From Flavobacterium sp. A45 (GTDB lineage: Bacteria; Bacteroidota; Bacteroidia; Flavobacteriales; Flavobacteriaceae): DNA of 64,000 bases. The translations under genes and the position numbers were made by a program. This document shows positions 1 through 64,000 of the stretch, piece after piece. The notes below the pieces were generated by a model that did no database searches, was not told the DNA's origin, and saw nothing but the letters and a program-made list of their open reading frames with translations. Location: assembly GCF_002001005.1 (NCBI RefSeq), contig NZ_MUNX01000146.1:186001-250000 (forward strand). The letters are read 5' to 3'. Every line of letters begins with the position of its first letter. The first letter of the stretch is position 1.

Positions 1-1
1 T

Positions 2-166
2 AACAGGGCTTTGGCATGGTTAGAGAACAAAAGAATGCTGACACAGCAAGAACAGGCTGGAGCAAAAGATTCTTTAAAATGGGCTGCCAGAACGTATGTA
101 GTTGCTGCATTAGGTTCTATCGCTACCTTATTATATTATGTTTCTATTTATATGAATAGAAGATAA
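2..166 (+). CDS. Zinc metallopeptidase, YugP family, C-terminal end (partial)
   Basis: The open frame enters from the left edge and gives 54 residues before TAA at 164-166. The visible part holds NRALAWLENK, the AGAKDSLKWAARTYV helix and a terminal hydrophobic segment (VVAALGSIATLLYYVSIYM) ending in NRR. From family knowledge this matches the end of the membrane-anchored neutral zinc metallopeptidases of the YugP type, whose HExxH site would lie upstream, outside the window. The catalytic part cannot be checked here. A strong hairpin follows 24 nt after the stop, so this looks like the last gene of its transcript. Confidence 0.75.
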   Translation, partial: NRALAWLENKRMLTQQEQAGAKDSLKWAARTYVVAALGSIATLLYYVSIYMNRR

Positions 167-190
167 TAATAGGAAATTTTCAAATAAAAA

Positions 191-228
191 AAATCCAAAT
201 TCCAATAATACAATTGGAATTTGGATTT
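191..228. terminator. Bidirectional intrinsic terminator
   Basis: A perfect 16-bp stem (191-206 with 213-228) around a 6-nt loop has an A-tract on the left and a T-tract on the right. It can therefore terminate both the peptidase gene reading right and hemD reading left, which converge here. Confidence 0.8.
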
Positions 229-250
229 TTTATTTGGATTTTATAAAAGG

Positions 251-1000
251 TTATTTCCCTTTATTAGCCTCAGCTATGTATTTTTCTAATGCCATAGTCA
301 TTGATGGTGTTCCGGGTGTTGGAGCCATAATATCTATGCGCAATCCGTGATCCAAAGCTTCTTTCTGAGTGGTGCTGCCAAAAACAGCTATTCGAGTATT
401 GTTTTGTTCAAAATCTGGAAAGTTTTTATATAATGATTTAATTCCGGTAGGGCTAAAGAAAGCCAAAACGTCATAATAAACATCGGCCAAATCGGATAAG
501 TCGCTCATAACTGTTTTGTAAAAAGTGGCTGGAGTCCAGTCTACTTTCAAAGCATTTAAAGTTACGGGAATGTCTGCGTTTAATTGGTCAGATGCCGGTA
601 ATAGGAATTTTTCGTCTTTGTATTTTTTTATTAGAGGCGACAAATCAGCAAAATCTTTTGGGCCTACATAGATTTTACGTTTTCGGTACACTACATATTT
701 TTGTAGGTAAAACGCGATTGCTTCCGATTGACAAAAGTATTTTAATCCTTCAGGAACTTTATAACGCATTTCATCAGCCACTCTAAAAAAATGATCTACA
801 CCATTTTTGCTCGTTAATATAATAGCAGTATAGTTATTAAGATCGATTTTCTGAAGTCTAATCTCTTTTGCGCTTACTCCTTCTACATGAATAAAAGGTC
901 TGAAATCAATTTTTACTTTATGCTTTTGTTGCAGCTCAAAGTATGGAGAATTTTCCACTTTAGGTTCTGGTTGTGATACCAAAATTGTTTTCACTTTCAT
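251..1000 (-). CDS. hemD: Uroporphyrinogen-III synthase (HemD)
   Basis: The 249-residue cytoplasmic protein matches the HemD family as it occurs in Flavobacteria: it opens MKVKTILVSQPEPK, has an ILTSKNGVDHFF segment near residue 65 and an AFFSPTGIKSL segment near residue 180. HemD closes and inverts ring D of hydroxymethylbilane to make uroporphyrinogen III, the branch point to haem and sirohaem. The frame stays open upstream to 1069, but that stretch overlaps the end of the preceding gene, so ATG at 998-1000 is preferred. The DUF4271 gene ends 13 nt upstream on the same strand and probably shares its promoter. Residues conserved across HemD are few, so the call rests on whole-protein resemblance. 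Confidence 0.88.
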   Translation of the reverse strand: MKVKTILVSQPEPKVENSPYFELQQKHKVKIDFRPFIHVEGVSAKEIRLQKIDLNNYTAIILTSKNGVDHFFRVADEMRYKVPEGLKYFCQSEAIAFYLQKYVVYRKRKIYVGPKDFADLSPLIKKYKDEKFLLPASDQLNADIPVTLNALKVDWTPATFYKTVMSDLSDLADVYYDVLAFFSPTGIKSLYKNFPDFEQNNTRIAVFGSTTQKEALDHGLRIDIMAPTPGTPSMTMALEKYIAEANKGK

Positions 1001-1013
1001 ATTTAAATAATTT

Positions 1014-1685
1014 CTAAACGCTACCTTTTGTAAACCAATAGTACATAAAATAATAGGGTGCCATTTCAAGAGTGCAAAGATATAAAATAAAATAAAACAA
1101 CTTGCTGAAAATTTCGTTTCTGTAGTTTTTTATAGAGTATACATAGATTAAAACGTTCAGAACTACTATGCTATATAGAACTAGCAGCGGGATATTTTTT
1201 AAGATAGATTCATAATAGAATAAAATGATGTCAATTGGTAGTAATATTAAACCGACATAAGTGCGATACGTAACCTTTTGTAAATTAAATTGTTCCACAA
1301 GTTCTTCTATCTTGAATGTAGTTGCAATGATTTTTTCAATCAAAAATTTAGATAAAATGAAGTAAATGATAAAAGTGAATATTTGAATAAACAAAACCCA
1401 ATCTGTTTTTGAACCATAACCAAAACGATCCAATAAAATTTGTATAAAAAATGAAAATGAAATAATCTGGACAAAGAATAAGGAGATTGAGAACATCCCC
1501 ATCAAATGGCTGCTGTCTCTGTATATTCGAATGTATTTGTCCGAAAATATTAACTTGGTGAAATCTTCAAAACGGTTTTCATATATGGATTTTGTTAAAG
1601 CAATGATGCCAAAAGCCATAATAAAAACGAGAGTTACCCAGTCGTTAGTGTCGGTTATTCTAGGATGAAGTACATGTTCAGTCAT
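1014..1685 (-). CDS. DUF4271 membrane protein
   Basis: The 223-residue protein has about five or six hydrophobic segments, the first being WVTLVFIMAFGIIAL near residue 15, and ends LEMAPYYFMYYWFTKGSV. This is the DUF4271 pattern, a Bacteroidota inner-membrane family of unknown function that regularly precedes hemD. The open frame extends to 1751, but ATG at 1683-1685 (MTEHVLHPR) starts where family members start and lies 8 nt downstream of a -7 element. It is co-oriented with hemD at a 13-nt distance, which suggests cotranscription. No function can be read from the sequence. Confidence 0.82.
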   Translation of the reverse strand: MTEHVLHPRITDTNDWVTLVFIMAFGIIALTKSIYENRFEDFTKLIFSDKYIRIYRDSSHLMGMFSISLFFVQIISFSFFIQILLDRFGYGSKTDWVLFIQIFTFIIYFILSKFLIEKIIATTFKIEELVEQFNLQKVTYRTYVGLILLPIDIILFYYESILKNIPLLVLYSIVVLNVLIYVYSIKNYRNEIFSKLFYFILYLCTLEMAPYYFMYYWFTKGSV

Positions 1686-1693
1686 AATTAGAG

Positions 1694-1701
1694 CAAAATT
1701 A
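1694..1701 (-). promoter_or_regulatory. -7 element TAATTTTG for DUF4271-hemD
   Basis: Read on the minus strand, the 8-mer matches the Bacteroidota TAnnTTTG consensus and ends 8 nt before the DUF4271 start, implying a very short 5' leader. No TTG is found at the usual -33 distance, so the assignment is tentative. Confidence 0.5.
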
Positions 1702-1759
1702 GTGATTTTTATAACATTATTTATTATAATTTTATAATAATCAAATGGCATAAAAAGGT

Positions 1760-1767
1760 TACTTTTG
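1760..1767 (+). promoter_or_regulatory. -7 element TACTTTTG for the glycosyltransferase operon
   Basis: The site matches TAnnTTTG 19 nt upstream of the glycosyltransferase ATG at 1787. It is divergent from the minus-strand element at 1694-1701. A -33 TTG is not evident. Confidence 0.5.
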
Positions 1768-1786
1768 CACGGAAATTACGCGAAAC

Positions 1787-2512
1787 ATGAACAATTGCAT
1801 TGTTATAATTCCTACCTATAACGAAATTGAAAACATCGAAAGCATTATAAGGGCAGTGCTCTCTCAACACAAACCTTTCCATGTCTTAATTATAGATGAT
1901 AACTCTCCTGATCATACTGCTGATAAAGTAGTTATGCTTCAGTCTGAGTTTGACGGTAGGTTGTTTTTGGAGAAAAGAGCCAAGAAATCGGGACTTGGTA
2001 CTGCCTATGTTCATGGTTTTAAATGGGCATTGGAAAAAAAATATGATTTTATTTTCGAAATGGACGCCGATTTCTCACACAATCCTCATGATTTGGAAAA
2101 ACTATATGATGCCTGTCATTTTGGTGATGCTGATTTGTCTATAGGGTCTCGTTATGTTACGGGAGTAAATGTTGTTAATTGGCCTTTGAGTCGTGTTTTA
2201 ATGTCGTATTTTGCATCAGTCTATGTTCGTATGATTACGGGGATGAAAATACACGATGCTACTGCCGGATTTGTTTGCTACAAAAGAGAAGTGTTGGAAG
2301 CTATTAATTTGGACAGAATTAAATTTGTTGGGTATGCCTTCCAAATTGAAATGAAATATAGAACGTTTTGTAAAAAGTTTGCCATTTCGGAAGTGCCTAT
2401 TATTTTTACAGACAGAACCAAAGGGCAGTCCAAAATGAGTAATTCTATAATTGTTGAAGCCGTATTTGGCGTTATAATGTTGCGTTTAAAAAAGTTATTT
2501 AACAGTTTGTAA
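1787..2512 (+). CDS. Polyprenol monophosphomannose synthase-like GT2 glycosyltransferase
   Basis: The 241-residue protein is a family-2 glycosyltransferase: N-terminal IIPTYNEIENI, a DDNSPD loop near residue 40, and the metal-binding EMDADFSHNP motif near residue 95. The SIGSRYVTG and FVGYAFQIEMKYR segments are typical of the dolichol/polyprenol-phosphate mannosyltransferase (Dpm1) group. It lacks the C-terminal membrane anchors of larger members, so it should act at the inner face of the membrane, charging polyprenol phosphate with mannose or a related sugar. It leads an operon with dihydroorotase (13-nt gap) and a DUF4296 lipoprotein. The sugar donor is inferred from the family. Confidence 0.85.
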   Translation: MNNCIVIIPTYNEIENIESIIRAVLSQHKPFHVLIIDDNSPDHTADKVVMLQSEFDGRLFLEKRAKKSGLGTAYVHGFKWALEKKYDFIFEMDADFSHNPHDLEKLYDACHFGDADLSIGSRYVTGVNVVNWPLSRVLMSYFASVYVRMITGMKIHDATAGFVCYKREVLEAINLDRIKFVGYAFQIEMKYRTFCKKFAISEVPIIFTDRTKGQSKMSNSIIVEAVFGVIMLRLKKLFNSL

Positions 2513-2525
2513 ATGAAAAGATACT

Positions 2526-3866
2526 ATGAATAGATATTTAATTAAAAATGCGAAAATAGTAAATGAAGGCGTTATTTTTGAAGGTGACGTTTTAGTGGAA
2601 AATGATCTTATCGTTGAGGTTTCTGAAAGCATTAGTCTAAAATCATCAGATTGTATGATTATTGATGCGGAAGGCAATTATCTTTTGCCTGGAGTTATCG
2701 ATGACCAAGTTCATTTTAGAGAGCCGGGACTTACTCATAAAGGAGATATTGAATCAGAGTCCAGAGCTGCTGTTGCTGGCGGTATCACTTCTTTTATAGA
2801 GCAACCAAATACTGTTCCTAATGCTGTTACCCAGGAAATTCTTGAAGAAAAATACAAAATTGCTGCCGAAAAATCGTTTGCCAATTATTCTTTTATGATG
2901 GGCGCAACTAATGATAATCTGGAGGAAGTTTTAAAAACAAATCCTAAGAATGTTGCTGGAATCAAAATATTTTTAGGGTCATCCACAGGAAATATGTTGG
3001 TGGATAATGAAGCAGTTTTGGAAAAAATATTTTCGTGTACTTCAATGTTAATTGCTGTTCACTGTGAAGATGAAATGACAATTAAGAACAATTTAGAAAA
3101 ATATAAAGAAGAATTTGGGGAAGATGTGCCGGTAACAGCGCATCATCTTATCCGAAGTGAAGAGGCTTGTTATATTTCTTCTTCAAAAGCTGTTGCTTTG
3201 GCAAAAAAAACGGGAGCTAGACTGCATGTTTTTCATCTTTCGACTGCCAAAGAAATGGAATTGTTTACCAATAAAATTCCTTTAGAAGATAAAAAAATTA
3301 CAGCCGAAGTTTGTGTGCACCATTTGTGGTTTACCAATGATGATTATGCAACTAAGGGTAATTTGATTAAATGGAATCCTGCCGTGAAAACCGCTAACGA
3401 CAGAAAAGTATTGTGGGAAGCACTTAATGATGGGCGCATAGATGTTATTGCCACAGATCACGCCCCACATACATTGGAAGAGAAAAAACAAAAATACTTG
3501 CTAGCTCCTTCCGGTGGGCCATTAGTGCAACATGCTCTTGTGGCTATGTTTGAAGCGCATCATCAAGGGAAAATAAGTGTCGAGAAAATTGTAGAAAAAA
3601 TGTGCCACAATCCGGCCAAGATTTTCAAAATTGAAAAAAGAGGTTTTATTAAAGAAGGCTATTTTGCCGATTTAGTTATTATTAATGCAGGATTGCCTTG
3701 GAGTGTAAAGAAAGAAAATATACTTTCAAAATGCGGATGGTCTCCTTTTGAAGGATATACATTTAAATCTAGAATTACCCATACTTTTGTAAATGGCAAA
3801 ATGGTTTATTCTGGTTTTAAAGTAAAAGACATTCGTGCTGGACAAAGAATGTTGTTTGATAGATAA
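2526..3866 (+). CDS. pyrC: Dihydroorotase, amidohydrolase family
   Basis: The 446-residue enzyme interconverts carbamoyl-aspartate and dihydroorotate in pyrimidine synthesis. Recognisable amidohydrolase segments are the metal-site region IDDQVHFREPG (59-68), KIFLGSSTGNMLVD, AVHCED, LHVFHLST, EVCVHHLWF and the catalytic IATDHAPH near residue 315. The usual HxH pair is QxH here (Gln61, His63). As I recall, Porphyromonas gingivalis dihydroorotase also reads DDQVHFREPG, so this is probably a lineage trait rather than damage. Length is normal for the long (class I) type. It sits in a tight operon, 13 nt after the glycosyltransferase and 10 nt before the lipoprotein gene. Confidence 0.9.
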   Translation: MNRYLIKNAKIVNEGVIFEGDVLVENDLIVEVSESISLKSSDCMIIDAEGNYLLPGVIDDQVHFREPGLTHKGDIESESRAAVAGGITSFIEQPNTVPNAVTQEILEEKYKIAAEKSFANYSFMMGATNDNLEEVLKTNPKNVAGIKIFLGSSTGNMLVDNEAVLEKIFSCTSMLIAVHCEDEMTIKNNLEKYKEEFGEDVPVTAHHLIRSEEACYISSSKAVALAKKTGARLHVFHLSTAKEMELFTNKIPLEDKKITAEVCVHHLWFTNDDYATKGNLIKWNPAVKTANDRKVLWEALNDGRIDVIATDHAPHTLEEKKQKYLLAPSGGPLVQHALVAMFEAHHQGKISVEKIVEKMCHNPAKIFKIEKRGFIKEGYFADLVIINAGLPWSVKKENILSKCGWSPFEGYTFKSRITHTFVNGKMVYSGFKVKDIRAGQRMLFDR

Positions 3867-3876
3867 TATAATTTAG

Positions 3877-4371
3877 ATGAAAAAGTACATTTCTCTTTTT
3901 GCTTTAGCGGCCTTATTTTTGAGTTGTAATAAGGATTTGGTTGAAAAACCGGATAATCTTATTGACAAAAAAGTGATGGGAGATATTCTTTATGATTTAT
4001 CGATTTTGGAAGCTTTAAAGTATCAAGATCCAAATTCTTTATATAAGAACGGAATCAATCCAAAGACATATATCTACAAAAAATATAAAATTGACAGCCT
4101 TCAGTTTGCCAAAAGCAACGCCTATTATGCTGCGGATTACAGAGAATATAAAAAAATGTATGATGATCTTAATGATCGTTTGGGTAAGGAGAATACGGCT
4201 TTGGAATTAATAGTCAAAAAAGAGGAAAAAAAAGAGGCGGCACTTAAAAAAGCAAAAGCAAAGAAAGTGATGGATTCTATCAAAAAGGCTAATAAAAACA
4301 AGAATTTGAAAATCAAAACAAAGAAAGATTCCATTGCGCAAAAGAAGCGAGATTTAAAAACTGAAAAATAA
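3877..4371 (+). CDS. DUF4296 lipoprotein
   Basis: The 164-residue protein begins MKKYISLFALAALFLSC, a lipoprotein signal with Cys17 as the lipidated residue. A DUF4296-like core follows (LIDKKVMGDILYDLSILEA, then YYAADYREYKKMYDDL), and the last 60 residues are very rich in Lys and predicted helical. The residues after Cys (NKDLVEK) do not form the flavobacterial surface-export signal, so periplasmic retention is likely. It closes the glycosyltransferase-dihydroorotase operon. Its role is unknown; the family is restricted to Bacteroidota. Confidence 0.8.
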   Translation: MKKYISLFALAALFLSCNKDLVEKPDNLIDKKVMGDILYDLSILEALKYQDPNSLYKNGINPKTYIYKKYKIDSLQFAKSNAYYAADYREYKKMYDDLNDRLGKENTALELIVKKEEKKEAALKKAKAKKVMDSIKKANKNKNLKIKTKKDSIAQKKRDLKTEK

Positions 4372-4377
4372 AAGCAG

Positions 4378-5367
4378 TTACATATTTGTAATTTCCTTTA
4401 TGTAATTATGAACGTCTATGAATGTAATATTCAAGGCGTTTTTTATTTTTTCATTGGAATATAAATCTGTTGTATATGAAGATCTTGCAGAAGCTTTACT
4501 AAGTTGTCTCTTTTGACCAAAAACGTTAGAAGCAACCCAGTCCAGTTTTGATAAGGTATTTATCATAAGCGGAGTCGCATGATATTTGGGTCTTTTGACT
4601 TTTAAGGCATCAGCGATGGAATTTAGGAAATCCTGAAAAATAATATTCTGGCTTATTAACGTAAAACGTTCACCATGGATGGGACTGTTCATCAGTTGAT
4701 GCAGTATGGACACTACGTCCGAAACGGCTATAAAACCAGTTAATCCTTTGGTGTAAAATGGTAGTCCGTTTTTTACTTTTGTGAAAAGTTCCCCACTTCC
4801 TTGGTTCCAAAAACCCGGACCAATAATGACACCAGGATTTACAATCACTACTTGAAGGCCTTCTTGAAGACCTCGCCAAATTTCCATTTCGGCACCATAT
4901 TTTGAAATGGCGTAATCACTATGTGGTTTTTCGGGATTCCATTCAGTTTCTTCGGTAATTATGGATTCGTGTTCAGGAAGGTCACCAAGAGCGGCTATGG
5001 AACTCACATGGCAAAGTTTCTTGATATTATTGGCCAAACAAAAATTGACAATATTAGCCGTTCCTTCGATATTGGTTTTACGGACGAGTTCTTCCTCTTT
5101 TGGATCAAAAGAAATCATCGCGGCACAATGGTACACTTGATCTATTTCAGGAAAGGCATTTTCTAAAGTAGGAATGTCCAGAATGTCTCCTTGAACCCAT
5201 TGGATAGAATTATAAAGACCATTTTTTTGATACAATGAAAAAAGGGCTTTTGTTTTTTGGGTGCTTTCTGAATTTCTATAGAGGGCACGAACATTTTCTC
5301 CTTTTTCTAATAGGTGAATTAAAAGATGTGCGCCTACTAAACCTGTTCCTCCTGTGACTAATACCAT
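4378..5367 (-). CDS. NAD-dependent epimerase/dehydratase (extended SDR)
   Basis: The 329-residue protein opens MVLVTGGTGLVGAHLL, the GxxGxxG dinucleotide-binding motif of extended short-chain dehydrogenases. It carries an adenine-side QGDILD and the catalytic YAISKYGAE (YxxxK), with Ser from HVSSIAALGDL upstream. NPGVIIGPGFW is also typical of the family. The substrate (nucleotide sugar or other) cannot be read from the sequence. It converges with the DUF4296 gene only 6 nt away and diverges from tyrS. A weak -7 (TATATTTA on the minus strand) lies close to its ATG. Confidence 0.85.
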   Translation of the reverse strand: MVLVTGGTGLVGAHLLIHLLEKGENVRALYRNSESTQKTKALFSLYQKNGLYNSIQWVQGDILDIPTLENAFPEIDQVYHCAAMISFDPKEEELVRKTNIEGTANIVNFCLANNIKKLCHVSSIAALGDLPEHESIITEETEWNPEKPHSDYAISKYGAEMEIWRGLQEGLQVVIVNPGVIIGPGFWNQGSGELFTKVKNGLPFYTKGLTGFIAVSDVVSILHQLMNSPIHGERFTLISQNIIFQDFLNSIADALKVKRPKYHATPLMINTLSKLDWVASNVFGQKRQLSKASARSSYTTDLYSNEKIKNALNITFIDVHNYIKEITNM

Positions 5368-5410
5368 TTTGTAAATATACTATTTTGTGTTAAATCATAA
5401 AATTTTTTTA

Positions 5411-5491
5411 TAGCCATTGAATTGCTATTGATATTGGCATTGGTGTTGAAATTGCTATTGTTTTTTGAAATTGCCATTGCCATTGAAATTG
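5411..5491. repeat. Degenerate tandem repeat of attGNNATTG units
   Basis: The epimerase-tyrS intergenic region holds about ten imperfect copies of a 6-nt unit of the kind ATTGCY/ATTGAA. The array runs into the -33 region of the tyrS promoter and is low-complexity rather than a recognised element. Confidence 0.6.
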
Positions 5492-5500
5492 TTATCTTTG
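5471..5500 (+). promoter_or_regulatory. tyrS promoter, TTG-N19-TATCTTTG
   Basis: TTG at 5471-5473, a 19-nt spacer and TATCTTTG at 5493-5500 match the Bacteroidota sigma consensus in sequence and spacing. The tyrS ATG follows 20 nt downstream. It is one of the two best promoter matches in the window, the other being rplU. Confidence 0.8.
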
Positions 5501-5520
5501 CTCAAAATTGATTATTAGAA

Positions 5521-6819
5521 ATGAAAAATATTATTTCCGAATTACAATGGCGTGGGTTGGTTCACGATATGATGCCAGGAACTGAAGAACAACTTTTAAA
5601 AGAAATGACAACTACCTATATTGGATTTGATCCCACATCAGATTCATTGCATATTGGTAGTTTGGTGCCAATTATTTTATTGGTTCACCTTAAAAATTTT
5701 GGACACAAACCTATTGCTTTGGTGGGTGGTGCGACTGGAATGATTGGAGATCCTTCCGGAAAATCGGATGAGAGAAATTTATTGGACGAAGCCACTTTAA
5801 ATCATAATGTTGAAGGTATAAAAGGTGTTTTGTCTCGTTTTTTAGATTTTAATGATACAGCGGCAAATGCTCCAGTTTTGGTAAATAATTACGATTGGAT
5901 GAAAGGATTGTCATTCATCAATTTTGCGCGTGATGTCGGTAAACGTATTACGGTAAATTATATGATGGCTAAAGATTCTGTGAAGAAAAGATTATCTGGC
6001 GAAGGAGAAGGAATGTCGTTTACGGAGTTTACATACCAATTAATTCAAGGATACGATTTTTATCATTTGCATAAAGAATACAATTGCTTGTTGCAAATGG
6101 GAGGTTCTGACCAATGGGGGAATATCACCACAGGAACTGAATTGGTTAGAAGAATGAACGTTGGTGAAGAAGCAAAAGCTTTTGCAATGACGTGTCCGTT
6201 AATTACCAAAGCTGATGGTTCTAAATTTGGAAAATCCGAAGGCGGAAACGTTTGGCTGACAGCGGATAAAACCTCGGTTTATAAATTTTACCAATTTTGG
6301 CTGAACACCACTGATGTTGATGCCGAGAAATATATCAAGATTTTTACTTTCCTTGGAAAAGAAGAAATAGATGCTTTAATTGAAGAGCATAAAGTAGCTC
6401 CGCATTTAAGAGTATTACAAAGAAAATTAGCTGAAGAGTTAACTGTTTTTGTGCATTCAAAAGATGAATTGGAAAAAGCGATTAAAGCTTCGAATATTCT
6501 TTTTGGAAATGCAACTGCAGATGATTTGAAACAATTGGATGAAACTACTTTTTTAGAAGTTTTTGATGGAGTTCCTCAAGCTGATATTTCAAAAAGCGAT
6601 GTAGAAGCCGGATTGGATATTGTTACTGTTTTAAATGAAAAAACAGGGTTCTTTAAATCAAATGGAGAGGCAAGAAGAGCTTTGACTGCCAATTCTATTT
6701 CGGTAAACAAAGAAAAAGTGAATGAAACCTTTGTACTTTCTTCAAAAGACTTGATTAACGATCAGTTTGTACTTTTGCAAAGCGGAAAGAAAAATTATTT
6801 TGTGATTAGAGTAGTTTAA
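5521..6819 (+). CDS. tyrS: Tyrosyl-tRNA synthetase
   Basis: The 432-residue class I aminoacyl-tRNA synthetase charges tRNA-Tyr. It has the HIGH-type motif HIGSLVP (44-50), the [12 protein letters not shown] opening, the tyrosine-site [16 protein letters not shown], and the KMSKS-type KFGKSEGG near 235. A C-terminal S4-like RNA-binding region (about 350-430, [15 protein letters not shown]) binds the tRNA. Length is standard for the bacterial TyrRS type. It stands alone behind its own consensus promoter. No T-box or other leader is visible in the short 5' region. Confidence 0.97.
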
Positions 6820-6896
6820 GGGTTTAATGTTTAACTGTTTAATATGGTTTAAGAGTTTTGCGACCATATACAATAAACGATAAACAACAAACAATT

Positions 6897-7877
6897 TTAC
6901 ACCACCATCAAATTACAACCACGAATATCTGAATTATCAAAACGTCCCAATACTTCGAAAGTGGTATTGGGATATTTTTTGCCCAAATCTTGCGTGGCAA
7001 TAAATGAACAGGAGTTTATGTTGGCAAGGTCGATAACGTTAATTCCGCCCGTTTTTCCGTCGTTTATATATGTCAAAGCATCTTCGGTATCCCGAATGTG
7101 TATTTGCATCCAAGAGGGGCATTCAAATACGCCATTGCCTAACGAATAAGCTTGGGAAAGCAATTCAGTCATTCCGTATTCAGAATGGATGGCAGAAACT
7201 CCAAAACCGTTACAAAGCTGTTCATGTAATTCTTCACGAATCATTTCTTTGCGTTTTCCTTTCATGCCGCCGGTTTCCATGATAATGGTGTGCTGCAGTT
7301 CGAAGGTTCTTTTTTCGATTAAATCCAATAAAGCATAGGTAACGCCAATGAGAATTACATTTTGTCCCGCTTGGTCTAATACAACCAATTTTTGGATTAA
7401 TTCGTCGTGATTGTTGAGGTAAAATCCACTTTCGGGATTATTGGTCATGTTGATTAAATCGTCAACCATATAAATCAAGGAAGAACCTTCTCTTTCAAGA
7501 TAAGAAGGGAGTAAGGCTAAGACAACATAATCTTCAATGTTTCCGTAAAATTGAGAAAAACCTTTGCGATAGCTTTCTTCATAAATGGAAACATCTGTAA
7601 CAAGATGTCTGCTAGTGATGGTTCCTGTTGTTCCGCTACTCGTAAAAGTTGCCTGAATAGGGTCGTTGTTGGAGACAACGTTATGGCTTTTGAAAAACTG
7701 AATTGGCAAAAAAGGAATTTGATGCAACGATTTTATTTTTTGCGGATTGGTTTTTAGTAAATCGCAAAATTCTTGGTACACCAAATTATTTTCATACTGA
7801 AAACGGAATACTTTTAAAGCTATTTTTTCAAATTGCTTCTGACTCGAAATGGTAAATATATCGCTGGCTGTAATCAA
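6897..7877 (-). CDS. LuxE-like acyl-protein synthetase / acyl transferase
   Basis: The 326-residue protein resembles the LuxE/acyl-protein synthetase branch of adenylate-forming enzymes. It has IPFLPIQFFKSHNV, the nucleotide-loop TSSGTTGTITSRH (about 78-90), METGGMKGKRKEM and the HSEYGMTELLSQAYS segment. LuxE activates fatty acids on an enzyme residue, and flavobacterial members are usually annotated as acyl transferases; the substrate is unknown. The first codon at 7875-7877 is TTG, and no ATG lies between it and the -7 element TACCTTTG at 7895-7902. No luciferase or reductase genes are nearby, so bioluminescence is not implied. Confidence 0.75.
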   Translation of the reverse strand: MITASDIFTISSQKQFEKIALKVFRFQYENNLVYQEFCDLLKTNPQKIKSLHQIPFLPIQFFKSHNVVSNNDPIQATFTSSGTTGTITSRHLVTDVSIYEESYRKGFSQFYGNIEDYVVLALLPSYLEREGSSLIYMVDDLINMTNNPESGFYLNNHDELIQKLVVLDQAGQNVILIGVTYALLDLIEKRTFELQHTIIMETGGMKGKRKEMIREELHEQLCNGFGVSAIHSEYGMTELLSQAYSLGNGVFECPSWMQIHIRDTEDALTYINDGKTGGINVIDLANINSCSFIATQDLGKKYPNTTFEVLGRFDNSDIRGCNLMVV

Positions 7878-7894
7878 GTTCTTTTTTTTGAATG

Positions 7895-7902
7895 CAAAGG
7901 TA
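7895..7902 (-). promoter_or_regulatory. -7 element TACCTTTG for the LuxE-like gene
   Basis: This is a perfect TAnnTTTG match on the minus strand, 17 nt before the TTG start. It supports starting the gene at TTG rather than further upstream. No -33 TTG was found at 19-21 nt. Confidence 0.55.
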
Positions 7903-7960
7903 TTATTATTTTGGAACCTTTTTGTTTTTGATGTTTATGGCTTTGAAAAAAAAAGCAAAA

Positions 7961-7988
7961 AAAAGTCCCAATGTAAATTGGAACTTTT
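7961..7988 (-). terminator. Terminator after the T9SS-CTD gene
   Basis: A 12-bp stem with one G-U pair (7961-7972 with 7977-7988) and a 4-nt loop is followed on the minus strand by a T-rich run. It lies 19 nt after the stop of the gene at 8008. Confidence 0.7.
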
Positions 7989-8007
7989 ATGAATATTTTT
8001 AGAAGAA

Positions 8008-8346
8008 TTATTGGATTATCAGTTTTCGGCTGCTGGTTGCATTTTCTTCGGTGATTTTTATGATGTAAACACCTGGAGAAAGATTGGAAACGTTTAACTC
8101 TTTTGTGGTGATAATGGTTTGCAATACTTTTTTTCCTAATACGTCAAAAATGATGATTTCTTTTTCTAAGTCGTTTTTTGAAGAAATATAGACTTTGCCA
8201 GTAGTCACAGGGTTTGGGTACAAATTTAACCCTTCAATAGAAGTGTTCTCTTGTACTTTTGGCAATTGCTTACTATCTTGTGCTGTTGCAGCAGTTGTAA
8301 AAAATATTGCCAGTAAAAGTATAATATAAAAGTAGTTTTTTTTCAT
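8008..8346 (-). CDS. Stand-alone T9SS type A sorting-domain protein
   Basis: The 112-residue precursor has a signal peptide (MKKNYFYIILLLAIFFTTAATAQ). After a linker of about 20 residues, almost the whole mature protein is a type A C-terminal secretion domain: LNLYPNPVTTGKVYI, IIIFDVLGKKVLQT, LNVSNLSPGVYIIKIT and RKLIIQ. Normally this domain follows a large cargo and directs it through the type IX system at the outer membrane. Here no cargo is visible. It lies just downstream of the lipoprotein-TonB genes but is separated from them by a terminator, so it has its own promoter (weak -7 TATCTTTA near 8369). It may be a real mini-secretin substrate or the remnant of a larger gene, and the neat signal peptide argues against decay. 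Confidence 0.85.
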   Translation of the reverse strand: MKKNYFYIILLLAIFFTTAATAQDSKQLPKVQENTSIEGLNLYPNPVTTGKVYISSKNDLEKEIIIFDVLGKKVLQTIITTKELNVSNLSPGVYIIKITEENATSSRKLIIQ

Positions 8347-8400
8347 TGGCTTTGCTTAATGAGTAGTAAAGATAATAAAATATTCAAAATCAGAACATAA

Positions 8401-8431
8401 AAAAAGACTGTTTTTTTAGGACAGTCTTTTT
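8401..8431 (-). terminator. Terminator after the surface lipoprotein gene
   Basis: An 11-bp perfect stem (8401-8411 with 8421-8431) has T-tracts on both sides. It lies 23 nt after the lipoprotein stop and separates that gene from the T9SS-CTD gene. Confidence 0.75.
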
Positions 8432-8453
8432 TTGTGATTTTATTGGGAATTGA

Positions 8454-9638
8454 CTACAAATTAGCTAGCAAATTTACTCCGTCAACAATTGCCCAAGCTC
8501 CTGGTGTTAAAGCTGCTCCAGTCGAAGTTGTGCTGGTAGTAAAATTTCCTACTGGGAAACTAACTGTAAATGAAGATGAACCTGCACCAGTTAGTGGTGT
8601 GCTGTCTGCAATTTTTACATTTAGTAATTTTATTTTACCTCCATTAACTTGATTTGTATTTGTGTTGGCATCTTGGATTCTAGCTATAGCTGCATTTGCT
8701 GCATATCCTGATATTACTATATTAGAGTATTCACCGTTTCCTTCTTTTTTGAATTGGATTGCATCAATTTCAGTTGGATTTCCTGCTTCAGTTACTGTTC
8801 CTGCAGCTCTTCTTAAAGTGATGTTAGATACTTTTGGAAAGAAAGCATTGTTAACACTTTTTGATTCGATTTCCATTCCAAAATTTCCAGTTCCAACTTG
8901 GTATGCATACCAGTTAGTGTTTGCTTGACCTTGCCATCCATCTTGCCAGTCAAATGAATCATCTGAGTTTCCATAAGAGATTAGATTTTTTGCACTTACA
9001 GTTCCTCCGTAAAATTCAAAACCGTCATCAGCTCCTTTGTAAGATACTAGGTTTTCTAAAACTGTTCCAGAACCTACTGAATAAAATGAAAAACCATTCA
9101 TTTCAGAGTTTCCGTCAAGGATTTTTTTACCAGCATATTCAACACGTACATATTTTAATGAACCACCATTGTGAGCGGCATTTGTACCTCCGTAAACGAT
9201 GTTTGTTCCATCTTCAGATGTAGCAGAAGTTATTGGTGTTCCTTCGGCAGTTTTACCAGAAACGATTGGTGCATCACCAAACATTATAATTCCTCCCCAA
9301 GATCCAGGAGTTTTTGATTTCTCTGTAAATACTACTGGTTCAGCTGCTGTGCCTGCGATATTCAATTTTCCGCCATTCTCTACTAATAATGCATCTGCTC
9401 CATTTGAAACATCAGCAGTTATAACTGATCCAGCTTCAAAAGTAAGTGTAGCACCTGATTTTATTCTCACAGTACCACTTATAGAGTAAGTACCTTTGAT
9501 ATATGTTTTTGGAGCTGTAATGTCACCTGTTATTTCTCCAGAACCTGTTGCAGGAGGTGTTACAACATCATCGTCACTTGATGTACAACCAATGAATACC
9601 GTCGATAATAAGGCAAGGCTAAATACTAATTTTTTCAT
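8454..9638 (-). CDS. Surface-exposed beta-helix-like lipoprotein
   Basis: The 394-residue protein starts with a lipoprotein signal ending FIGC (Cys18). The next residues, TSSDDD, fit the Ser-plus-acidic surface export signal described for flavobacterial lipoproteins, so display on the cell surface is likely. The body has right-handed beta-helix-like runs (SGTVRIKSGATLTFEAGSV, GSWGGIIMFGDAPI, KYVRVEYAG, DDGFEFYGGTVSAKNL). It lies 185 nt downstream of a TonB-dependent receptor gene and is separated from it by a terminator, with its own -7 element (TACTTTTG). The context next to the pho/pst genes suggests a phosphate-starvation substrate-binding role, but this is inference and no catalytic motif is recognised. 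Confidence 0.75.
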   Translation of the reverse strand: MKKLVFSLALLSTVFIGCTSSDDDVVTPPATGSGEITGDITAPKTYIKGTYSISGTVRIKSGATLTFEAGSVITADVSNGADALLVENGGKLNIAGTAAEPVVFTEKSKTPGSWGGIIMFGDAPIVSGKTAEGTPITSATSEDGTNIVYGGTNAAHNGGSLKYVRVEYAGKKILDGNSEMNGFSFYSVGSGTVLENLVSYKGADDGFEFYGGTVSAKNLISYGNSDDSFDWQDGWQGQANTNWYAYQVGTGNFGMEIESKSVNNAFFPKVSNITLRRAAGTVTEAGNPTEIDAIQFKKEGNGEYSNIVISGYAANAAIARIQDANTNTNQVNGGKIKLLNVKIADSTPLTGAGSSSFTVSFPVGNFTTSTTSTGAALTPGAWAIVDGVNLLANL

Positions 9639-9685
9639 TTTTGATAATTTTAAAATTATAAGTTTTTCGTGTTATTTATTTGTTT

Positions 9686-9719
9686 CAAAAGTACTTTGAG
9701 GGTTCTAAATTTTAGTTAC
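9686..9719 (-). promoter_or_regulatory. Lipoprotein gene promoter with degenerate Pho-box-like repeat
   Basis: On the minus strand TACTTTTG (9693 to 9686) is the same 8-mer as at pstS. Nine nt upstream of it is GTAACT-N5-TTAGAA (9719 to 9703), which occupies the position of the repeat at the pstS and porin promoters but matches it only partly. The -7 is well supported; the operator is weak. Confidence 0.45.
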
Positions 9720-9782
9720 GTAATTGTTATTATAGTATTATATAACAATCAACTGCATGTAAATTTTGTGTTATGTATCTAA

Positions 9783-9817
9783 ATAAAAAAAAGAGCTGAA
9801 TAAGCTCTTTTTTTTAT
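9783..9817 (-). terminator. Terminator after the TonB-dependent receptor gene
   Basis: The stem AAGAGCT (9791-9797) with AGCTCTT (9803-9809), extended by flanking A and T runs, lies just beyond the receptor stop. It ends the receptor transcript before the lipoprotein gene. Confidence 0.75.
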
Positions 9818-9823
9818 AGTTTG

Positions 9824-12604
9824 TTAAAATGTATATCCTAGATTGACAGAGAATCCTACCCCTTTTTTATATTCTCGGACTATTAAAGAATTTTCAGTAA
9901 TATTTATAGTACTGTTGTTTCCTAATTCCTTTCTGTAGCTTGGATTCAAAATGTTTTCTACTGCAAATTTCATCTCAATGTTTTTCGAAAATATACTTGA
10001 CCATACAAAATCTAATTTGCTAAACGATTTTTCATAAATATGGTCAAGTCCAGAAGAACCTACTGCAAAAATTCGATCTCCATAAACATTGTATACCAAG
10101 GTCATAGTGTTTTTCCAATCTTGGTTTACAACGAAGTCATACTTCAAATCGGTATTGATTAGCCAGTTTGATGCTCCTTGAAGTTTTCTATGAGTGCTGT
10201 TTTCTAACTCGTTACCTTGTTTTTTAATGTCAATAGTTACATCAGTACTCATTATTGAGGTATTGAAACCAAATGAAAAGTTAGATAGGGATTCGTTAAT
10301 TCGGCTCAATTGATAAAGCACTTCGATTTCTGCTCCAAAGATTATTGCCTGTTCTGAGTTTTTGAAAGTTGTTATTTGTCCTCCACTGTTTGCAGTAGGT
10401 TTAAAAACTCTTTCGATTGGATCATTAATCATTTTTCCAAATACACCCACAGCAAATAATTCTTTACTATTTGGGAACACTTCATATTTAATATCTGCAT
10501 TGTAATTTTCACTGTTCAGCAAATTTGGATTTCCACTTTCTGAAGTTGCATCTGCATTAATATAGTTTATTGGAAGTAACTCCATTGCAACTGGTCGTGT
10601 TATTGTTTTTGCAACCGATGCACGAAGATTGCTGTTTTCGTTTAATAGGTATTTTGCATTTACAGATGGTAAAATGTCAAGTTTGTCATCTGTTTTGGTA
10701 CGGTAAGGGCTTCCAAAAGGGTCGCCTTGTTCTCTGTATTTTATTTCGCGATTAGAATTTTCTGCTCTTACTCCAGCGTTTAAGTCCCATTTTTCACCTG
10801 CTGGAAAGAACATGTTCACATATCCGGCATTTACAAATTGATTTAGTTTTACTTTGTAATCTCCATTTGATTCTTCTTGAACATAGATGATTCCATTATT
10901 GGTGTCTTCATTAATGTTTGTACTTATCGTGTTTAAAGGAGCAGTATAATTTTTATCTATATTTCTTTTAGTTGATAAGAATCGGTAAGTAGACTGCATA
11001 TCATTATAAAAACTATTGTAACCAACAGATAAATTGTTTAATTTTTCTTTGTTTCCAAATTTCCAGTTGTATTCAAGTAATGAAGAGAAATAGAAATTTC
11101 CATTTACATCAAGGTATTGGCGGTTCAAGTTGTTTCCTCCATATGACATGTTTATGTCATTTTCATTAACCTTTAGACCTGTAATGAATTTTCTGTCTGG
11201 CTGTTGAAAAGAGGTGTTTACATAAGCTCCTCCAGCTTTAATGCTGTGTTTCCCATCTTCGGTAATTTTATAATCCCCAAACAGCTGTGTATTCCAATAA
11301 ACAGTTTCTTCGAATTGATTCAATCTTATAAGATTATTTGTGTCATTGGCCAAACTGTTCGTGTATCCTAATTGGTCTTGTATTTTACTTTCAGTGCTTT
11401 TGATTAAAACTGAGTTTAAAGCAATATTGAAACGGTCTGTTTTGTATTTTATACCTCCCAAACCAGAGAAAGTAGTTCTATAGTTGTATTGGGTGTTGTA
11501 TAAATTATTGTCATAATTTCCTTGGCCAAGATTGAAAGTTCGGTCAACACCTTCAGTGAAAATGTATTTATTGTCAAAATTGAATGAAAAAACATAACTG
11601 ATTTCTCTGTTTTTTTCTAAATCAAATTTTTCGGCATATAAAAAACCAAGACTAGAATTTAAAGGGCTGTTTGTATCTTGAACATCCCAGTTTTTTGTGC
11701 CGTAGTTTTCTTCGTATTCGGTTGGTGAAAGTTTTGTCCCATTAGGAACTGAACCAAAAACACCTGGAAGGGCTCTATCGTCTCCAATTAATCCAAAGGT
11801 TCCTTTTGTTGAGTTGGCATCATCAGAAAGAAGGAAATCATTCAGGTTGTTATTTGTGGTATAGCCAAATCCAATGTTTAATTTTGCTATGCTTTTGGAT
11901 TGTGTTGTTTGTATGTTTATGGTGGCTCCAGCAAAGTCTCCTGAAATATTTGGATTAAAAGTTTTGTAAACATTCAAAACCCCTACAACATCAGTTGGGA
12001 ATAAATCCAATGGGATTATTTTCTTGAAAGGACTGTTGGATGGCGATTGTAAATCATTCACCAATAAATTGTTGTATCTGTCTTCAAGTCCGCGTATAAA
12101 CAAACCTCTTCCGTCTACTTTACTAATACCAGTAACTTTTGTCAAACCTTCTTCTACATCGCTAACGCCTTTTCTTGACATTTCTTGGGCACCGATGCTT
12201 TGTTTGATAACCACTGCTTGTTTTTGATCTAATAATAATGCGGTTTCTTTTTCTCGACCTACATTTGATTTGATAACTACGTCTTTCAATGTGTAACTCC
12301 CTGTGCCTAGTGAGTTGTTTAGAATAACCGTTTCGTTGGCTACTACTTTTACAGGTGCTTCGACTGATTCATAACCTAAGAAGCTAAATTGAACAGTATA
12401 TTCGCCAGGGGCGATTGTAATCGTATATTTTCCATCGACATCTGTATTAGTACCAATTTTTGTTCCTTTTATTAATACATTGGCAAATGGTAAGGATTGA
12501 TTTCCGGAATCTTTGTCCAATAAAACACCAGTTATTGTTCCTTTGCTTTGTGAGAAACCAATAACACAAATAAATAGTGTAAAGAATAGAAATTTTAATT
12601 TCAT
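9824..12604 (-). CDS. TonB-dependent outer-membrane receptor
   Basis: The 926-residue precursor has a signal peptide (MKLKFLFFTLFICVIGFSQ), then a carboxypeptidase-regulatory-like domain (about 24-100, PFANVLIKGTKIGTNTDVDGKYTI). A plug domain follows (about 130-230, with GLFIRGLEDRYNNLLV), then a long beta-barrel rich in aromatic and Asn residues that ends with an aromatic (GYTF). The layout is that of Bacteroidota outer-membrane importers driven by TonB-ExbBD. No SusD partner is adjacent; instead a surface lipoprotein gene lies downstream. Divergence from the PhoB-like regulator gene suggests a phosphorus-linked substrate, but the ligand is not readable from the sequence. Confidence 0.9.
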   Translation of the reverse strand: MKLKFLFFTLFICVIGFSQSKGTITGVLLDKDSGNQSLPFANVLIKGTKIGTNTDVDGKYTITIAPGEYTVQFSFLGYESVEAPVKVVANETVILNNSLGTGSYTLKDVVIKSNVGREKETALLLDQKQAVVIKQSIGAQEMSRKGVSDVEEGLTKVTGISKVDGRGLFIRGLEDRYNNLLVNDLQSPSNSPFKKIIPLDLFPTDVVGVLNVYKTFNPNISGDFAGATINIQTTQSKSIAKLNIGFGYTTNNNLNDFLLSDDANSTKGTFGLIGDDRALPGVFGSVPNGTKLSPTEYEENYGTKNWDVQDTNSPLNSSLGFLYAEKFDLEKNREISYVFSFNFDNKYIFTEGVDRTFNLGQGNYDNNLYNTQYNYRTTFSGLGGIKYKTDRFNIALNSVLIKSTESKIQDQLGYTNSLANDTNNLIRLNQFEETVYWNTQLFGDYKITEDGKHSIKAGGAYVNTSFQQPDRKFITGLKVNENDINMSYGGNNLNRQYLDVNGNFYFSSLLEYNWKFGNKEKLNNLSVGYNSFYNDMQSTYRFLSTKRNIDKNYTAPLNTISTNINEDTNNGIIYVQEESNGDYKVKLNQFVNAGYVNMFFPAGEKWDLNAGVRAENSNREIKYREQGDPFGSPYRTKTDDKLDILPSVNAKYLLNENSNLRASVAKTITRPVAMELLPINYINADATSESGNPNLLNSENYNADIKYEVFPNSKELFAVGVFGKMINDPIERVFKPTANSGGQITTFKNSEQAIIFGAEIEVLYQLSRINESLSNFSFGFNTSIMSTDVTIDIKKQGNELENSTHRKLQGASNWLINTDLKYDFVVNQDWKNTMTLVYNVYGDRIFAVGSSGLDHIYEKSFSKLDFVWSSIFSKNIEMKFAVENILNPSYRKELGNNSTINITENSLIVREYKKGVGFSVNLGYTF

Positions 12605-12701
12605 TTTAAGTAGTATTTAATTTTCTGCAAAGAAATGGCAGGAATCTAGTCTTTGTGTTAATAGCAGGTTATCAATCAATGTTATTATTATTATGAAATC
12701 G

Positions 12702-12726
12702 TTAACATATTAAATTAAGGTTAAGA
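12702..12726. promoter_or_regulatory. Cluster of TTAA half-sites between receptor and regulator genes
   Basis: The 239-nt divergent intergenic region holds TTAACC-N5-TTAATA on the minus strand (12724 to 12708) and overlapping TTAACA and TTAAGA sites on the plus strand. The minus-strand set nearly copies the porin Pho-box candidate in sequence and 11-nt period. Neither strand has a good -7 at the same distance, so function is uncertain. It may serve the receptor, the regulator, or both. Confidence 0.4.
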
Positions 12727-12843
12727 CATGATTTTCTGCATTGATACTTACCGTTTATTATTACTTTTACATTGCAATAAAAAGTCATTGTGTTTAATTA
12801 AGAGAGAAATACAACGAGAAAGCTTAATTTTTTGCCATTAAAT

Positions 12844-13527
12844 ATGAAGAAAAGAAACACCAAAATTCTACTGGTTGATGATGAACCGGATGTTTTAGAA
12901 ATTGTAGGCTATAACCTAGCACAAGAAGGGTATCAAATTGTTACAGCTGTCAATGGTAAGGATGCTATTGAAAAAGCAAGAAAAGAAATACCAAGCCTTA
13001 TCATAATGGATGTTATGATGCCAGAAATGGACGGAATGGAAGCTTGTGAACATATTAGAAGAATTCCTGAGTTGAATAATGTTATCATTACATTTTTGAC
13101 AGCCAGAAACGAAGACTATTCGCAAGTAGCAGGATTTGATGCTGGTGCTGATGATTATATCACCAAACCGATTAAACCAAAATTATTAGTCAGCAAAGTG
13201 AAAGCATTGTTGCGTAGATTGAAAGAACAGGATCAAAACAGTGAAACACTTAATGTAGGTGGTATTGAAATCAACCGTGAAGAGTATAAAATTGTAAAGG
13301 ATAATCTCGAAATTGCTTTACCAAGAAAAGAATTTGAGTTGTTTTATCTTTTGGCTTCAAAGCCGGGTAAGGTATTCAAAAGGGAAGAAATTTTGGATAA
13401 GGTTTGGGGAAATGATGTAGTAGTCGGCGGAAGAACAATTGATGTTCACATTCGAAAACTTCGTGAAAAAATAGGAGATGATCTTTTTAAGACAATAAAA
13501 GGAGTAGGGTATAAGTTTGAAGTTTAG
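12844..13527 (+). CDS. phoB: PhoB/PhoP-type response regulator (OmpR family)
   Basis: The 227-residue DNA-binding regulator has an N-terminal receiver (VDDEPD with Asp12-Asp13, phosphoacceptor Asp56 in IIMDVMMPEMDG, conserved Lys108 in DYITKPIKP). A C-terminal winged-helix effector follows (RKEFELFYLLASKPGKVFKREEI, GGRTIDVHIRKLREKI, KGVGYKFEV). An in-frame TTG 12 nt upstream is possible, but ATG at 12844 directly starts MKKRNTKILLVDDEP. It precedes a sensor kinase and the porin-pst genes, so it is the likely activator of the phosphate regulon; the symbol is given by context and homology class. A duplicated TTAAC motif in nearby promoters is its plausible binding site. Confidence 0.82.
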   Translation: MKKRNTKILLVDDEPDVLEIVGYNLAQEGYQIVTAVNGKDAIEKARKEIPSLIIMDVMMPEMDGMEACEHIRRIPELNNVIITFLTARNEDYSQVAGFDAGADDYITKPIKPKLLVSKVKALLRRLKEQDQNSETLNVGGIEINREEYKIVKDNLEIALPRKEFELFYLLASKPGKVFKREEILDKVWGNDVVVGGRTIDVHIRKLREKIGDDLFKTIKGVGYKFEV

Positions 13528-13719
13528 ATTCTAAGATTTAGGGTAACAACTTCAAATAAAATGAATAACTAACTCAAAAATCTAGAATTAATAGACTGGT
13601 ATTTAGAAAAAGCAAGTATTTTTTTGGCTTTGCAACTTAGAATCTTATTAACTTAGCTTTTTAGTTTAAAAATTCTAAAAGTTTTTTCAAATAACCATAA
13701 TGCGCATGCTAAATCAATA

Positions 13720-14805
13720 ATGAAAATCAATTTTAAGAAAAGTTACAAGTTTGCAATAAAATCCTCTTTGTACATCAGTTTATTTGTGTCGGGATTTTGC
13801 ATGATTCTTTCTGTAATACTGTTCAAATCTTCTTTTTCGAACATGCTATTGTTTGGCTTTATTAGCTTGTTTTTTGTTTATGTGTTTTCCTTTTTTGTTT
13901 TGCAATACCGAGTGGAGCGATTTATTTACCGAAGGGTAAAGAAAATTTACGATGATGTGGCACTATTAGAATCGAGTACATTTATCAATACTCCCATAAC
14001 CACCGATATGGAAACTTTAACACGAGAAGTAAAGAAATTTGCCACCGATAAAAAGCTGGAGATCGAAATGCTTCAAATACGTGAAGAATATAGAAGAGAG
14101 TTTTTAGGAAATGTCTCCCATGAGCTTAAAACCCCATTATTTACCGTCCAAGGTTATTTGTCAACTCTCATCGATGGCGCTATGGAGGATAAATCCATTA
14201 GAAAAAAATACCTAAAACGTGCCGAAAAAGGAGTGGAGCGCTTGATTTATATTGTCGAAGATTTGGATATGATTACCAAATTGGAATCAGGGGATTTAAA
14301 TCTTGAGTTTACAAAATTTGATATTGTAAAACTGATTCAGAATGTTTTCGATTTGTTGGAAATGAAAGCTGATAAAAAGAATATCACTTTGGCATTCGAG
14401 AATGATAAGATTCAGCCCATTTTTGTAAATGGCGACAAAGACAAAATTCAGCAAGTAATTGAAAATTTGATTGTAAATTCCATAAAATACGGAAAAGAAG
14501 GCGGTTTGACAGAAGTTTCCATTGTGAACTTGACCAATAAAAAAGTGCTGGTCCGAGTTACTGATAATGGAGAGGGAATAGAGTTACATAACATTCCCAG
14601 ACTTTTTGAACGATTTTATAGAGTGGACAAAAGCGGTTCCCGTACCGAAGGTGGTTCTGGTTTAGGACTTTCCATAGTGAAGCATATTATTGAAGCACAT
14701 AAAGAAAAAATTTATGTCGAAAGTGAGTTTGGAATAGGTTCTGAGTTTTCTTTTACGCTTGAAAAGACTTATATCACCGATCAATTTGGTTTGAGGAAAG
14801 ATTAA
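13720..14805 (+). CDS. phoR: PhoR-type sensor histidine kinase
   Basis: The 361-residue membrane kinase has two N-terminal transmembrane segments (about 14-32 and 40-63) separated by only a few residues, so no periplasmic sensor domain exists. A short coiled linker follows, then HisKA with the phosphorylated His134 in GNVSHELKTPL, then an ATPase domain (VIENLIVNSIKYGKEGG, VTDNGEGIE, LFERFYRVDKS, GGSGLGLSIVKHI). Lack of an extracellular sensor fits PhoR kinases, which sense phosphate through the Pst-PhoU complex. A 192-nt AT-rich gap separates it from the regulator gene. The gap contains GATTCTAAG (13527-13535) and its inverse CTTAGAATC (13637-13645). Confidence 0.82.
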   Translation: MKINFKKSYKFAIKSSLYISLFVSGFCMILSVILFKSSFSNMLLFGFISLFFVYVFSFFVLQYRVERFIYRRVKKIYDDVALLESSTFINTPITTDMETLTREVKKFATDKKLEIEMLQIREEYRREFLGNVSHELKTPLFTVQGYLSTLIDGAMEDKSIRKKYLKRAEKGVERLIYIVEDLDMITKLESGDLNLEFTKFDIVKLIQNVFDLLEMKADKKNITLAFENDKIQPIFVNGDKDKIQQVIENLIVNSIKYGKEGGLTEVSIVNLTNKKVLVRVTDNGEGIELHNIPRLFERFYRVDKSGSRTEGGSGLGLSIVKHIIEAHKEKIYVESEFGIGSEFSFTLEKTYITDQFGLRKD

Positions 14806-14947
14806 ATTAATCATTTGTTAATCTAAAGTGTTTAATTGTAATTACTTGATAATTAGTTTTTTAGGTGGCTCTTCAATGGTTTAAAGTCTAAATAATTTTA
14901 TCAGAAAAAGAGCATTAACATTAAATTAGCATCTAAATAACGTTGTG

Positions 14948-14981
14948 TTAACCTTAACTTAACATAGCAGTATCACCTTTG
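14948..14981 (+). promoter_or_regulatory. Candidate Pho box and -7 element for the porin gene
   Basis: The direct repeat TTAACC-N5-TTAACA (14948-14964) is followed after exactly 9 nt by CACCTTTG (14974-14981), one base off the TAnnTTTG -7 consensus. No -33 TTG is present; the repeat sits where the -33 would be, as expected for an activator-dependent promoter. The pstS promoter has the same geometry. Confidence 0.6.
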
Positions 14982-15008
14982 CCGCAAATTAACATTCATA
15001 TAAAAGAA

Positions 15009-16304
15009 ATGAAAAAAGTTATAGTTGCAATAATGATATTGAGTTTTGGTATAGTTAATGCTCAAGAAGTTACAAACGATCAAATTACCAAAGCGGTTGC
15101 CCGCTACATGGACTCTATCAATAAAGCAAAGCCTGTTGCTGTGAAAGAAACAGAAAAAAAGGAAAAGTGGTACGACAAATTTTCTATTCGCGGATATGTA
15201 CAGGTAAGATATAACGGTTTGTTTTCTACCAATGATAAAGTTTCTTGTGATCAATGTGATAAGTCATGGGGTACAACCTCTTCAGACCCTGATGCAAAAT
15301 CCAATAATGGGTTTTTTATTAGAAGAGCCCGTATAATTTTTTCGGGTCAAATACATCCTAATGTTTATTTTTATATTCAACCGGACTTCGCAAGTTCGCC
15401 TAGTTCAGGCGTGAATAATTTTGCGCAGTTACGAGATGCTTATTTTGACTTGTCATTTGACAAGAAAAAAGAATATAGAGTAAGAATTGGTCAAAGTAAA
15501 GTGCCTTATGGATTTGAAAATTTGCAGTCTAGTCAAAATAGATTGACTTTGGATCGTAATGATGGTCTGAACAGTGCAGTTGTTAATGAACGTGATTTAG
15601 GTGTTTTCTTTTATTGGGCACCAAGTGAAATCAGAGAACGTTTTGCAATGTTAGTAAGTGAAGGTTACAAAGGTTCTGGAGATTATGGTGTATTCGCATT
15701 TGGAGCGTATAATGGACAAACGGCCAATAAATCGGAGGCTAATAGAGATCTGCATGTAGTGGCAAGAGTAACTTATCCTTTTGTAATCGGGAATCAAATT
15801 ATTGAGCCTGGATTGCAAGCTTATACTGGAAAATGGGCTTTTACAAACGAAATTTCGACCGGCGTAACTACACCTTTAGATAAAACCTATGTAGTTGATC
15901 AGCGAGCTGCTGCTACTTTTGTTCTTTATCCAAAACCATTTGGAATTCAAACGGAGTATAATATTGGAAAAGGACCGCGTTATGATAAAACTACCAATTC
16001 TATACAATCGGATGATTTACAAGGAGGATATGTGACTTTGAATTACAAATGGGATTTACCAAGACACCATTTATTATATCCTTTTGCTAAATTTCAATAT
16101 TATGACGGAGGAAAGAAATTTGAAAAAGATGCCAGAAGTTATATAGTAAGAGATTATGAATTTGGATTGGAATGGCAGCCGTTAAAAGCCTTTGAGTTAG
16201 TAGCAGAATGGGTTATTTCTGACAGGACTTTTGAAGACAGCGCTAAAATGAATAATAGACAGCAAGGAAATTTGTTAAGATTGCAAGCGCAATTTAATTT
16301 CTAG
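15009..16304 (+). CDS. Phosphate-selective porin (OprP/OprO family)
   Basis: The 431-residue precursor has a signal peptide (MKKVIVAIMILSFGIVNAQ) and a mature beta-barrel of the phosphate-selective porin O and P family. Typical segments are FSIRGYVQVRYNGLF, NNGFFIRRARIIFSGQIHPNVYFYIQPDF, LRDAYFDLSF, RVRIGQSKVPYGFENLQSSQNRLTLDR and the C-terminal LRLQAQFNF ending in Phe. It would let phosphate or other anions cross the outer membrane. The frame is open back to 14979, but the only ATG giving a signal peptide is at 15009. Placement between the phoR and pstS genes, and a Pho-box candidate, support phosphate control. Charged pore residues were not assigned. Confidence 0.88.
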   Translation: MKKVIVAIMILSFGIVNAQEVTNDQITKAVARYMDSINKAKPVAVKETEKKEKWYDKFSIRGYVQVRYNGLFSTNDKVSCDQCDKSWGTTSSDPDAKSNNGFFIRRARIIFSGQIHPNVYFYIQPDFASSPSSGVNNFAQLRDAYFDLSFDKKKEYRVRIGQSKVPYGFENLQSSQNRLTLDRNDGLNSAVVNERDLGVFFYWAPSEIRERFAMLVSEGYKGSGDYGVFAFGAYNGQTANKSEANRDLHVVARVTYPFVIGNQIIEPGLQAYTGKWAFTNEISTGVTTPLDKTYVVDQRAAATFVLYPKPFGIQTEYNIGKGPRYDKTTNSIQSDDLQGGYVTLNYKWDLPRHHLLYPFAKFQYYDGGKKFEKDARSYIVRDYEFGLEWQPLKAFELVAEWVISDRTFEDSAKMNNRQQGNLLRLQAQFNF

Positions 16305-16347
16305 TAACAAATAATAAAAAACTTAACAATTCTATAATGTTTAAATC

Positions 16348-16370
16348 AAAAACCGCCTAAGGCGGTTTTT
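16348..16370 (+). terminator. Terminator after the porin gene
   Basis: A 10-bp stem with ACCGCC/GGCGGT core and a 3-nt loop ends in a T-run, 44 nt after the porin stop. It isolates the porin transcript from the pst operon. Confidence 0.85.
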
Positions 16371-16426
16371 TTATTGTAAAATTAGTGTAAAAATTAAGTA
16401 AAGAATAAAGATTCAATAATGATGAC

Positions 16427-16460
16427 TTAACACAGGGTTAACGTTGTGCCTGTACTTTTG
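16427..16460 (+). promoter_or_regulatory. Candidate Pho box and -7 element for pstS
   Basis: The direct repeat TTAACA-N5-TTAACG (16427-16443) is followed after 9 nt by a perfect -7, TACTTTTG (16453-16460). The pstS ATG is 24 nt further on. As at the porin gene, no -33 TTG is found and the repeat replaces it. Sequence, 11-nt period and distance all agree between the two sites. Confidence 0.7.
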
Positions 16461-16484
16461 TATAAAATTTAAATAACTTTAAAA

Positions 16485-17318
16485 ATGAATAAAAGTAAAT
16501 TAAAAATAGCAGCAATATTATTAGTTATAATGACTATTGGATATTCGTTTACAACTTTGAGCAAGGTAACCATTAAAGGTTCAGATACTATGGTGATTCT
16601 GTCCCAAAAATGGGCTGAAGTATATATGAAAAAGAATCCGGGAACTTCTATACAAGTAACAGGTGGAGGCTCAGGAGTAGGTTTGGCGGCATTAATAAAC
16701 GGCTCTACGGATATTGCTAATTCTAGTCGTCCTATTAAATCTTCGGAGGTTGAGAAATTAAAAGCAAAATACGGTTCGAAAGGTGTTGAAATAGCATGTG
16801 CCAAAGATGGTTTGTCTGTTTTTATTAATAAAGGGAACACTGTTTCGGAGCTTACTATTAAACAAATAGGTGATATTTTTTCTGGAAAGATAACGAACTG
16901 GAAAGAAGTGGGAGGAGCTGATGCTAAGATACAGTTGTACGGAAGAGAAAGTAGTTCTGGTACATTTGAATTTTTTAAAGAGCATGTGGTTAAAACAGAT
17001 TTTTCTCCAAGATGTCAAACTTTGCCTGGGACTGCAGCTATCGTAAATGCTGTTAAGAAAGATAAATACAGTATTGGTTATGGCGGAGCTGCCTATGCTG
17101 AAGGAGTAAAGGATTGTAAAGTAAAAAAAGATGCTAAAAGCAAAGGTATTTTGCCGACAGTTGCAACTATTAAAAATAATTCATATCCAATCACAAGATA
17201 CTTATACATGTATTTGAAGTCAAAGCCAACTGGACAATCGAAGGCTTTTGTGGATTGGATTTTAAGCCCTGCAGGTCAGAGTCTTATTGCAGAAGTAGGT
17301 TATTATCCTTTAAAGTAA
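16485..17318 (+). CDS. pstS: Phosphate ABC transporter substrate-binding protein PstS
   Basis: The 277-residue periplasmic protein has an N-terminal signal or anchor (KLKIAAILLVIMTIGYSF). The phosphate-binding signature segments are IKGSDTMVILSQKWAE, VTGGGSGVGLAALINGSTDIANSSRPI, and GRESSSGTFEFFKEHV. It ends SPAGQSLIAEVGYYPL. It captures phosphate and delivers it to PstCA. It is the first gene of the pst operon and has its own Pho-box-like promoter. The Cys residues lie internally and no lipobox is present, so it is probably soluble or signal-anchored. Length is normal for short bacterial PstS. Confidence 0.93.
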   Translation: MNKSKLKIAAILLVIMTIGYSFTTLSKVTIKGSDTMVILSQKWAEVYMKKNPGTSIQVTGGGSGVGLAALINGSTDIANSSRPIKSSEVEKLKAKYGSKGVEIACAKDGLSVFINKGNTVSELTIKQIGDIFSGKITNWKEVGGADAKIQLYGRESSSGTFEFFKEHVVKTDFSPRCQTLPGTAAIVNAVKKDKYSIGYGGAAYAEGVKDCKVKKDAKSKGILPTVATIKNNSYPITRYLYMYLKSKPTGQSKAFVDWILSPAGQSLIAEVGYYPLK

Positions 17319-17327
17319 ATTGAAGTA

Positions 17328-17364
17328 AAATATTCCTCATTTTGAATTAAAGTGAGGAGTATTT
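17328..17364 (+). other. Intercistronic hairpin between pstS and pstC
   Basis: A 12-bp stem (17328-17339 with 17353-17364, one G-U pair) lies in the 75-nt pstS-pstC gap and lacks a long U-tract. Such hairpins after binding-protein genes can stabilise the upstream message or partly terminate, giving more binding protein than permease. That role is inference. Confidence 0.55.
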
Positions 17365-17393
17365 GTGCTTATTCTATTTCCTAAATAAATATA

Positions 17394-18593
17394 ATGAATT
17401 CACAATTACCTATCAAACAAAGTTTTACCAAAGAAAGTTTAAAGAAGCAATTCAGGCTCTCTGAGTTTCTGGCCGAAAAAATTATATCGTCGATTGCTTT
17501 TTTATCAATCGCGGTTATTTTTCTGATTTTCATTTTTGTTTTCAAAGAATCATTACCGTTATTTACTTTAGGAAGTGATGATAAGAACAATACTGAAATT
17601 CATGCTTCGACTGTTGATAAACCGGAATCTTATGGTTCATCTTCAGAAGAACTGAAACCCGAGTCATATGGATCAGAAACTACTGAGGATTTAAAACCAG
17701 AATCGTTTGGTTCAGATACAGCTGCACAAGATGATTTGACGCCAGAAAGCTACGGTGATACTCCAAAAGAAGATTTAACTGTTTCATCAGAAGAAACTGT
17801 GGATGTCGCTCCTCAAAATCAGGAGGGTGCTGATAAAACATGGAGTACTTTTTTTAGTACAGAATGGGTTCCAGTATCGGACAATCCTAGATTTGGATTA
17901 ATTGGGCTGTTAATAGGAACCTTAAAAGTCACTATTATCGCCATGCTTATTGCTGGGCCATTGGCAGTATTGGCTGCTTTGTTTACTTCTTGTTTTGCTT
18001 CCAAAAGAATCAAAGAAATCATAAAACCTGTTATCGAAATGCTTGCAGCTTTTCCATCGGTGGTTATTGGTTTTTTTGCATTGATGGTATTGGCTAGTTT
18101 TTTTCAAGATGTATTTGGGTATGATTCCAGATTAAATGCTTTCATCGGCGGTGTAGCGATGGCTTTGGCTGCTATTCCAATTATTTATACGATTTCAGAA
18201 GATGCGCTGGCATCGGTTCCAAAGACTTACACCGAAGCAAGCTTAGCATTGGGAGCCAGTAAATGGCAAACTGCTTTTTTTGTGGTTCTGCCGGCTGCAA
18301 CACCCGGTATTTTTGCGGCATTATTGCTCGGAGTTGGAAGGGTTTTTGGCGAAACAATGATCGCGTTGATGGCAACCGGAAATGCGGCTTTACTCTCTGC
18401 GAATCCTTTTGAAAGCGTGCGTACTTTTGCTGCGACCATTGGTTCCGAAATGGCCGAAACAGTATTTGGTGAGACTCATTACAGTGTCTTGTTTTTTATA
18501 GGGTCTTTACTTTTTATCTTCTCATTTGCCTTAAATGCAGTGGCTGAGTTTTACGTTAAAGGCAAATTGTTGAAAAAATTCCAAGGAAAATAA
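17394..18593 (+). CDS. pstC: Phosphate ABC transporter permease PstC with acidic repeat insert
   Basis: The 399-residue inner-membrane permease is longer than usual for PstC (commonly near 300-330). After TM1 (about 32-51) it has an acidic, low-complexity insert (about 60-145) containing four copies of [KT]PES[YF]G[SD] at residues 76, 88, 101 and 116. The normal permease core then resumes: WVPVSDNPRFGLIGLLIGTLKVT, AAFPSVVIGFFALMVLASFF, the cytoplasmic coupling loop with EASLALGASKWQTAFFVVLPAATPGI, and GRVFGETMIALMATGNA. The insert is predicted to face the periplasm, near where PstS docks. It overlaps nothing and ends 2 nt before pstA. The core assignment is firm; the role of the insert is unknown. 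Confidence 0.92.
   Translation: MNSQLPIKQSFTKESLKKQFRLSEFLAEKIISSIAFLSIAVIFLIFIFVFKESLPLFTLGSDDKNNTEIHASTVDKPESYGSSSEELKPESYGSETTEDLKPESFGSDTAAQDDLTPESYGDTPKEDLTVSSEETVDVAPQNQEGADKTWSTFFSTEWVPVSDNPRFGLIGLLIGTLKVTIIAMLIAGPLAVLAALFTSCFASKRIKEIIKPVIEMLAAFPSVVIGFFALMVLASFFQDVFGYDSRLNAFIGGVAMALAAIPIIYTISEDALASVPKTYTEASLALGASKWQTAFFVVLPAATPGIFAALLLGVGRVFGETMIALMATGNAALLSANPFESVRTFAATIGSEMAETVFGETHYSVLFFIGSLLFIFSFALNAVAEFYVKGKLLKKFQGK
17619..17759 (+). repeat. Four in-frame PESYG-type repeats in pstC
   Basis: Codons for KPESYGS, KPESYGS, KPESFGS and TPESYGD start at 17619, 17655, 17694 and 17739. Unit spacing grows from 12 to 15 residues and the DNA uses different synonymous codons, so the peptide motif is better kept than the nucleotide repeat. 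Confidence 0.85.
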
Positions 18594-18595
18594 TT

Positions 18596-19540
18596 ATGGA
18601 TAAAGTTATAAATGAATCAGAAGACCACTTTTTTTCCAGTAAAAAAAGTGCTTCGGAAATAAAAGGAAAAATTTTCATTGGGATTACTCAATTAGCTGTA
18701 ATTCTTATTGTTGCTATTCTTTTTGTTATTTTAGGGATTATTATTTACCAAGGAAGGACAAAATTTTCTTGGGATTTCATATCTTCTTTCCCAACAAACG
18801 GTATGACCGAGGGAGGGATTTTTCCGGCCTTGATCGGTACTTTTATTTTAGTGATTGTAATGTCTATTGCTGCGGTTCCTTTTGGGACAATTACCGCGCT
18901 TTACTTAACGGAATATGCCAGAGATAATTCTAAATTTGCGGCAGCAGTACGATTTTCGGTTCGTACTTTGGCGGTAGTTCCGTCTATTATATTTGGTCTT
19001 TTTGGTCTTGGTTTTTTTATCCAATTTTTGGGGACTGGTGTAGATACTGTTTTTAATGATGGGCAATTACGTTGGGGACAACCCAATATTCTTTGGGCCA
19101 GTTTAACGATGTCTTTGTTGACATTACCCGTTATCATTGTTTCTGTGGAAGAATCTCTGAAAACAATCCCGCGCGAATTAAGGGAAGCCAGCTTGGCACT
19201 TGGCGCGACCAAATGGCAAACCATATGGAAAGTAGTGCTTCCGGGGTCAGTTTCCGGAATTATGACGGGAACCATTCTTGCCGTAAGTAGAGGAGCTGGA
19301 GAAGTTGCTCCAATATTATTCACGGGAGCTGCCTATTATTTGGCTACGCTGCCGGGCTCTTTGAGCGATCAATTTATGAATTTGGGTTACCATGTTTATA
19401 TCATGTCAACTCAATCTTCGGATGTGGAGAAAACGATGCCGATTCAGTTTGCCACAACTTTGGTGTTGTTGATTTTGACATTGTCACTAAATGTTGTTGC
19501 CGTAATTATTAGATCAAGAATCAGAAGAAAAGCGAAATAA
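18596..19540 (+). CDS. pstA: Phosphate ABC transporter permease PstA
   Basis: The 314-residue permease has about six membrane segments. Segments shared with PstA include TEGGIFPALIGTFILVIVM, LYLTEYARDN, SIIFGLFGLGFF, and the ATPase-contacting EEMS-type loop LREASLALGATKWQTIWKVVLPGSVSGIMTG followed by SRGAGEVAPILFTGAAYY. It pairs with PstC to form the channel. It begins 2 nt after pstC, indicating translational coupling. A 112-nt gap then separates it from pstB. Confidence 0.93.
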   Translation: MDKVINESEDHFFSSKKSASEIKGKIFIGITQLAVILIVAILFVILGIIIYQGRTKFSWDFISSFPTNGMTEGGIFPALIGTFILVIVMSIAAVPFGTITALYLTEYARDNSKFAAAVRFSVRTLAVVPSIIFGLFGLGFFIQFLGTGVDTVFNDGQLRWGQPNILWASLTMSLLTLPVIIVSVEESLKTIPRELREASLALGATKWQTIWKVVLPGSVSGIMTGTILAVSRGAGEVAPILFTGAAYYLATLPGSLSDQFMNLGYHVYIMSTQSSDVEKTMPIQFATTLVLLILTLSLNVVAVIIRSRIRRKAK

Positions 19541-19652
19541 GTATTAAGCTTTGAGTACTAAGTATTAAGAAGTTCATGTTTTGGAAGGCAATATTTAAGA
19601 AATAAATTAAATATTAATTCTTTTTAACGACTGTGACTTAACCTATAAAAAA

Positions 19653-20411
19653 ATGAAAGACATAAAAATAAAAGTTAATGATTTGTCATTATACTATGGT
19701 GAAAAAAAGGCGCTGAACGAAATCACAATGGATATTCCAGCCAACAAAGTGACTGCCTTAATCGGGCCTTCGGGTTGTGGAAAATCTACTTTTTTGAGAT
19801 GTATCAACAGAATGAATGATTTGATACCGAGTGTTTCCATCACAGGAAAAATGCTGGTGGAAGATGTTGATATCTATGATAAAAATGTTGATGTAGTTAA
19901 TATTCGAAAAAAGATTGGGATGGTTTTTCAAAAATCGAACCCTTTTCCTAAATCCATATACGAAAATATTGCTTACGGGCCACGTATCAACGGGGTAACA
20001 GATAAAACAAAATTGGATGAGATTGTAGAGACTTCTTTGCGTCAAGCTGCAATTTGGGATGAGTTGAAAGATCGTTTGGATGATTCTGCATTAGGACTTT
20101 CCGGAGGGCAACAACAACGTTTGTGCATCGGAAGAACTTTGGCGGTAAGCCCAGATATAATTTTGATGGATGAGCCCGCAAGTGCTTTGGATCCAATTTC
20201 TACTTCAAAAATTGAAGAATTGATTCACGAATTGAAAGAGCAGTACACCATTATTATTGTAACCCACAACATGCAGCAAGCGGCTCGAACGAGTGATCAC
20301 ACAGCCTTTTTTTACATGGGTAATTTAATAGAAATGGGGAAAACAAATTCTATTTTTACAAAACCAATACAAAAACAAACGGAAGATTATATTACAGGAA
20401 GATTTGGTTAA
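19653..20411 (+). CDS. pstB: Phosphate ABC transporter ATPase PstB
   Basis: The 252-residue ATPase energises phosphate import. It has Walker [10 protein letters not shown] (38-46), Q-loop [23 protein letters not shown], signature LSGGQQQR (149-156), Walker [10 protein letters not shown] and switch His in [10 protein letters not shown]. The NPFPKS and [15 protein letters not shown] segments are PstB-specific. It follows pstA after 112 nt, a gap with an AAGTATTAAG direct repeat and a TTAACC close to the start codon. No clear promoter was found, so readthrough from pstS is the simplest model. Confidence 0.95.
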
Positions 20412-20510
20412 TGGTTTTAAGTATAGTAGTTTTGGTATGATAGTTGATCTAAATTATCAAGCTTTTAGACTATTAAATTTATAAACTTCTACAATTTTAA
20501 ACAAAATACA

Positions 20511-21191
20511 ATGGCAACACATTTCGAAATGGAACTAGATAATTTAAAAAGTATTATAAAAAAAATCGGAAAGTTGGCTGAAGGTCAAGTTAACGAAGCA
20601 GTTAAAGTACTTTTGCAGGAACCGGAAGCCGCTGAAGGGAAAACCATAAAAAAAACCGAGAATAAAATTGACAAATTAGATGTCAAAATTGACGAAATCT
20701 GTCAAAGTATTTTTGCTTTGCAACAACCCGTTGCATCTGATTTGCGTTATATTATGTCGGCAATGCAAATTAGTAATGAAATTGAGCGAATAGGTGATTT
20801 ATCTATCAGCATTGTAAAAAAAGCCAAAAATATAAAGGAAAAACACGATTTGATTGTAAAGTTCGATATCGCCGATATCGCCAGACAAGTTGAATTAATT
20901 ACCGAAAAAACCAACAAATGTTTTGCAATGCAAGATGGTAATGCTACCGGAGAGATATTTGTTCTAAATAGGGATATAAGAAATAACTGCGAAGATGCCA
21001 TACATGATATTATCAATGAAATGAAGGTGAATTCTAAAGCTGTGGTTTCTGGAACAAATTTGGTGATTGTTATGAAACATTTGGAGCGTATTTCTGAGCA
21101 TTGCACGAATATTGCAGAGTATGTTTATTTTACGGTGAATGCCAAAATTATCAAACACGATAAATTAGATGATATATTGCCTGAAGAATAA
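20511..21191 (+). CDS. phoU: Phosphate transport regulator PhoU
   Basis: The 226-residue all-helical protein fits PhoU: two three-helix bundles with metal-cluster-type motifs, EIERIGDLSISIVKKAK in the first half and HLERISEHCTNIAEYVYF in the second, plus ALQQPVASDLRYIMSAMQISNE. PhoU links the Pst transporter to PhoR and represses the Pho response when phosphate is plentiful. It is the last gene of the pst operon, 99 nt after pstB, and is followed by a terminator. Confidence 0.93.
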   Translation: MATHFEMELDNLKSIIKKIGKLAEGQVNEAVKVLLQEPEAAEGKTIKKTENKIDKLDVKIDEICQSIFALQQPVASDLRYIMSAMQISNEIERIGDLSISIVKKAKNIKEKHDLIVKFDIADIARQVELITEKTNKCFAMQDGNATGEIFVLNRDIRNNCEDAIHDIINEMKVNSKAVVSGTNLVIVMKHLERISEHCTNIAEYVYFTVNAKIIKHDKLDDILPEE

Positions 21192-21222
21192 TTTTCTAGT
21201 TTTAAAGTTTACAAATAGTAAT

Positions 21223-21253
21223 AAAGTCGGAATCTTTTATAAGTTCCGACTTT
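21223..21253 (+). terminator. Terminator of the pst-phoU operon
   Basis: A 10-bp stem (21223-21232 with 21244-21253) followed by T residues lies 31 nt after the phoU stop. Confidence 0.8.
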
Positions 21254-21327
21254 TTTGATTTTTGTAATGACTGTTTTTATTTAAATTCAATTGTTTAACT
21301 TTATACTTTGACTTCTATTTAATCTGT

Positions 21328-22338
21328 ATGAAATGTTTTTTACTTTCTTTGTTTTCACTGTTTTACATTGGACTTTATGGACAAAAGGACACTTTGTATT
21401 TTAAAAATAAAGAAATGATGGTTGGGGAGGTGAAAAGTATGTCAAACAATATACTTATTGCTGAAACTAAATACAGTGATCAAGATTTTAAAATTGAATT
21501 TGACAAAGTCGTAAAACTAATTTTGGTCAATAAATATTCCATTTATTTAGTAGATGGCAGTAGTTTTTACGGTACCTTAAAATCAAATAAAGACAATGAG
21601 GTCACAATTACTTATGGCGATACCATTCAGGATGTGTCGGTTAATAAAATAGTGAGTTTGAATAAGATTGAAAGCGGGTTTTGGAAACATTTTACGGGCT
21701 CATTTGATTTTGGGTATAATTTTGCAAAAACCAATAACAGTGAGCAATTAACATTTGCATTGCAATTGAATTATATTAGCGAAAAATGGATTCACACCAT
21801 TAAGTACGATGAATTGCAAACGGTTCAAGACGATGTTGAAGACATTGAAAGGGTCGATTGGGAGTTGGATACCAAAAAATATTATAGGAATAATTGGTTT
21901 TTTAATTCGAATTTTTCCTTTCTGTCAAATACAAGCCAATCCATAAAAGGAAGATTTAGTCCAAGTTTTGGAATGGGAAATTATTTGGTTAGAAATAATA
22001 AGCTTTACTTTTTGGCTGGAGCAGGTTTGACCTACAATATCGAAAAGTATTTTGATTCTACAAACGATAAGAATTCCTTCGAATTGGTTTTAAACACTCA
22101 GCTTAATATGTTTAATTTCAAAGATATTAATATAAATACATCAGTTTTAATGTTTCCCAGTTTGTCCGAAAAAGGGAGGTTTAGAACCGATATTGACTTT
22201 TCATTCAAATACGATTTGCCACTTGATTTTTATATAAAATCGTCCATTAGTGTGAATTATGATAATCAGCCTTTCCAAGATACCGAAAAATTGGATTATG
22301 TTTTTTCAACAGGCTTTGGTTGGAAATTGAAACATTGA
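21328..22338 (+). CDS. DUF481 outer-membrane protein
   Basis: The 336-residue precursor has a signal peptide (MKCFLLSLFSLFYIGLYGQ). A small N-terminal domain (about 20-110, KDTLYFKNKEMMVGEVKSMSNN and LVDGSSFYGTLKS) is followed by a DUF481 barrel domain starting near FTGSFDFGYNFAKTNNSEQLTFALQLNY. The C-terminus runs in amphipathic strands. DUF481 proteins are predicted salt-induced or structural outer-membrane barrels with no known activity. It follows phoU, but a terminator lies between, so membership of the Pho regulon is unproven. Confidence 0.78.
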   Translation: MKCFLLSLFSLFYIGLYGQKDTLYFKNKEMMVGEVKSMSNNILIAETKYSDQDFKIEFDKVVKLILVNKYSIYLVDGSSFYGTLKSNKDNEVTITYGDTIQDVSVNKIVSLNKIESGFWKHFTGSFDFGYNFAKTNNSEQLTFALQLNYISEKWIHTIKYDELQTVQDDVEDIERVDWELDTKKYYRNNWFFNSNFSFLSNTSQSIKGRFSPSFGMGNYLVRNNKLYFLAGAGLTYNIEKYFDSTNDKNSFELVLNTQLNMFNFKDININTSVLMFPSLSEKGRFRTDIDFSFKYDLPLDFYIKSSISVNYDNQPFQDTEKLDYVFSTGFGWKLKH

Positions 22339-22369
22339 TTTTGGGCAAAACTTTAGTCAATATTATTGT

Positions 22370-23431
22370 TTAAAACACTTTGAATAACTCTTCCCAATTT
22401 ACAGCAGTGTCTATTTCAGGAAGACCTTTGAATTTCTCTATTTGTGAAAGATTTTCAATTCTAAAGCGGTCTTGGGTTGAGTAGGGTACCAAACCTTCAT
22501 TTTGTAATTTTTCGGCTAAATAGATTTGTTCATATTGCCCAGGAGTGGGTATAAAAAAAGCTTTTTTGTGAAGTTTTACTAAATCCATTATGGTTGTATA
22601 TCCCGAACGGCATAGTATTTTTTTGCTTTCATTGAAAGTGTGTTCCAATTGACGGGTTTTCATGAAATTATAGTAAGTCACATTTCCTATTTGCTCCTTT
22701 TTTTGTTCTGCTTCGATGATACCTTTAACGAAAACTACTTTTCCGTCGAATCGTTTGATTTCTTCTGTTAGATGTGCTTCCAATAATCCTCTTTGCGGTT
22801 CGGGTCCAGACAAGATAATCATTAAGTCATATTGAATAGGCAATGCCATTTTGTGCATACGGCTCAATGGTCCCAGGTAGCGTAAGTTTAGAGAATTGTT
22901 GTCTAAATGTCCGAGTTTTCCAGTCAGATTCAATTGGGCATTTACATCGGGAATCCAGCAGGCATTGTATTTTTTTATAATGTGTTGGTGCAATTTACTG
23001 GTAATCCAGGTTGTATTTCCCGTCATTACATTCAGTTGATGGGTGATAAAAACAGATGGAATTTTGTTGCTGATAACTCCCAGTCGGTTGTCGGATATGA
23101 TGCCGTCTATTCCATATTTCTGAATCCATTTTTTTACAATCCTTTTTTCTTCCCGAATGGCCTCTATCATTTTAGGGAGGTTTTTCAGCAGTTTCCACTT
23201 GAAGTTCTTTCCGTTTTTGGCATATTCAATTTGGTATGAAGGCAATTCTAAAGTCTTTAAATAAGGGAATTCTTTCTTAAGTAATTCAAGTGCAATTCCA
23301 TCTGACGCAATTATTGGTGTAAAATTATTCTCCTGCAATGCTTTGATAATAGGAATACAGCGGGTAGCATGACCCAATCCCCAATTTAATGGAGCTATCA
23401 AAATAGTTTTATTTTTGGAATCTAAATTCAT
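22370..23431 (-). CDS. MurG-like family 28 glycosyltransferase
   Basis: The 353-residue protein shows the GT28/GT-B pattern: an N-terminal ILIAPLNWGLGHATRCIPII glycine-rich loop, ITHQLNV in the middle, ILSGPEPQRGLLEAHL at the second domain, and the donor-site CRSGYTTIMDLVKLHKKAFFIPTPGQYEQIYLAEKL. It would transfer a sugar from a nucleotide donor at the membrane face. It is not MurG itself, which would lie in the dcw cluster. Substrate unknown. It converges with the DUF481 gene with a 31-nt gap lacking an obvious terminator. Confidence 0.82.
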   Translation of the reverse strand: MNLDSKNKTILIAPLNWGLGHATRCIPIIKALQENNFTPIIASDGIALELLKKEFPYLKTLELPSYQIEYAKNGKNFKWKLLKNLPKMIEAIREEKRIVKKWIQKYGIDGIISDNRLGVISNKIPSVFITHQLNVMTGNTTWITSKLHQHIIKKYNACWIPDVNAQLNLTGKLGHLDNNSLNLRYLGPLSRMHKMALPIQYDLMIILSGPEPQRGLLEAHLTEEIKRFDGKVVFVKGIIEAEQKKEQIGNVTYYNFMKTRQLEHTFNESKKILCRSGYTTIMDLVKLHKKAFFIPTPGQYEQIYLAEKLQNEGLVPYSTQDRFRIENLSQIEKFKGLPEIDTAVNWEELFKVF

Positions 23432-23578
23432 GTTGAAGTCTTACAGTTAAGTTGTAAGGCGAAAGATACTAGATGCTTTGTTTTTTAATGTTTGCAATGT
23501 ATTACTAAAAGATTATTTAATTTGAAAAATTGTGGATTTTTGATACTAAAGTACAATTGAAGATTTATTCTAAACAAA

Positions 23579-23606
23579 AAAGGCTAACCAATTTTGGAAA
23601 GCCTTT
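23579..23606 (-). terminator. Terminator after the Lys/Ala repeat protein gene
   Basis: AAAGGCT (23579-23585) pairs with AGCCTTT (23600-23606), and the minus strand continues into a T-run. The hairpin lies 24 nt after the stop at 23630. Confidence 0.6.
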
Positions 23607-23629
23607 GAGGTATTTGAAAAAGAATAAGT

Positions 23630-24274
23630 CTATTGTTTGATATAGGTTTTGTTTCCGTTTGAATTGATGTAGTATTTGCCTCCTTGTGGGCCAGTATATA
23701 CTTTTTTACCATTATAGTATTCTCCGGATGCTTTATCCTTTGTTTTTGCTACTGCTTCATTTTTGGCGCTGGTAGTTTTGTCTGTTGCTGTTTTTTTAGC
23801 AGCCGCTTTTGGATCTTGGACTACTTTGGTTGCTTTGTCCGTTTTTGCTTTTGCTTCAGCTTTCGTATCTTTTGCGTCTTTTACTTTCGAATTGTTAGAT
23901 GTTGTGCTGATGTTTTTTTTAGCTTCTGTTTTTACTCCATCTTTAGCGGCAGTTTTCGGATCATTGGCTACTTTGGTTGCTTTATCAGCTTTTGCTTTTG
24001 CGTCAGTTTTTGTTTTTTCAGCTGATGCTTTCGTCTCTTTGGCGTCATTTACTTTTGAATTATTAGACGTTGTGTTGACGTTTTTTTTTGCCTCAGTTTT
24101 TGCTTCATTTTTTACTTTTTCTTGAGTTTTGCTTGTTTGCCCGTAAAAAGTATTCGAAACAATAAATAAGAAACTCAATAATAATAATTTTTTACTCAAG
24201 ACTAGTAGTTTGTTTTTTTGGTTCTCGTGACCCGAGCCTAAAAGGCCAACAGGCGAAGCAATCTGTGATTTCAT
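23630..24274 (-). CDS. Secreted Lys/Ala-rich repeat protein with PBCV-basic-adaptor-like C-terminus
   Basis: The 214-residue precursor has a hydrophobic signal (KKLLLLSFLFIVSNTFYGQ). The middle holds two copies of a 50-residue unit (KTEAKKN, TTSNNSKV, DAK, TKA, DKATKV, DPK) that is helical, Lys/Ala/Thr rich and low in complexity. The last 30 residues (KKVYTGPQGGKYYINSNGNKTYI) match the short basic adaptor motif first named in chlorella viruses and also found in bacteria. ATG at 24272-24274 is used here. However, a TTG at 24197-24199 would give the textbook signal MSKKLLLLSF, and a dispersed DNA repeat at 24227-24260 covers the extra N-terminal residues. Function unknown. Confidence 0.65.
   Translation of the reverse strand: MKSQIASPVGLLGSGHENQKNKLLVLSKKLLLLSFLFIVSNTFYGQTSKTQEKVKNEAKTEAKKNVNTTSNNSKVNDAKETKASAEKTKTDAKAKADKATKVANDPKTAAKDGVKTEAKKNISTTSNNSKVKDAKDTKAEAKAKTDKATKVVQDPKAAAKKTATDKTTSAKNEAVAKTKDKASGEYYNGKKVYTGPQGGKYYINSNGNKTYIKQ
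24227..24260. repeat. Small dispersed repeat, copy A
   Basis: The stretch begins GTGACCCGA and ends with CCAACAGGCGAAGCA. The same two blocks (with two mismatches in the second) occur in the same order at 32820-32850. Here it lies in the extreme 5' end of the Lys/Ala repeat protein gene or in its leader. Confidence 0.6.
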
Positions 24275-24339
24275 GTTTATTAGTTTTAAGATTAAACCTA
24301 AATTTAGCACTTTATTTTTAAATATTGGATTTAAAATAT

Positions 24340-27300
24340 TTAAAAATAAGCTCTTAGCTCTACGCTTCCAGTATGAATAGCATCGCTTGTTTCACTTTTT
24401 CGACCTTGATAAACGAAATTTAAATCTAGAAATTTAGTCAGATTCATTTGAAAAAGAGATCTCCAAGTTATATTTTGTCCTCTTTGTAATCCTTCCAGCA
24501 TTTGGTATCCAGCAGAAGAAAATTCATTGCCCACAAAGTCATTTTCATACAAAGAGATTTCTCCGTTTATGTTAAACTTAGAATTGCCGATGTAACTAAA
24601 GGAAGTGCCAAAACGATTTTGGGTTAAAGTGTCCAAACTGCCAATTTGATTTTCCTTATTGATGTATTCATAGAAAAGATCTAAGCTGATCTTATCGGAG
24701 AAAAGGTAACTGATTTTTGGAATCCATAAATAGCCTTCAATGGTATAGTTTTTTTCGGCGAATGTTTGTGATTCTGTTGCGGTTTGGATTGTTTTGGCCA
24801 AAATATCAAATAGCCAACTTTTTTGCAGTAAATGTTGGTATTGCAGCTGATGGAAGCTGTTTTTGTTTTGGATTGTTCCAATGGATAATAAATTTTGGGT
24901 TTCGTTTTTGGTGAAAGTGTAGGTAACAGAATTATCTCTTTTTCCTCTGTTGTACGACAGACTATTGGTAAAGGTTTTTATAAGTCCCAAAATGTCTTCC
25001 GAAGACGATTCAAATGGATTTAGGGCCAAATGTTCTCCGTCATTTTTAATTTTTCGGTCCATAATAAAGGAAGTTTGCATGTAAAAATAGGAGAGCGCTT
25101 TCTTGAACGGACTGCTATTTTGCCAAACAATAGGATTGATTATAAAAGACTGAGAAAATCTGTTTTGGTTTGTTTTAATGTAAATTTGATTTGGCAAAAA
25201 GATTCGGGTATAGGTGGCCAAATCTGAAAAAGGGGCGATTTCAAATTCTTCCAAATCCTTTATTCCATTACCATTGTAGTCATTCCAAGTGTATTTTCCC
25301 TGTCCGGCAGGAACTTCAACATAAGTGTAATCCTGAAAAGGCATAGTTCCGGAATTAGTTTCGTAAAGGGTATTGCTTTGAATCAATTTGTTGAAAAACT
25401 GGTCATTGTACAGCATTTTTGCATTTAGCGAAGGCGTTGTTTTTAAAGCAGGGTCAGTGTAGTTCAATTGTCTGTAATTTACAAATAAGGATACATCCCG
25501 ACTCTCGGTTTGAAATAATTTGGTTTGTAAATTATAACTGTTTGAGGTATTTACTCTTTGCAACAAACCGTTTTGAACACTGTCGTTTACTCTTTTTATA
25601 TAACCCAATTGGACATACACTTTGGTGCTGTCGCCATGACCGGCATAGATTCCGTATTCCGAAAAGCGCTGGCTGAGCAAAGAGAATTGTTGTGTTACTT
25701 TGTTTTTTTCTTGATTATCCTCGAAACGGAGCGTACTGCCAATCCAGTTTTTTTTGGAATTGTAGCGAACATGCGAAAAGTTTCTGAAGAATTTTGAAGT
25801 GTTTTGCAAGTCGTCACTTTTTAAATAGCTTCCGTCGTTTTTAATGATCCAATTGTTAAATTCAAATCCTGCGTTGAGGTTGTTTTTTATTCCCGAATAT
25901 GTATTTGAAAGTGCTAGTTTCTGAAAAGCATAGGTAATTGTTGCTGTCTTTGTTGAGTCTGTACTTGGGATTAAATTAAAATTCAAGCCAGTTCCCAATA
26001 AGCTTTGGTCACCCGTTGCTGTTGTGTTGACATTCCAATCGCGGTAGAATTCGATGCTGTTGATGCGTTCTACAGGTTTGAACCCGGCTTCTATGCCTTG
26101 ATAATTGAAGAAAGCATCCACATTCCATTTTTTAGAAAACAGTCGTTGTTTGGCGTTAATTTCGCCCGACAATCCTTGATTGTTATTGTCATCTATTGTG
26201 GAGAACAAGTTTTTATCGCTATTGCTTACCGCCAATTCAAAATCGACTGCTGTTTTCTCTGAAGGATTGTATTTTCCAAAAAAAGTCGCTACTTGCGCTT
26301 TTATGGGAGCTACTAATTGGATGACAGGTTCGTAGTTTCCTTGTAATATTCCGTTTACTGGTGCGACATATTCAAATATTTTGTCCACGCTGGTAGGATT
26401 TGTAAGTATGTAATTTCCTTTGGCTTGTCCGATCAAAGTAAACTGAACATTGTATAGTTCGTCATCGGGAGTAGTGGAATATTCATAAATAGTTGCCGTG
26501 CCGAGAATTGTTTTTTTATACTGTATTTTCTTTTCGTCATAGATATCAGGAACGGCCGAGGGCGCAATCATTAAGTTCTGATTGTCTCCGGCGTTCGCCA
26601 AAATTAGAGCCTGTTCACTGGAAAGGTTTTGCTGAACAGGTTGGTTTTTTAAATCATTTTCAGAATATACAGCGGCTCCGAAATTCCATTTTTTATCGGT
26701 GAAATTTCCACCATCATAGGTTATGAATCTTGTGTAGTTGTTTTCGGAATATTGGTATTCAACCACAATTCGCATTTCGGAAGTAATGGGAAATTGAGGA
26801 TTGAATACTATTTCTCCCGAATTATAATCGATAATGTAGTCGAAGTTTTCACCTCTTTTTAATAGAACACCGTTGACATAAACTCGCTCCGAACCAATGA
26901 TGACCAACACATACAATTCGCCATTTTGTCCAACCAATTTATATGGTCCTTGATTTCCTTCCTGTCCTTTGAAATTACTACTAGCATATGTTCCGGTAAC
27001 AAGTCCGCCCGAGGCAAAAATATTGGTTTTGCTGTCATCATCTCCAAAATTGACTGTTGCTGATAATCCCTGTGTTTTCTTGTTGAAAGTTAGGAAACGG
27101 TTAGTGTTGTTGCCAATAAAGACATCGCCGGCACGAACATTCCAGCTGTCGGTAAACAGCTCCATGAAAATGTTGTCATACTGATTCAGTCGCTGCGAAT
27201 AACTGCCTTCCTGAACTGGAATATTTGTATCTTGAATCGAAGCTCGAATACTGACTTTCTCGGATATTTTACCCGTGATTTGAAAATCTAGTTTTGAATT

Positions 27301-27771
27301 TACCACTGCATCTTGATTATTGCCAATCGTTACACCTCTAGAGAGACTTCCTGTTGCCAAAAGACCATCGAAGGGAATATTTTTTGGAGCCGAAATACTC
27401 TCCATTCGATATAAATTCTGATTGGTAGCATCGTTATCAATGATTTTACTACTGTCGTAAATGGTATATTCTTTGGTTAAAATATCCGGTAGTTTTAGAT
27501 ACTGAACCGTTAAGGAATCAGTAGAGGATAAGTTTTGATTTTTGAATAAAAGATAACCTTTAGGAAAGTCGATTTGGTACAAAGTACTGTCGATGACTTG
27601 GTTTTTATTATCTAATATTTTAAAATTACTGGAGTTGATACTTACATTTTCCAAGTGAATGGTATCGGTCGTAAAAGCGATTTTCTTGGTGGTGTAAGTC
27701 GAATCTATTTCTTGAGCCTGAAGCCCAGAAAAATAAAAAATGACAACCCAAAATAATACTTTTTTCAGCAT
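24340..27771 (-). CDS. Very large outer-membrane beta-barrel protein, function unknown
   Basis: The 1143-residue precursor has a signal peptide (MLKKVLFWVVIFYFSGLQAQ). Its N-terminal third has beta-sandwich-like repeats, notably GVLLKRGENFDYIIDYNSGEIVFNPQFPIT, a fold element also seen in large Bacteroidota secretion and motility proteins such as SprA. From about residue 140, and especially after 400, it runs in alternating strands with many aromatic ends (ITGKISEKVSIRASIQD, WNVDAFFNYQG, SFSYIGNSKFNINGEISLYEND). It ends in LRAYF, as expected for a barrel. I do not recognise a named family. It lies between the Lys/Ala repeat protein and lysC, on the same strand as both, but a terminator separates it from lysC. 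Confidence 0.7.
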   Translation of the reverse strand: MLKKVLFWVVIFYFSGLQAQEIDSTYTTKKIAFTTDTIHLENVSINSSNFKILDNKNQVIDSTLYQIDFPKGYLLFKNQNLSSTDSLTVQYLKLPDILTKEYTIYDSSKIIDNDATNQNLYRMESISAPKNIPFDGLLATGSLSRGVTIGNNQDAVVNSKLDFQITGKISEKVSIRASIQDTNIPVQEGSYSQRLNQYDNIFMELFTDSWNVRAGDVFIGNNTNRFLTFNKKTQGLSATVNFGDDDSKTNIFASGGLVTGTYASSNFKGQEGNQGPYKLVGQNGELYVLVIIGSERVYVNGVLLKRGENFDYIIDYNSGEIVFNPQFPITSEMRIVVEYQYSENNYTRFITYDGGNFTDKKWNFGAAVYSENDLKNQPVQQNLSSEQALILANAGDNQNLMIAPSAVPDIYDEKKIQYKKTILGTATIYEYSTTPDDELYNVQFTLIGQAKGNYILTNPTSVDKIFEYVAPVNGILQGNYEPVIQLVAPIKAQVATFFGKYNPSEKTAVDFELAVSNSDKNLFSTIDDNNNQGLSGEINAKQRLFSKKWNVDAFFNYQGIEAGFKPVERINSIEFYRDWNVNTTATGDQSLLGTGLNFNLIPSTDSTKTATITYAFQKLALSNTYSGIKNNLNAGFEFNNWIIKNDGSYLKSDDLQNTSKFFRNFSHVRYNSKKNWIGSTLRFEDNQEKNKVTQQFSLLSQRFSEYGIYAGHGDSTKVYVQLGYIKRVNDSVQNGLLQRVNTSNSYNLQTKLFQTESRDVSLFVNYRQLNYTDPALKTTPSLNAKMLYNDQFFNKLIQSNTLYETNSGTMPFQDYTYVEVPAGQGKYTWNDYNGNGIKDLEEFEIAPFSDLATYTRIFLPNQIYIKTNQNRFSQSFIINPIVWQNSSPFKKALSYFYMQTSFIMDRKIKNDGEHLALNPFESSSEDILGLIKTFTNSLSYNRGKRDNSVTYTFTKNETQNLLSIGTIQNKNSFHQLQYQHLLQKSWLFDILAKTIQTATESQTFAEKNYTIEGYLWIPKISYLFSDKISLDLFYEYINKENQIGSLDTLTQNRFGTSFSYIGNSKFNINGEISLYENDFVGNEFSSAGYQMLEGLQRGQNITWRSLFQMNLTKFLDLNFVYQGRKSETSDAIHTGSVELRAYF

Positions 27772-27908
27772 AAATAATATAACTCCAAAGTGCCAAAAAT
27801 AGTGTTTATTATTTTATAATGTGTTAATTAGTCGATACCACAATTCGCGATGTTGAAAATGATTTTAAGGATTGAATTTTAGACAATAAGGTGTGTTAAA
27901 AAATAAAA

Positions 27909-27940
27909 AAAATGGAAGCCGAATTCTCAGCTTCCATTTT
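27909..27940 (-). terminator. Terminator after lysC
   Basis: A perfect 11-bp stem (27909-27919 with 27930-27940) and a T-tract on the minus strand lie 29 nt after the lysC stop. Confidence 0.85.
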
Positions 27941-27968
27941 TAATGGTAATTTGTTTTTTGGTAATGTA

Positions 27969-29225
27969 TTAGTTTTCTTTAGTCACAATCTGCATCGTTT
28001 CTCTACTCACTTGTTTTAGCAACACCGTTTTGTTTTCTTCAACCGTTTGTGCTGCATTTTCATTAAAATGTCTGATGGTGTATAAAGTAACATTTTCAGT
28101 AAAATCTACTTTAAACTTTTTGGAAAGTATCGCATTCAATTCATTGAAATTTCCAAATTTATCTTCTACACAAACCGAAAAACTAATCGCAGAATTCTGG
28201 ATTAAGTTTACTTTTAGTTTGAATTGGTGAAATAAACCAAAGATTTCGCTGATGTTTTCTTCCATGATGAAAGAGAAATCTATCGAAGACAATGAAATCA
28301 ATAATTGGCTTCTTTTTACAATGAAACATGGTAAATAGGGTTCCAAATCCACTCCTTTGGAAACGGCAGTTCCTTTCAGTAACGGATTGATGAACGATTT
28401 TACATATAATGGAATTTCCTTTTTCTGTAAAGGTTGTAATGTCTTTGGGTGAATAACAGATGCTCCATAAAAGGCCAATTCGATTGCTTCACGATACGAA
28501 ATTTGATTCAGCAAACTTGCATTTTCAAAATATCTTGGATCGGCATTCATAACTCCAGGAACGTCTTTCCAGATGGTTACACTTTCGGCATTTAGGCAAT
28601 ACGCAAAAATGGCAGCACTATAATCCGAACCTTCACGACCTAATGTCGTAGTAAAATTATTTTCGTCAGAACCTAAGAATCCTTGAGTGATGTTCAGAAT
28701 TTTACGTTTTACGTTATTGGCAATGTTTTTCTGCGTCAATTCCCAATCTACTTCCGCATCTCTATAAGTTGAATCTGTTTTTACAAAGTTTCTAACGTCC
28801 AGCCATTGTGTTTGAATTCCTTTGAAAGACATGAAATGACTCAAAATTGTAGTCGAAATCAATTCTCCGAAGCTTACGATTTGGTCGTAAACAAAATTGT
28901 AATTTGGAGATTTATTATGGGCTAGGAAATATTCTAAATCAGCAAATTGAGCATTCACTGCAGAAAAAACTTCACTTTTTTCATCTTCAAACAAATCCAA
29001 CAAGATTTGATTGTGGTATTTTTTTACTTCTTGTACCGATGAATTTAATTCGGGAGATTTTTCAAAATAATTTTTGATTACCACTTCAAGAGCATTAGTC
29101 GTTTTTCCCATTGCCGAAACAATCACTAATACATCCTCATAACCCACTTGTTGCAAAACGTCATAAACGTTTTTGATACCGGCTGCATCTTTTACGGAAG
29201 CACCACCAAATTTAAATACCCTCAT
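27969..29225 (-). CDS. lysC: Aspartate kinase, monofunctional
   Basis: The 418-residue enzyme phosphorylates aspartate, the first step to lysine, threonine and methionine. The N-terminus MRVFKFGGASVKD is the amino-acid-kinase KFGG motif; others are VSAMGKTTNALE, SFGELIST, TTLGREGSDYSAAIFA and the substrate-site WKDVPGVMNADPR. A C-terminal regulatory part (about 300-400) has ACT-like repeats, although feedback residues cannot be assigned. It lacks a homoserine dehydrogenase domain. A GNAT gene lies 56 nt upstream on the same strand, and a terminator follows. Confidence 0.93.
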   Translation of the reverse strand: MRVFKFGGASVKDAAGIKNVYDVLQQVGYEDVLVIVSAMGKTTNALEVVIKNYFEKSPELNSSVQEVKKYHNQILLDLFEDEKSEVFSAVNAQFADLEYFLAHNKSPNYNFVYDQIVSFGELISTTILSHFMSFKGIQTQWLDVRNFVKTDSTYRDAEVDWELTQKNIANNVKRKILNITQGFLGSDENNFTTTLGREGSDYSAAIFAYCLNAESVTIWKDVPGVMNADPRYFENASLLNQISYREAIELAFYGASVIHPKTLQPLQKKEIPLYVKSFINPLLKGTAVSKGVDLEPYLPCFIVKRSQLLISLSSIDFSFIMEENISEIFGLFHQFKLKVNLIQNSAISFSVCVEDKFGNFNELNAILSKKFKVDFTENVTLYTIRHFNENAAQTVEENKTVLLKQVSRETMQIVTKEN

Positions 29226-29281
29226 TTTAATTTAGATTTTAGATTTCAGATTTTGGAATTTCTCCAAAACGCAATCATATT

Positions 29282-29764
29282 TTAATTTTTTAATTTGTTG
29301 TCTACGAAATAGTTAATATCATTTTCGGCCATTTGAACAACACGCCAGTCATCTAATATTTTGGCTCCCGATTTTTCATAAAAATCAATTGCCGGTGTAT
29401 TCCAATCCAAGACATTCCATTCAATTCTTCGAACTTGATCTTGCTTTCCCTGTTTGATAATTTCAGAATACAAAGCATAACCCAATCCAGTTCCGCGCAT
29501 GCTATCTTTTACTACTAAATCTTCCAAATGGATTGTTTTTCCTTTCCAGGTTGAATATCTATAATAGTACAAAGCAATGCCAACAATTTCATTTTCGACC
29601 TCGGCTACAAAAACTTGAAATAAAGGATTTGTTCCGAAACCATCACGAACCAAATCTTCTTCGGTAATTAAAACGGCATCTGGCTCTTTTTCGAATACTG
29701 CCAGCTCCTGAATTAATGCCAAAACACCATGCATGTCCTCTTTTTTTCCTTTGCGTATTTTCAT
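29282..29764 (-). CDS. GNAT-family N-acetyltransferase
   Basis: The 160-residue cytoplasmic protein has the GNAT fold: MKIRKGKKEDMHGVLALIQELA at the N-terminus, the acetyl-CoA loop VVKDSMRGTGLGYALYSEII (about 88-107), and the C-terminal NTPAIDFYEKSGAK. The stretch EKEPDAVLITEEDLVRDGFG recalls the spermidine/spermine N1-acetyltransferase group, so a polyamine or small amine is a reasonable substrate guess. It lies upstream of lysC in the same orientation and diverges from fbp. Confidence 0.85.
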   Translation of the reverse strand: MKIRKGKKEDMHGVLALIQELAVFEKEPDAVLITEEDLVRDGFGTNPLFQVFVAEVENEIVGIALYYYRYSTWKGKTIHLEDLVVKDSMRGTGLGYALYSEIIKQGKQDQVRRIEWNVLDWNTPAIDFYEKSGAKILDDWRVVQMAENDINYFVDNKLKN

Positions 29765-29934
29765 GATTTCGTATTATTATTCTTGAATTCTATTAAAAAA
29801 CAGTCAAATAGCAACTTGTTTTTGTGGAATATGTAGCAAATATACAATACTGATAAACTATCTAAGTATTATTCTTTTCAATTTCACAAAAAAAACGATA
29901 TTTGTGACTTCAAATTAACTACATCGATTTCGTA

Positions 29935-30954
29935 ATGGAAGAACAAAACAAAACACTAGGAGAATTTATTATTGAAAACCAAAAAGCCTTTCAGTATTCA
30001 TCAGGTGAATTATCCAGAATTATCAACTCAATTCGTTTGGCTGCCAAAGTGGTCAATTATAAAGTAAATAAAGCAGGATTAGTTGATATAATAGGGGCAG
30101 CCGGGGAACAGAATATTCAAGGTGAAGATCAACAAAAATTGGATGTTTATGCCAATGAAATCTTTATACAAACCTTAATTAACCGTGAAATTGTTTGCGG
30201 TATCGCATCCGAAGAAAATGATGATTTTATAACTGTTGAAGGAAGTGATAGCAGTCACAATAATAAATATGTTGTTTTGATGGATCCTCTAGATGGCTCT
30301 TCGAATATTGATGTAAATGTTACAGTGGGAACGATATTTTCGGTTTATAGAAGAATTACACCTATAGGAACTCCAGTGACTTTAGAAGATTTTTTACAAC
30401 CTGGGACTCAACAAGTGGCTGCTGGTTATGTAATTTATGGAACATCTACTATGCTTGTGTACACAACTGGTCATGGTGTAAATGGATTTACATTGAATCC
30501 GGCTATTGGGACATTTTATCTTTCGCACCCAAATATGAAATTCTCCGAAGACGGAAATATTTATTCCATTAATGAAGGGAATTATGTTCATTTTCCGCAA
30601 GGGGTGAAAGATTATATTAAATATTGTCAGTTGGAAGAAGAAGATCGTCCTTACACTTCCCGTTACATAGGAAGTTTAGTTGCCGATATTCATAGAAATA
30701 TGATTAAAGGTGGAATTTATATTTATCCAACAAGTTCCAAAGCTCCAAAAGGGAAGTTGCGTTTGTTGTACGAATGTAACCCTATGGCATTTATTGTGGA
30801 GCAGGCTGGAGGAAAAGCTTCGGATGGTTTTGATAGAATAATGGAAATCCAACCTACAGAATTACATGAACGAGTGCCTTTCTTCTGCGGTAGCATAAAA
30901 ATGGTTGAAAAAGCAGAAGAGTTTATGTATAAAGCAAAACTAAGTAAATATTAA
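29935..30954 (+). CDS. fbp: Fructose-1,6-bisphosphatase, class I
   Basis: The 339-residue enzyme removes the 1-phosphate in gluconeogenesis. Class I motifs are present: [10 protein letters not shown] (metal Glu), the signature [25 protein letters not shown] near residue 118, [23 protein letters not shown], and the terminal [26 protein letters not shown]. Length is normal. It is transcribed alone, diverging from the GNAT-lysC genes. A near-match to the -7 (GATATTTG) lies about 35 nt upstream. Confidence 0.95.
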
Positions 30955-30982
30955 ACCAAGAATAAACCAAAAAAAATTAAAC

Positions 30983-31017
30983 CAAAAAAATAGCTCCAAT
31001 TTAGGAGCTGTTTTTTA
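30983..31017. terminator. Bidirectional terminator between fbp and the TerB-like gene
   Basis: AGCTCC (30992-30997) pairs with GGAGCT (31004-31009), flanked by A-runs on the left and T-runs on the right. It serves both converging genes; the right-hand T-run touches the TerB-like stop. Confidence 0.8.
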
Positions 31018-31446
31018 TTTGTACATATTCTTCATTTCATATAGGAAAGTTTCTTCATCAACATTTAAATCTACTAATTTTAACGCTTTGTCAACTATGT
31101 AATTTACATTGCTAGGAGTAAATCCTAAGGCTAAGCTAAACTTGACCATTAAATGTTCTTGTAAATCTCCTAATTGATGATCGCGATGTACAATTCTAGC
31201 CAGCTTGTAAAGGGCTTCTAGTCTTTCAACATACAGGTATGGAGCGTTGATTGGATATTTTGAAGGGTCTTTTAAAATTTCTTTGTATTCTGCATCCGAA
31301 ATTTGAAGACTGATAGCTAATTTATCCAAGAATTTTTGCTCTTGTTCCGTAATATTGCCATCCGCATAAGCTACACGAACAATAGCTGAAAAATTACCTC
31401 TGGCTTTTTGGATGGTTTCGCTACTAAATAAATCTGAAAATGGCAT
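31015..31446 (-). CDS. TerB-like helical protein
   Basis: The 143-residue protein is predicted all-helical and resembles the TerB/TerB-like domain. The pattern IVRVAYADGNITEQEQKFLDKLA, with its acidic ADGNIT turn, is the usual TerB metal-binding helix-turn. RLEALYKLARIVHRDHQLGDLQEHLM gives the second repeat. No other tellurite-resistance (ter) genes are nearby, so the domain name should not be taken as a phenotype. It has no signal peptide and is probably cytoplasmic. Confidence 0.72.
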   Translation of the reverse strand: MPFSDLFSSETIQKARGNFSAIVRVAYADGNITEQEQKFLDKLAISLQISDAEYKEILKDPSKYPINAPYLYVERLEALYKLARIVHRDHQLGDLQEHLMVKFSLALGFTPSNVNYIVDKALKLVDLNVDEETFLYEMKNMYK

Positions 31447-31628
31447 AATTTAGGTCTTTAAGGTTTGACATAAAGATAATTAATTTTTTGCTATGGTTTT
31501 GTTTTTGGTTGGTTTTTTTGTACGATTGACCTTTGTTTTTGTTTTTTTTGAGAATGATTTTTTTAATCAAATATTCCATTTTCAAAATTAATCGTAAGTT
31601 TACAACCCCATATCAAATTAATTAATTT

Positions 31629-32225
31629 ATGATGTCAGAATTTTTGATTTACTTTCAAATAGGATTGAAACACGTACTGGATATTCATGCCTATGATCAT
31701 GTTTTGTTTTTAATTGCTTTGTCTGTTCCTTTCTCTTTCAATGACTGGAAAAGGATTTTACTTTTGGTGACTGTGTTTACTTTAGGACATACAACCGCGT
31801 TGTTTCTTTCCGTTTTTGGAATTATTGCTGTCAAAGTAAATGTGGTAGAATTACTCATTCCGATTACAATATTAATAACAGCTCTCTATAATTTGTTTAC
31901 AGCTGGTAAAACCAGTAAAAACGGCAATATCAATTTAGTTTTTATAATAACGCTATTCTTTGGAATTATCCATGGATTGGGATTCTCAAATTATTTTAAG
32001 ACAATATTGGGAGGTAGTCCAAGTTCGAAGTTATTACCAATGGCCGAATTTGCATTAGGAATCGAAGCCGCACAAATTGTGGTAGTGATTGTTGTGTTGA
32101 TTTTGTCGTATATTGTACAAACGGTATTTCGTTTTTCAAAACGCGATTGGACATTAGTGATGTCGGCTTTTATAATTGGAGTAGTTTTGCCAATGATACT
32201 GGAAAGCGAATTCTGGATAAGATAA
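31629..32225 (+). CDS. HupE/UreJ-like membrane protein
   Basis: The 198-residue protein has about six membrane helices. The opening helix, IGLKHVLDIHAYDHVLFLIAL, holds the His-Asp-His pattern of the HupE/UreJ family, and FTLGHTTALFLSV and GIIHGLGFSNYF add further His residues within membranes. Members are thought to carry nickel or cobalt, or to act in acid or carbonate response. No urease or hydrogenase genes are in the window, so the metal role is untested. It lies just before leader copy 1 and the dCMP deaminase gene. Confidence 0.78.
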   Translation: MMSEFLIYFQIGLKHVLDIHAYDHVLFLIALSVPFSFNDWKRILLLVTVFTLGHTTALFLSVFGIIAVKVNVVELLIPITILITALYNLFTAGKTSKNGNINLVFIITLFFGIIHGLGFSNYFKTILGGSPSSKLLPMAEFALGIEAAQIVVVIVVLILSYIVQTVFRFSKRDWTLVMSAFIIGVVLPMILESEFWIR

Positions 32226-32233
32226 TTCAAAAT

Positions 32234-32330
32234 ATGAAATCGCCATTAAGAACAAGTTTGTTGCAAACAAACACCAATAAAAAAAGGCGATAACATATAT
32301 GACTTCTAATAAATATGGTTTACATATATG
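32234..32330 (+). repeat. Duplicated structured leader, copy 1 (before dCMP deaminase)
   Basis: This 97-bp segment is repeated at 32766-32890; 44 of the first 47 and about 34 of the last 40 bases agree. It contains a 7-bp hairpin (GTTTGTT, loop GCA, AACAAAC, at 32256-32272) enclosed by ATCGCC and GGCGAT. The 3' end is the start codon of the next gene. It also encodes two tiny open frames, MKSPLRTSLLQTNTNKKRR (32234-32293) and MTSNKYGLHI (32299-32331). Confidence 0.75.
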
Positions 32331-32331
32331 A
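32299..32331 (+). other. Ten-codon upstream open frame overlapping the dCMP deaminase start
   Basis: ATG at 32299 opens MTSNKYGLHI, and its TGA (32329-32331) overlaps the deaminase ATG (32328-32330) as ATGA, a layout typical of translational coupling. It could be a leader peptide or chance. In leader copy 2 the same frame stops after five codons (MTSNK). Confidence 0.35.
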
Positions 32332-32759
32332 ATAAAATTAAATTAAATAAATACGACAAAGCTTATCTTAGGATTGCTACAGAATGGGGTTTGTTGTCTT
32401 ATTGCCAAAGAAAAAAAGTAGGGGCCATTATTGTAAAAGACCGCATGATTATTTCAGACGGGTATAATGGAACTCCTTCAGGATTTGAAAACTGCTGTGA
32501 AGACGAAGAGGGTTTGACGCGTTGGGATGTTCTCCATGCCGAGGCAAATGCAATATTGAAAGTAGCCAGATCAACTCAATCCTGCGAAGGGGCGACGTTG
32601 TATATTACGCTTTCGCCTTGTAAGGAATGCAGTAAATTGATTCATCAATCGGGGATAAAAAGAGTGGTATACCACAATGGATACCGCGATGATTCCGGAA
32701 TACAATTTTTAATGAAGGCTGGTATAGAAGTAGAACATATTTCTGTTTTAGAAGATTAA
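32328..32759 (+). CDS. dCMP deaminase family protein
   Basis: The 143-residue zinc enzyme has the cytidine/deoxycytidylate deaminase motifs HAEANAIL (zinc His and catalytic Glu, near residue 68) and SPCKECSKLI (two zinc Cys). The N-terminal part YLRIATEWGLLSYCQRKKVGAIIV and DGYNGTPSGFENCCED are typical of dCMP deaminases (ComEB type), which turn dCMP into dUMP for thymidylate synthesis. The start ATG overlaps a tiny upstream frame. It lies between two copies of a duplicated leader. Confidence 0.88.
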   Translation: MNKIKLNKYDKAYLRIATEWGLLSYCQRKKVGAIIVKDRMIISDGYNGTPSGFENCCEDEEGLTRWDVLHAEANAILKVARSTQSCEGATLYITLSPCKECSKLIHQSGIKRVVYHNGYRDDSGIQFLMKAGIEVEHISVLED

Positions 32760-32765
32760 GGGAAA

Positions 32766-32890
32766 ATGAAATCGCCATTAAAAACAAATTTGTTGCAAAC
32801 AAATACCAATAAATAAAAAGCGACCCGATCGGTAGCGAACTGGCGAAGCATAACATATATGACCTCTAATAAATAACTTTTGCATATATG
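32766..32890 (+). repeat. Duplicated structured leader, copy 2 (before S41 protease)
   Basis: This is the second copy of the element at 32234-32330. The hairpin is kept, with both outer bases changed together (ATTTGTT, loop GCA, AACAAAT), so G-C became A-T. It encodes MKSPLKTNLLQTNTNK (32766-32816) and MTSNK (32859-32876). A 27-nt insert at 32824-32850 is absent from copy 1. The last 40 bases again end at the start codon of the downstream gene. Confidence 0.75.
32820..32850. repeat. Small dispersed repeat, copy B (insert in leader copy 2)
   Basis: The sequence opens GCGACCCGA and ends GCGAACTGGCGAAGCA, matching the blocks at 24227-24260 in order. It accounts for the insertion that distinguishes leader copy 2 from copy 1. 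Confidence 0.6.
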
Positions 32891-34483
32891 AAATTCGACA
32901 ACAAATATTTACCCATTCTTATTGGAGGCATTTTTGCCCTCGGAATATTTATTGGTAGTTTGTCTGGTACGCCTTCGTCTAAAGCTTTTTTGGCCAAAAA
33001 GAATACCAAGGAAAAACTCAACAAACTGATCGATTTTATAGACAATGAATATGTAGATGATGTCAATACAGATTCGATTGTGAGTCTTACGGTAAATAAT
33101 ATTTTAGCAAAACTGGACCCTCATTCAGTGTACATACCGCCAAGTGAGCAAGCTGAAATTGCGGAGACCATGAAGGGCGATTTTGTTGGGATAGGAGTAA
33201 ATTTTTACATGTATAATGATTCTTTAGCGATTATTAATCCAGTCAAAAATGGCCCTTCTGCAAAAGCGGGAATCAAAGCTGGAGATCGTATTTTGTATGC
33301 GAACAAAACCAAGTTATTTGGTCGGAAATTGCCTAACGACAGTTTGTTTGCCGCGCTAAAAGGTGAAGCTGGTTCTCAAATTGAATTGACGGTTTATAGA
33401 AAATCGGAGCGTAAAAAAATAAAAGTAACCATAAAGCGTGATGTTATCCCGTTGAAAAGTGTTGATGCAGCATTGCTTTTGGATAAAACTACGGGTTATA
33501 TCAAGATTAATCGCTTTGCCGAAACTACAGCTGATGAATTTAACAAAGCTTTAATTTCTTTAAAAAAGAAAGGCATGAAAACACTCGTGGTTGATGTTCG
33601 AGATAATGGCGGAGGTTATATGGAAAAGGCCATTGCTATCGCCGACGAGTTTTTGAAAGATAAAGAATTAATTGTCTTTACGAAAAGCAAAAAAGAATCT
33701 ACCGAAAAAACGTATGCCACAAAGCAGGGTAGTTTTGAAAGTGGAAAAGTATTTGTTTTGATTAATGAAAACAGCGCTTCGGCGAGTGAAATTTTGGCTG
33801 GAGCCATTCAAGATAATGATCGCGGTACTATTGTAGGGAGACGTTCTTTTGGTAAAGGTTTGGTGCAACGCGAAATGGATTTTAACGATGGTTCTGCTGT
33901 GCGATTAACTATAGCTCGATATTATACACCAACCGGAAGGTCAATCCAAAAGCCATATTCTCATGGTAATGAGGAATACTTTAAAGAATCGGATTCGCGT
34001 TTTTTGCATGGTGAACTGTATAAAAAAGACAGTATAAAAGTGGTTGATTCCCTTAAATATAAAACCAAAAAAGGTAAAATTGTTTACGGCGGAGGCGGAA
34101 TTGTACCCGATGTTTTTGTCCCTTTGGAAGCAGAACACGGTGCGGAAAATGTTTCTTATTTGCTGCAGTCAGGAATCGTAGGACATTTTGTTTTTGAACA
34201 ATTAGACAAAAATAGAAATGCATTTGCAAAATTGACTTTCGATCAGTTTAAAGTAAAAATCAATTCGACCGATTTGTATTTTAATGCTTTCCAAAAATAT
34301 CTTTCCCAAAACGGGTTGGAGGTTAATTTGGAGAAATATAAAACATTGGTAAAAAGATATGTAAATGCAGAATTTGCAAGACAGTTATATGGTGATAGTC
34401 ATTACTATGAAATGGTTTTGAAAGAAGATGCTATGATAAAAGTAGTTTTGAAGCAAAATTCAAAACCTCAAACTGCAAAGTAA
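32888..34483 (+). CDS. S41 family C-terminal processing peptidase
   Basis: The 531-residue protein has an N-terminal membrane anchor or signal (YLPILIGGIFALGIFIGSLSG). A PDZ domain follows (about 95-175, GDFVGIGVNFYM and GPSAKAGIKAGDRIL), then the S41 protease core: VVDVRDNGGGYMEKAIAIADEF, the serine motif NENSASASEILAGAIQD and the catalytic-Lys motif GRRSFGKGLVQ. A C-terminal helical extension (about 400-531) follows. Such Ctp proteases trim periplasmic or envelope proteins. It follows the dCMP deaminase gene and leader copy 2, whose -7-like AACTTTTG lies 7 nt before its ATG. Confidence 0.92.
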   Translation: MKFDNKYLPILIGGIFALGIFIGSLSGTPSSKAFLAKKNTKEKLNKLIDFIDNEYVDDVNTDSIVSLTVNNILAKLDPHSVYIPPSEQAEIAETMKGDFVGIGVNFYMYNDSLAIINPVKNGPSAKAGIKAGDRILYANKTKLFGRKLPNDSLFAALKGEAGSQIELTVYRKSERKKIKVTIKRDVIPLKSVDAALLLDKTTGYIKINRFAETTADEFNKALISLKKKGMKTLVVDVRDNGGGYMEKAIAIADEFLKDKELIVFTKSKKESTEKTYATKQGSFESGKVFVLINENSASASEILAGAIQDNDRGTIVGRRSFGKGLVQREMDFNDGSAVRLTIARYYTPTGRSIQKPYSHGNEEYFKESDSRFLHGELYKKDSIKVVDSLKYKTKKGKIVYGGGGIVPDVFVPLEAEHGAENVSYLLQSGIVGHFVFEQLDKNRNAFAKLTFDQFKVKINSTDLYFNAFQKYLSQNGLEVNLEKYKTLVKRYVNAEFARQLYGDSHYYEMVLKEDAMIKVVLKQNSKPQTAK

Positions 34484-34505
34484 ATTTAATAAGATAAAAA
34501 AGGAT

Positions 34506-35114
34506 TTATTTTCTAATGCTATCGTGGGAATGTGTTTGAATTCCCTCGTTCCATAAAGTAAGTAAATCTGTTGCGACGGCAGCACCACTTCCAGCGGCAA
34601 TAGCCAATTGGCTTCGCCAACCAGCAAGAGTTCCTATCACATAAATACCATCGGCCACTTTATGGTCGATATTCTTAAGCTGAATTCTTTGTTTTTCGGG
34701 AAGGGCTTTTTTATGAGGTTCCACAAACTGCATTAAACCTTCGATAGCAAATGTATTGGCTGAACCAATACCAATTACAACATTAGCTGTTTTGTATGTG
34801 TTTTTGTTTGTGACAACGGTAAATTCGGGAAAGTGCCCCTCGATTTTCAATACTTTTTCCTCTGGGATTTGAATAATATGGGGATAAGTATTGGATAAAT
34901 GATCGATGCTCTCAATTAGTAATTCTGAACCTAATTTTCCTGGAGGAATTCCGTAAGCATTGTTGAAAAGAGCCTCTTGAAGAGAGGAAGTCTTTTGATG
35001 CGTAAGAATTCCGATTTTCTTAGACGAAACAAATGATTTGTTTTTGGCGGAACCCAATACCATGGCGCATGATATTCCAGAAACGCCGCCGCCTATAATT
35101 AATACGTCAAACAC
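34506..35114 (-). CDS. Small NAD(P)/FAD-dependent oxidoreductase, thioredoxin-reductase-like
   Basis: The 202-residue flavoprotein has the FAD-binding MFDVLIIGGGVSGISCAMVLG at the N-terminus. The C-terminal DGIYVIGTLAGWRSQLAIAAGSGAAVA matches the FAD-contact segment of thioredoxin reductases. It is about 100 residues shorter than thioredoxin reductase: the NAD(P)H domain and the redox CxxC pair are missing. It may accept electrons from another partner or act as a FAD-bound regulator. The gene overlaps nothing; the 67-residue membrane protein gene ends 2 nt upstream, so the two are probably coexpressed. Confidence 0.75.
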   Translation of the reverse strand: MFDVLIIGGGVSGISCAMVLGSAKNKSFVSSKKIGILTHQKTSSLQEALFNNAYGIPPGKLGSELLIESIDHLSNTYPHIIQIPEEKVLKIEGHFPEFTVVTNKNTYKTANVVIGIGSANTFAIEGLMQFVEPHKKALPEKQRIQLKNIDHKVADGIYVIGTLAGWRSQLAIAAGSGAAVATDLLTLWNEGIQTHSHDSIRK

Positions 35115-35116
35115 AG

Positions 35117-35320
35117 TTATGCGTTGTCGTTCATTTTTTCAACTATTTTTTTAGACATTCTAAAAATAAGAAGAATTAATACTGCACAAAATGAAGCGAC
35201 CACACCAACGAATGCCACCACGCTATCTCCTTTAAATGGATTTTGAAAATCAATTAAAGTAATGTTGAAAATAAGAAGCGCAACTGCTAAAAGCACTAAA
35301 ATGTTAGTGAAAATTTTCAT
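35117..35320 (-). CDS. Small two-helix membrane protein
   Basis: The 67-residue protein has two hydrophobic helices (about 6-24 and 34-53) joined by a short loop and a charged C-terminus (RMSKKIVEKMNDNA). I do not recognise a family. Its stop lies only 2 nt before the start of the flavoprotein gene, suggesting an operon. A start at ATG 35318-35320 gives a normal membrane-insertion N-terminus. Confidence 0.7.
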   Translation of the reverse strand: MKIFTNILVLLAVALLIFNITLIDFQNPFKGDSVVAFVGVVASFCAVLILLIFRMSKKIVEKMNDNA

Positions 35321-35442
35321 AGGTTTATTTTTTTATAAAAGTCAAAGATTTTTTGAGTCAATTTAGAAATAAAAAATGCTTAAAATGGGCTGTAATCTTT
35401 AACGAATAAAATATTTAGGGGGTAAATTTATAATATTTTTTT

Positions 35443-36021
35443 TTAGACGAACAAACCTTTAACATTAGCTGCGAATAATTTAACAGCTATTGCCAAAAGT
35501 ACTACACCAAAAGTCTTACGAATTACGCCAAGTCCATTTTGTCCTAGCATTTTTTCAATTTTCCCGGATGATTTTAGAACGATGTAAACCAATATAATGT
35601 TTACTACAATGGCGAGGACAATATTTATGGTGTGAAATTGCGAGCGCAAAGAAAGTAAAGTGGTCATGGTTCCTGCACCAGCAATTAATGGAAATGCCAA
35701 TGGCACAATTGAGGCAGAACTCGCTTCTTCGTCTCGATAAATGCGAATACCTAAAATCATTTCTAAAGCCAAAAAGAATAATACAAAAGAACCCGCTACT
35801 GCAAATGAATGAACATCAATTCCGATTAGGCTTAAAAATTCCTCTCCAATAAATAAAAACAATATCATAATCAATCCAGCTACCAAAGCTGCTTTTTCCG
35901 ATTCAATGTGGCCGTGTTTGGCTCTCAATCCCACAATGATTGGAATAGATCCTACTATGTCAATTACGGCAAAAAGTACCATTCCTACTGTTATTATTTC
36001 TTTTAAATTGAAGTCCATCAT
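35443..36021 (-). CDS. MarC family integral membrane protein
   Basis: The 192-residue protein has six hydrophobic segments and MarC-family features: VLFAVIDIVGSIPIIVGL in the first helix, IVPLAFPLIAGAGTMTTLLSL in the middle, and IRKTFGVVLLAIAVKLFAANV at the end. MarC proteins were once linked to multiple antibiotic resistance, but that has not held up and their transport role is unknown. Two adjacent ATG codons make the start uncertain by one residue. Confidence 0.87.
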   Translation of the reverse strand: MMDFNLKEIITVGMVLFAVIDIVGSIPIIVGLRAKHGHIESEKAALVAGLIMILFLFIGEEFLSLIGIDVHSFAVAGSFVLFFLALEMILGIRIYRDEEASSASIVPLAFPLIAGAGTMTTLLSLRSQFHTINIVLAIVVNIILVYIVLKSSGKIEKMLGQNGLGVIRKTFGVVLLAIAVKLFAANVKGLFV

Positions 36022-36232
36022 AAGTGCCTATTTTTAGAAAAAGTTAGGGTGTTTTTTTGGTATTCAAAAATACGGTTATTTTTTTTATTTTGGGATTTCT
36101 ATTATTAAATGATTGTGACGTCAGTTTTTTAGCTTTTTATTGAATTATAAAAATAGGAGAAATCAAACGTTAAAATATTTAACTTACTGAAAATCAATTA
36201 GTAAATTTGTTTGTAATTTAAATGTAACGATT

Positions 36233-37057
36233 ATGAAAAAAATGAGTTTTGTTATAGTACTCTTGGTTCTGTTGTTTTCCTTTGATAGATCACAGGCTCA
36301 AATTTGGAAACAGATTCAAAAAGCTGCGGAGCAAAAAGCTCTGAATAAAGCTTCACAAAAGGCGGGCAATGCAACAGATAAAGCTTTAGAAGAAAGTGTA
36401 AACCAAAATGTAAATATGAATGAAGCGATTTTGGGTTACGGCAAAAATAAAGTAGATGCTTCGGAAGTTCCAAATTCGTATGCTTTTAGTTGGAAATACA
36501 TTATGGAAATTAAAAGTGATGATGGCAAGGCCATGAATGTGGATTATCTACTAGAACCCAATGCTTCTTATTTTGGATTCAATGTCGGGCAGGGTGAAGG
36601 GCAAAGCATGTTGATGATTATGGATACCAAAAATAGGATTACGGTAAGTTGTTTTGGTAGTGGCAAAGATAAGATGGCTTCGGCTTCAAAAATGCCTGAT
36701 TATGCGGAAATGGCTAAAAAGGAGGGAGAGAAGTCGAAATTTACTTATAAAACATTGCCGAATAAAACATTTCTAGGGTACAACTGCAAAGGAATTCAGG
36801 CGACAAATGATGAATACGATATCATTTTTTATTACACAAATGAAGCCAAAGTGAGTTTTGGGGATATGTTTAAAAATCAAAAAAATTGGAAAATGCCTGA
36901 TGCTTTAGCAGGGTATTTCAAACCCGATGAGAAAACCTTGTTGATGGATATGAATATGAAAGATTTGAAAAATAAAGGAAAAGTGACTACTATGAAATGT
37001 ATTAGCCTAGAGAAAAGCGCTTATATGTTCAATAAAGCAGATTATACATTTATGTAA
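36233..37057 (+). CDS. DUF4412 secreted protein
   Basis: The 274-residue precursor has a signal peptide (MKKMSFVIVLLVLLFSFDRSQAQ). An Ala/Lys/Gln helical stretch follows (about 24-60). The mature domain contains FSWKYIMEIKSDDGKAMNVDYLLEPNASYFG and KTFLGYNCKGIQATNDEYDIIFYY, matching the DUF4412 pattern, whose members are periplasmic or surface proteins with no known role. No lipobox is present. It stands alone between the divergent MarC gene and the DUF3109 gene. Confidence 0.75.
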   Translation: MKKMSFVIVLLVLLFSFDRSQAQIWKQIQKAAEQKALNKASQKAGNATDKALEESVNQNVNMNEAILGYGKNKVDASEVPNSYAFSWKYIMEIKSDDGKAMNVDYLLEPNASYFGFNVGQGEGQSMLMIMDTKNRITVSCFGSGKDKMASASKMPDYAEMAKKEGEKSKFTYKTLPNKTFLGYNCKGIQATNDEYDIIFYYTNEAKVSFGDMFKNQKNWKMPDALAGYFKPDEKTLLMDMNMKDLKNKGKVTTMKCISLEKSAYMFNKADYTFM

Positions 37058-37137
37058 GTAAAATAGTTGCAATGTGTTAATTTGTTCTGTTTTGGGACTT
37101 ATGTTCGGGAGTGTTTTTTATTTCTTGAATCTTTGGT

Positions 37138-37145
37138 TACCTTTG
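37138..37145 (+). promoter_or_regulatory. -7 element TACCTTTG for the DUF3109 gene
   Basis: This is a perfect TAnnTTTG match only 4 nt before the ATG at 37150. If active, transcription would begin at or next to the start codon, giving a leaderless message. Confidence 0.55.
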
Positions 37146-37149
37146 CAAA

Positions 37150-37722
37150 ATGTTTCAACTAGGAAAAACCATCGTCTCAGAGGATATACTCGAAAAAGAA
37201 TTTGTTTGTAATTTGTCAGCTTGCAAAGGAGCTTGTTGCGTCGATGGCGATGCAGGAGCGCCATTGAGCTTGGCAGAAACAAAAATATTGGAGGAAATAT
37301 ATCCAAAAGTAAAACCATTTTTACGAAAACAAGGAATTGAAGCTATAGAAGCGCAAGGAACTTGGATAAATGGTGCAGATGGAGATCTTGAAACACCTCT
37401 AATTGACAATAAAGATTGTGCCTACGTTATTTTTGACGGGAAAACAGCTCTTTGTGGAATCGAACAAGCCTACAATCAAGGTATAATAGATTGGAAAAAA
37501 CCTGTTTCCTGTCATTTATATCCAATACGAGTTAAAGATTTCACCGAGTTTGCAGCTGTTAATTATGACAAATGGGATATTTGTGATGCTGCCTGTTCTT
37601 TAGGGCAAGAACTCGAAGTTCCAGTATATAAATTTGTCAAAGAAGCGCTTATTCGTCGCTTTGGTGAAGATTGGTATTTGGAACTTGAAAAAGTGGCCGA
37701 AGACTTAAAAAAAGGTTTGTAA
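37150..37722 (+). CDS. DUF3109 cysteine-rich protein
   Basis: The 190-residue protein has an N-terminal Cys cluster, [11 protein letters not shown] (Cys20, 25, 29, 30), plus further Cys in [32 protein letters not shown] and ICDAACSLG. The pattern is that of DUF3109, related to YkgJ-type zinc/iron-chelate domains, and suggests an Fe-S cluster or metal site. No signal peptide is seen. Cotranscription with nrdB is unlikely, since 261 nt separate them. Function unknown. Confidence 0.82.
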
Positions 37723-37983
37723 AATCTAACACTAAATTTCTATTTCTTATCTTTTAAAATTCCTATATTTTACGGGAGTTTGTATCTTTTGTCCATAATT
37801 AAAGTATTGTTAATCAGTATGTTAATTATTCAGCAATTAAATAAGGGTTTTTTCTTATTTGTTAAAAACTATGAGGTATTGTGAATAAGTTTGGCTTTTA
37901 ATAACAACATTAATTCACAATCTTTGTAATTCAAATTTCGCATCTATTTTCAGTATAAAAATCAAAATAAACAAACAGTACAA

Positions 37984-38961
37984 ATGTCTCAAATAGAACC
38001 AATTTTACAAGAAAACAAAAATCGTTTCGTGATTTTTCCAATTAAACACCAGGATATTTGGGAGTTTTATAAAAGTATGGAAGCTAGTTTTTGGACTGCT
38101 GAAGAAATTGATTTGTCACAAGATTTAAACGACTGGAATAATAAACTAAATGATGACGAGCGTTATTTTATAAAGCATATTTTAGCTTTTTTTGCAGCTT
38201 CGGATGGAATTGTTAATGAAAATCTAGCGGAGAATTTTGTTAATGAAGTACAATATGCTGAAGCTAAATTTTTCTATGGTTTCCAAATCATGATGGAAAA
38301 TATTCATAGTGAAACCTATTCACTTTTGATAGATACTTACGTAAAAGACGAAACTGAAAAATCTGATTTATTCAATGCTTTGGATGTTTTTCCAGCCATT
38401 AGAAAAAAAGCAGATTGGGCTTTAAAGTGGATCGAATCCGATTCTTTTGCTGAAAGACTAATTGCTTTTGCTGCAGTAGAAGGGATTTTCTTTTCAGGAG
38501 CATTTTGTTCTATTTATTGGTTGAAAAAACGAGGATTGATGCCAGGATTGACTTTCTCTAATGAGCTGATTTCTCGTGATGAAGGAGTTCACTGTGATTT
38601 TGCAGTGCATTTACACAATCACCATTTGATTAATAAAGTACCAAAAGAAAGAATAAGAAGCATTATCGTTGATGCTTTGAACATTGAAAGAGAATTTATC
38701 ACCGAATCACTTCCAGTAAGTTTGATCGGAATGAATGCAGGTTTAATGACTCAATATTTAGAATTTGTTGCCGATAGATTATTGGTTGAATTGGGCTGTG
38801 ACAGAGAATACAATGTTGCCAATCCGTTTGATTTCATGGATATGATTTCACTTCAAGGGAAAACTAATTTCTTTGAGAAAAAAGTTGCCGAATATCAAAA
38901 ATCAGGGGTTAAAGTTACCGAAGGTGATTCCCAAAAAATTAGCTTTGACGCCGATTTTTAG
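37984..38961 (+). CDS. nrdB: Ribonucleotide reductase small subunit, class Ia
   Basis: The 325-residue beta subunit supplies the tyrosyl radical for deoxynucleotide synthesis. The radical Tyr is Tyr112 in [16 protein letters not shown], with the diiron His108 four residues before it, as in other class Ia enzymes. Other diiron ligands are in [29 protein letters not shown] and [17 protein letters not shown]. The protein is of the eukaryote-like NrdB group. The 261-nt upstream region is AT-rich and holds a near -7 (AATCTTTG, about 37928). The partner nrdA follows after 279 nt. Confidence 0.95.
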
Positions 38962-39106
38962 AATGAAGTTTTGAATTTCAAATATTTTCTATAGTATTTG
39001 ATAGCACTAAAAAAAATAAAAATAATTATAATTAAATAGTTTTTGATTCCCCAAATCTAAAAGCTAAGTTAATTCAGCCTGATTAATTTCGGGTCAAATG
39101 ACGGCG

Positions 39107-39141
39107 TTTTGTTTCATTTCATTTTATGCGATGAAACAAAA
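39107..39141 (+). other. Hairpin in the nrdB-nrdA intergenic region
   Basis: A perfect 11-bp stem (TTTTGTTTCAT at 39107-39117 with its complement at 39131-39141) has a 13-nt loop. The following bases (TATCGAAATG) are not a T-tract, so it is not a standard terminator. The 279-nt gap holds no other gene; the hairpin may control nrdA expression relative to nrdB. Confidence 0.5.
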
Positions 39142-39240
39142 TATCGAAATGGGTTATGGATTGACAGTGAGTAAAAAAATGGATTATGAATTCCTACTAT
39201 TCGTAAATCACAATTCATTAATTAAAAAATTGATAAAAGT

Positions 39241-41664
39241 ATGTATGTAGTAAAAAGAGACGGCCACAAAGAACCTGTAATGTTTGATAAAATTACAGAG
39301 AGAATCAAAAAATTATGTTACGGCTTGAACGAATTGGTAGATCCAGTTAAAGTTGCTATGCGAGTTATCGAAGGTTTGTATGATGGGGTTTCTACATCTG
39401 AACTTGATAACCTAGCTGCTGAAACTGCTGCATCAATGACCATTGCTCATCCCGATTATGCACAATTGGCAGCTCGTATTGCAATATCAAACTTACATTC
39501 AAATACCAAAAAATCATTCTCGGAAACGATGAATGAAATGTTTCATTACATCAATCCAAGGACCAACCAGGAATCACCTTTATTAGCCGAAGAGGTTCAT
39601 AAAGTGATTATGGAAAATGCTGAATTTTTGGATTCACATATTATCTATAATAGAGATTTTAACTACGATTATTTTGGTTTTAAAACACTGGAGCGCTCGT
39701 ATTTATTGAAAATAAACGGAAAAATCGTAGAGCGTCCGCAACATATGTTGATGCGTGTTTCTGTGGGGATTCACCTAGACGATTTGAAATCGGTAATGGA
39801 GACTTACGACTTAATGTCTAAAAAGTTCTTTACTCACGCAACTCCTACTTTGTTTAATGCAGGTACTCCAAAACCTCAAATGTCTTCTTGTTTCCTTTTG
39901 GCAATGCAGGATGATAGCATTGATGGTATCTACGATACTTTAAAACAAACTGCAAAAATTTCACAATCAGCGGGAGGAGTTGGACTTTCTATACATAATG
40001 TTCGTGCGACTGGTTCTTATATTCGTGGGACAAACGGTACTTCAAACGGAATTGTACCAATGTTGAGAGTGTTTAATGATACTGCTCGTTATGTGGATCA
40101 AGGTGGTGGAAAAAGAAAAGGAAGCTTTGCTATCTATATCGAAACTTGGCATGCAGATATCTTTGATTTCTTGGATTTGAAAAAGAATACCGGAAAAGAA
40201 GAAATGCGTGCAAGAGATTTGTTCTTCGCGATGTGGACTTCGGATTTGTTTATGAAACGTGTACAGGAAGATTCTACTTGGACTTTGATGTGTCCTAATG
40301 AATGTCCAGGTTTGTATGATGTGTATGGAGAAGAATTCGAAGCTTTATATACCGATTACGAATTTAGAGGAAAAGGTAGAAAAACCATCAAAGCGCGTGA
40401 ATTATGGGAGAAAATCCTAGAATCACAAATTGAGACTGGAACTCCTTATATGTTGTACAAAGATGCTGCCAACAGAAAATCAAATCAAAAAAACCTAGGT
40501 ACTATTCGTTCTTCGAATTTGTGTACTGAGATTATGGAATTTACTTCAAGTGATGAGGTGGCGGTTTGTAATTTGGCTTCTATTTCGTTGCCAATGTTCG
40601 TTGAAAACGGGAAATTCAATCACCAATTATTATACGATGTTACCAAACGTGTGACTCGTAATTTGAACAGAGTAATCGACAGAAATTACTATCCTGTAAA
40701 AGAAGCTGAAAATTCCAATATGCGTCACAGACCAATCGGTCTTGGAGTGCAAGGACTTGCCGATGCTTTTATCATGTTGCGTTTGCCTTTTACAAGTGAC
40801 GATGCCAAAACATTAAATCAAGAAATATTCGAAACCCTTTATTTCGCTGCTTGTACCGCATCTATGGAAATGGCAATCGAGGAAGGTCCTTATTCTACTT
40901 TCAAAGGTTCTCCAATGTCAAACGGAGAATTCCAACACAATTTGTGGGGAATGAAAGACGAAGAATTATCAGGAAGATGGGACTGGGCTTCGCTTAGAAA
41001 AGAAGTGGTGAAAAACGGTGTTCGTAACTCATTATTGGTTGCGCCAATGCCAACAGCTTCGACTTCTCAAATTTTGGGTAACAATGAAGCATTCGAACCA
41101 TATACTTCTAATATTTACACAAGACGTGTATTGTCTGGAGAATTTATTGTGGTAAACAAACATTTATTACATGACTTAGTAAGACTTGGATTGTGGAATG
41201 AGAACTTGAAACAAGAAATCATGCGTCACAATGGATCGGTTCAAAATATTGATATCATTCCGCAGGATTTAAAAGAATTATACAAAACCGTTTGGGAAAT
41301 GTCAATGAAAGACATTATCGACATGTCTCGTCAAAGAGGTTATTTTGTGGATCAGTCACAATCATTGAACTTGTTTATGCAAGATGCCAATTATTCTAAA
41401 TTGACTTCAATGCACTTCTACGCTTGGCAATCTGGTTTGAAAACAGGAATGTATTATTTGAGAACCAAAGCAGCGGTTGATGCGATTAAGTTTACTTTGA
41501 ACAACGATAAAAAAGAGGAAGTTATTCCAGATTCTAAGCCACAAGCTAGAGTTCTTGAGGCGGTTGAAGTAGTAGAAACTCAAATGACTGCTGAAGAATA
41601 CAGAGCAATGATTGAATTAGCTAAAAATGCTGGTCCAGACGATTGCGAAATGTGTGGATCTTAA
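39241..41664 (+). CDS. nrdA: Ribonucleotide reductase large subunit, class Ia
   Basis: The 807-residue alpha subunit starts with an ATP-cone (about 1-90, [25 protein letters not shown]) for allosteric control. The catalytic barrel includes the [11 protein letters not shown] loop with Asn426, Cys428 and Glu430, plus the [19 protein letters not shown] segment. The C-terminus ends in DDCEMCGS, the flexible Cys pair that shuttles electrons from thioredoxin or glutaredoxin. It belongs to the eukaryote-like class Ia and pairs with nrdB 279 nt upstream. It is followed by a terminator. Confidence 0.96.
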
Positions 41665-41699
41665 TCAGAAAATAGATTAAAGAACAAAGAATAAAGAGA

Positions 41700-41730
41700 A
41701 ACAGCTGTCGTAAATGATAGCTGTTTTTTT
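41700..41730 (+). terminator. Terminator after nrdA
   Basis: AACAGCT (41700-41706) pairs with AGCTGTT (41719-41725) and is followed by a run of T. Confidence 0.8.
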
Positions 41731-41815
41731 TTAGGAGCTAATCCCGCTTTCCGTTTCAATCTTTTTATTTTTAAAGAAAAATAAAAAGGATTTCCACTGC
41801 AATCGGGGCTAAAAC
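41731..41815. repeat. Dispersed palindromic intergenic repeat, copy 1
   Basis: The element runs from TTAGGAGCTAATCCCG to GCAATCGGGGCTAA. Its centre is a perfect 12-bp stem (41761-41772 with 41777-41788) around AAAG, and its ends are complementary (AGC-CCCG with CGGG-GCT). An inverted, more diverged relative lies at 48863-48977. It looks like a non-coding genomic repeat (REP or MITE type). No gene is encoded. Confidence 0.6.
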
Positions 41816-41842
41816 ACATTCGTTTTCATAATTAAATTTGTG

Positions 41843-41865
41843 TAAATTTGTAGTATTCAATACTA
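41843..41865 (+). promoter_or_regulatory. Promoter -7 and operator palindrome of the toxin-antitoxin operon
   Basis: TAAATTTG (41843-41850) is a perfect -7. It is directly followed by the 15-bp palindrome TAGTATT-C-AATACTA (41851-41865), which covers the expected transcription start. The antitoxin ATG is 12 nt further on. Such a site fits autorepression by the antitoxin or its complex. Confidence 0.7.
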
Positions 41866-41877
41866 ATAAAAGGGATT

Positions 41878-42084
41878 ATGGAAATTAAAAATTTATCTAA
41901 ATACAGCAATGCAGAAAAAATTGTTCTAGCTGAGCAATTGTGGGACAGTGTTTCTAAGAAGGATTTAGAGATTTCTGATGATGTGAAAAGAGAATTAGAT
42001 GTTAGAATAAAAAATTTAGAAGACGGGAAAACAGAATTATATACATGGGATGAGGTTAAAAATCATTTGAAATCTATTCGATAG
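41878..42084 (+). CDS. Antitoxin, addiction-module component type
   Basis: The 68-residue protein resembles the short addiction-module antitoxins paired with RelE/ParE toxins (LAEQLWDSVSKKDLEISDDVKRELDVRI, and a C-terminal ELYTWDEVKNHLKSIR). The acidic, helical C-terminus should wrap the toxin. The gene starts at ATG 41878, downstream of a palindromic operator. Its TAG shares one base with the toxin GTG start, so the pair is translationally coupled. Confidence 0.82.
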   Translation: MEIKNLSKYSNAEKIVLAEQLWDSVSKKDLEISDDVKRELDVRIKNLEDGKTELYTWDEVKNHLKSIR

Positions 42085-42383
42085 TGTATAAAATTCATTT
42101 CGTAAAAGAAGCGTTATTTGATATTGAAGATATTGTTCTTTGGTATGAAGAACAAAGAATAGGACTTTCCTATGATTTTGAACTTTGCTTGGAAGCTGGA
42201 ATTGATACTGTTTTAAGAAATCCAGAATCATTTCAAAAAAAGTATAAAAATATAAAAGTTAGATTTATTACAAGATTCCCTTATGGAATACATTATAAGT
42301 TTGAAAAAAATGAAATTATTGTTATTGGTGTTTTTCATACCTCCCGCTCTCCTAAAAACTGGTCTAAAAGGCTAGGGTTTTGA
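42084..42383 (+). CDS. ParE/RelE-type toxin
   Basis: The 99-residue protein has the RelE/ParE fold: VKEALFDIEDIVLWYEEQRIGLSYDFE, then DTVLRNPESFQKKYKNIKVRFITRFPYGIHYKFEKNEIIVIGVFHTSRSPKNW. The last segment is the typical strand with a conserved HTSR. ParE types poison gyrase and RelE types cut mRNA; this member cannot be placed with certainty. The start is GTG at 42084, overlapping the antitoxin stop. Confidence 0.82.
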   Translation: MYKIHFVKEALFDIEDIVLWYEEQRIGLSYDFELCLEAGIDTVLRNPESFQKKYKNIKVRFITRFPYGIHYKFEKNEIIVIGVFHTSRSPKNWSKRLGF

Positions 42384-42412
42384 GTAAAAACATTTTTTAA
42401 AATCCAATCCAT

Positions 42413-43117
42413 TTGAGTTTGTTATATTTTACAGACCGAAGTATTGTTCATCTTGAAGATGTAGTGTTCAATGACGCCGTTTCCGAGCAAATCAATCAGT
42501 TCTTGAAGGAATATCAGTTTCGTTCCGTTTTGGAGCAATACGAGTTGCCTGTGGTTAATAAAATACTGTTGCACGGCAAAACTGGCTGTGGCAAAACAAT
42601 GACTGCAAAAGCAATTGCCAGAAAACTGGACAAAAAATTAATCATTGTCAATCTCTCACGCATTGTTTCCTCCAAATTGGGCGAAACCTCCAAGAATATT
42701 GAAGGTTTATTCAAGGAAGTACAATACGAAAGTTCCGTTTTATTCTTCGATGAATTTGATTCCCTAGGTCAAATTCGGGATTACGACAATAAAGACAGTT
42801 CCGAGATGAAACGGGTCGTGAACTCGATTATTCAGCTTATAGATAATTTCCCCAATCGATCAGTCTTAATTGCTGCAACCAATCAAATCCAGATGATTGA
42901 CGAAGCCTTGGTTCGTCGTTTTGAAATGCAACTGGAATTTACTGCTCCTTCCAAAGAAGTTTTGGATAATTACTACACAAAGTTGCTTGTCAAATATCCT
43001 GTAGAATTTCAGGATGTAACCCGCATCTATGATGTGGCTTTTGCGGAAGCGAAAAATCATTTACTGAAAGAAGTGAAAAATAATATCATTGAGGCAGAGA
43101 TGAAAAAGCAACAATAA
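42413..43117 (+). CDS. AAA-type ATPase
   Basis: The 234-residue protein has Walker A HGKTGCGKTMTAKA (about 55), Walker B VLFFDEFDSLG, a sensor IAATNQIQMID, and an arginine finger EALVRRFEMQLEF. This makes it a single AAA+ domain with a short C-terminal helical part. Partner and substrate are unknown. The start is TTG at 42413, since an in-frame TAA lies at 42398-42400 and no ATG precedes Walker A. It comes 29 nt after the toxin gene but shows no sign of being part of the toxin-antitoxin pair. Confidence 0.8.
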   Translation: MSLLYFTDRSIVHLEDVVFNDAVSEQINQFLKEYQFRSVLEQYELPVVNKILLHGKTGCGKTMTAKAIARKLDKKLIIVNLSRIVSSKLGETSKNIEGLFKEVQYESSVLFFDEFDSLGQIRDYDNKDSSEMKRVVNSIIQLIDNFPNRSVLIAATNQIQMIDEALVRRFEMQLEFTAPSKEVLDNYYTKLLVKYPVEFQDVTRIYDVAFAEAKNHLLKEVKNNIIEAEMKKQQ

Positions 43118-43180
43118 CTTCAAGTTGAATAGTATGTAATTCGAAGGTTTTGGTACAAAAACATTTGTTGATTGTAAAAT

Positions 43181-43219
43181 TACTTTTGTTTTTAAAATCT
43201 ATCTATTTCTCTATCTTTG
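43181..43219 (+). promoter_or_regulatory. Tandem -7 elements upstream of dGTPase
   Basis: Two TAnnTTTG matches, TACTTTTG (43181-43188) and TATCTTTG (43212-43219), precede the dGTPase ATG at 43243. The nearer one leaves a 23-nt leader. Neither has TTG at exactly 19 nt. Confidence 0.45.
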
Positions 43220-43242
43220 AAAACAAATCCGAAAAATACATC

Positions 43243-44586
43243 ATGAACTGGGAACAATTATTATCACTAAAACGACAAGGAGATACAGGCAAAAGACTAA
43301 GAATCGAACAAGACGAAACCCGTTTGGGCTTTGAAGTCGATTATGACCGAATCATATTCTCCTCCGCTTTTAGAAGTTTACAGGACAAAACACAGGTGAT
43401 TCCGCTTTCCAAAACCGATTTTGTGCATACTCGTTTAACTCACAGTTTGGAAGTTTCGGTTGTTGGGCGTTCTTTGGGACGATTGGTAGGAAAAAAAATA
43501 TTAGAGAAATATCCATATTTACAGGAAGTTCACGGTTATCAGATGAATGATTTTGGAGCTATTGTGGCTGCGGCATCTTTGGCACACGATATTGGGAATC
43601 CACCATTTGGACATTCGGGTGAAAAAGCGATTGGCGAATATTTTTCGATAGGAAATGGACTTAAATACAAAGATCAATTGTCAGCTAAAGAATGGCAAGA
43701 CCTGATAGATTTTGAAGGAAATGCCAATGGCTTTTCGGTTTTGAACAGTTCGCGTCCTGGTGTTGAAGGTGGAATCAGACTTTCCTATGCTACCCTTGGT
43801 GCTTTTATGAAATACCCAAAAGAGAGTTTGCCTAAAAAGCCAACTAAAAACATAGCCGACAAGAAATATGGTTTTTTTCAAACCGACAAAGCTTTCTTCA
43901 AGGAAGTCGCTACCGATATGGGAATGATAACCAATAAAACAGGAAATGATATTGGTTTTGAAAGACATCCTTTAGCTTATCTTGTTGAAGCGGCAGATGA
44001 TATTTGCTACACCATAATTGATTTTGAAGACGGAATCAATTTAGGTTTGGTTTCCGAAGATTTTGCTTTGGAATATTTAATTAAATTGGTAAAAGACAGC
44101 ATTGATACTTCTAAATACAAGACTTTAGAAACCAAAGAAGACCGAATCAGTTATTTACGAGCACTTGCCATTGGAAGTTTAATCAACGATGCAGTAAAAG
44201 TTTTTATTGAAAATGAAGAGGCAATTATGCAAGGTAAATTTCCTTTTTCCTTAACCGATAAAAGCAAGTACAAAGCCCAAATGGACGATATCATCAAGAT
44301 TAGTGTGAAGAACATTTATCAAAGCCGTGAAGTGGTAGAAAAGGAAATTGTTGGATATCAAATTATACAAACGCTTTTGGATAAATTCGTAACGGCTTTC
44401 AATAATAAATTCGAAGGAAAAATGTCTAATTATGATAATCTTATTCTGAAAATGTTGCCCGAAAAGCATCATTTGGAAAAAGAAAATCTATACGAAAGAT
44501 TGCTTCATATTTGTCACTTTGTTTCAATGCTCACAGATGGAAATGCATTGTTGTTTTACAAAACAATAACCGCGGCAAAAAGTTAG
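43243..44586 (+). CDS. dgt: Deoxyguanosinetriphosphate triphosphohydrolase (dGTPase)
   Basis: The 447-residue enzyme splits dGTP into deoxyguanosine and triphosphate. HD-domain metal motifs are TRLTHSLEVSVVGRSLG, and LAHDIGNPPFGHSGEKA with its paired His-Asp; the metal site continues in EAADDICYTIIDFEDGI. The frame is open from 43150, but MNWEQLLSLKRQGDTGKR at 43243 is where dGTPases begin and lies behind two -7 elements. It follows the nrd genes by about 1.6 kb and fits a nucleotide-pool theme. Confidence 0.9.
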   Translation: MNWEQLLSLKRQGDTGKRLRIEQDETRLGFEVDYDRIIFSSAFRSLQDKTQVIPLSKTDFVHTRLTHSLEVSVVGRSLGRLVGKKILEKYPYLQEVHGYQMNDFGAIVAAASLAHDIGNPPFGHSGEKAIGEYFSIGNGLKYKDQLSAKEWQDLIDFEGNANGFSVLNSSRPGVEGGIRLSYATLGAFMKYPKESLPKKPTKNIADKKYGFFQTDKAFFKEVATDMGMITNKTGNDIGFERHPLAYLVEAADDICYTIIDFEDGINLGLVSEDFALEYLIKLVKDSIDTSKYKTLETKEDRISYLRALAIGSLINDAVKVFIENEEAIMQGKFPFSLTDKSKYKAQMDDIIKISVKNIYQSREVVEKEIVGYQIIQTLLDKFVTAFNNKFEGKMSNYDNLILKMLPEKHHLEKENLYERLLHICHFVSMLTDGNALLFYKTITAAKS

Positions 44587-44604
44587 ATTTTAAAAATGAA
44601 GACA

Positions 44605-44642
44605 AAAATGCCCTCAAACAGTTTGCTGCTTGAGGGCATTTT
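44605..44642. terminator. Bidirectional terminator between dGTPase and DUF3078 genes
   Basis: A 13-bp perfect stem (44605-44617 with 44630-44642) has T-rich continuation on both strands. It separates two converging genes. Confidence 0.85.
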
Positions 44643-44658
44643 GTTTTAGTTTTTTGAT

Positions 44659-45669
44659 TTAAAAAACATATTCAAGGCCAATTCCCAATACTTGTTTCAA
44701 TTGGACTTTTGCTCCTTCATTGATTTTTACGCCATTTTCTTCTTTAATGACATCAATATCTTCGTCATAAACCAAATTGAAACCAACGTTTGCTTTTATG
44801 TATTCATTCACTTTTAAATCCGCGTAAGATTGCCAATCAACATCTATGTTTCCAAAATTATGCAGATAATCCGTATATAAATTCAAACGGTTTTTTATAG
44901 TAATGTTTGTGAAAATTTCTCTTTCAAAATAAGAAGATGCTAGTATGCCAAGTTCTGTTTTCGAACGATCTCCTTCTATAATTAAATTGCCTTGTGCATC
45001 ATAAACCGCCTTCTTAACACCATAGGCCCCGGCATTGGCTAAATCTTGGTCAAGTACAAGCGTGCTTTTTAATGTTAAAGGAGAAATATAAGCATTAAAT
45101 TTTTCAGGTTTATAAATGTAATCAGAGCCAATACCTAAAAAGGTGTATGCTGGTGCAAATGGTTTTGAAATAGGATCTTTGGTGTTTGGATAATTATATC
45201 CATCCGTGAATTGGGTATTGAAGTTGAATTTGGCCGAATGATACCAATTTGATGAGGTATCCGTTCTGTATCCATATGTGGAATTGATTTTAAAAACATC
45301 ATCTGTTTTTCTGAGTTCAATTCCTTCCTGTTTGTTCATGCCATATCTAAAAATAAGTTCATTTGACCAAACTTGGTTGTCGTCTTTATAATCTCGTTTA
45401 AGATGCCCTCTTATCAGTCCAGTTATTGAACTAGTTCCCCCTGCGCTCCAATTGACAAAGGCAATTTCTGAAATGTCAATACCTAAAAGATTTTTGTTGG
45501 ACCAATAGGAAATAGTGTCTGGTTTTGAAGTTATGATGGTTGTAAGAGCCTGATCAATTTTGTTTGCGTTTATGGTATCCGCTTTACTGGTAATTATTCT
45601 AATTTGTGCGAAACCACATATTGAAAACAGTAGGAATAGAATTAAAATGGGTTTAGTTGCAAAATTCAT
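44659..45669 (-). CDS. DUF3078 outer-membrane protein
   Basis: The 336-residue precursor has a signal peptide (MNFATKPILILFLLFSICGFAQ). The DUF3078 core starts with YWSNKNLLGIDISEIAFVNWSAGGTSSITGLIRGHLKRDYKDD and continues with NELIFRYGMNKQEGIELRKTDDVFKINSTYGY. Amphipathic strands and a C-terminal aromatic (LGIGLEYVF) indicate a beta-barrel in the outer membrane. The function of the family is unknown. It is co-oriented with dxs, 40 nt downstream. Confidence 0.82.
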   Translation of the reverse strand: MNFATKPILILFLLFSICGFAQIRIITSKADTINANKIDQALTTIITSKPDTISYWSNKNLLGIDISEIAFVNWSAGGTSSITGLIRGHLKRDYKDDNQVWSNELIFRYGMNKQEGIELRKTDDVFKINSTYGYRTDTSSNWYHSAKFNFNTQFTDGYNYPNTKDPISKPFAPAYTFLGIGSDYIYKPEKFNAYISPLTLKSTLVLDQDLANAGAYGVKKAVYDAQGNLIIEGDRSKTELGILASSYFEREIFTNITIKNRLNLYTDYLHNFGNIDVDWQSYADLKVNEYIKANVGFNLVYDEDIDVIKEENGVKINEGAKVQLKQVLGIGLEYVF

Positions 45670-45709
45670 AGTAAGTCTGTGGTGTTTTAAGGTTGCAAAA
45701 TAGTTAATT

Positions 45710-47491
45710 TCAATAACTTGAAAAAATTATTTCTAAACTATTAACGGAAATACCACAATATTGTTGTAGTTCATCAACGGTGCCTTGCTCAATAAATGAA
45801 TCTGGAATTCCTAAAAGCTGTATTTTAGAATTATAATTATTGGCTGCGGCAAATTCTAGAACAGCACTCCCAAATCCTCCTTTGATTACACCATCTTCAA
45901 TAGTAATTAAAGTTTCATATTGGTTAAAAATAATATGCAGCAGCTTTTCATCAAGTGGTTTGATAAAGGCAAAGTCATAATGCGCAAAATTTTCAGGCTG
46001 TTGTATTTTGGTAAGTGCTAATGTTACATTACAGCCAATTGCGCCAGTTGATAATACAGCTGTTTTTGATCCGTTTTTTAGCAGTTTTGCTTTTCCAATT
46101 TCGATAGTTTCGTATTTGCCAAAATTGGATGTTTGCCAATCTTTAATCACACCTCGACCACGAGGATAACGAACCGCAATAGGATGATTTAACCCCAATT
46201 GTGCGGTATATAAAATATTCTGTAAATCAATTTCATTCAAGGGTGCATAAATAATCATGTTTGGAATGCACCGCAGGTAAGCTAAATCAAAAACGCCATG
46301 ATGAGTGGCGCCGTCTTCACCAACCAAACCGGCTCGATCCAGACAAAAAATAACCGGTAAATTTTGCAAAGCTACATCGTGAATCACTTGGTCATAAGCT
46401 CTTTGTAAAAAAGTGGAATAAATATTGCAATACACAATCATTCCTTGGGTAGCCATTCCAGCTGCCAAAGTCACAGCATGCTGTTCTGCAATTCCTACAT
46501 CAAAAGCGCGTTTTGGAAAAGCGTCCATCATGAATTTTAACGAACTTCCAGATGGCATTGCCGGAGTTATGCCAACAATTTTTTCGTTCTTTTTGGCCAA
46601 ATCTAATATGGTTAATCCAAAAACATCTTGGTATTTTGGAGGTAAATTTTCTTCCTGTTTTGGGATGATTTCGCCAGTTGTGGCATCAAATTTACCTGGA
46701 GCGTGATATTTTACCTGATTTTCTTCGGCCTGTTGGAGACCTTTCCCTTTGGTGGTAATAATATGCAGGAACTTCGGGCCTTTTATTTTTTGCAGACGCT
46801 TCAATTCTTTGATCACCGCAAAAAGATCATTGCCGTCAATTGGTCCTGAATAATCGAAATTCAATGACCGAATCATATTATTCTGTCTTGGATTCTTTCC
46901 GTCTTTTACGGAAGTGAGATATTTTTTGAGTGCGCCCACACTTGGGTCAATTCCGATTGCATTGTCGTTGAGGATTACCAATAAATTAGCATCGGTAACT
47001 CCAGCGTGATTCAAACCTTCGAATGCCATTCCTGATGCTATTGAAGCATCTCCGATAACCGCAATATGCTGTTTTTGGAAATCACCTTTTAAATTGGACG
47101 CAATCGCCATTCCGAGTGCTGCCGAAATAGAAGTGGAGGAGTGGCCTACGCCAAAAGTATCATAAATGCTTTCGCTTCTTTTTGGAAAACCGGAAATACC
47201 GTTTAATTGACGGTTGGTATGAAAAGTGGTTCTTCTTTCAGTCAGGATTTTATGCCCGTAAGCTTGATGTCCCACATCCCAAACCAATAAATCTTCGGGA
47301 GTGTTAAAAACATAATGCAAAGCAATTGTTAGCTCTACCACGCCAAGACTGGCGCCTAGGTGACCTTCTTTTGTGGCAACAATATTGATGATGAAATCAC
47401 GTAATTCTTGTGCCAATTGAGGAAGTAACGCTTCGTTAATTAAGCGTAATTCGGCAGGATTGTTGATATGTTGAAGTAAATTGTCAGGCAT
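45710..47491 (-). CDS. dxs: 1-deoxy-D-xylulose-5-phosphate synthase
   Basis: The 593-residue thiamine-diphosphate enzyme condenses pyruvate and glyceraldehyde-3-phosphate, the first step of the MEP isoprenoid pathway. It has VGHQAYGHKILTER (His ligand), GVGHSSTSISAALGMAIA, the ThDP-binding IGDASIASGMAFEGLNHAG..VILNDN, and DVGIAEQHAVTLAAGMA with the catalytic Glu. ATG at 47489-47491 (MPDNLLQHI) is preferred over the upstream frame opening. It diverges from tadA over 38 nt. Confidence 0.93.
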   Translation of the reverse strand: MPDNLLQHINNPAELRLINEALLPQLAQELRDFIINIVATKEGHLGASLGVVELTIALHYVFNTPEDLLVWDVGHQAYGHKILTERRTTFHTNRQLNGISGFPKRSESIYDTFGVGHSSTSISAALGMAIASNLKGDFQKQHIAVIGDASIASGMAFEGLNHAGVTDANLLVILNDNAIGIDPSVGALKKYLTSVKDGKNPRQNNMIRSLNFDYSGPIDGNDLFAVIKELKRLQKIKGPKFLHIITTKGKGLQQAEENQVKYHAPGKFDATTGEIIPKQEENLPPKYQDVFGLTILDLAKKNEKIVGITPAMPSGSSLKFMMDAFPKRAFDVGIAEQHAVTLAAGMATQGMIVYCNIYSTFLQRAYDQVIHDVALQNLPVIFCLDRAGLVGEDGATHHGVFDLAYLRCIPNMIIYAPLNEIDLQNILYTAQLGLNHPIAVRYPRGRGVIKDWQTSNFGKYETIEIGKAKLLKNGSKTAVLSTGAIGCNVTLALTKIQQPENFAHYDFAFIKPLDEKLLHIIFNQYETLITIEDGVIKGGFGSAVLEFAAANNYNSKIQLLGIPDSFIEQGTVDELQQYCGISVNSLEIIFSSY

Positions 47492-47495
47492 AAAG

Positions 47496-47524
47496 CAAAT
47501 GTACAAATTGAATTCTTATTTTTG
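47496..47524. promoter_or_regulatory. Face-to-face -7 elements of dxs and tadA
   Basis: TACATTTG on the minus strand (47503 to 47496) and TATTTTTG on the plus strand (47517-47524) both match TAnnTTTG. They sit 4 and 5 nt from the respective start codons, and only 13 nt separate them. Each -33 region would lie in or beyond the other's -7, so use of the two promoters may be exclusive. Confidence 0.55.
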
Positions 47525-47529
47525 CAACT

Positions 47530-47973
47530 ATGATAAACCCTTTCACCGACGAGTACTTCATGAAGAAAGCTTTGCAGGAAGCCGAAATGGCTTTTGATAA
47601 AGGCGAAATTCCTGTTGGAGCTGTTATTGTGGTCAATAATACCGTCATTGCTCGGAGCCATAATTTAACCGAGTTACTTAATGATGTTACTGCCCATGCC
47701 GAAATGCAAGCCATTACCGCCGCTGCTAATTTCCTTGGCGGAAAATACCTGAAAGATTGCACACTTTACGTAACACTGGAACCTTGCCAGATGTGCGCCG
47801 GCGCTTTGTACTGGAGCCAGATTACCAAAATTGTTTATGGCGCCAGTGACGAACACCGCGGTTTTATGAAAATGGGAACACAACTGCATCCCAAGACTGC
47901 CGTTGTTGGTGGGGTTTTGGCGAATGAAGCTTCGGAGTTGATGAAACAATTTTTTTCTGCTAGAAGAAAGTAA
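47530..47973 (+). CDS. tadA: tRNA-adenosine deaminase (TadA) / nucleoside deaminase
   Basis: The 147-residue zinc deaminase has HAEMQAITAAANFLGG (zinc His and catalytic Glu, about 57) and LEPCQMCAGALYWSQI (zinc Cys pair). The TadA signatures EIPVGAVIVVNNTVIARSHN and the EHRGFMKMG region fit deamination of A34 in tRNA-Arg. The start at ATG 47530 (MINPFTDEYFMKKAL) matches the family. It diverges from dxs. Confidence 0.9.
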   Translation: MINPFTDEYFMKKALQEAEMAFDKGEIPVGAVIVVNNTVIARSHNLTELLNDVTAHAEMQAITAAANFLGGKYLKDCTLYVTLEPCQMCAGALYWSQITKIVYGASDEHRGFMKMGTQLHPKTAVVGGVLANEASELMKQFFSARRK

Positions 47974-48001
47974 AATTCGAAATTAAATATAATAATTTAC
48001 T

Positions 48002-48009
48002 TATATTTG
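48002..48009 (+). promoter_or_regulatory. -7 element TATATTTG for the SIMPL protein gene
   Basis: This is a perfect TAnnTTTG, 24 nt upstream of the ATG at 48034. It allows expression independent of tadA. Confidence 0.5.
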
Positions 48010-48033
48010 TTTGAATAACTAATTTTTACTTAT

Positions 48034-48795
48034 ATGGAAAGTAAATTGAAATCATCAATAATTATTTGTCTAGGAATAATTATAACGGCTTGGATATTGG
48101 GAAGTTCTTTTCAAAACAGAAATAAAAATTTGGATGCAATATCCGTAATTGGTTTAGGAACAAAGGATTTTGTTTCAGATGAAATCTTATGGTCAGGCAG
48201 TTATACTGCTACAAATATGGATATTAAAGAAGCTTACAATAAAATCATATCCGACCAAAAAATTGTTTCTGCTTTTTTTATTAATAAAGGATTTAAATCT
48301 TCAGAGTTTAGTTTTGGGGCTGTTAATTTTCAAAAAAAGTACCGTCAAATTACTATTGAAAATTCTGAAAACCAATATGATAAAAAATACGAACAAATAT
48401 TTGACGGTTATCAAGCAACACAATCTATTGTATTTGTAGCCAAAAAAAATCCAGATTTGATGAAACGGATAGAATTAGTTTCTAGTAAAACTTCTGAATT
48501 AATTAATTCCGGAATTGAATTAACTTCTAATACAATGCAGTACACGTATTCTGGTTTGCCTAGCTTGAAACAAAGCCTTATAGAAAAAGCGACCAAGGAT
48601 GCCAGTGAACGTGCTAATAAAATTGTAAAAACGGCAAATGGCACAATAGGAAAACTTAAAAATGCGAACATGGGAGTTTTTCAAATAACAGGACAGGGCT
48701 CAACAGAAGAGGATAGTTATGGCGGAATTAATGATACCGAAAGTAAAAATAAAACCGCAAGAATAACAGTTCGATTAGAATATGAGTTGGATTAA
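48034..48795 (+). CDS. SIMPL domain (DUF541) protein
   Basis: The 253-residue protein has one N-terminal membrane segment (SSIIICLGIIITAWILGSSF) and a long SIMPL/DUF541 domain exported beyond it. SIMPL signatures are SVIGLGTKDFVSDEILWSGSYTA and, near the C-terminus, ATKDASERANKIVKTANGTIGKLKNANMGVFQI. It is anchored with the domain outside. Members form large assemblies and are linked to envelope stress in other bacteria. No partner gene is evident. Confidence 0.85.
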   Translation: MESKLKSSIIICLGIIITAWILGSSFQNRNKNLDAISVIGLGTKDFVSDEILWSGSYTATNMDIKEAYNKIISDQKIVSAFFINKGFKSSEFSFGAVNFQKKYRQITIENSENQYDKKYEQIFDGYQATQSIVFVAKKNPDLMKRIELVSSKTSELINSGIELTSNTMQYTYSGLPSLKQSLIEKATKDASERANKIVKTANGTIGKLKNANMGVFQITGQGSTEEDSYGGINDTESKNKTARITVRLEYELD

Positions 48796-48862
48796 TAAGT
48801 AGTGTTTTCTGTTGAAAACGAATTTTATATCTCAGATTGCTTCACTTATTTTTATTTTCATA

Positions 48863-48977
48863 GAAGTTCAGTGAACTTCGCTTGCAACGGAAATCTTTTT
48901 TTAATTTTCCTTTAAAAATAAAAAAGACTGGACACGAGTGAAATGAATTGACGCAGTAAATAGCTCCTAAAAAAAAG
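48863..48977. repeat. Dispersed palindromic intergenic repeat, copy 2 (inverted)
   Basis: Read on the minus strand this region shares TTTAGGAGCTA, CTTTTTTATTTTTAAAG and GATTTCCGTTGCAA with the element at 41731-41815, in the same order, but its arms have diverged. It also has GAAGTTCA-G-TGAACTTC (48863-48879). The SIMPL-EamA gap of 221 nt contains little else. Confidence 0.5.
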
Positions 48978-49016
48978 AATGCAGAAATTAGATAGTTGCA
49001 AACTGCTATCTAAAGA

Positions 49017-49880
49017 CTACTTTTTAGCGGATAAATAAACGCCAACCAAAATAATAAACGCCCCAATACACTGAACAAATGTCAAAACTTCATTGTCCAG
49101 TAATCCCCAAAAGAAAGCAACAATTGGAATTAAATAAGTTACTGATGTAGCAAAAACAGGCGACGAAACCTGAATCAATTTAAAGAATATAATGTTGGCA
49201 ATTCCTGTTCCAACCACTCCCAATATCAATATAAACCAAAGAGAATGCTGTACTTTTTCGACATGAACCATGTCAAAAAAATCACTAAAAAACAAAATCC
49301 CTAAAGCAGGAAAAAGCAAGATCAGAAAATTTCCTGTTGTAATGCTTAAAGGTGTCAAATCCGATAAATATCTTTTGATTAAATTGACATTCACGGCATA
49401 ACAAATTGATGCAATTATAACCAGAATGGCGTAATAATAATTTTGTTCGGGATGGTTGGCCGCCCCATTAAAAACCAAAAGCATACTTCCTAAAAGCCCA
49501 ATGATTACTCCCCAAATTTGACTTCTTCTAAAAGTAATTCCAAAAAAAGCGGCACCCAAAATCAAGGTGTTCAAAGGTGTCAAAGAATTTAATATGGCTG
49601 TAATTGAACTATCAATCTCGGTCTCGGCTATGGCAAAAAGATAAGCAGGAACAAATGTCCCGAACAGTGAAGTCAACGCAATGTATTTCCATTGATGATG
49701 TGGAATTTTAAGCAAACTCTTAAAACCAATCAAAAGCAGAAAAAGTGCTGCAAAAATAATTCGTAATGATCCCAATTGAAAAGCTGTCAATCCAATTAAT
49801 CCTTTTTTTATCAATATGAAAGAACTTCCCCAAATCAAGGATAGAACCAATAAATAAACCCACTTCAACTGCTTTGTCAT
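49017..49880 (-). CDS. EamA/DMT-family transporter
   Basis: The 287-residue membrane protein has ten hydrophobic segments in two EamA repeats. It starts MTKQLKWVYLLVLSLIWGSSFILIKKGL, a typical first helix with the WGSSF motif, and the second repeat opens near ILVIIASICYAVNVNLIKR. Substrate is unknown; members export amino acids or other metabolites. Upstream M codons at 49889 are possible, but ATG at 49878-49880 fits the family. Confidence 0.85.
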   Translation of the reverse strand: MTKQLKWVYLLVLSLIWGSSFILIKKGLIGLTAFQLGSLRIIFAALFLLLIGFKSLLKIPHHQWKYIALTSLFGTFVPAYLFAIAETEIDSSITAILNSLTPLNTLILGAAFFGITFRRSQIWGVIIGLLGSMLLVFNGAANHPEQNYYYAILVIIASICYAVNVNLIKRYLSDLTPLSITTGNFLILLFPALGILFFSDFFDMVHVEKVQHSLWFILILGVVGTGIANIIFFKLIQVSSPVFATSVTYLIPIVAFFWGLLDNEVLTFVQCIGAFIILVGVYLSAKK

Positions 49881-49941
49881 CGTAAACACTATTTTGATGC
49901 AAAATTGTGAAAATTTTAAAAACTTCCGCCTCTTTTTTCAT

Positions 49942-49949
49942 TAATTTTG
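49942..49949 (+). promoter_or_regulatory. -7 element TAATTTTG for the HMA lipoprotein gene
   Basis: A perfect TAnnTTTG match lies 42 nt before the ATG at 49992. No -33 TTG was found. Confidence 0.45.
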
Positions 49950-49991
49950 CAACCAATCAGAAGAAACTAAATCAATTAAAATAAGATCATT

Positions 49992-50372
49992 ATGAATTTT
50001 ACAAAATCAATCGCAATTATAGCACTTTCGGGATTGTTTTTTGCAAGCTGTAAAGACAATAAAGCAGAAGTAAAAACGGAAGCTGCTTCAACAGAAGCAA
50101 CAGCTCCAAAAGTAAAAAAGGAAATTGCAGCTGCTAATTTGCAGACGGCTAGTTTTAAAATTGAAGGAATGACTTGTGCTATAGGATGTGCTGCAACAAT
50201 TCAGGAAGAATTAACAGCCTTAGATGGTGTACAAGAAGCCAAAGTAGATTTTGATAAAAAAGTGGCTACTGTAACTTTTGACAAAACCGTTCAAACCCCA
50301 GAAAGCTTAACTAAAGTGGTACAAGAAACCGGTGACGGAAAAACATATAAAGTTTCTGATATGAAGTCTTAA
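49992..50372 (+). CDS. Heavy-metal-associated domain lipoprotein
   Basis: The 126-residue protein has a lipoprotein signal with Cys20 (ALSGLFFASC). After an Ala/Lys/Glu linker comes one HMA domain (about 54-118, SFKIEGMTCAIGCAATIQEEL, then ALDGVQEAKVDFDKKVATVTFD). The metal site is Cys62-Ala-Ile-Gly-Cys66, with three rather than the usual two residues between Cys. The spacing is common in flavobacterial HMA proteins, but its metal (copper or another) is not known. It would be periplasmic, tethered to a membrane. A terminator follows. Confidence 0.85.
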   Translation: MNFTKSIAIIALSGLFFASCKDNKAEVKTEAASTEATAPKVKKEIAAANLQTASFKIEGMTCAIGCAATIQEELTALDGVQEAKVDFDKKVATVTFDKTVQTPESLTKVVQETGDGKTYKVSDMKS

Positions 50373-50422
50373 CTTCTAGTGAATAGTTATTAGCTAAAAG
50401 TAAAAGCTAATAACTTTCATTT

Positions 50423-50457
50423 AAAAAAAGCATTCGTTTTTGACGAATGCTTTTTTT
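50423..50457. terminator. Bidirectional terminator between HMA lipoprotein and gldD
   Basis: GCATTCGT with its complement ACGAATGC (50430-50437, 50443-50450) is extended by A- and T-runs into a 15-bp stem. It serves both converging genes. Confidence 0.85.
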
Positions 50458-50487
50458 ATGCCTTTACTAACGACTATTCACTAAAAA

Positions 50488-51051
50488 CTATTTCCACTTT
50501 ATGGTTTCCATCAGGCGTTGCATGTCGTTTTTGATATAGCTGACTGCCGGCATAATGGAATCATAATTGGGTTTGGCATAAAAATAAACCGAGCCTGTCA
50601 CAAAATGACTGATGCTGTCGGTAGCATAAAACTGTGAATTGGTGGCCGCATTCCCATCTACCTGATAAAACATTCCATATACTTTTTTATCTGGGTTTAG
50701 ATATGGCTGTTCCAAGATGTCGTCCGCTTTGATGACATGCTCGTATGTTAGTTTTTGAGCATCTCGAAGTAATTTATTTATATTGTTATTCACCGGCTTA
50801 TAAGTTAGGTAAATAGTGGCTTTCATTTTTGGATAGGTGATTGAGTATCCGCAATTATTATCTTCTTTGACAACTGCTTTCGAATTCATGTCAAATTCAA
50901 ATGGGCAATGCCCTTTAAGGGTAACATATTCCGCTTCTGGGTAATCCAATCTTAAATAACCAGAAGGTTTGGGTAAAACATCATTTTTGCATCCCAATAC
51001 GGTATAAAAGAATGTAAAAAGGATTGCTATGGCTGTAATTTTTTTAAGCAT
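50488..51051 (-). CDS. gldD: Gliding motility lipoprotein GldD
   Basis: The 187-residue lipoprotein has a signal ending VLGC (Cys21). The GldD core is LPKPSGYLRLDYPEAEYVTLKGHCPFEFDMN, NCGYSITYPKMKATIYLTYKP, MFYQVDGNAATNSQFYATDS and FVTGSVYFYAKPNYDS. GldD is required for gliding and for the type IX machinery in Flavobacterium. ATG at 51049-51051 is chosen; an earlier TTG (51066) would overlap gldE. It follows gldE by 7 nt, the conserved gldE-gldD order. Confidence 0.95.
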   Translation of the reverse strand: MLKKITAIAILFTFFYTVLGCKNDVLPKPSGYLRLDYPEAEYVTLKGHCPFEFDMNSKAVVKEDNNCGYSITYPKMKATIYLTYKPVNNNINKLLRDAQKLTYEHVIKADDILEQPYLNPDKKVYGMFYQVDGNAATNSQFYATDSISHFVTGSVYFYAKPNYDSIMPAVSYIKNDMQRLMETIKWK

Positions 51052-51058
51052 TTTAATT

Positions 51059-52354
51059 TTATTCAATCGTTACTTTAATTTGTTTGACACGTTTTTGATC
51101 TGCCGCTTCGATGACAAACGTACAGTTTTCAAAAACTATTTTTTGTCCTTTTTTGGGAAAATTACCTAAAATTTCAAGAATAAATCCTGCCAATGTTTCT
51201 GCTTCCCCTTTTTGTTCTTCAAATAAATCTTCATTCACATTGATAATCCTGTAGAAATCCTTCAGGTATATTTTGCCTTCAAAAATATAATTTTTATCAT
51301 CAATTTTAGAAAAATTAACGGGCGTATCATCATATTCATCACTGATTTCGCCAACAATTTCTTCAATGACATCTTCTAATGAAACCAATCCTGATGTTCC
51401 TCCATATTCATCAACTACGATTGCTAGATGGCTTTTCATGCTTTGAAAATCTTTGAGAAGATTGTCCAATTTTTTATTCTCGGGAACAAAGAAAGGCTCT
51501 CTTATTAAAGTGGTCCAATCAAATTCATTATCATTGATGTACGGGAGCAAATCTTTAACAAACAGAACGCCTTCTATTTGGTCAATATTGTCTCTGTAAA
51601 CAGGAATTCTCGAGAAGCCCTTTTCGATTATTTTGGGATAAATTACCGCAAATGACTCTGTAATTTCCAAAGCAAAAACATCAATCCTTGGACTCATTAC
51701 CTGTTTGGTGTCGGTATTGCCAAAAGATACAATCCCTTCCAATATTTTTTGTTCTTCGGTTGAGGTGTCGTCAGTAGCGGTTAATTCCAAAGCTTGTGAT
51801 AGTTGGTCTATTGAGAAATTTGATTTTTGTTTTCCTAATTTATTCTGCAAAAATAGAGTTATTGAACGCATTGGAATACTTACCGGCGACAATATTTTGT
51901 CTAATCCGGAAACGGGATAAGCAATTAATTGAGCAAATTTAATAGTGTTTCTGCTGGCATATACTTTTGGTAAAACTTCGCCAAAAAGCAACAGCAGGAA
52001 AGTGATTAAAATAACTTCGGTTATGAATTTTAGAACTGGGGATTGTATCGCTGCAAAAAGATCTTTTCCAACAAAAGAGAATAAAATAACTACTGCGATG
52101 TTAATGAAATTATTGGCTACGAGTAATGTAGCTAAGAGTTTTTTTGGTTTTTCCAAAAGGCCAGCTAATATTTTTCCTTTGGAGTTGTTTTTCTGAATGG
52201 AATCATCCAAATCTTTTTGAGATAAAGAAAATAATGCTACTTCGGCGCCCGAGACCAATGCGGAGCAAAACAGCAAAATTATAATTCCGATAAAACCGAA
52301 CACTAAGGTAAGGTCAAGTTGAGTGGCAATCTCTAAACTGGGCTCTGGGTCCAA
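51059..52354 (-). CDS. gldE: Gliding motility-associated GldE, CNNM/CorC family
   Basis: The 431-residue inner-membrane protein has a DUF21/CNNM membrane domain (about 15-180), two CBS domains (about 200-330, with SPRIDVFALEI and FSRIPVYRDNIDQIEGVLFVKDL) and a C-terminal CorC-HlyC transporter-associated domain (about 345-430, YIFEGKIYLKDFYRII). It resembles magnesium/cobalt efflux proteins and supports gliding together with GldD. The start codon is TTG (52352-52354), as other GldE proteins also begin MDPEPSLEIATQLDL. Confidence 0.93.
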   Translation of the reverse strand: MDPEPSLEIATQLDLTLVFGFIGIIILLFCSALVSGAEVALFSLSQKDLDDSIQKNNSKGKILAGLLEKPKKLLATLLVANNFINIAVVILFSFVGKDLFAAIQSPVLKFITEVILITFLLLLFGEVLPKVYASRNTIKFAQLIAYPVSGLDKILSPVSIPMRSITLFLQNKLGKQKSNFSIDQLSQALELTATDDTSTEEQKILEGIVSFGNTDTKQVMSPRIDVFALEITESFAVIYPKIIEKGFSRIPVYRDNIDQIEGVLFVKDLLPYINDNEFDWTTLIREPFFVPENKKLDNLLKDFQSMKSHLAIVVDEYGGTSGLVSLEDVIEEIVGEISDEYDDTPVNFSKIDDKNYIFEGKIYLKDFYRIINVNEDLFEEQKGEAETLAGFILEILGNFPKKGQKIVFENCTFVIEAADQKRVKQIKVTIE

Positions 52355-52377
52355 ATTAAAATAAATTAGTTAAACAA

Positions 52378-52818
52378 TTAAAACGGCAAATCATTGATTG
52401 GCAAGTCTTTATTTTGAGCGTCAAAGTTAGTGTTTTTTGTCGATTCTGAAGAATTTAATGCTTTATTGCTTTCAGTGTCTTTTTTTGTGGTTAAAAAAGT
52501 AAACTCAGTTACCTGAATTTCCATGGTGTGTTTGGTAGAGCCATCTTCGGCTTGCCATTGTCTGGATTTTATGCGCCCTTCCACGTAAATCTTATCTCCT
52601 TTAGAAAGGTATTTTTCGCAAATTTCGGCCGCTTTGTTTCGTACAACTAGATTGTGCCATTCTGTGGAAGTGATTTTTTCGTTGGTTGTTTTGTTTACGT
52701 AGACTTCATTGGTTGCCAATTGAAATCTGCCGATGCAGTTTCCCCCGTCAAAATAATGCATTTTGACATCGTCGCCAAGATGGCCTATAAGCATTACTTT
52801 ATTTAATGTTCCGTTCAT
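52378..52818 (-). CDS. ssb: Single-stranded DNA-binding protein
   Basis: The 146-residue protein has the OB-fold of bacterial SSB (MNGTLNKVMLIGHLGDDVKMHYFDGGNCIGRFQLATNE, STEWHNLVVRNKAAEICEKYLSKGDKIYVEGRI). The low-complexity tail ends in DLPF, the acidic-aromatic tip that recruits partner proteins. It precedes gldE by 23 nt, and in flavobacteria mutY-ssb-gldE-gldD form a conserved block. Confidence 0.93.
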   Translation of the reverse strand: MNGTLNKVMLIGHLGDDVKMHYFDGGNCIGRFQLATNEVYVNKTTNEKITSTEWHNLVVRNKAAEICEKYLSKGDKIYVEGRIKSRQWQAEDGSTKHTMEIQVTEFTFLTTKKDTESNKALNSSESTKNTNFDAQNKDLPINDLPF

Positions 52819-52914
52819 GATTTGGTGGTATTTCTATCAAAGGTACATTATTTTTTGAAAACTATTTTTATTGGATTTCCAGAAATAATTAAGGGTTCTG
52901 GGTTTCGGATGTGA

Positions 52915-52947
52915 ACCTTTGTCAAAGTTCAAAACTTTGACAAAGGT
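52915..52947. repeat. Perfect 15-bp intergenic palindrome
   Basis: ACCTTTGTCAAAGTT (52915-52929), loop CAA, and its exact complement (52933-52947) lie between ssb and mutY. Neither side has a T-tract, so it is unlikely to be a terminator. It has the look of a REP-type repeat. The 217-nt gap has no gene. Confidence 0.6.
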
Positions 52948-53035
52948 AAAATCCTTTTATCAAGCTTATGTAAAACAATGTTCTTTCTGAAAAACTAAAC
53001 ATCTTGTTTATGGCTTGGGGCACCCCCAACTAATT

Positions 53036-54073
53036 TTACAATTTTTCTTCCATGAAATTATGAATTACTATTGGGAACGGGAAAGTTTTGGCTGTTTCGA
53101 TGTTAATCCCATTTTCGATTGTGCCTTTTAATGTGGCTTTCCAAAATTTAATATGCAAATGCTGATGTGATAGTTTATGAATGATGCTTTCTTCATTGTA
53201 TTCTAACAAACTCTCTATTTTGTTTTCCTGAAAAAAGTGCTGGCTGATTTGCTGAGCTACTGTTTCAAAATCTTCGACCTTATCTGTCTCTATCAATGGA
53301 AACTCATATAGATTGTGCCAAATCCCTTTGGCGGTTCGTTTTTGGATTATGGTGTTTTCTAGATCATCGACGGCTACTATATAATTAAAGTAGCGATTAC
53401 GGACTTTTGTTTTCTTTGATTTTACAGGCAATTGATCCACTTTCTTCTTTTGTAAAGCGGCACAGCTATTATTAAAGACACATTCTTCGCAATTTGGATT
53501 TTTCGGAACGCATTGAAGGGCGCCAAATTCCATTATGGCCTGGTTGAACTGCGCTGGGTTATCTTTCGGCATTAGTTCGAAAGCCAAAGCGGCGAATTCT
53601 TTTTTAGCAGAAGCTTGTGCGATATCGGTTTCCAACTCAAAATAACGCGAAAGTACCCTGAATACATTTCCGTCAACCACGGGAACACATTCATTATAGG
53701 AGAAAGATGCAATTGCGGCGGCGGTGTATTCTCCAATTCCTTTTAGTTTTAATAAGTCGTTGTAGTTATCGGGGAAAACACCATTCATTTCAAAAGCGAT
53801 AGTTTGGGCGGTTTTGTGCAAATTCCGGGCACGGGAATAATACCCTAATCCTTGCCAAAGTTTTAAGACTTGTTCCTCATTAGCGTTAGCCAAATCAAAA
53901 ATGGTCGGAAAAGCCTCTGTAAAAGATAAAAAATAAGGCGTTCCTTGAGCTACTCTTGTCTGTTGCAGCATGATTTCGGAGAGCCAAATTGGGTATGGAT
54001 TGGTCGTTTTTCGCCAAGGTAAATCACGCTTGTTTTGTAAATACCACTTAATTAAGATGTTATGAAAATTCAT
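53036..54073 (-). CDS. mutY: A/G-specific adenine glycosylase MutY
   Basis: The 345-residue repair enzyme removes adenine mispaired with 8-oxoguanine. It has LPWRKTTNPYPIWLSEIMLQQTRV, the helix-hairpin-helix LLKLKGIGEYTAAAIASF, catalytic Asp in VPVVDGNVFRVL, and the 4Fe-4S cluster Cys set CVPKNPNCEECVFNNSC. A C-terminal NUDIX-like domain (about 225-345) recognises 8-oxoG. Its start at 54073 lies 83 nt from a divergent HU promoter region. Confidence 0.94.
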   Translation of the reverse strand: MNFHNILIKWYLQNKRDLPWRKTTNPYPIWLSEIMLQQTRVAQGTPYFLSFTEAFPTIFDLANANEEQVLKLWQGLGYYSRARNLHKTAQTIAFEMNGVFPDNYNDLLKLKGIGEYTAAAIASFSYNECVPVVDGNVFRVLSRYFELETDIAQASAKKEFAALAFELMPKDNPAQFNQAIMEFGALQCVPKNPNCEECVFNNSCAALQKKKVDQLPVKSKKTKVRNRYFNYIVAVDDLENTIIQKRTAKGIWHNLYEFPLIETDKVEDFETVAQQISQHFFQENKIESLLEYNEESIIHKLSHQHLHIKFWKATLKGTIENGINIETAKTFPFPIVIHNFMEEKL

Positions 54074-54131
54074 TGTAAAAAATTTGTAAACAAAAGTAAT
54101 TGTTTATGTAATTAAAATTTAACGAATTAGG

Positions 54132-54163
54132 TTGATTAATTGTTTTTTAAATTCATATATTTG
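54132..54163 (+). promoter_or_regulatory. HU gene promoter, TTG-N21-TATATTTG
   Basis: TTG at 54132-54134 and TATATTTG at 54156-54163 are separated by 21 nt, slightly longer than ideal. The HU ATG is 43 nt beyond. Confidence 0.6.
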
Positions 54164-54206
54164 CAAACTCAAAAAAATTATTACAACATAATAAAAAGGA
54201 AAGAAA

Positions 54207-54497
54207 ATGACGAAAGCAGATATCGTAGCGAAGATTTCAGAAAAATTAGGTCTTGAAAAAGGGGATGTGCAAGCAACCGTAGAGACTTTTATGAACGAAG
54301 TGAAAAACTCACTAGAAACTGGTGACAATGTTTACCTAAGAGGTTTCGGTAGTTTTATCGTTAAAACAAGAGCTGAAAAAACTGGAAGAAATATTTCCAA
54401 AAATACCACTATTAAAATTCCAGCGCACAACATTCCTGCTTTTAAACCAGCAAAAGTTTTTGTTGAAGGTGTAAAAGTGAACAACGAAGCAAAATAA
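54207..54497 (+). CDS. hup: HU/IHF family DNA-binding protein
   Basis: The 96-residue protein starts MTKADIVAKISEKLGLEK and has the DNA-binding arm core VYLRGFGSFIVKTRAEKTGRNISKNTTIKIPAHNIPAFKPAK, the HU/IHF signature. It bends DNA and packs the nucleoid. It lies divergent from mutY with its own promoter, and the 30-residue basic protein gene follows 31 nt later in the same direction. Confidence 0.93.
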   Translation: MTKADIVAKISEKLGLEKGDVQATVETFMNEVKNSLETGDNVYLRGFGSFIVKTRAEKTGRNISKNTTIKIPAHNIPAFKPAKVFVEGVKVNNEAK

Positions 54498-54528
54498 CAC
54501 TATTAATTAATCATAAAATCTATTAGAT

Positions 54529-54621
54529 ATGCCAAGTGGTAAAAAAAGAAAGAGACATAAGGTAGCGACGCACAAACGTAAAAAAAGAGCGAGAGCTAAC
54601 CGTCACAAAAAGAAAAAGTAG
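54529..54621 (+). CDS. 30-residue extremely basic small protein
   Basis: The frame opens MPSGKKRKRHKVATHKRKK and ends RANRHKKKK; about two thirds of the residues are Lys, Arg or His, and none is acidic. It is intact, with ATG, TAG and a terminator overlapping the stop. Proteins of this kind are conserved in flavobacteria and I associate them with the ribosome, possibly as a small Bacteroidota-specific subunit, but I could not confirm that. It follows the HU gene and is probably cotranscribed with it. Confidence 0.75.
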   Translation: MPSGKKRKRHKVATHKRKKRARANRHKKKK

Positions 54622-54640
54622 TTTTAAACTACTTTTTTCT
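54613..54640 (+). terminator. Terminator of HU-small basic protein operon
   Basis: A palindrome AAAGTAGTTT/AAACTACTTT with T-run overlaps the stop codon of the small basic protein gene. Confidence 0.75.
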
Positions 54641-54785
54641 TTTTTAAGTTCATTGAAATCGAGAATTAGTGTTCAGTGCTCAGTTTTTAGTCATCAGTTT
54701 TACTGCAAACTTAATACTGCTTACTGTCAACTAATTTTCCCCGGGTACAATACCTGTTAAATTATTGTTTAATCCATCCTTGCTG

Positions 54786-54860
54786 AAAAGTTGATGGTTG
54801 GTAGTTGATAGTTGATGGATTTTCCAACAACTGACAACCGACAACCTACAACCAATAAGT
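54786..54860. repeat. Degenerate GTTG-type tandem repeat with inverted half
   Basis: Five or so GTTGRT units (54786-54815) are followed by their rough complement, CAACNN units (54825-54858). The two halves could fold on each other. The 257-nt gap between the small basic protein and RNase G genes holds no gene. Confidence 0.5.
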
Positions 54861-54878
54861 ACGGATAAAAATTTACAA

Positions 54879-56423
54879 ATGAATAAAGAATTAATCATTC
54901 GATCTAGTTCTGATTTCGTAGATTTTGCCTTATTAAAAGATGGAAAACTAATTGAATTACACAAGGAAGAAGAGAAAAGCAACTTTCAAGTAGGTGATAT
55001 TTTTATTGCCAAAATAAGAAAGCCAGTTGCTGGACTTAATGCTGCTTTTGTAAACGTTGGCTTCGAAAAAGATGCCTTTTTACATTATCACGATTTAGGC
55101 CCTAATTTAGCTTCCCAACTGAAATTCATAAAACTTGTAAGCGCAGGTAAAATAAAAGATTTCTCCCTAAAAACCTTTCAGTTTGAAAAAGAGATAGATA
55201 AGAATGGTACAATTACAGATGTAATCAGTGCCAATCAATCTGTTTTGGTACAAGTTGTCAAAGAACCAATATCGACCAAAGGGCCAAGGATAAGCGCTGA
55301 GCTTTCTCTAGCCGGAAGATTTATTGTTTTGGTTCCGTTTTCTGACCGAGTTTCTATTTCGCAAAAGATAGAAGACAAAAAAGAAAAGGAACGTTTGAAA
55401 CGTCTTGTACAATCAGTCAAACCAAAAGGATTTGGCGTTATTGTTCGCACAGTAGCCGAAGGCAAAAGTACAGTAGAATTAGAAAAAGATTTGCAGAACC
55501 TGCTTAGCAGATGGACTGCAATGTGTAAAAAATTACCAACTGCTCATCATCCTTCCAAAGTATTAGGAGAGCTCAACAGAGCTTCTTCAATATTAAGAGA
55601 TGTATTCAATGATACTTTCAGTAGTATTCAGATTGATGACGAAGAGTTGTACAACCAAACAAAGGATTATCTGCAAGAAATTGCACCATCCAAACAATCA
55701 ATTGTTAAGTTCTATCAGTCCAAAGACACTCCAATTTTTGAGAAATACAATATAGAGAGACAAATCAAAACTTCATTTGGGAAAACTGTTTCCATGAGTA
55801 AAGGGGCTTATCTTATTATAGAACACACAGAAGCTTTACACGTCATTGACGTAAATAGCGGAAACCGTTCCAATAAAGCTACCAACCAAGAGGATACAGC
55901 CATGGAAGTTAATATGATTGCAGCCGCCGAAATAGCGAGACAATTGCGTCTTCGTGATATGGGCGGAATCATAGTAGTTGATTTTATCGATATGTCGAAT
56001 CCCGAAAATCGTAAAGTCTTATTCGACTTCTTGAGAGAAGAGATGAGCGACGATAAAGCGAAACACAAAATCTTACCACCGAGTAAATTTGGGTTGGTCC
56101 AAATTACCAGACAACGCGTAAGACCAGAAGTTAATATAAAAACTAGAGAAGAAGATCCAAACAATGAAAATGGCGAAATTGAAGCGCCAATATTAATCAT
56201 TGACAAAATCGCTTCCGATCTGGAAAGAGTTTTAAAAACCCACAATAAAGTAGTGCTTAATGTACATCCGTTTGTGGCTGCATACCTCAGTAAAGGTTTT
56301 CCATCATTGCGTTCAAGATGGTTTTTTGAACACAAAAAATGGGTGAAAATCATACCACGTGACGCTTACACGTATTTGGAATATCATTTCTACGATAAAA
56401 AGGGAGATGTTATTAAGGAATAA
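54879..56423 (+). CDS. rng: Ribonuclease E/G family protein (RNase G)
   Basis: The 514-residue endoribonuclease has the N-terminal S1 domain (about 35-125, VGDIFIAKIRKPVAGLNAAFVNVGFEKDAFLHYHDL). An RNase-H-like and catalytic region follows (metal Asp in LHVIDVNSGNRSNK and VVDFIDMSNPENRKV), then the 5'-sensor pocket segment RDMGGIIVVDFIDM. Its length is that of RNase G rather than the longer RNase E. It lacks a degradosome scaffold. Promoter not found; it has a terminator. Confidence 0.92.
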   Translation: MNKELIIRSSSDFVDFALLKDGKLIELHKEEEKSNFQVGDIFIAKIRKPVAGLNAAFVNVGFEKDAFLHYHDLGPNLASQLKFIKLVSAGKIKDFSLKTFQFEKEIDKNGTITDVISANQSVLVQVVKEPISTKGPRISAELSLAGRFIVLVPFSDRVSISQKIEDKKEKERLKRLVQSVKPKGFGVIVRTVAEGKSTVELEKDLQNLLSRWTAMCKKLPTAHHPSKVLGELNRASSILRDVFNDTFSSIQIDDEELYNQTKDYLQEIAPSKQSIVKFYQSKDTPIFEKYNIERQIKTSFGKTVSMSKGAYLIIEHTEALHVIDVNSGNRSNKATNQEDTAMEVNMIAAAEIARQLRLRDMGGIIVVDFIDMSNPENRKVLFDFLREEMSDDKAKHKILPPSKFGLVQITRQRVRPEVNIKTREEDPNNENGEIEAPILIIDKIASDLERVLKTHNKVVLNVHPFVAAYLSKGFPSLRSRWFFEHKKWVKIIPRDAYTYLEYHFYDKKGDVIKE

Positions 56424-56426
56424 AAC

Positions 56427-56458
56427 AAAAACCGCCTTTCGTGAGATTGGCGGTTTTT
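56427..56458 (+). terminator. Terminator after rng
   Basis: A 10-bp stem (56427-56436 with 56449-56458) with ACCGCC/GGCGGT core is followed by T residues, four nt after the stop. Confidence 0.85.
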
Positions 56459-56545
56459 TTGTGCTTATTTGTAAAATGTTTCTGTTAATAAATTAGCTCA
56501 AATCCTTCGAATTAGCGAGCTATTATGTAATCTAGATTGATTTTG

Positions 56546-57931
56546 CTATTTTATGGAAGGCGATTTTTTTAAAGTCGGTTTTTCCAGAGGATTTCCGTAT
56601 TTGTCAAAATGAAACATCGGAATTTTTAGTTTTTCCAATCCAGTAAATATCTCCGATTTTTTCCCAGCAATTACAATTCTGATATTGTCGATTAGGAAAT
56701 ATTTGTTGGCGACACGTAATATATCCTCGGTAGTTACTGCATTTATGGTTTGGATGTATTTTTCGTAAAAATCTGCGGGTAGTTTTTCGGTTTCTATGTT
56801 TAAGGCATATCTAGCAACAGCTTGGGGTTTTTCAACCTGCATCACAAATCTACCAATGTAGCCTGCTTTTACGGTTTCTAATACTTCATCGCTTACTTTC
56901 TCTGTGCGGATTCTTTTAATTTCTTTGATAAATTCAACAACGGCACTATCGGTAACTGCATTTCTTACGGCGGATTTAGCGAAAAATTTGGAAGTGTATT
57001 TCCCAGCGCCTATACTAGATCTAGCGCCATAAGTCCAAGCGTTTTTCTCGCGCAAATTCATATTCAAATAACTATTGAAATCCCCTCCCAGAATTTGATT
57101 TGCAATTACGGCAGGAAAAAAATCTGGATCGCCCATTTTTAAATTTACAGTATTCACCAGTGTAATTTCAGATTGGACTGCATTAGGGACATCTACCAAG
57201 TTGATTTGTAGGTTTGATGTATTTGCAGGAATGTCATATGTTGTTTTTGGAGTGTTTTTTTTCTCCCAAGTGCTAAATAGTTTTTCTACGACTACTTTTG
57301 TATTCTCGTATTTGACATCGCCAACAATTACTAAATAGGCATTTTCAGGAACGAAGTAGGTTTTATAATTTGTCTCTACATCGGTAAGCGTAATGTTGTG
57401 TAATGTTTCTTCGGTCATGAATTCACCTGAAGGATGGTTTTTTCCAAAAGCCAGAACATCTACAACGCGACTAGCGATTGCGGGAACACTTTTTTCTTCG
57501 GCTTTCATGCCTTCTATTAGTTTGGCCTTTTCTTTGTCGAAGTCTTCTTGAGTGAAATTTGGATGTAAGACACCTTCTGCCATCAGTTCCAAAACTCTTA
57601 CGCTATATTTGGAAAGTGAATTTGCCGTAGCTCCGTGTGAACTGAAATTAATATCTACACCCCAAAAGTCAATCTCTTCATTGAAAGCAGCTTTTGTTGT
57701 TATCTTGCTGCCATTACCAATTAAATTGCTTGTTAATTCATCAACTCCTTTTTTATTGCCTTCAGTAAATGGGGCATTGTTTAAGGTTAGATTAAAGGAT
57801 ACTCTTGGTAATTTATGATTTTCTACAATCAATATTTTCATTCCGTTATCCAAAACAAAGGTTTGCGGTTTTTTTATATTGATTATGGGTGATTTTCCTG
57901 GTTTGGGTTGCGTGCGATCGTTTACTTGCAT
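56546..57931 (-). CDS. M16 family peptidase subunit, non-catalytic type
   Basis: The 461-residue protein has two M16 half-domains (IIKKPQTFVLDNGMKILIVENHKLPRVS start; NAYLVIVGDVKYEN; QILGGDFNSYLNMNLREKNAWTYGARSS). It lacks the zinc HxxEH, so it should be the non-catalytic partner of the upstream protease. Only ATG 57929-57931 is available as a normal start, but the in-frame stretch before it (57994-57932) encodes KLQKISTIFILSLATGT, a good signal peptide without an ATG, GTG or TTG. Either an unusual start is used or the first codon has been lost. It lies 59 nt after its partner. Confidence 0.8.
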   Translation of the reverse strand: MQVNDRTQPKPGKSPIINIKKPQTFVLDNGMKILIVENHKLPRVSFNLTLNNAPFTEGNKKGVDELTSNLIGNGSKITTKAAFNEEIDFWGVDINFSSHGATANSLSKYSVRVLELMAEGVLHPNFTQEDFDKEKAKLIEGMKAEEKSVPAIASRVVDVLAFGKNHPSGEFMTEETLHNITLTDVETNYKTYFVPENAYLVIVGDVKYENTKVVVEKLFSTWEKKNTPKTTYDIPANTSNLQINLVDVPNAVQSEITLVNTVNLKMGDPDFFPAVIANQILGGDFNSYLNMNLREKNAWTYGARSSIGAGKYTSKFFAKSAVRNAVTDSAVVEFIKEIKRIRTEKVSDEVLETVKAGYIGRFVMQVEKPQAVARYALNIETEKLPADFYEKYIQTINAVTTEDILRVANKYFLIDNIRIVIAGKKSEIFTGLEKLKIPMFHFDKYGNPLEKPTLKKSPSIK

Positions 57932-57990
57932 AGTTCCTGTTGCTAATGAAAGGATGAATATTGTACTTATCTTTTGTAATTTGAGCCTGC

Positions 57991-59295
57991 TTAATCAAGA
58001 GGATTTGCTGGAATGTAGTCTAAGACTAGGCGTTGATTTGGGTTAAGGTATTTGTTGGCGACCTCTCTTATTTCTTCTCTTGTGATAGAATGGTAGAGTT
58101 CAATTTCTGTGTTGATTAGGTTGATGTCTTTATAGAGCAAGTAATAAGTTGCTAGATTATTGGCAATTCCTTCAATAGTTGCATTAGTATTCACGAAATT
58201 ATTGTCGAACTTGTTTTTTAGTTTCTGAAAATCTTTTTCTGAGATTAAGTCGGTTTGAATTTTTGCAATTTCTTCGTCGATTTCTTTTAGCATATCGGTG
58301 ATGGTAAAATTGCCCATAGGCAAACCATATATAATATACATACCATAATCTTCTTGACTAAAGCCTACAGCTCCAATTTGCAGCGCCATTTTTTTATCGT
58401 CTACCACTTTTTTGTATAACCTTGAGCTTTTTCCATCGCTCAAATAAGAAGATATTAAGTCTAATACTCGTGCATCTCTGCTTTTCATTGATGGAGTGCG
58501 GTAACTGGCTACAAGCATCGGGATTTGGATGTTAGGATCCTTGTAGGTTGCTTTGATAGTTTGTGTTATTGGTTCCTCCAGAAAGCTTTTTTTAGGAACA
58601 ACTTCTCCTTTGGGAATTGGGCCAAAATATTTTTGAATCCATTCTTTTGCTTGTTTTTTTTCAAAATCCCCTGCGACCACCAAAACGGCATTGTTGGGCA
58701 AATAGAATTTTTTGTTGAATGCCTGAAATTCTTCTAGTGTCGCAGCATCTATATGTTCCATTGATCCGATTGTTGTCCAGCGATAAGGATGATTTTTGAA
58801 CATATTCTCTTTTACCGCAGCAAGTATATTTCCGTATGGTCTGTTGTCGTAGCTAGTTCTTTTTTCTTCTTTTACGACTTCGTTTTGAGTGTCGACTCCA
58901 ATTTGGTTGATTATTGGGTGCATTAATCTTTCGGATTCCATCCAAAGTCCCAATTCTAAATTGTTTGAAGGAAATATTTCGTAATAATAGGTTCTGTCGT
59001 CACTAGTGTTGGCGTTATTGGTTCCTCCGTTTGAAGTAACTATTTTAAACCATTCGCCTCTCTCGATGTTTTTGGTTCCTTCAAATAATAAATGTTCAAA
59101 AAAATGTGCAAAACCCGTTCGATCTGGATTTTCGTCTTTGGCGCCCACATGATACATTACGGAGGTAATCACAACGGGAGCAGAATCATCATGATGTAAA
59201 ATAACATGTAAGCCATTGTCTAAATCGTATTCCTCGAAAACTACTTTTTGAGCTGAAGCAACTCCTCCTAATGTTAATACAGCACTTGACATCAT
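57991..59295 (-). CDS. M16 family zinc peptidase, catalytic subunit
   Basis: The 434-residue protease has the inverted zinc motif HFFEH (64-68) within TGFAHFFEHLLFEGT, and NNANTSDDRTYYYEIFPSNNLELGLWMESERL, with the distal Glu in NEVVKEEKR. It is pitrilysin-like and probably exported. The start region MMSSAVLTLGGVASAQ lacks the basic residues expected ahead of a signal peptide, and an in-frame TAA lies 9 nt upstream, so the true N-terminus may differ. It pairs with the non-catalytic M16 gene downstream. Confidence 0.88.
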   Translation of the reverse strand: MMSSAVLTLGGVASAQKVVFEEYDLDNGLHVILHHDDSAPVVITSVMYHVGAKDENPDRTGFAHFFEHLLFEGTKNIERGEWFKIVTSNGGTNNANTSDDRTYYYEIFPSNNLELGLWMESERLMHPIINQIGVDTQNEVVKEEKRTSYDNRPYGNILAAVKENMFKNHPYRWTTIGSMEHIDAATLEEFQAFNKKFYLPNNAVLVVAGDFEKKQAKEWIQKYFGPIPKGEVVPKKSFLEEPITQTIKATYKDPNIQIPMLVASYRTPSMKSRDARVLDLISSYLSDGKSSRLYKKVVDDKKMALQIGAVGFSQEDYGMYIIYGLPMGNFTITDMLKEIDEEIAKIQTDLISEKDFQKLKNKFDNNFVNTNATIEGIANNLATYYLLYKDINLINTEIELYHSITREEIREVANKYLNPNQRLVLDYIPANPLD

Positions 59296-59483
59296 TGTTT
59301 GTTTTTAATGGTAATTGTTTATTGATTTTGTCGGAGCAAAAATACCTTTTTTTATGCTGTAGAAAGTAAGCAAATTCATCATTAGGAATATATTAACGTT
59401 ATTTTCCTTTGCAAGGGTAATCGCTTCAAAATTAAGATGAAATAGATGTTGAAAAAGCTATGAAATATTTTTTTAGTAAAGAA

Positions 59484-59513
59484 TTGCAGAGTAAATATTT
59501 AATTGTATATTTG
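59484..59513 (+). promoter_or_regulatory. rplU-rpmA promoter, TTG-N19-TATATTTG
   Basis: TTG at 59484-59486, a 19-nt spacer and TATATTTG at 59506-59513 match the Bacteroidota consensus fully. The rplU ATG is 30 nt downstream. Confidence 0.82.
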
Positions 59514-59543
59514 CAACCTTAAAAATTATTAAAACAATTCAGT

Positions 59544-59978
59544 ATGTATGCAATCGTAGAGATAGCAGGGCAACAGTTTAAAGTAAGCAAAGACCTAAAG
59601 GTTTACGTTAATCGTTTGACAAATGAAGAAGGATCAAAAGTTTCTTTTGACAAAGTTTATTTAGTTGATGATAACGGTTCAATCTCAATAGGCGCCCCAG
59701 CTATAGAAGGTGCTTCAGTAGAAGCTAAAGTGTTACAACACTTAAAAGGAGATAAAGTTATCGTTTTCAAAAAGAAAAGAAGAAAAGGATACAAAAAAAG
59801 AAACGGTCACAGACAATATCTTACTCAAATTGTAATTGAAGGTATTACTGCAGGTGGAACAGCTAAAAAAGCAGCAGCTCCAAAAAAAGCAGCAGTTGAA
59901 GCAACTACAGAAGAAGCTGAAGTAGCTCCTAAAGTAAAAAAAGCTCCAAAAGCTAAAAAAGAAGATACACAAGAATAA
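59544..59978 (+). CDS. rplU: 50S ribosomal protein L21
   Basis: The 144-residue protein has the L21 core (MYAIVEIAGQQFKVSKDLKVYVNRL, then VIVFKKKRRKGYKKRNGHRQYLTQIVIEGI), which binds 23S rRNA. The core ends near residue 103; a tail rich in Lys, Ala and Glu (about 104-144) follows, common in Bacteroidota ribosomal proteins and probably disordered. It is followed by rpmA after 22 nt, the usual L21-L27 order. Confidence 0.95.
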   Translation: MYAIVEIAGQQFKVSKDLKVYVNRLTNEEGSKVSFDKVYLVDDNGSISIGAPAIEGASVEAKVLQHLKGDKVIVFKKKRRKGYKKRNGHRQYLTQIVIEGITAGGTAKKAAAPKKAAVEATTEEAEVAPKVKKAPKAKKEDTQE

Positions 59979-60000
59979 TAACAAAATAAACTAATACGTC

Positions 60001-60261
60001 ATGGCTCACAAGAAAGGTGTCGGTAGTTCCAAGAATGGTAGAGAATCAGAATCAAAACGTTTAGGCGTAAAGATTTTTGGTGGTCAAGCTGCTATTGCTG
60101 GGAACATCATCGTAAGACAAAGAGGTTCAAAACATAATCCAGGTGAAAACGTTTACATTAGTAAAGATCACACCCTACACGCAAGAGTAGATGGAGTTGT
60201 TTTATTCCAAAAGAAAAAAGATAATAAATCTTATGTTTCTATACTTCCATTCGAAGCATAA
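60001..60261 (+). CDS. rpmA: 50S ribosomal protein L27
   Basis: The 86-residue protein has the L27 pattern [51 protein letters not shown]. The N-terminus sits near the peptidyl-transferase centre. No cleavable N-terminal extension, as seen in Firmicutes, is present. It closes the rplU operon and is followed by a strong terminator. Confidence 0.96.
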
Positions 60262-60284
60262 TCATAAGAATTAAATATTATTGC

Positions 60285-60312
60285 AAAACCCGTTTCGAAA
60301 GAAACGGGTTTT
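60285..60312 (+). terminator. Terminator of the rplU-rpmA operon
   Basis: A 12-bp perfect stem (60285-60296 with 60301-60312) capped by a GAAA tetraloop is followed by a T-run. Confidence 0.9.
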
Positions 60313-60343
60313 TTGTTTTTGGTAATATTTGATGATTCTTTTA

Positions 60344-62662
60344 TTATGGATTAAGAGATAATCCAACACTGAAAAATACCCTCACTTTGTCTATATTATT
60401 TATCCATGAAGCATCAAAGTGAATAGGCCCTAAAATAGACTGATAAGAAATAGCAGCTCCTCCAGACATTACAAGGCTTGTTTCGAGACTTTGATCCCAA
60501 TTTCCTTTTGGAGTAAATACTTTGTCGATGTATTCGTTAAAATTGTCAAAACCAACAGATGCAATATTAAAATGTGGTGTTACGTATAATTTTCCCTTTA
60601 GATTCATTTGGGCACCAAGTTTAACTCCCATAAATTGGGTTACACTAAGTTCATCTTCATTCAGGCCGGGAAATGAAAAGCGATTGCTTCCGGAACTTGG
60701 TATAATTCCTCCTATGAAATATTTTGAAGCATAACCATAATCCGAAAAAGAGGCTTGGTCATTTTTAAGCTTGTCTTGAAAAATAAAATAGGAGTCAAAA
60801 CCTATCATAGCCGTAATTTTCTTTTTTAAGAGCGCTCTCTTTTCAACCGAAAATCCAAATTTAGTATAGCCGTTTGTTGAGCTTGAAATACTTGTTAAGT
60901 CTGGGTCAGAAAATGAGATATTGGCGTTTGTAAATAAAGAACGGCTTATATTGGTTTTTAGAATTGTTCCATTCGTAGCAAAGAAAACTTTATCCATATC
61001 GTTATAGGAATAATGCAGGTTTATCTCGGAATCATTAAAATTATAGTTATTGATTTTAAAAAAATTATTGTTGTAGTCAGTATCGTATTTTGGTTTTACA
61101 TTAGTGAAGTGGTAGTTTAAACCAAAACCAACGTAGCTTTTTAGTGAATTTAGGTTTTTATTTATCTCATTATTGAATTCAAAAGCATTATAGAGCATAT
61201 TGTCTACAGAACTACCATCTATAAAAATTTCTTGACTTAAAAAGGCTCCATAAAGTTCAGATCCCCACCACCAGTCTTTGTTTTTTCCAAAATTTTTCTG
61301 AAAGCCAATTCTGGCTTTTGGCTGTTCTGCTATATCTGCAGTAATAAGAAGACGGGATGATTCGGCAAGAACATTTCTGGCGGTGTAATTAAGAATTAGC
61401 CCTACACCTCTATAAGTGTCATAATGCAAAGATGCGTTTAATTGATTTTTAGCATATTCAAAACCAGTTAATGCAATTCCGAGTTTATCTCCATCCGTTA
61501 TGAAATAGTTATATGTGATTTGGCTAAAAAGATTAGTTCCCATGGCTCTATTAATGCCTGCAATTAGATCTTTAGTTGTGTATTTTGTATGTGTTTTGAG
61601 GTTTGTTCTAGCTAGAACCAAAGGAATGTTTTCCTTGCTGATGTTTTTGTAAACAATAGTGTCGACGATAAATTCATTGGGCATCTTTGGAAGTGCGTGA
61701 ATTCGTTGTGGATATCCTTTTAATTTTTCTGACAAAGCTATTAAGGAAGGTAAATTTTGCTCAGTTGCAATTTTACCATCTTTATAGATTTCTTGACTTT
61801 CTGCAAAGTCGCCAGTAGAGAAGCGCAAGTTAGGCAAGTGATCTACCAAGATGTCACAGAGTGCTCGGTTCGCTGGATTTTTGATATTACTCGGAAACAT
61901 ACTGGTTTGCATTAATACAGTCGCAAAATTGTTCAGTTTTTCAATGGGTTCCATTCCGCCTCCTACGTCACTACCGATGATGATGTCGGCACCCATTTGT
62001 TTAGCGATATCTGTTGGGAAATTATTCATTACTCCTCCATCGACCAAGATTGTTTTTTCATAGTTCATAGGATTAAAAACGGCTGGCAAAGACATACTGG
62101 ATCTCATGGCAAAAGCCAAACTGCCTTTGCTCAAAATAACTTCTTTTCCCTCAACCAAGTCGGTAGCCATCGCTCGAAAAGGTATTGATAGATTATCAAA
62201 ATCTTTAACATTGTAAACCGGAAAGGTCAGCTCCGAAAGGTATTCTCTTAAGTTTTGATCATTCAATATAGAACTGACACTATTGGGTTTTCCGTCTTTA
62301 ATTCCAATACCTGCCAAATATCTTTGAAATTCTCTTTTTTCTTCAACACTTACGGTTTTTAATGACTGGCCTCCTCCTAGTATTTTGCTCCAATCGATGT
62401 CTTTAGTGATTTTTTCGATACTGTCTCCAGAATATCCCATAGCATACAAACCGCCAATGATGCTTCCCATACTGTTTCCTACAATAAGATCGGGAACAAT
62501 GTGTAAAGAATCCAGTTTTTGTAAAAGCGGAATATGTGCAATTCCTTTTGCGCCACCACCACTTAGTACCAATACTACTTTGGGTTTTTTCTCTTGGGCA
62601 AAATTAATTTGCGAAATGGTTAGTGAAAATAATAAGACAAATAAACAGAATGTTTTTTTCAA
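60344..62662 (-). CDS. Patatin-like phospholipase with C-terminal outer-membrane barrel
   Basis: The 772-residue precursor has a signal peptide (MKKTFCLFVLLFSLTISQINFAQ). A patatin domain (about 27-310) carries the oxyanion GGGAKG (35-40), nucleophile Ser64 in VGNSMGS, and catalytic Asp in LVDGGVMNNFP. A linker and a BamA/Omp85-like 16-strand barrel (about 400-772) follow. The start codon is TTG at 62660-62662. It resembles PlpD-type autotransported lipases, which place the phospholipase on the surface or outer membrane. It may act on membrane phospholipid; the real substrate is unknown. Confidence 0.88.
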   Translation of the reverse strand: MKKTFCLFVLLFSLTISQINFAQEKKPKVVLVLSGGGAKGIAHIPLLQKLDSLHIVPDLIVGNSMGSIIGGLYAMGYSGDSIEKITKDIDWSKILGGGQSLKTVSVEEKREFQRYLAGIGIKDGKPNSVSSILNDQNLREYLSELTFPVYNVKDFDNLSIPFRAMATDLVEGKEVILSKGSLAFAMRSSMSLPAVFNPMNYEKTILVDGGVMNNFPTDIAKQMGADIIIGSDVGGGMEPIEKLNNFATVLMQTSMFPSNIKNPANRALCDILVDHLPNLRFSTGDFAESQEIYKDGKIATEQNLPSLIALSEKLKGYPQRIHALPKMPNEFIVDTIVYKNISKENIPLVLARTNLKTHTKYTTKDLIAGINRAMGTNLFSQITYNYFITDGDKLGIALTGFEYAKNQLNASLHYDTYRGVGLILNYTARNVLAESSRLLITADIAEQPKARIGFQKNFGKNKDWWWGSELYGAFLSQEIFIDGSSVDNMLYNAFEFNNEINKNLNSLKSYVGFGLNYHFTNVKPKYDTDYNNNFFKINNYNFNDSEINLHYSYNDMDKVFFATNGTILKTNISRSLFTNANISFSDPDLTSISSSTNGYTKFGFSVEKRALLKKKITAMIGFDSYFIFQDKLKNDQASFSDYGYASKYFIGGIIPSSGSNRFSFPGLNEDELSVTQFMGVKLGAQMNLKGKLYVTPHFNIASVGFDNFNEYIDKVFTPKGNWDQSLETSLVMSGGAAISYQSILGPIHFDASWINNIDKVRVFFSVGLSLNP

Positions 62663-62847
62663 GGCCGTAAAATTTATGAATGTTCAGGAATAGAGTCAGT
62701 TTTATTTCTTGAAAAGAGTCAACTGATTTGTAAACTTACTATTTTTTTGTAAGATGTGTGTGCTTTTTTATTTCAAAAATGTTGATTAAATAATTGTTTT
62801 AAATAGTGATGCTTTTTTGGGGAATTGGTACATACCCAAAAACAAAA

Positions 62848-62871
62848 AACCCTCACATTTCTGTAAGGGTT
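62848..62871 (-). terminator. Terminator after ahcY
   Basis: A 10-bp stem with one G-U pair and a GAAA tetraloop, T-tract on the minus strand, lies 42 nt after the ahcY stop. The 250-nt gap between ahcY and the patatin gene holds nothing else recognised. Confidence 0.8.
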
Positions 62872-62912
62872 CTAAAATAATCTAAAATCGTAAATCTAAA
62901 ATCTACAATTAT

Positions 62913-64000
62913 TTAGTATCTGTAATATTCTGGTTTAAATGGACCTTCTACTGCAACACCAATGTAAGCAGCCTGATCGTCACGTAAAACTTCCAATTCA
63001 ACTCCTAATTTTGCAAGGTGCAAAGCAGCTACTTTTTCATCCAAATGTTTTGGTAACATGTAAACATCATTGTTATATGCTGCGCTGTTTTTCCACAATT
63101 CGATTTGAGCTAAAGTTTGGTTTGTAAATGAGTTACTCATTACAAAACTTGGGTGACCTGTAGCACAACCAAGGTTTACTAAACGACCTTCAGCAAGGAT
63201 AAGAATATCTTTTCCAGCGATAGTATATTTATCAACTTGTGGCTTGATTTCGATTTTTGATGCACCATGGTTTTTGTTCAACCAAGCCATATCAATTTCG
63301 TTGTCAAAGTGTCCAATGTTACAAACGATAGTTTTGTCTTTCATTTGCTCGAAGTGACTTCCAAGAACGATGTCTTTATTTCCAGTTGTAGTAATGATGA
63401 TATCAGCATTAGCAACAACAGTGTTCAATTTTTTAACTTCAAAACCGTCCATTGCAGCTTGTAAAGCGCAAATTGGATCGATTTCAGTAACAGTTACAAT
63501 AGAACCAGCACCTCTAAAAGAAGCAGCAGTTCCTTTTCCTACGTCACCGTATCCGCAAACAACAACTCTTTTTCCTGCCAACATAATATCAGTAGCACGA
63601 CGAACTGCGTCAACTGCAGATTCTTTACATCCGTATTTGTTGTCAAATTTCGATTTAGTAACCGAGTCGTTTACGTTGATAGCCGGCATTGGTAATGTTC
63701 CAGCTTTTACTCTTTCGTATAATCTGTGTACACCAGTTGTAGTTTCTTCAGACAATCCTTTGATTCCGGCAACCAATTCTGGGTAACGGTCAATAACCAT
63801 GTTTGTTAAATCTCCACCGTCATCAAGAATCATGTTCAATGGTTTTCTGTCTTCACCAAAGAATAATGTTTGCTCGATACACCAGTCAAAATCTACTTCA
63901 TTTAAACCTTTCCAAGCATAAACTTGAATTCCAGCAGCAGCAATAGCGGCAGCAGCTTGATCTTGAGTAGAGAAAATGTTACAAGAACTCCAAGTCACTT
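62913..64000 (-). CDS. ahcY: Adenosylhomocysteinase (partial, N-terminus outside window)
   Basis: The visible 362 codons end at 62913; the frame runs off the right edge, so the first part is missing. SAHase segments are present: [20 protein letters not shown], the substrate loop [15 protein letters not shown]-binding [32 protein letters not shown], and the terminal [18 protein letters not shown]. It reversibly splits S-adenosylhomocysteine into adenosine and homocysteine, clearing the by-product of methylation. The GTG at 63996-63998 is an internal Val, not a start. Confidence 0.95.

What the first reader, a model, noticed from the sequence alone, without database searches (positions are those of the whole stretch)
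32234..32890. Duplicated structured leader preceding two adjacent genes, with a compensated base pair
Segments 32234-32330 and 32766-32890 are homologous and both end at a start codon (dCMP deaminase; S41 protease). The inner hairpin keeps its pairing though its closing pair changed from G-C to A-T on both sides. This suggests an RNA structure under selection, shared by two genes of unrelated function. Known riboswitch classes do not come to mind.
Basis: seen in the sequence. Interest (0 to 1): 0.72.

Follow-up and report, generated by a model that had tools for sequence, protein, structure and literature searches.

The report
Start-codon-inserting mobile structured leader element
The two look-alike leaders are copies of a small mobile sequence of Flavobacteriaceae that inserts at the start codon of unrelated genes, folds into three conserved stems and brings its own replacement start site, so that a gene it hits can probably still be read.

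Summary
In detail: two ~95-130-nt copies end at the start codons of a dCMP deaminase and an S41 protease. They are not a shared riboswitch but copies of a dispersed element: 9 model matches in this genome (E<0.001), matches in 119 of 199 genomes of the genus, 69 in one, and relatives in 10 other genera. Empty orthologous sites show insertion at the start codon with ATGAA at both ends: dCMP deaminase filled in 1 of 30 loci, S41 in 2 of the same 30, PPK2 in 2 of 30. Of 143 copies, 133 begin an ORF of at least 50 codons at the element's last ATG. Three stems, one holding the gene's AUG, covary (91 cells changed on both sides, 0/500 shuffles; whole stems replaced between genera). The right end carries A at -13, -12, -11 and -6, favourable for initiation in Flavobacterium, but U at -3. 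Mobilizer unknown: no association with Y1 transposase (p=0.11). No Rfam match and no description in the paper listings seen.

The parts
32234..32330 (+). Element copy 1, from its own 5' ATG to the ATG of the dCMP deaminase gene
   Evidence: empty site in 29 of 30 orthologous loci
32239..32244 (+). Copy 1 outer stem, 5' arm ATCGCC
   Evidence: fold; covariation
32286..32291 (+). Copy 1 outer stem, 3' arm GGCGAT
32256..32272 (+). Copy 1 inner hairpin GTTTGTT-GCA-AACAAAC
32294..32301 (+). Copy 1 third stem, 5' arm CATATATG
   Evidence: covariation
32323..32330 (+). Copy 1 third stem, 3' arm CATATATG, containing the start codon of the dCMP deaminase
32328..32759 (+). dCMP deaminase, host gene of copy 1
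   Evidence: PF00383, 5.2e-24
32766..32890 (+). Element copy 2, from its own 5' ATG to the ATG of the S41 protease gene
   Evidence: filled in 2 of 30 loci
32771..32776 (+). Copy 2 outer stem, 5' arm ATCGCC
32788..32804 (+). Copy 2 inner hairpin ATTTGTT-GCA-AACAAAT (the changed closing pair); not the hairpin chosen in the minimum-energy fold of this copy
32817..32849 (+). Copy 2 insert replacing the usual 3' arm of the outer stem; contains GGCGA at 32842-32846, which can pair with TCGCC; similar inserts in L228 and L238
32854..32861 (+). Copy 2 third stem, 5' arm CATATATG
32883..32890 (+). Copy 2 third stem, 3' arm, containing the start codon of the S41 protease
32888..34483 (+). S41 protease, host gene of copy 2
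   Evidence: PF03572, 6.7e-54

Best explanation
The leaders are copies of a small non-autonomous mobile element, about 95 nt in its commonest form, of Flavobacteriaceae. It inserts at the sequence (T)ATGAA(A), in practice nearly always the start codon of a gene and then in the sense orientation (shown by comparing sites with and without it). After insertion the gene's old start codon opens a short reading frame inside the element, and the element's right end ...AAATTTTACATAT-ATGAA supplies a new start site for the gene (shown by sequence; its use was not measured). The element can fold, on the sense strand, into an outer stem with an inner hairpin and a third stem that pairs CAU with the new AUG (shown by covariation). 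The fold is probably needed for mobility, most likely as a single-stranded DNA hairpin recognised by a transposase acting in trans, in the manner of REP/IS200-type elements (inferred). It may secondarily tune translation of the host gene (inferred). The start-codon target makes insertion nearly harmless, because the lost start is restored; old copies are then kept because they carry the gene's start (inferred).
For: Insertion: among 30 dCMP-deaminase loci the dCMP site is filled in 1 and the S41 site in 2; in 21 of the 28 loci lacking both, an ATGAA start abuts or overlaps the dCMP stop, where the own genome has the element. PPK2 is filled in 2 of 30, with matching flanks. Start-codon site: 133 of 143 copies, against 57 of 337 TATGAAA sites in 93 loci being gene starts, p=2.6e-89; against intergenic sites only, counted generously, 77 of 117, p=1.2e-14. 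The flank left of the element carries the native initiation signature (A at -12/-11: 68/68% in 91 copies, 65/68% in 127 control starts) and T at -1 in 80% against 36%. Dispersal: 119 of 199 genomes, 69 matches in one genome; tandem units share ATGAAA. Fold: 96.6% of cells paired, 11 of 20 pairs with changes on both sides, 91 such cells, 0/500 shuffles; stems replaced wholesale in other genera. Own start site: in 188 copies A is 97, 94, 89 and 95% at -13, -12, -11 and -6; A at -13, -12 and -6 is favourable in F. johnsoniae (PMC6847099, passages).
Against: No mobilizing enzyme was identified. Presence of the element is not associated with Y1 transposase (89 both, 30 element only, 51 Y1 only, 29 neither; p=0.11), although weak RAYT-like proteins can fall below the limit used. 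Ten of 143 copies do not start an ORF of 50 codons. In the genome with 69 matches, 5 of 30 judged copies are not at starts, so the excess over intergenic sites there is modest (p=0.03). The base at -3 is U in 85%, where A is favourable. In PPK2 orthologues the outer stem stays at 92-100% identity while the inner loop falls to 13-64%, which suggests selection by the host gene and not only by mobility; on the other hand the S41 copy of G030 has lost the 3' arm of its outer stem. Slid control structures also show up to 8 pairs with a change on both sides, but in at most 10 cells.
Confidence: 0.8

Rival explanations
1. A cis-regulatory RNA leader: a structured regulator of translation, sequestering the AUG in the third stem, that defines a regulon and is kept and spread because it benefits the host genes.
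For: Strong covariation. By prediction the start codon is less accessible with the element than at the virtual empty site (mean unpaired probability 0.18 against 0.38 in 132 copies; lower in 80%; p=1.3e-11), while -20..-9 is more open (0.78 against 0.56). Outer stem kept in PPK2 orthologues while the loop diverges.
Against: Host genes have nothing evident in common (Pfam hits of six own-genome hosts: deaminase, S41 protease, outer membrane efflux protein, GH127, DUF4838, PD40). Presence at a given gene is patchy between close relatives. One genome has 69 matches and tandem copies occur.
Confidence: 0.15
2. An ordinary neutral MITE-like repeat that inserts at any (T)ATGAA(A); the start-codon pattern is survivorship, since insertions in coding sequence are lost and those at starts are kept because they carry the start.
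For: Non-start copies exist (10 of 143; 5 of 30 in the genome with 69 matches). In that set the excess over intergenic sites is weak (p=0.03). A related ~260-bp repeat in G016 (73 model matches there) lies between genes, not at starts, in the three copies looked at.
Against: Over the whole set, starts exceed even the generous intergenic expectation (p=1.2e-14). The right end matches most of a native initiation region, which a random-target MITE would not need.
Confidence: 0.35
3. A conserved leader peptide (the 27-codon frame MKSPLTTSLRKQTPINKKAIPYMTANK) is what is selected, by attenuation or stalling.
For: Many copies have such a frame; in 40 of 143 it or a like frame ends 11 nt before the gene's ATG, and 12 of 143 are open in frame into the gene.
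Against: The frame ends after four codons in several copies of one genome (ATGAAATCGCCATAA) and after two codons in three loci of another genus (ATGAAATAG). Hairpin variants change the peptide but keep the pairing.
Confidence: 0.03
4. A REP element moved by a RAYT (REP-associated tyrosine transposase).
For: Palindromic, fixed orientation, no terminal inverted repeats seen. RAYT-like proteins exist in the own genome and in the genome with 69 matches.
Against: The own-genome RAYT-like gene is interrupted by a frameshift and flanked by a different palindrome, CTTTGTCAAAGTT..AACTTTGACAAAG. G061, G195 and G331 have no Y1 match even at E<=10; G188 (32 matches) and G030 have only weak ones in long ORFs.
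Confidence: 0.2

Closest known systems
Rickettsia palindromic elements (RPE)
   Same: Small (~150 bp) palindromic mobile repeats that enter genes and can stay compatible with their translation (passages seen in PMC10969869 and PMC2229807)
   Different: [quoted passage not shown] here the site is the start codon, the peptide is not conserved, and a new start site is supplied
REP elements with RAYT transposases, and IS200/IS605-derived miniature elements
   Same: Hairpin structure, fixed orientation, no terminal inverted repeats (traits of these families recalled)
   Different: Element is about 95 nt with three stems; no association with Y1 transposase; the own-genome RAYT-like gene has other palindromes
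MITEs (ERIC/RU-1, Correia and others)
   Same: Short, non-autonomous, dispersed repeats
   Different: No terminal inverted repeats seen; insertion at gene starts in sense orientation. The term 'start codon' does not occur in the main texts of two reviews, PMC10969869 and PMC2229807
Flavo-1 RNA (RF01705)
   Same: Structured, dispersed RNA motif of Flavobacteriaceae; one copy lies in this window
   Different: Separate Rfam family that does not match the leaders; reported as lying in sense or antisense of transcripts alike (passage in PMC9723704)

Membership tests
Riboswitch or other Rfam cis-regulatory family | Match to a covariance model above its gathering score | tested here: not met
   Window: only Flavo-1 elsewhere. 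Six own-genome copy loci, E up to 5: five matches below gathering score, none over an element copy
Riboswitch or other Rfam cis-regulatory family | Covarying structure next to starts | tested here: met
Riboswitch or other Rfam cis-regulatory family | Functionally coherent, vertically kept set of genes | tested here: not met
   Six own-genome hosts in unrelated Pfam families; patchy presence between relatives
MITE | Multi-copy, non-coding, mobile (filled and empty sites) | tested here: met
MITE | Terminal inverted repeats | tested here: not met
   By inspection of 80 aligned copies: ends ATGAAATCGCC... and ...CATATATGAAA, direct rather than inverted
REP/RAYT system | A RAYT gene flanked by the same palindrome | tested here: not met
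   In the own genome the RAYT-like gene is flanked by another palindrome; RAYT surroundings in other genomes not examined for this
IS200/IS605-derived element | Y1 transposase in genomes with the element | tested here: inconclusive
   No association in 199 genomes (p=0.11), but divergent RAYT-like proteins escape the 1e-4 limit
IS200/IS605-derived element | Single-stranded DNA intermediate | not testable with these tools
   needs experiment
Retroelement | Reverse transcriptase in genomes with the element | tested here: not met
   RVT_1 in 9 of 16 element-bearing genomes and 3 of 6 without; missing from G000, G188, G012, G061, G112, G195, G434
IS110 (bridge RNA) | IS110 recombinase in genomes with the element | tested here: not met
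   4 of 16 element-bearing genomes and 0 of 6 without

The most novel reading that the evidence does not exclude
A new class of mobile element that seeks out translation starts: it recognises the initiation region itself, perhaps on the mRNA or on a transcription-coupled single strand, inserts precisely at the start codon, and rebuilds a start inside a switchable AUG-sequestering stem, so that each insertion puts a new gene under the same portable translational control. Its mobilizing machinery is undescribed.
Probability: 0.3. Interest if true: 0.92.

Novelty: new variant of a known kind. Interest (0 to 1): 0.76.

Why it matters
A mobile element whose safe harbour is the start codon would be an unusual answer to how a selfish sequence survives in a compact genome. 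It would also show how unrelated genes can acquire a common, structured leader with a short upstream frame in a single step. In Bacteroidetes, which lack Shine-Dalgarno sequences (PMC6847099, abstract passage), it is a natural, repeatedly tested portable initiation region and offers ready-made pairs, with and without the element, for studying initiation. It can also mislead start annotation: the old start remains upstream, open in frame into the gene in 12 of 143 copies.

Tried and rejected
Riboswitch or known RNA family: no Rfam match over a copy. Conserved leader peptide: contradicted by early stops. Phage or plasmid spread: no match in phages or plasmids by one consensus at E<=1e-5 nor in viral contigs by one exact pattern; more diverged copies there are not excluded. 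Mobilizer: Y1 transposase not associated; RVT_1 and IS110 missing from several copy-rich genomes. RAYT-like genes seen, but the own-genome one carries other palindromes. I looked for a longer autonomous version among five left-end-only hits: one variant with an insert (L228), two that look like deletion derivatives (L227, L229), and two of the G016 type (L230, L231). 5'-truncated copies in G178 (L308, L309) could hint at reverse transcription but were not followed up. The G016 matches (73) are, in the three copies looked at, a related but longer intergenic repeat; they are not counted as start insertions.

Corrections on the way: the first empty-site script recognised only 8 of 30 dCMP loci and was redone for all 30. 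The alignment used wrong coordinates for several rows and was not used. Alignment A3 (80 copies) was selected by a pattern that fixes the outer and third stems, so its lack of variation there says nothing; A4 (116 matches from 99 loci chosen by me) was used instead, but it was fitted to the model's structure. Of 119 pattern hits, 97 start an ORF of at least 60 codons or one running off the locus; the 22 others include chance hits in records of other organisms (L048, L078, L091, L099), first units of tandem copies, 59-codon ORFs and copies that start no ORF. Own-genome match C106:21658 (E=0.66) was fetched but its flank was not examined.

Full report
Observation. Copies 1 (32234-32330) and 2 (32766-32890) are homologous, 88-91% identical in two blocks, and end at the ATGs of a dCMP deaminase and an S41 protease. 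The compensated closing pair is real. RNA folding gives copy 1 an outer stem ATCGCC/GGCGAT, an inner hairpin and a third stem CATATATG/CATATATG that contains the start codon (z -3.5). In copy 2 the 3' arm of the outer stem is replaced by an insert of about 33 nt, and the predicted fold differs (z -2.5); the third stem is the same.

Dispersal. The own genome has 9 matches at E<0.001 with the covariance model, on seven contigs. Genes at six of these sites belong to unrelated Pfam families. In the genus 119 of 199 genomes, own included, have a match (strict filters, 20 candidates scored per genome). With 150 candidates scored, single genomes reach 69 (G178), 32 (G188) and 22 (G079) matches. G016 gave 73, but the three copies looked at are a longer, intergenic relative. 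In the family 12 of 249 genomes match, 10 of them in 10 other genera. Phage, plasmid and viral-contig searches gave nothing. I infer that the window is from Flavobacterium.

Insertion, shown by empty sites. Orthologous dCMP-deaminase loci were taken from 30 of 81 genomes that have the gene (the 30 best matches). The dCMP site is filled only in the window's own genome, and the S41 site in that genome and its closest relative G030. G030 reads GATAATTCAATATATGAACAAAG where the own genome reads GATAATTCAAAATATGAAATCGCC...TTTACATATATGAATAAAATT. So the element sits at the start codon, with ATGAA at both ends. In 21 of the 28 loci lacking both copies an ATGAA start abuts or overlaps the dCMP stop; in the other 7 the next start lies elsewhere or is not ATGAA. 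PPK2 (PF03976) gives a third case: filled in 2 of 30 loci, with matching flanks. Tandem copies share ATGAAA (L065, L093, L113).

The target. In 91 copies the sequence upstream of the element's own first ATG has the same A peak at -12/-11 as 127 control starts without the element (68/68% against 65/68%), so that first ATG is the old start codon of the host gene. T at -1 is 80% against 36%, and the gene's ATG is followed by AAA in about 99% of copies, while ATGAAA makes up 30% of 597 long-ORF starts. Of 143 copies with at least 600 nt downstream, distinct by flank, 133 begin an ORF of 50 or more codons at the last ATG; 10 do not. TATGAAA sites without the element in 93 loci fall at starts in 57 of 337 cases, in coding sequence in 220, between genes in 40, and 20 are ambiguous. 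Chance is excluded against all sites (p=2.6e-89) and against intergenic sites counted generously (77 of 117; p=1.2e-14). In G178, 25 of 30 judged copies are at starts, one of them a gene broken by a stop (34 listed; one cut by a contig end and three followed by another copy set aside); p=0.03 against the intergenic expectation. Targeting and survivorship are therefore not fully separated.

The fold. On 116 copies 96.6% of cells pair; 11 of 20 pairs have changes on both sides, in 91 cells; none of 500 shuffles reaches any of the five measures. Slid controls pair in 18-55% of cells; they show 2-8 pairs with changes on both sides, but in only 2-10 cells. Examples: ATCACC/GGTGAT and ATCGCA/TGCGAT for the outer stem; CATATGTT/AACATATG, CATATGTG/CACATATG and CATATTTG/CAAATATG for the third. 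Other genera show whole-stem replacement: ATGCCCA/TGGGCAT with CATCTG/CAGATG (G382), ATCCCCAT/ATGGGGAT (G290), ATAGCCAT/ATGGCTAT with CATGTG/CACATG (G434). There I looked at 21 of 25 matches: 18 start an ORF of at least 100 codons at the element's last ATG. G.T cells (47) exceed A.C cells (25, of which 13 in one column pair), which leans towards folding of the sense strand; in the outer stem alone A.C is the more frequent (17 against 12) because of that column pair.

What it does to the gene. In 120 of 143 copies the frame from the old start ends before the gene's ATG (at 11 nt in 40 of them); in 11 it overlaps and in 12 it runs in frame into the gene. The right end carries A at -13, -12, -11 and -6 in 97, 94, 89 and 95% of 188 copies, but T at -3 in 85%. 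PMC6847099 (passages seen) reports A at -3, -6, -12 and -13 as favourable in F. johnsoniae, with A overrepresented from -14 to -11, so the element supplies most but not all of a good start site. Predicted start-codon accessibility falls from 0.38 to 0.18 relative to the virtual empty site, while -20..-9 opens from 0.56 to 0.78 (132 copies). Expression was not measured. Between PPK2 orthologues (21 pairs of 7 copies) the outer stem stays at 92-100% identity while the inner loop falls to 13-64%; the 5' arm of the third stem is changed in two copies, L332 and L338. This points to some selection by the host gene in old copies, unless separate insertions are being compared; the S41 copy of G030, however, has lost the 3' arm of its outer stem.

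Mechanism of mobility. Not shown. Fixed orientation, direct and not inverted ends, a short identical sequence at both junctions and conserved hairpins resemble single-strand transposition by HUH (Y1) enzymes (recalled knowledge). But element presence is not associated with Y1_Tnp (89/30/51/29, p=0.11), and G061, G195 and G331 have no Y1 match even at E<=10. RAYT-like genes exist; the own-genome one is frameshifted and flanked by a different palindrome. RVT_1 is missing from 7 of the 16 element-bearing genomes tested and IS110 from 12 of 16. A mobilizer may have been lost, or be of a kind not tested.

Literature. Searches of the held library for start-codon insertion, Flavobacterium repeats, MITEs and RNA motifs showed no description of this element in the rows listed (of 22 and 163 papers only 12 each were listed). 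A search for the sequence itself found 35 papers with one of three short strings; the 10 listed look unrelated. Passages were seen in PMC6847099, PMC9723704, PMC10969869 and PMC2229807. The library holds only openly licensed papers, so an earlier description elsewhere is possible.

Verdict.

Noticed in passing
window 41736-41814 (-): Flavo-1 RNA (RF01705), 82.8 bits: another dispersed structured motif of Flavobacteriaceae with unknown function.
   Followed up: no
L400 1398-2338 (own genome contig C125) and window 52917-52945: A frameshifted RAYT-like transposase gene flanked by palindromes CTTTGTCAAAGTT..AACTTTGACAAAG; one such palindrome also lies in the window.
   Followed up: partly
L271, L279, L288 (genome G016): A ~260-bp intergenic repeat containing the same stem-loop module with its outer stem replaced (ACCAAC/GTTGGT); the model has 73 matches in that genome.
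   Followed up: partly
L234, L235, L236 (own genome): A second, shorter subfamily with stem TCGCCAT/ATGGCGA and a different right half (CATATTCCTTTAAAAA...), also ending in TATGAAA; in L235 and L236 that ATG starts ORFs of 436 and 243 codons, in L234 one of 18.
   Followed up: partly
L298, L299, L308, L309, L311, L314 (genome G178): Copies lacking roughly their first 10-15 nt, several in tandem, while the right end is exact; this could be recombination or 5' truncation.
   Followed up: no
L300 (genome G178): The dCMP deaminase of another Flavobacterium (73% identical protein) also carries element copies, in tandem, apparently inserted independently at the same gene.
   Followed up: partly
L002 1503-1525 (own genome): The reading frame of the TetR-like gene (named by eye) upstream of an outer membrane efflux gene now ends inside the element inserted at the efflux gene's start.
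   Followed up: no
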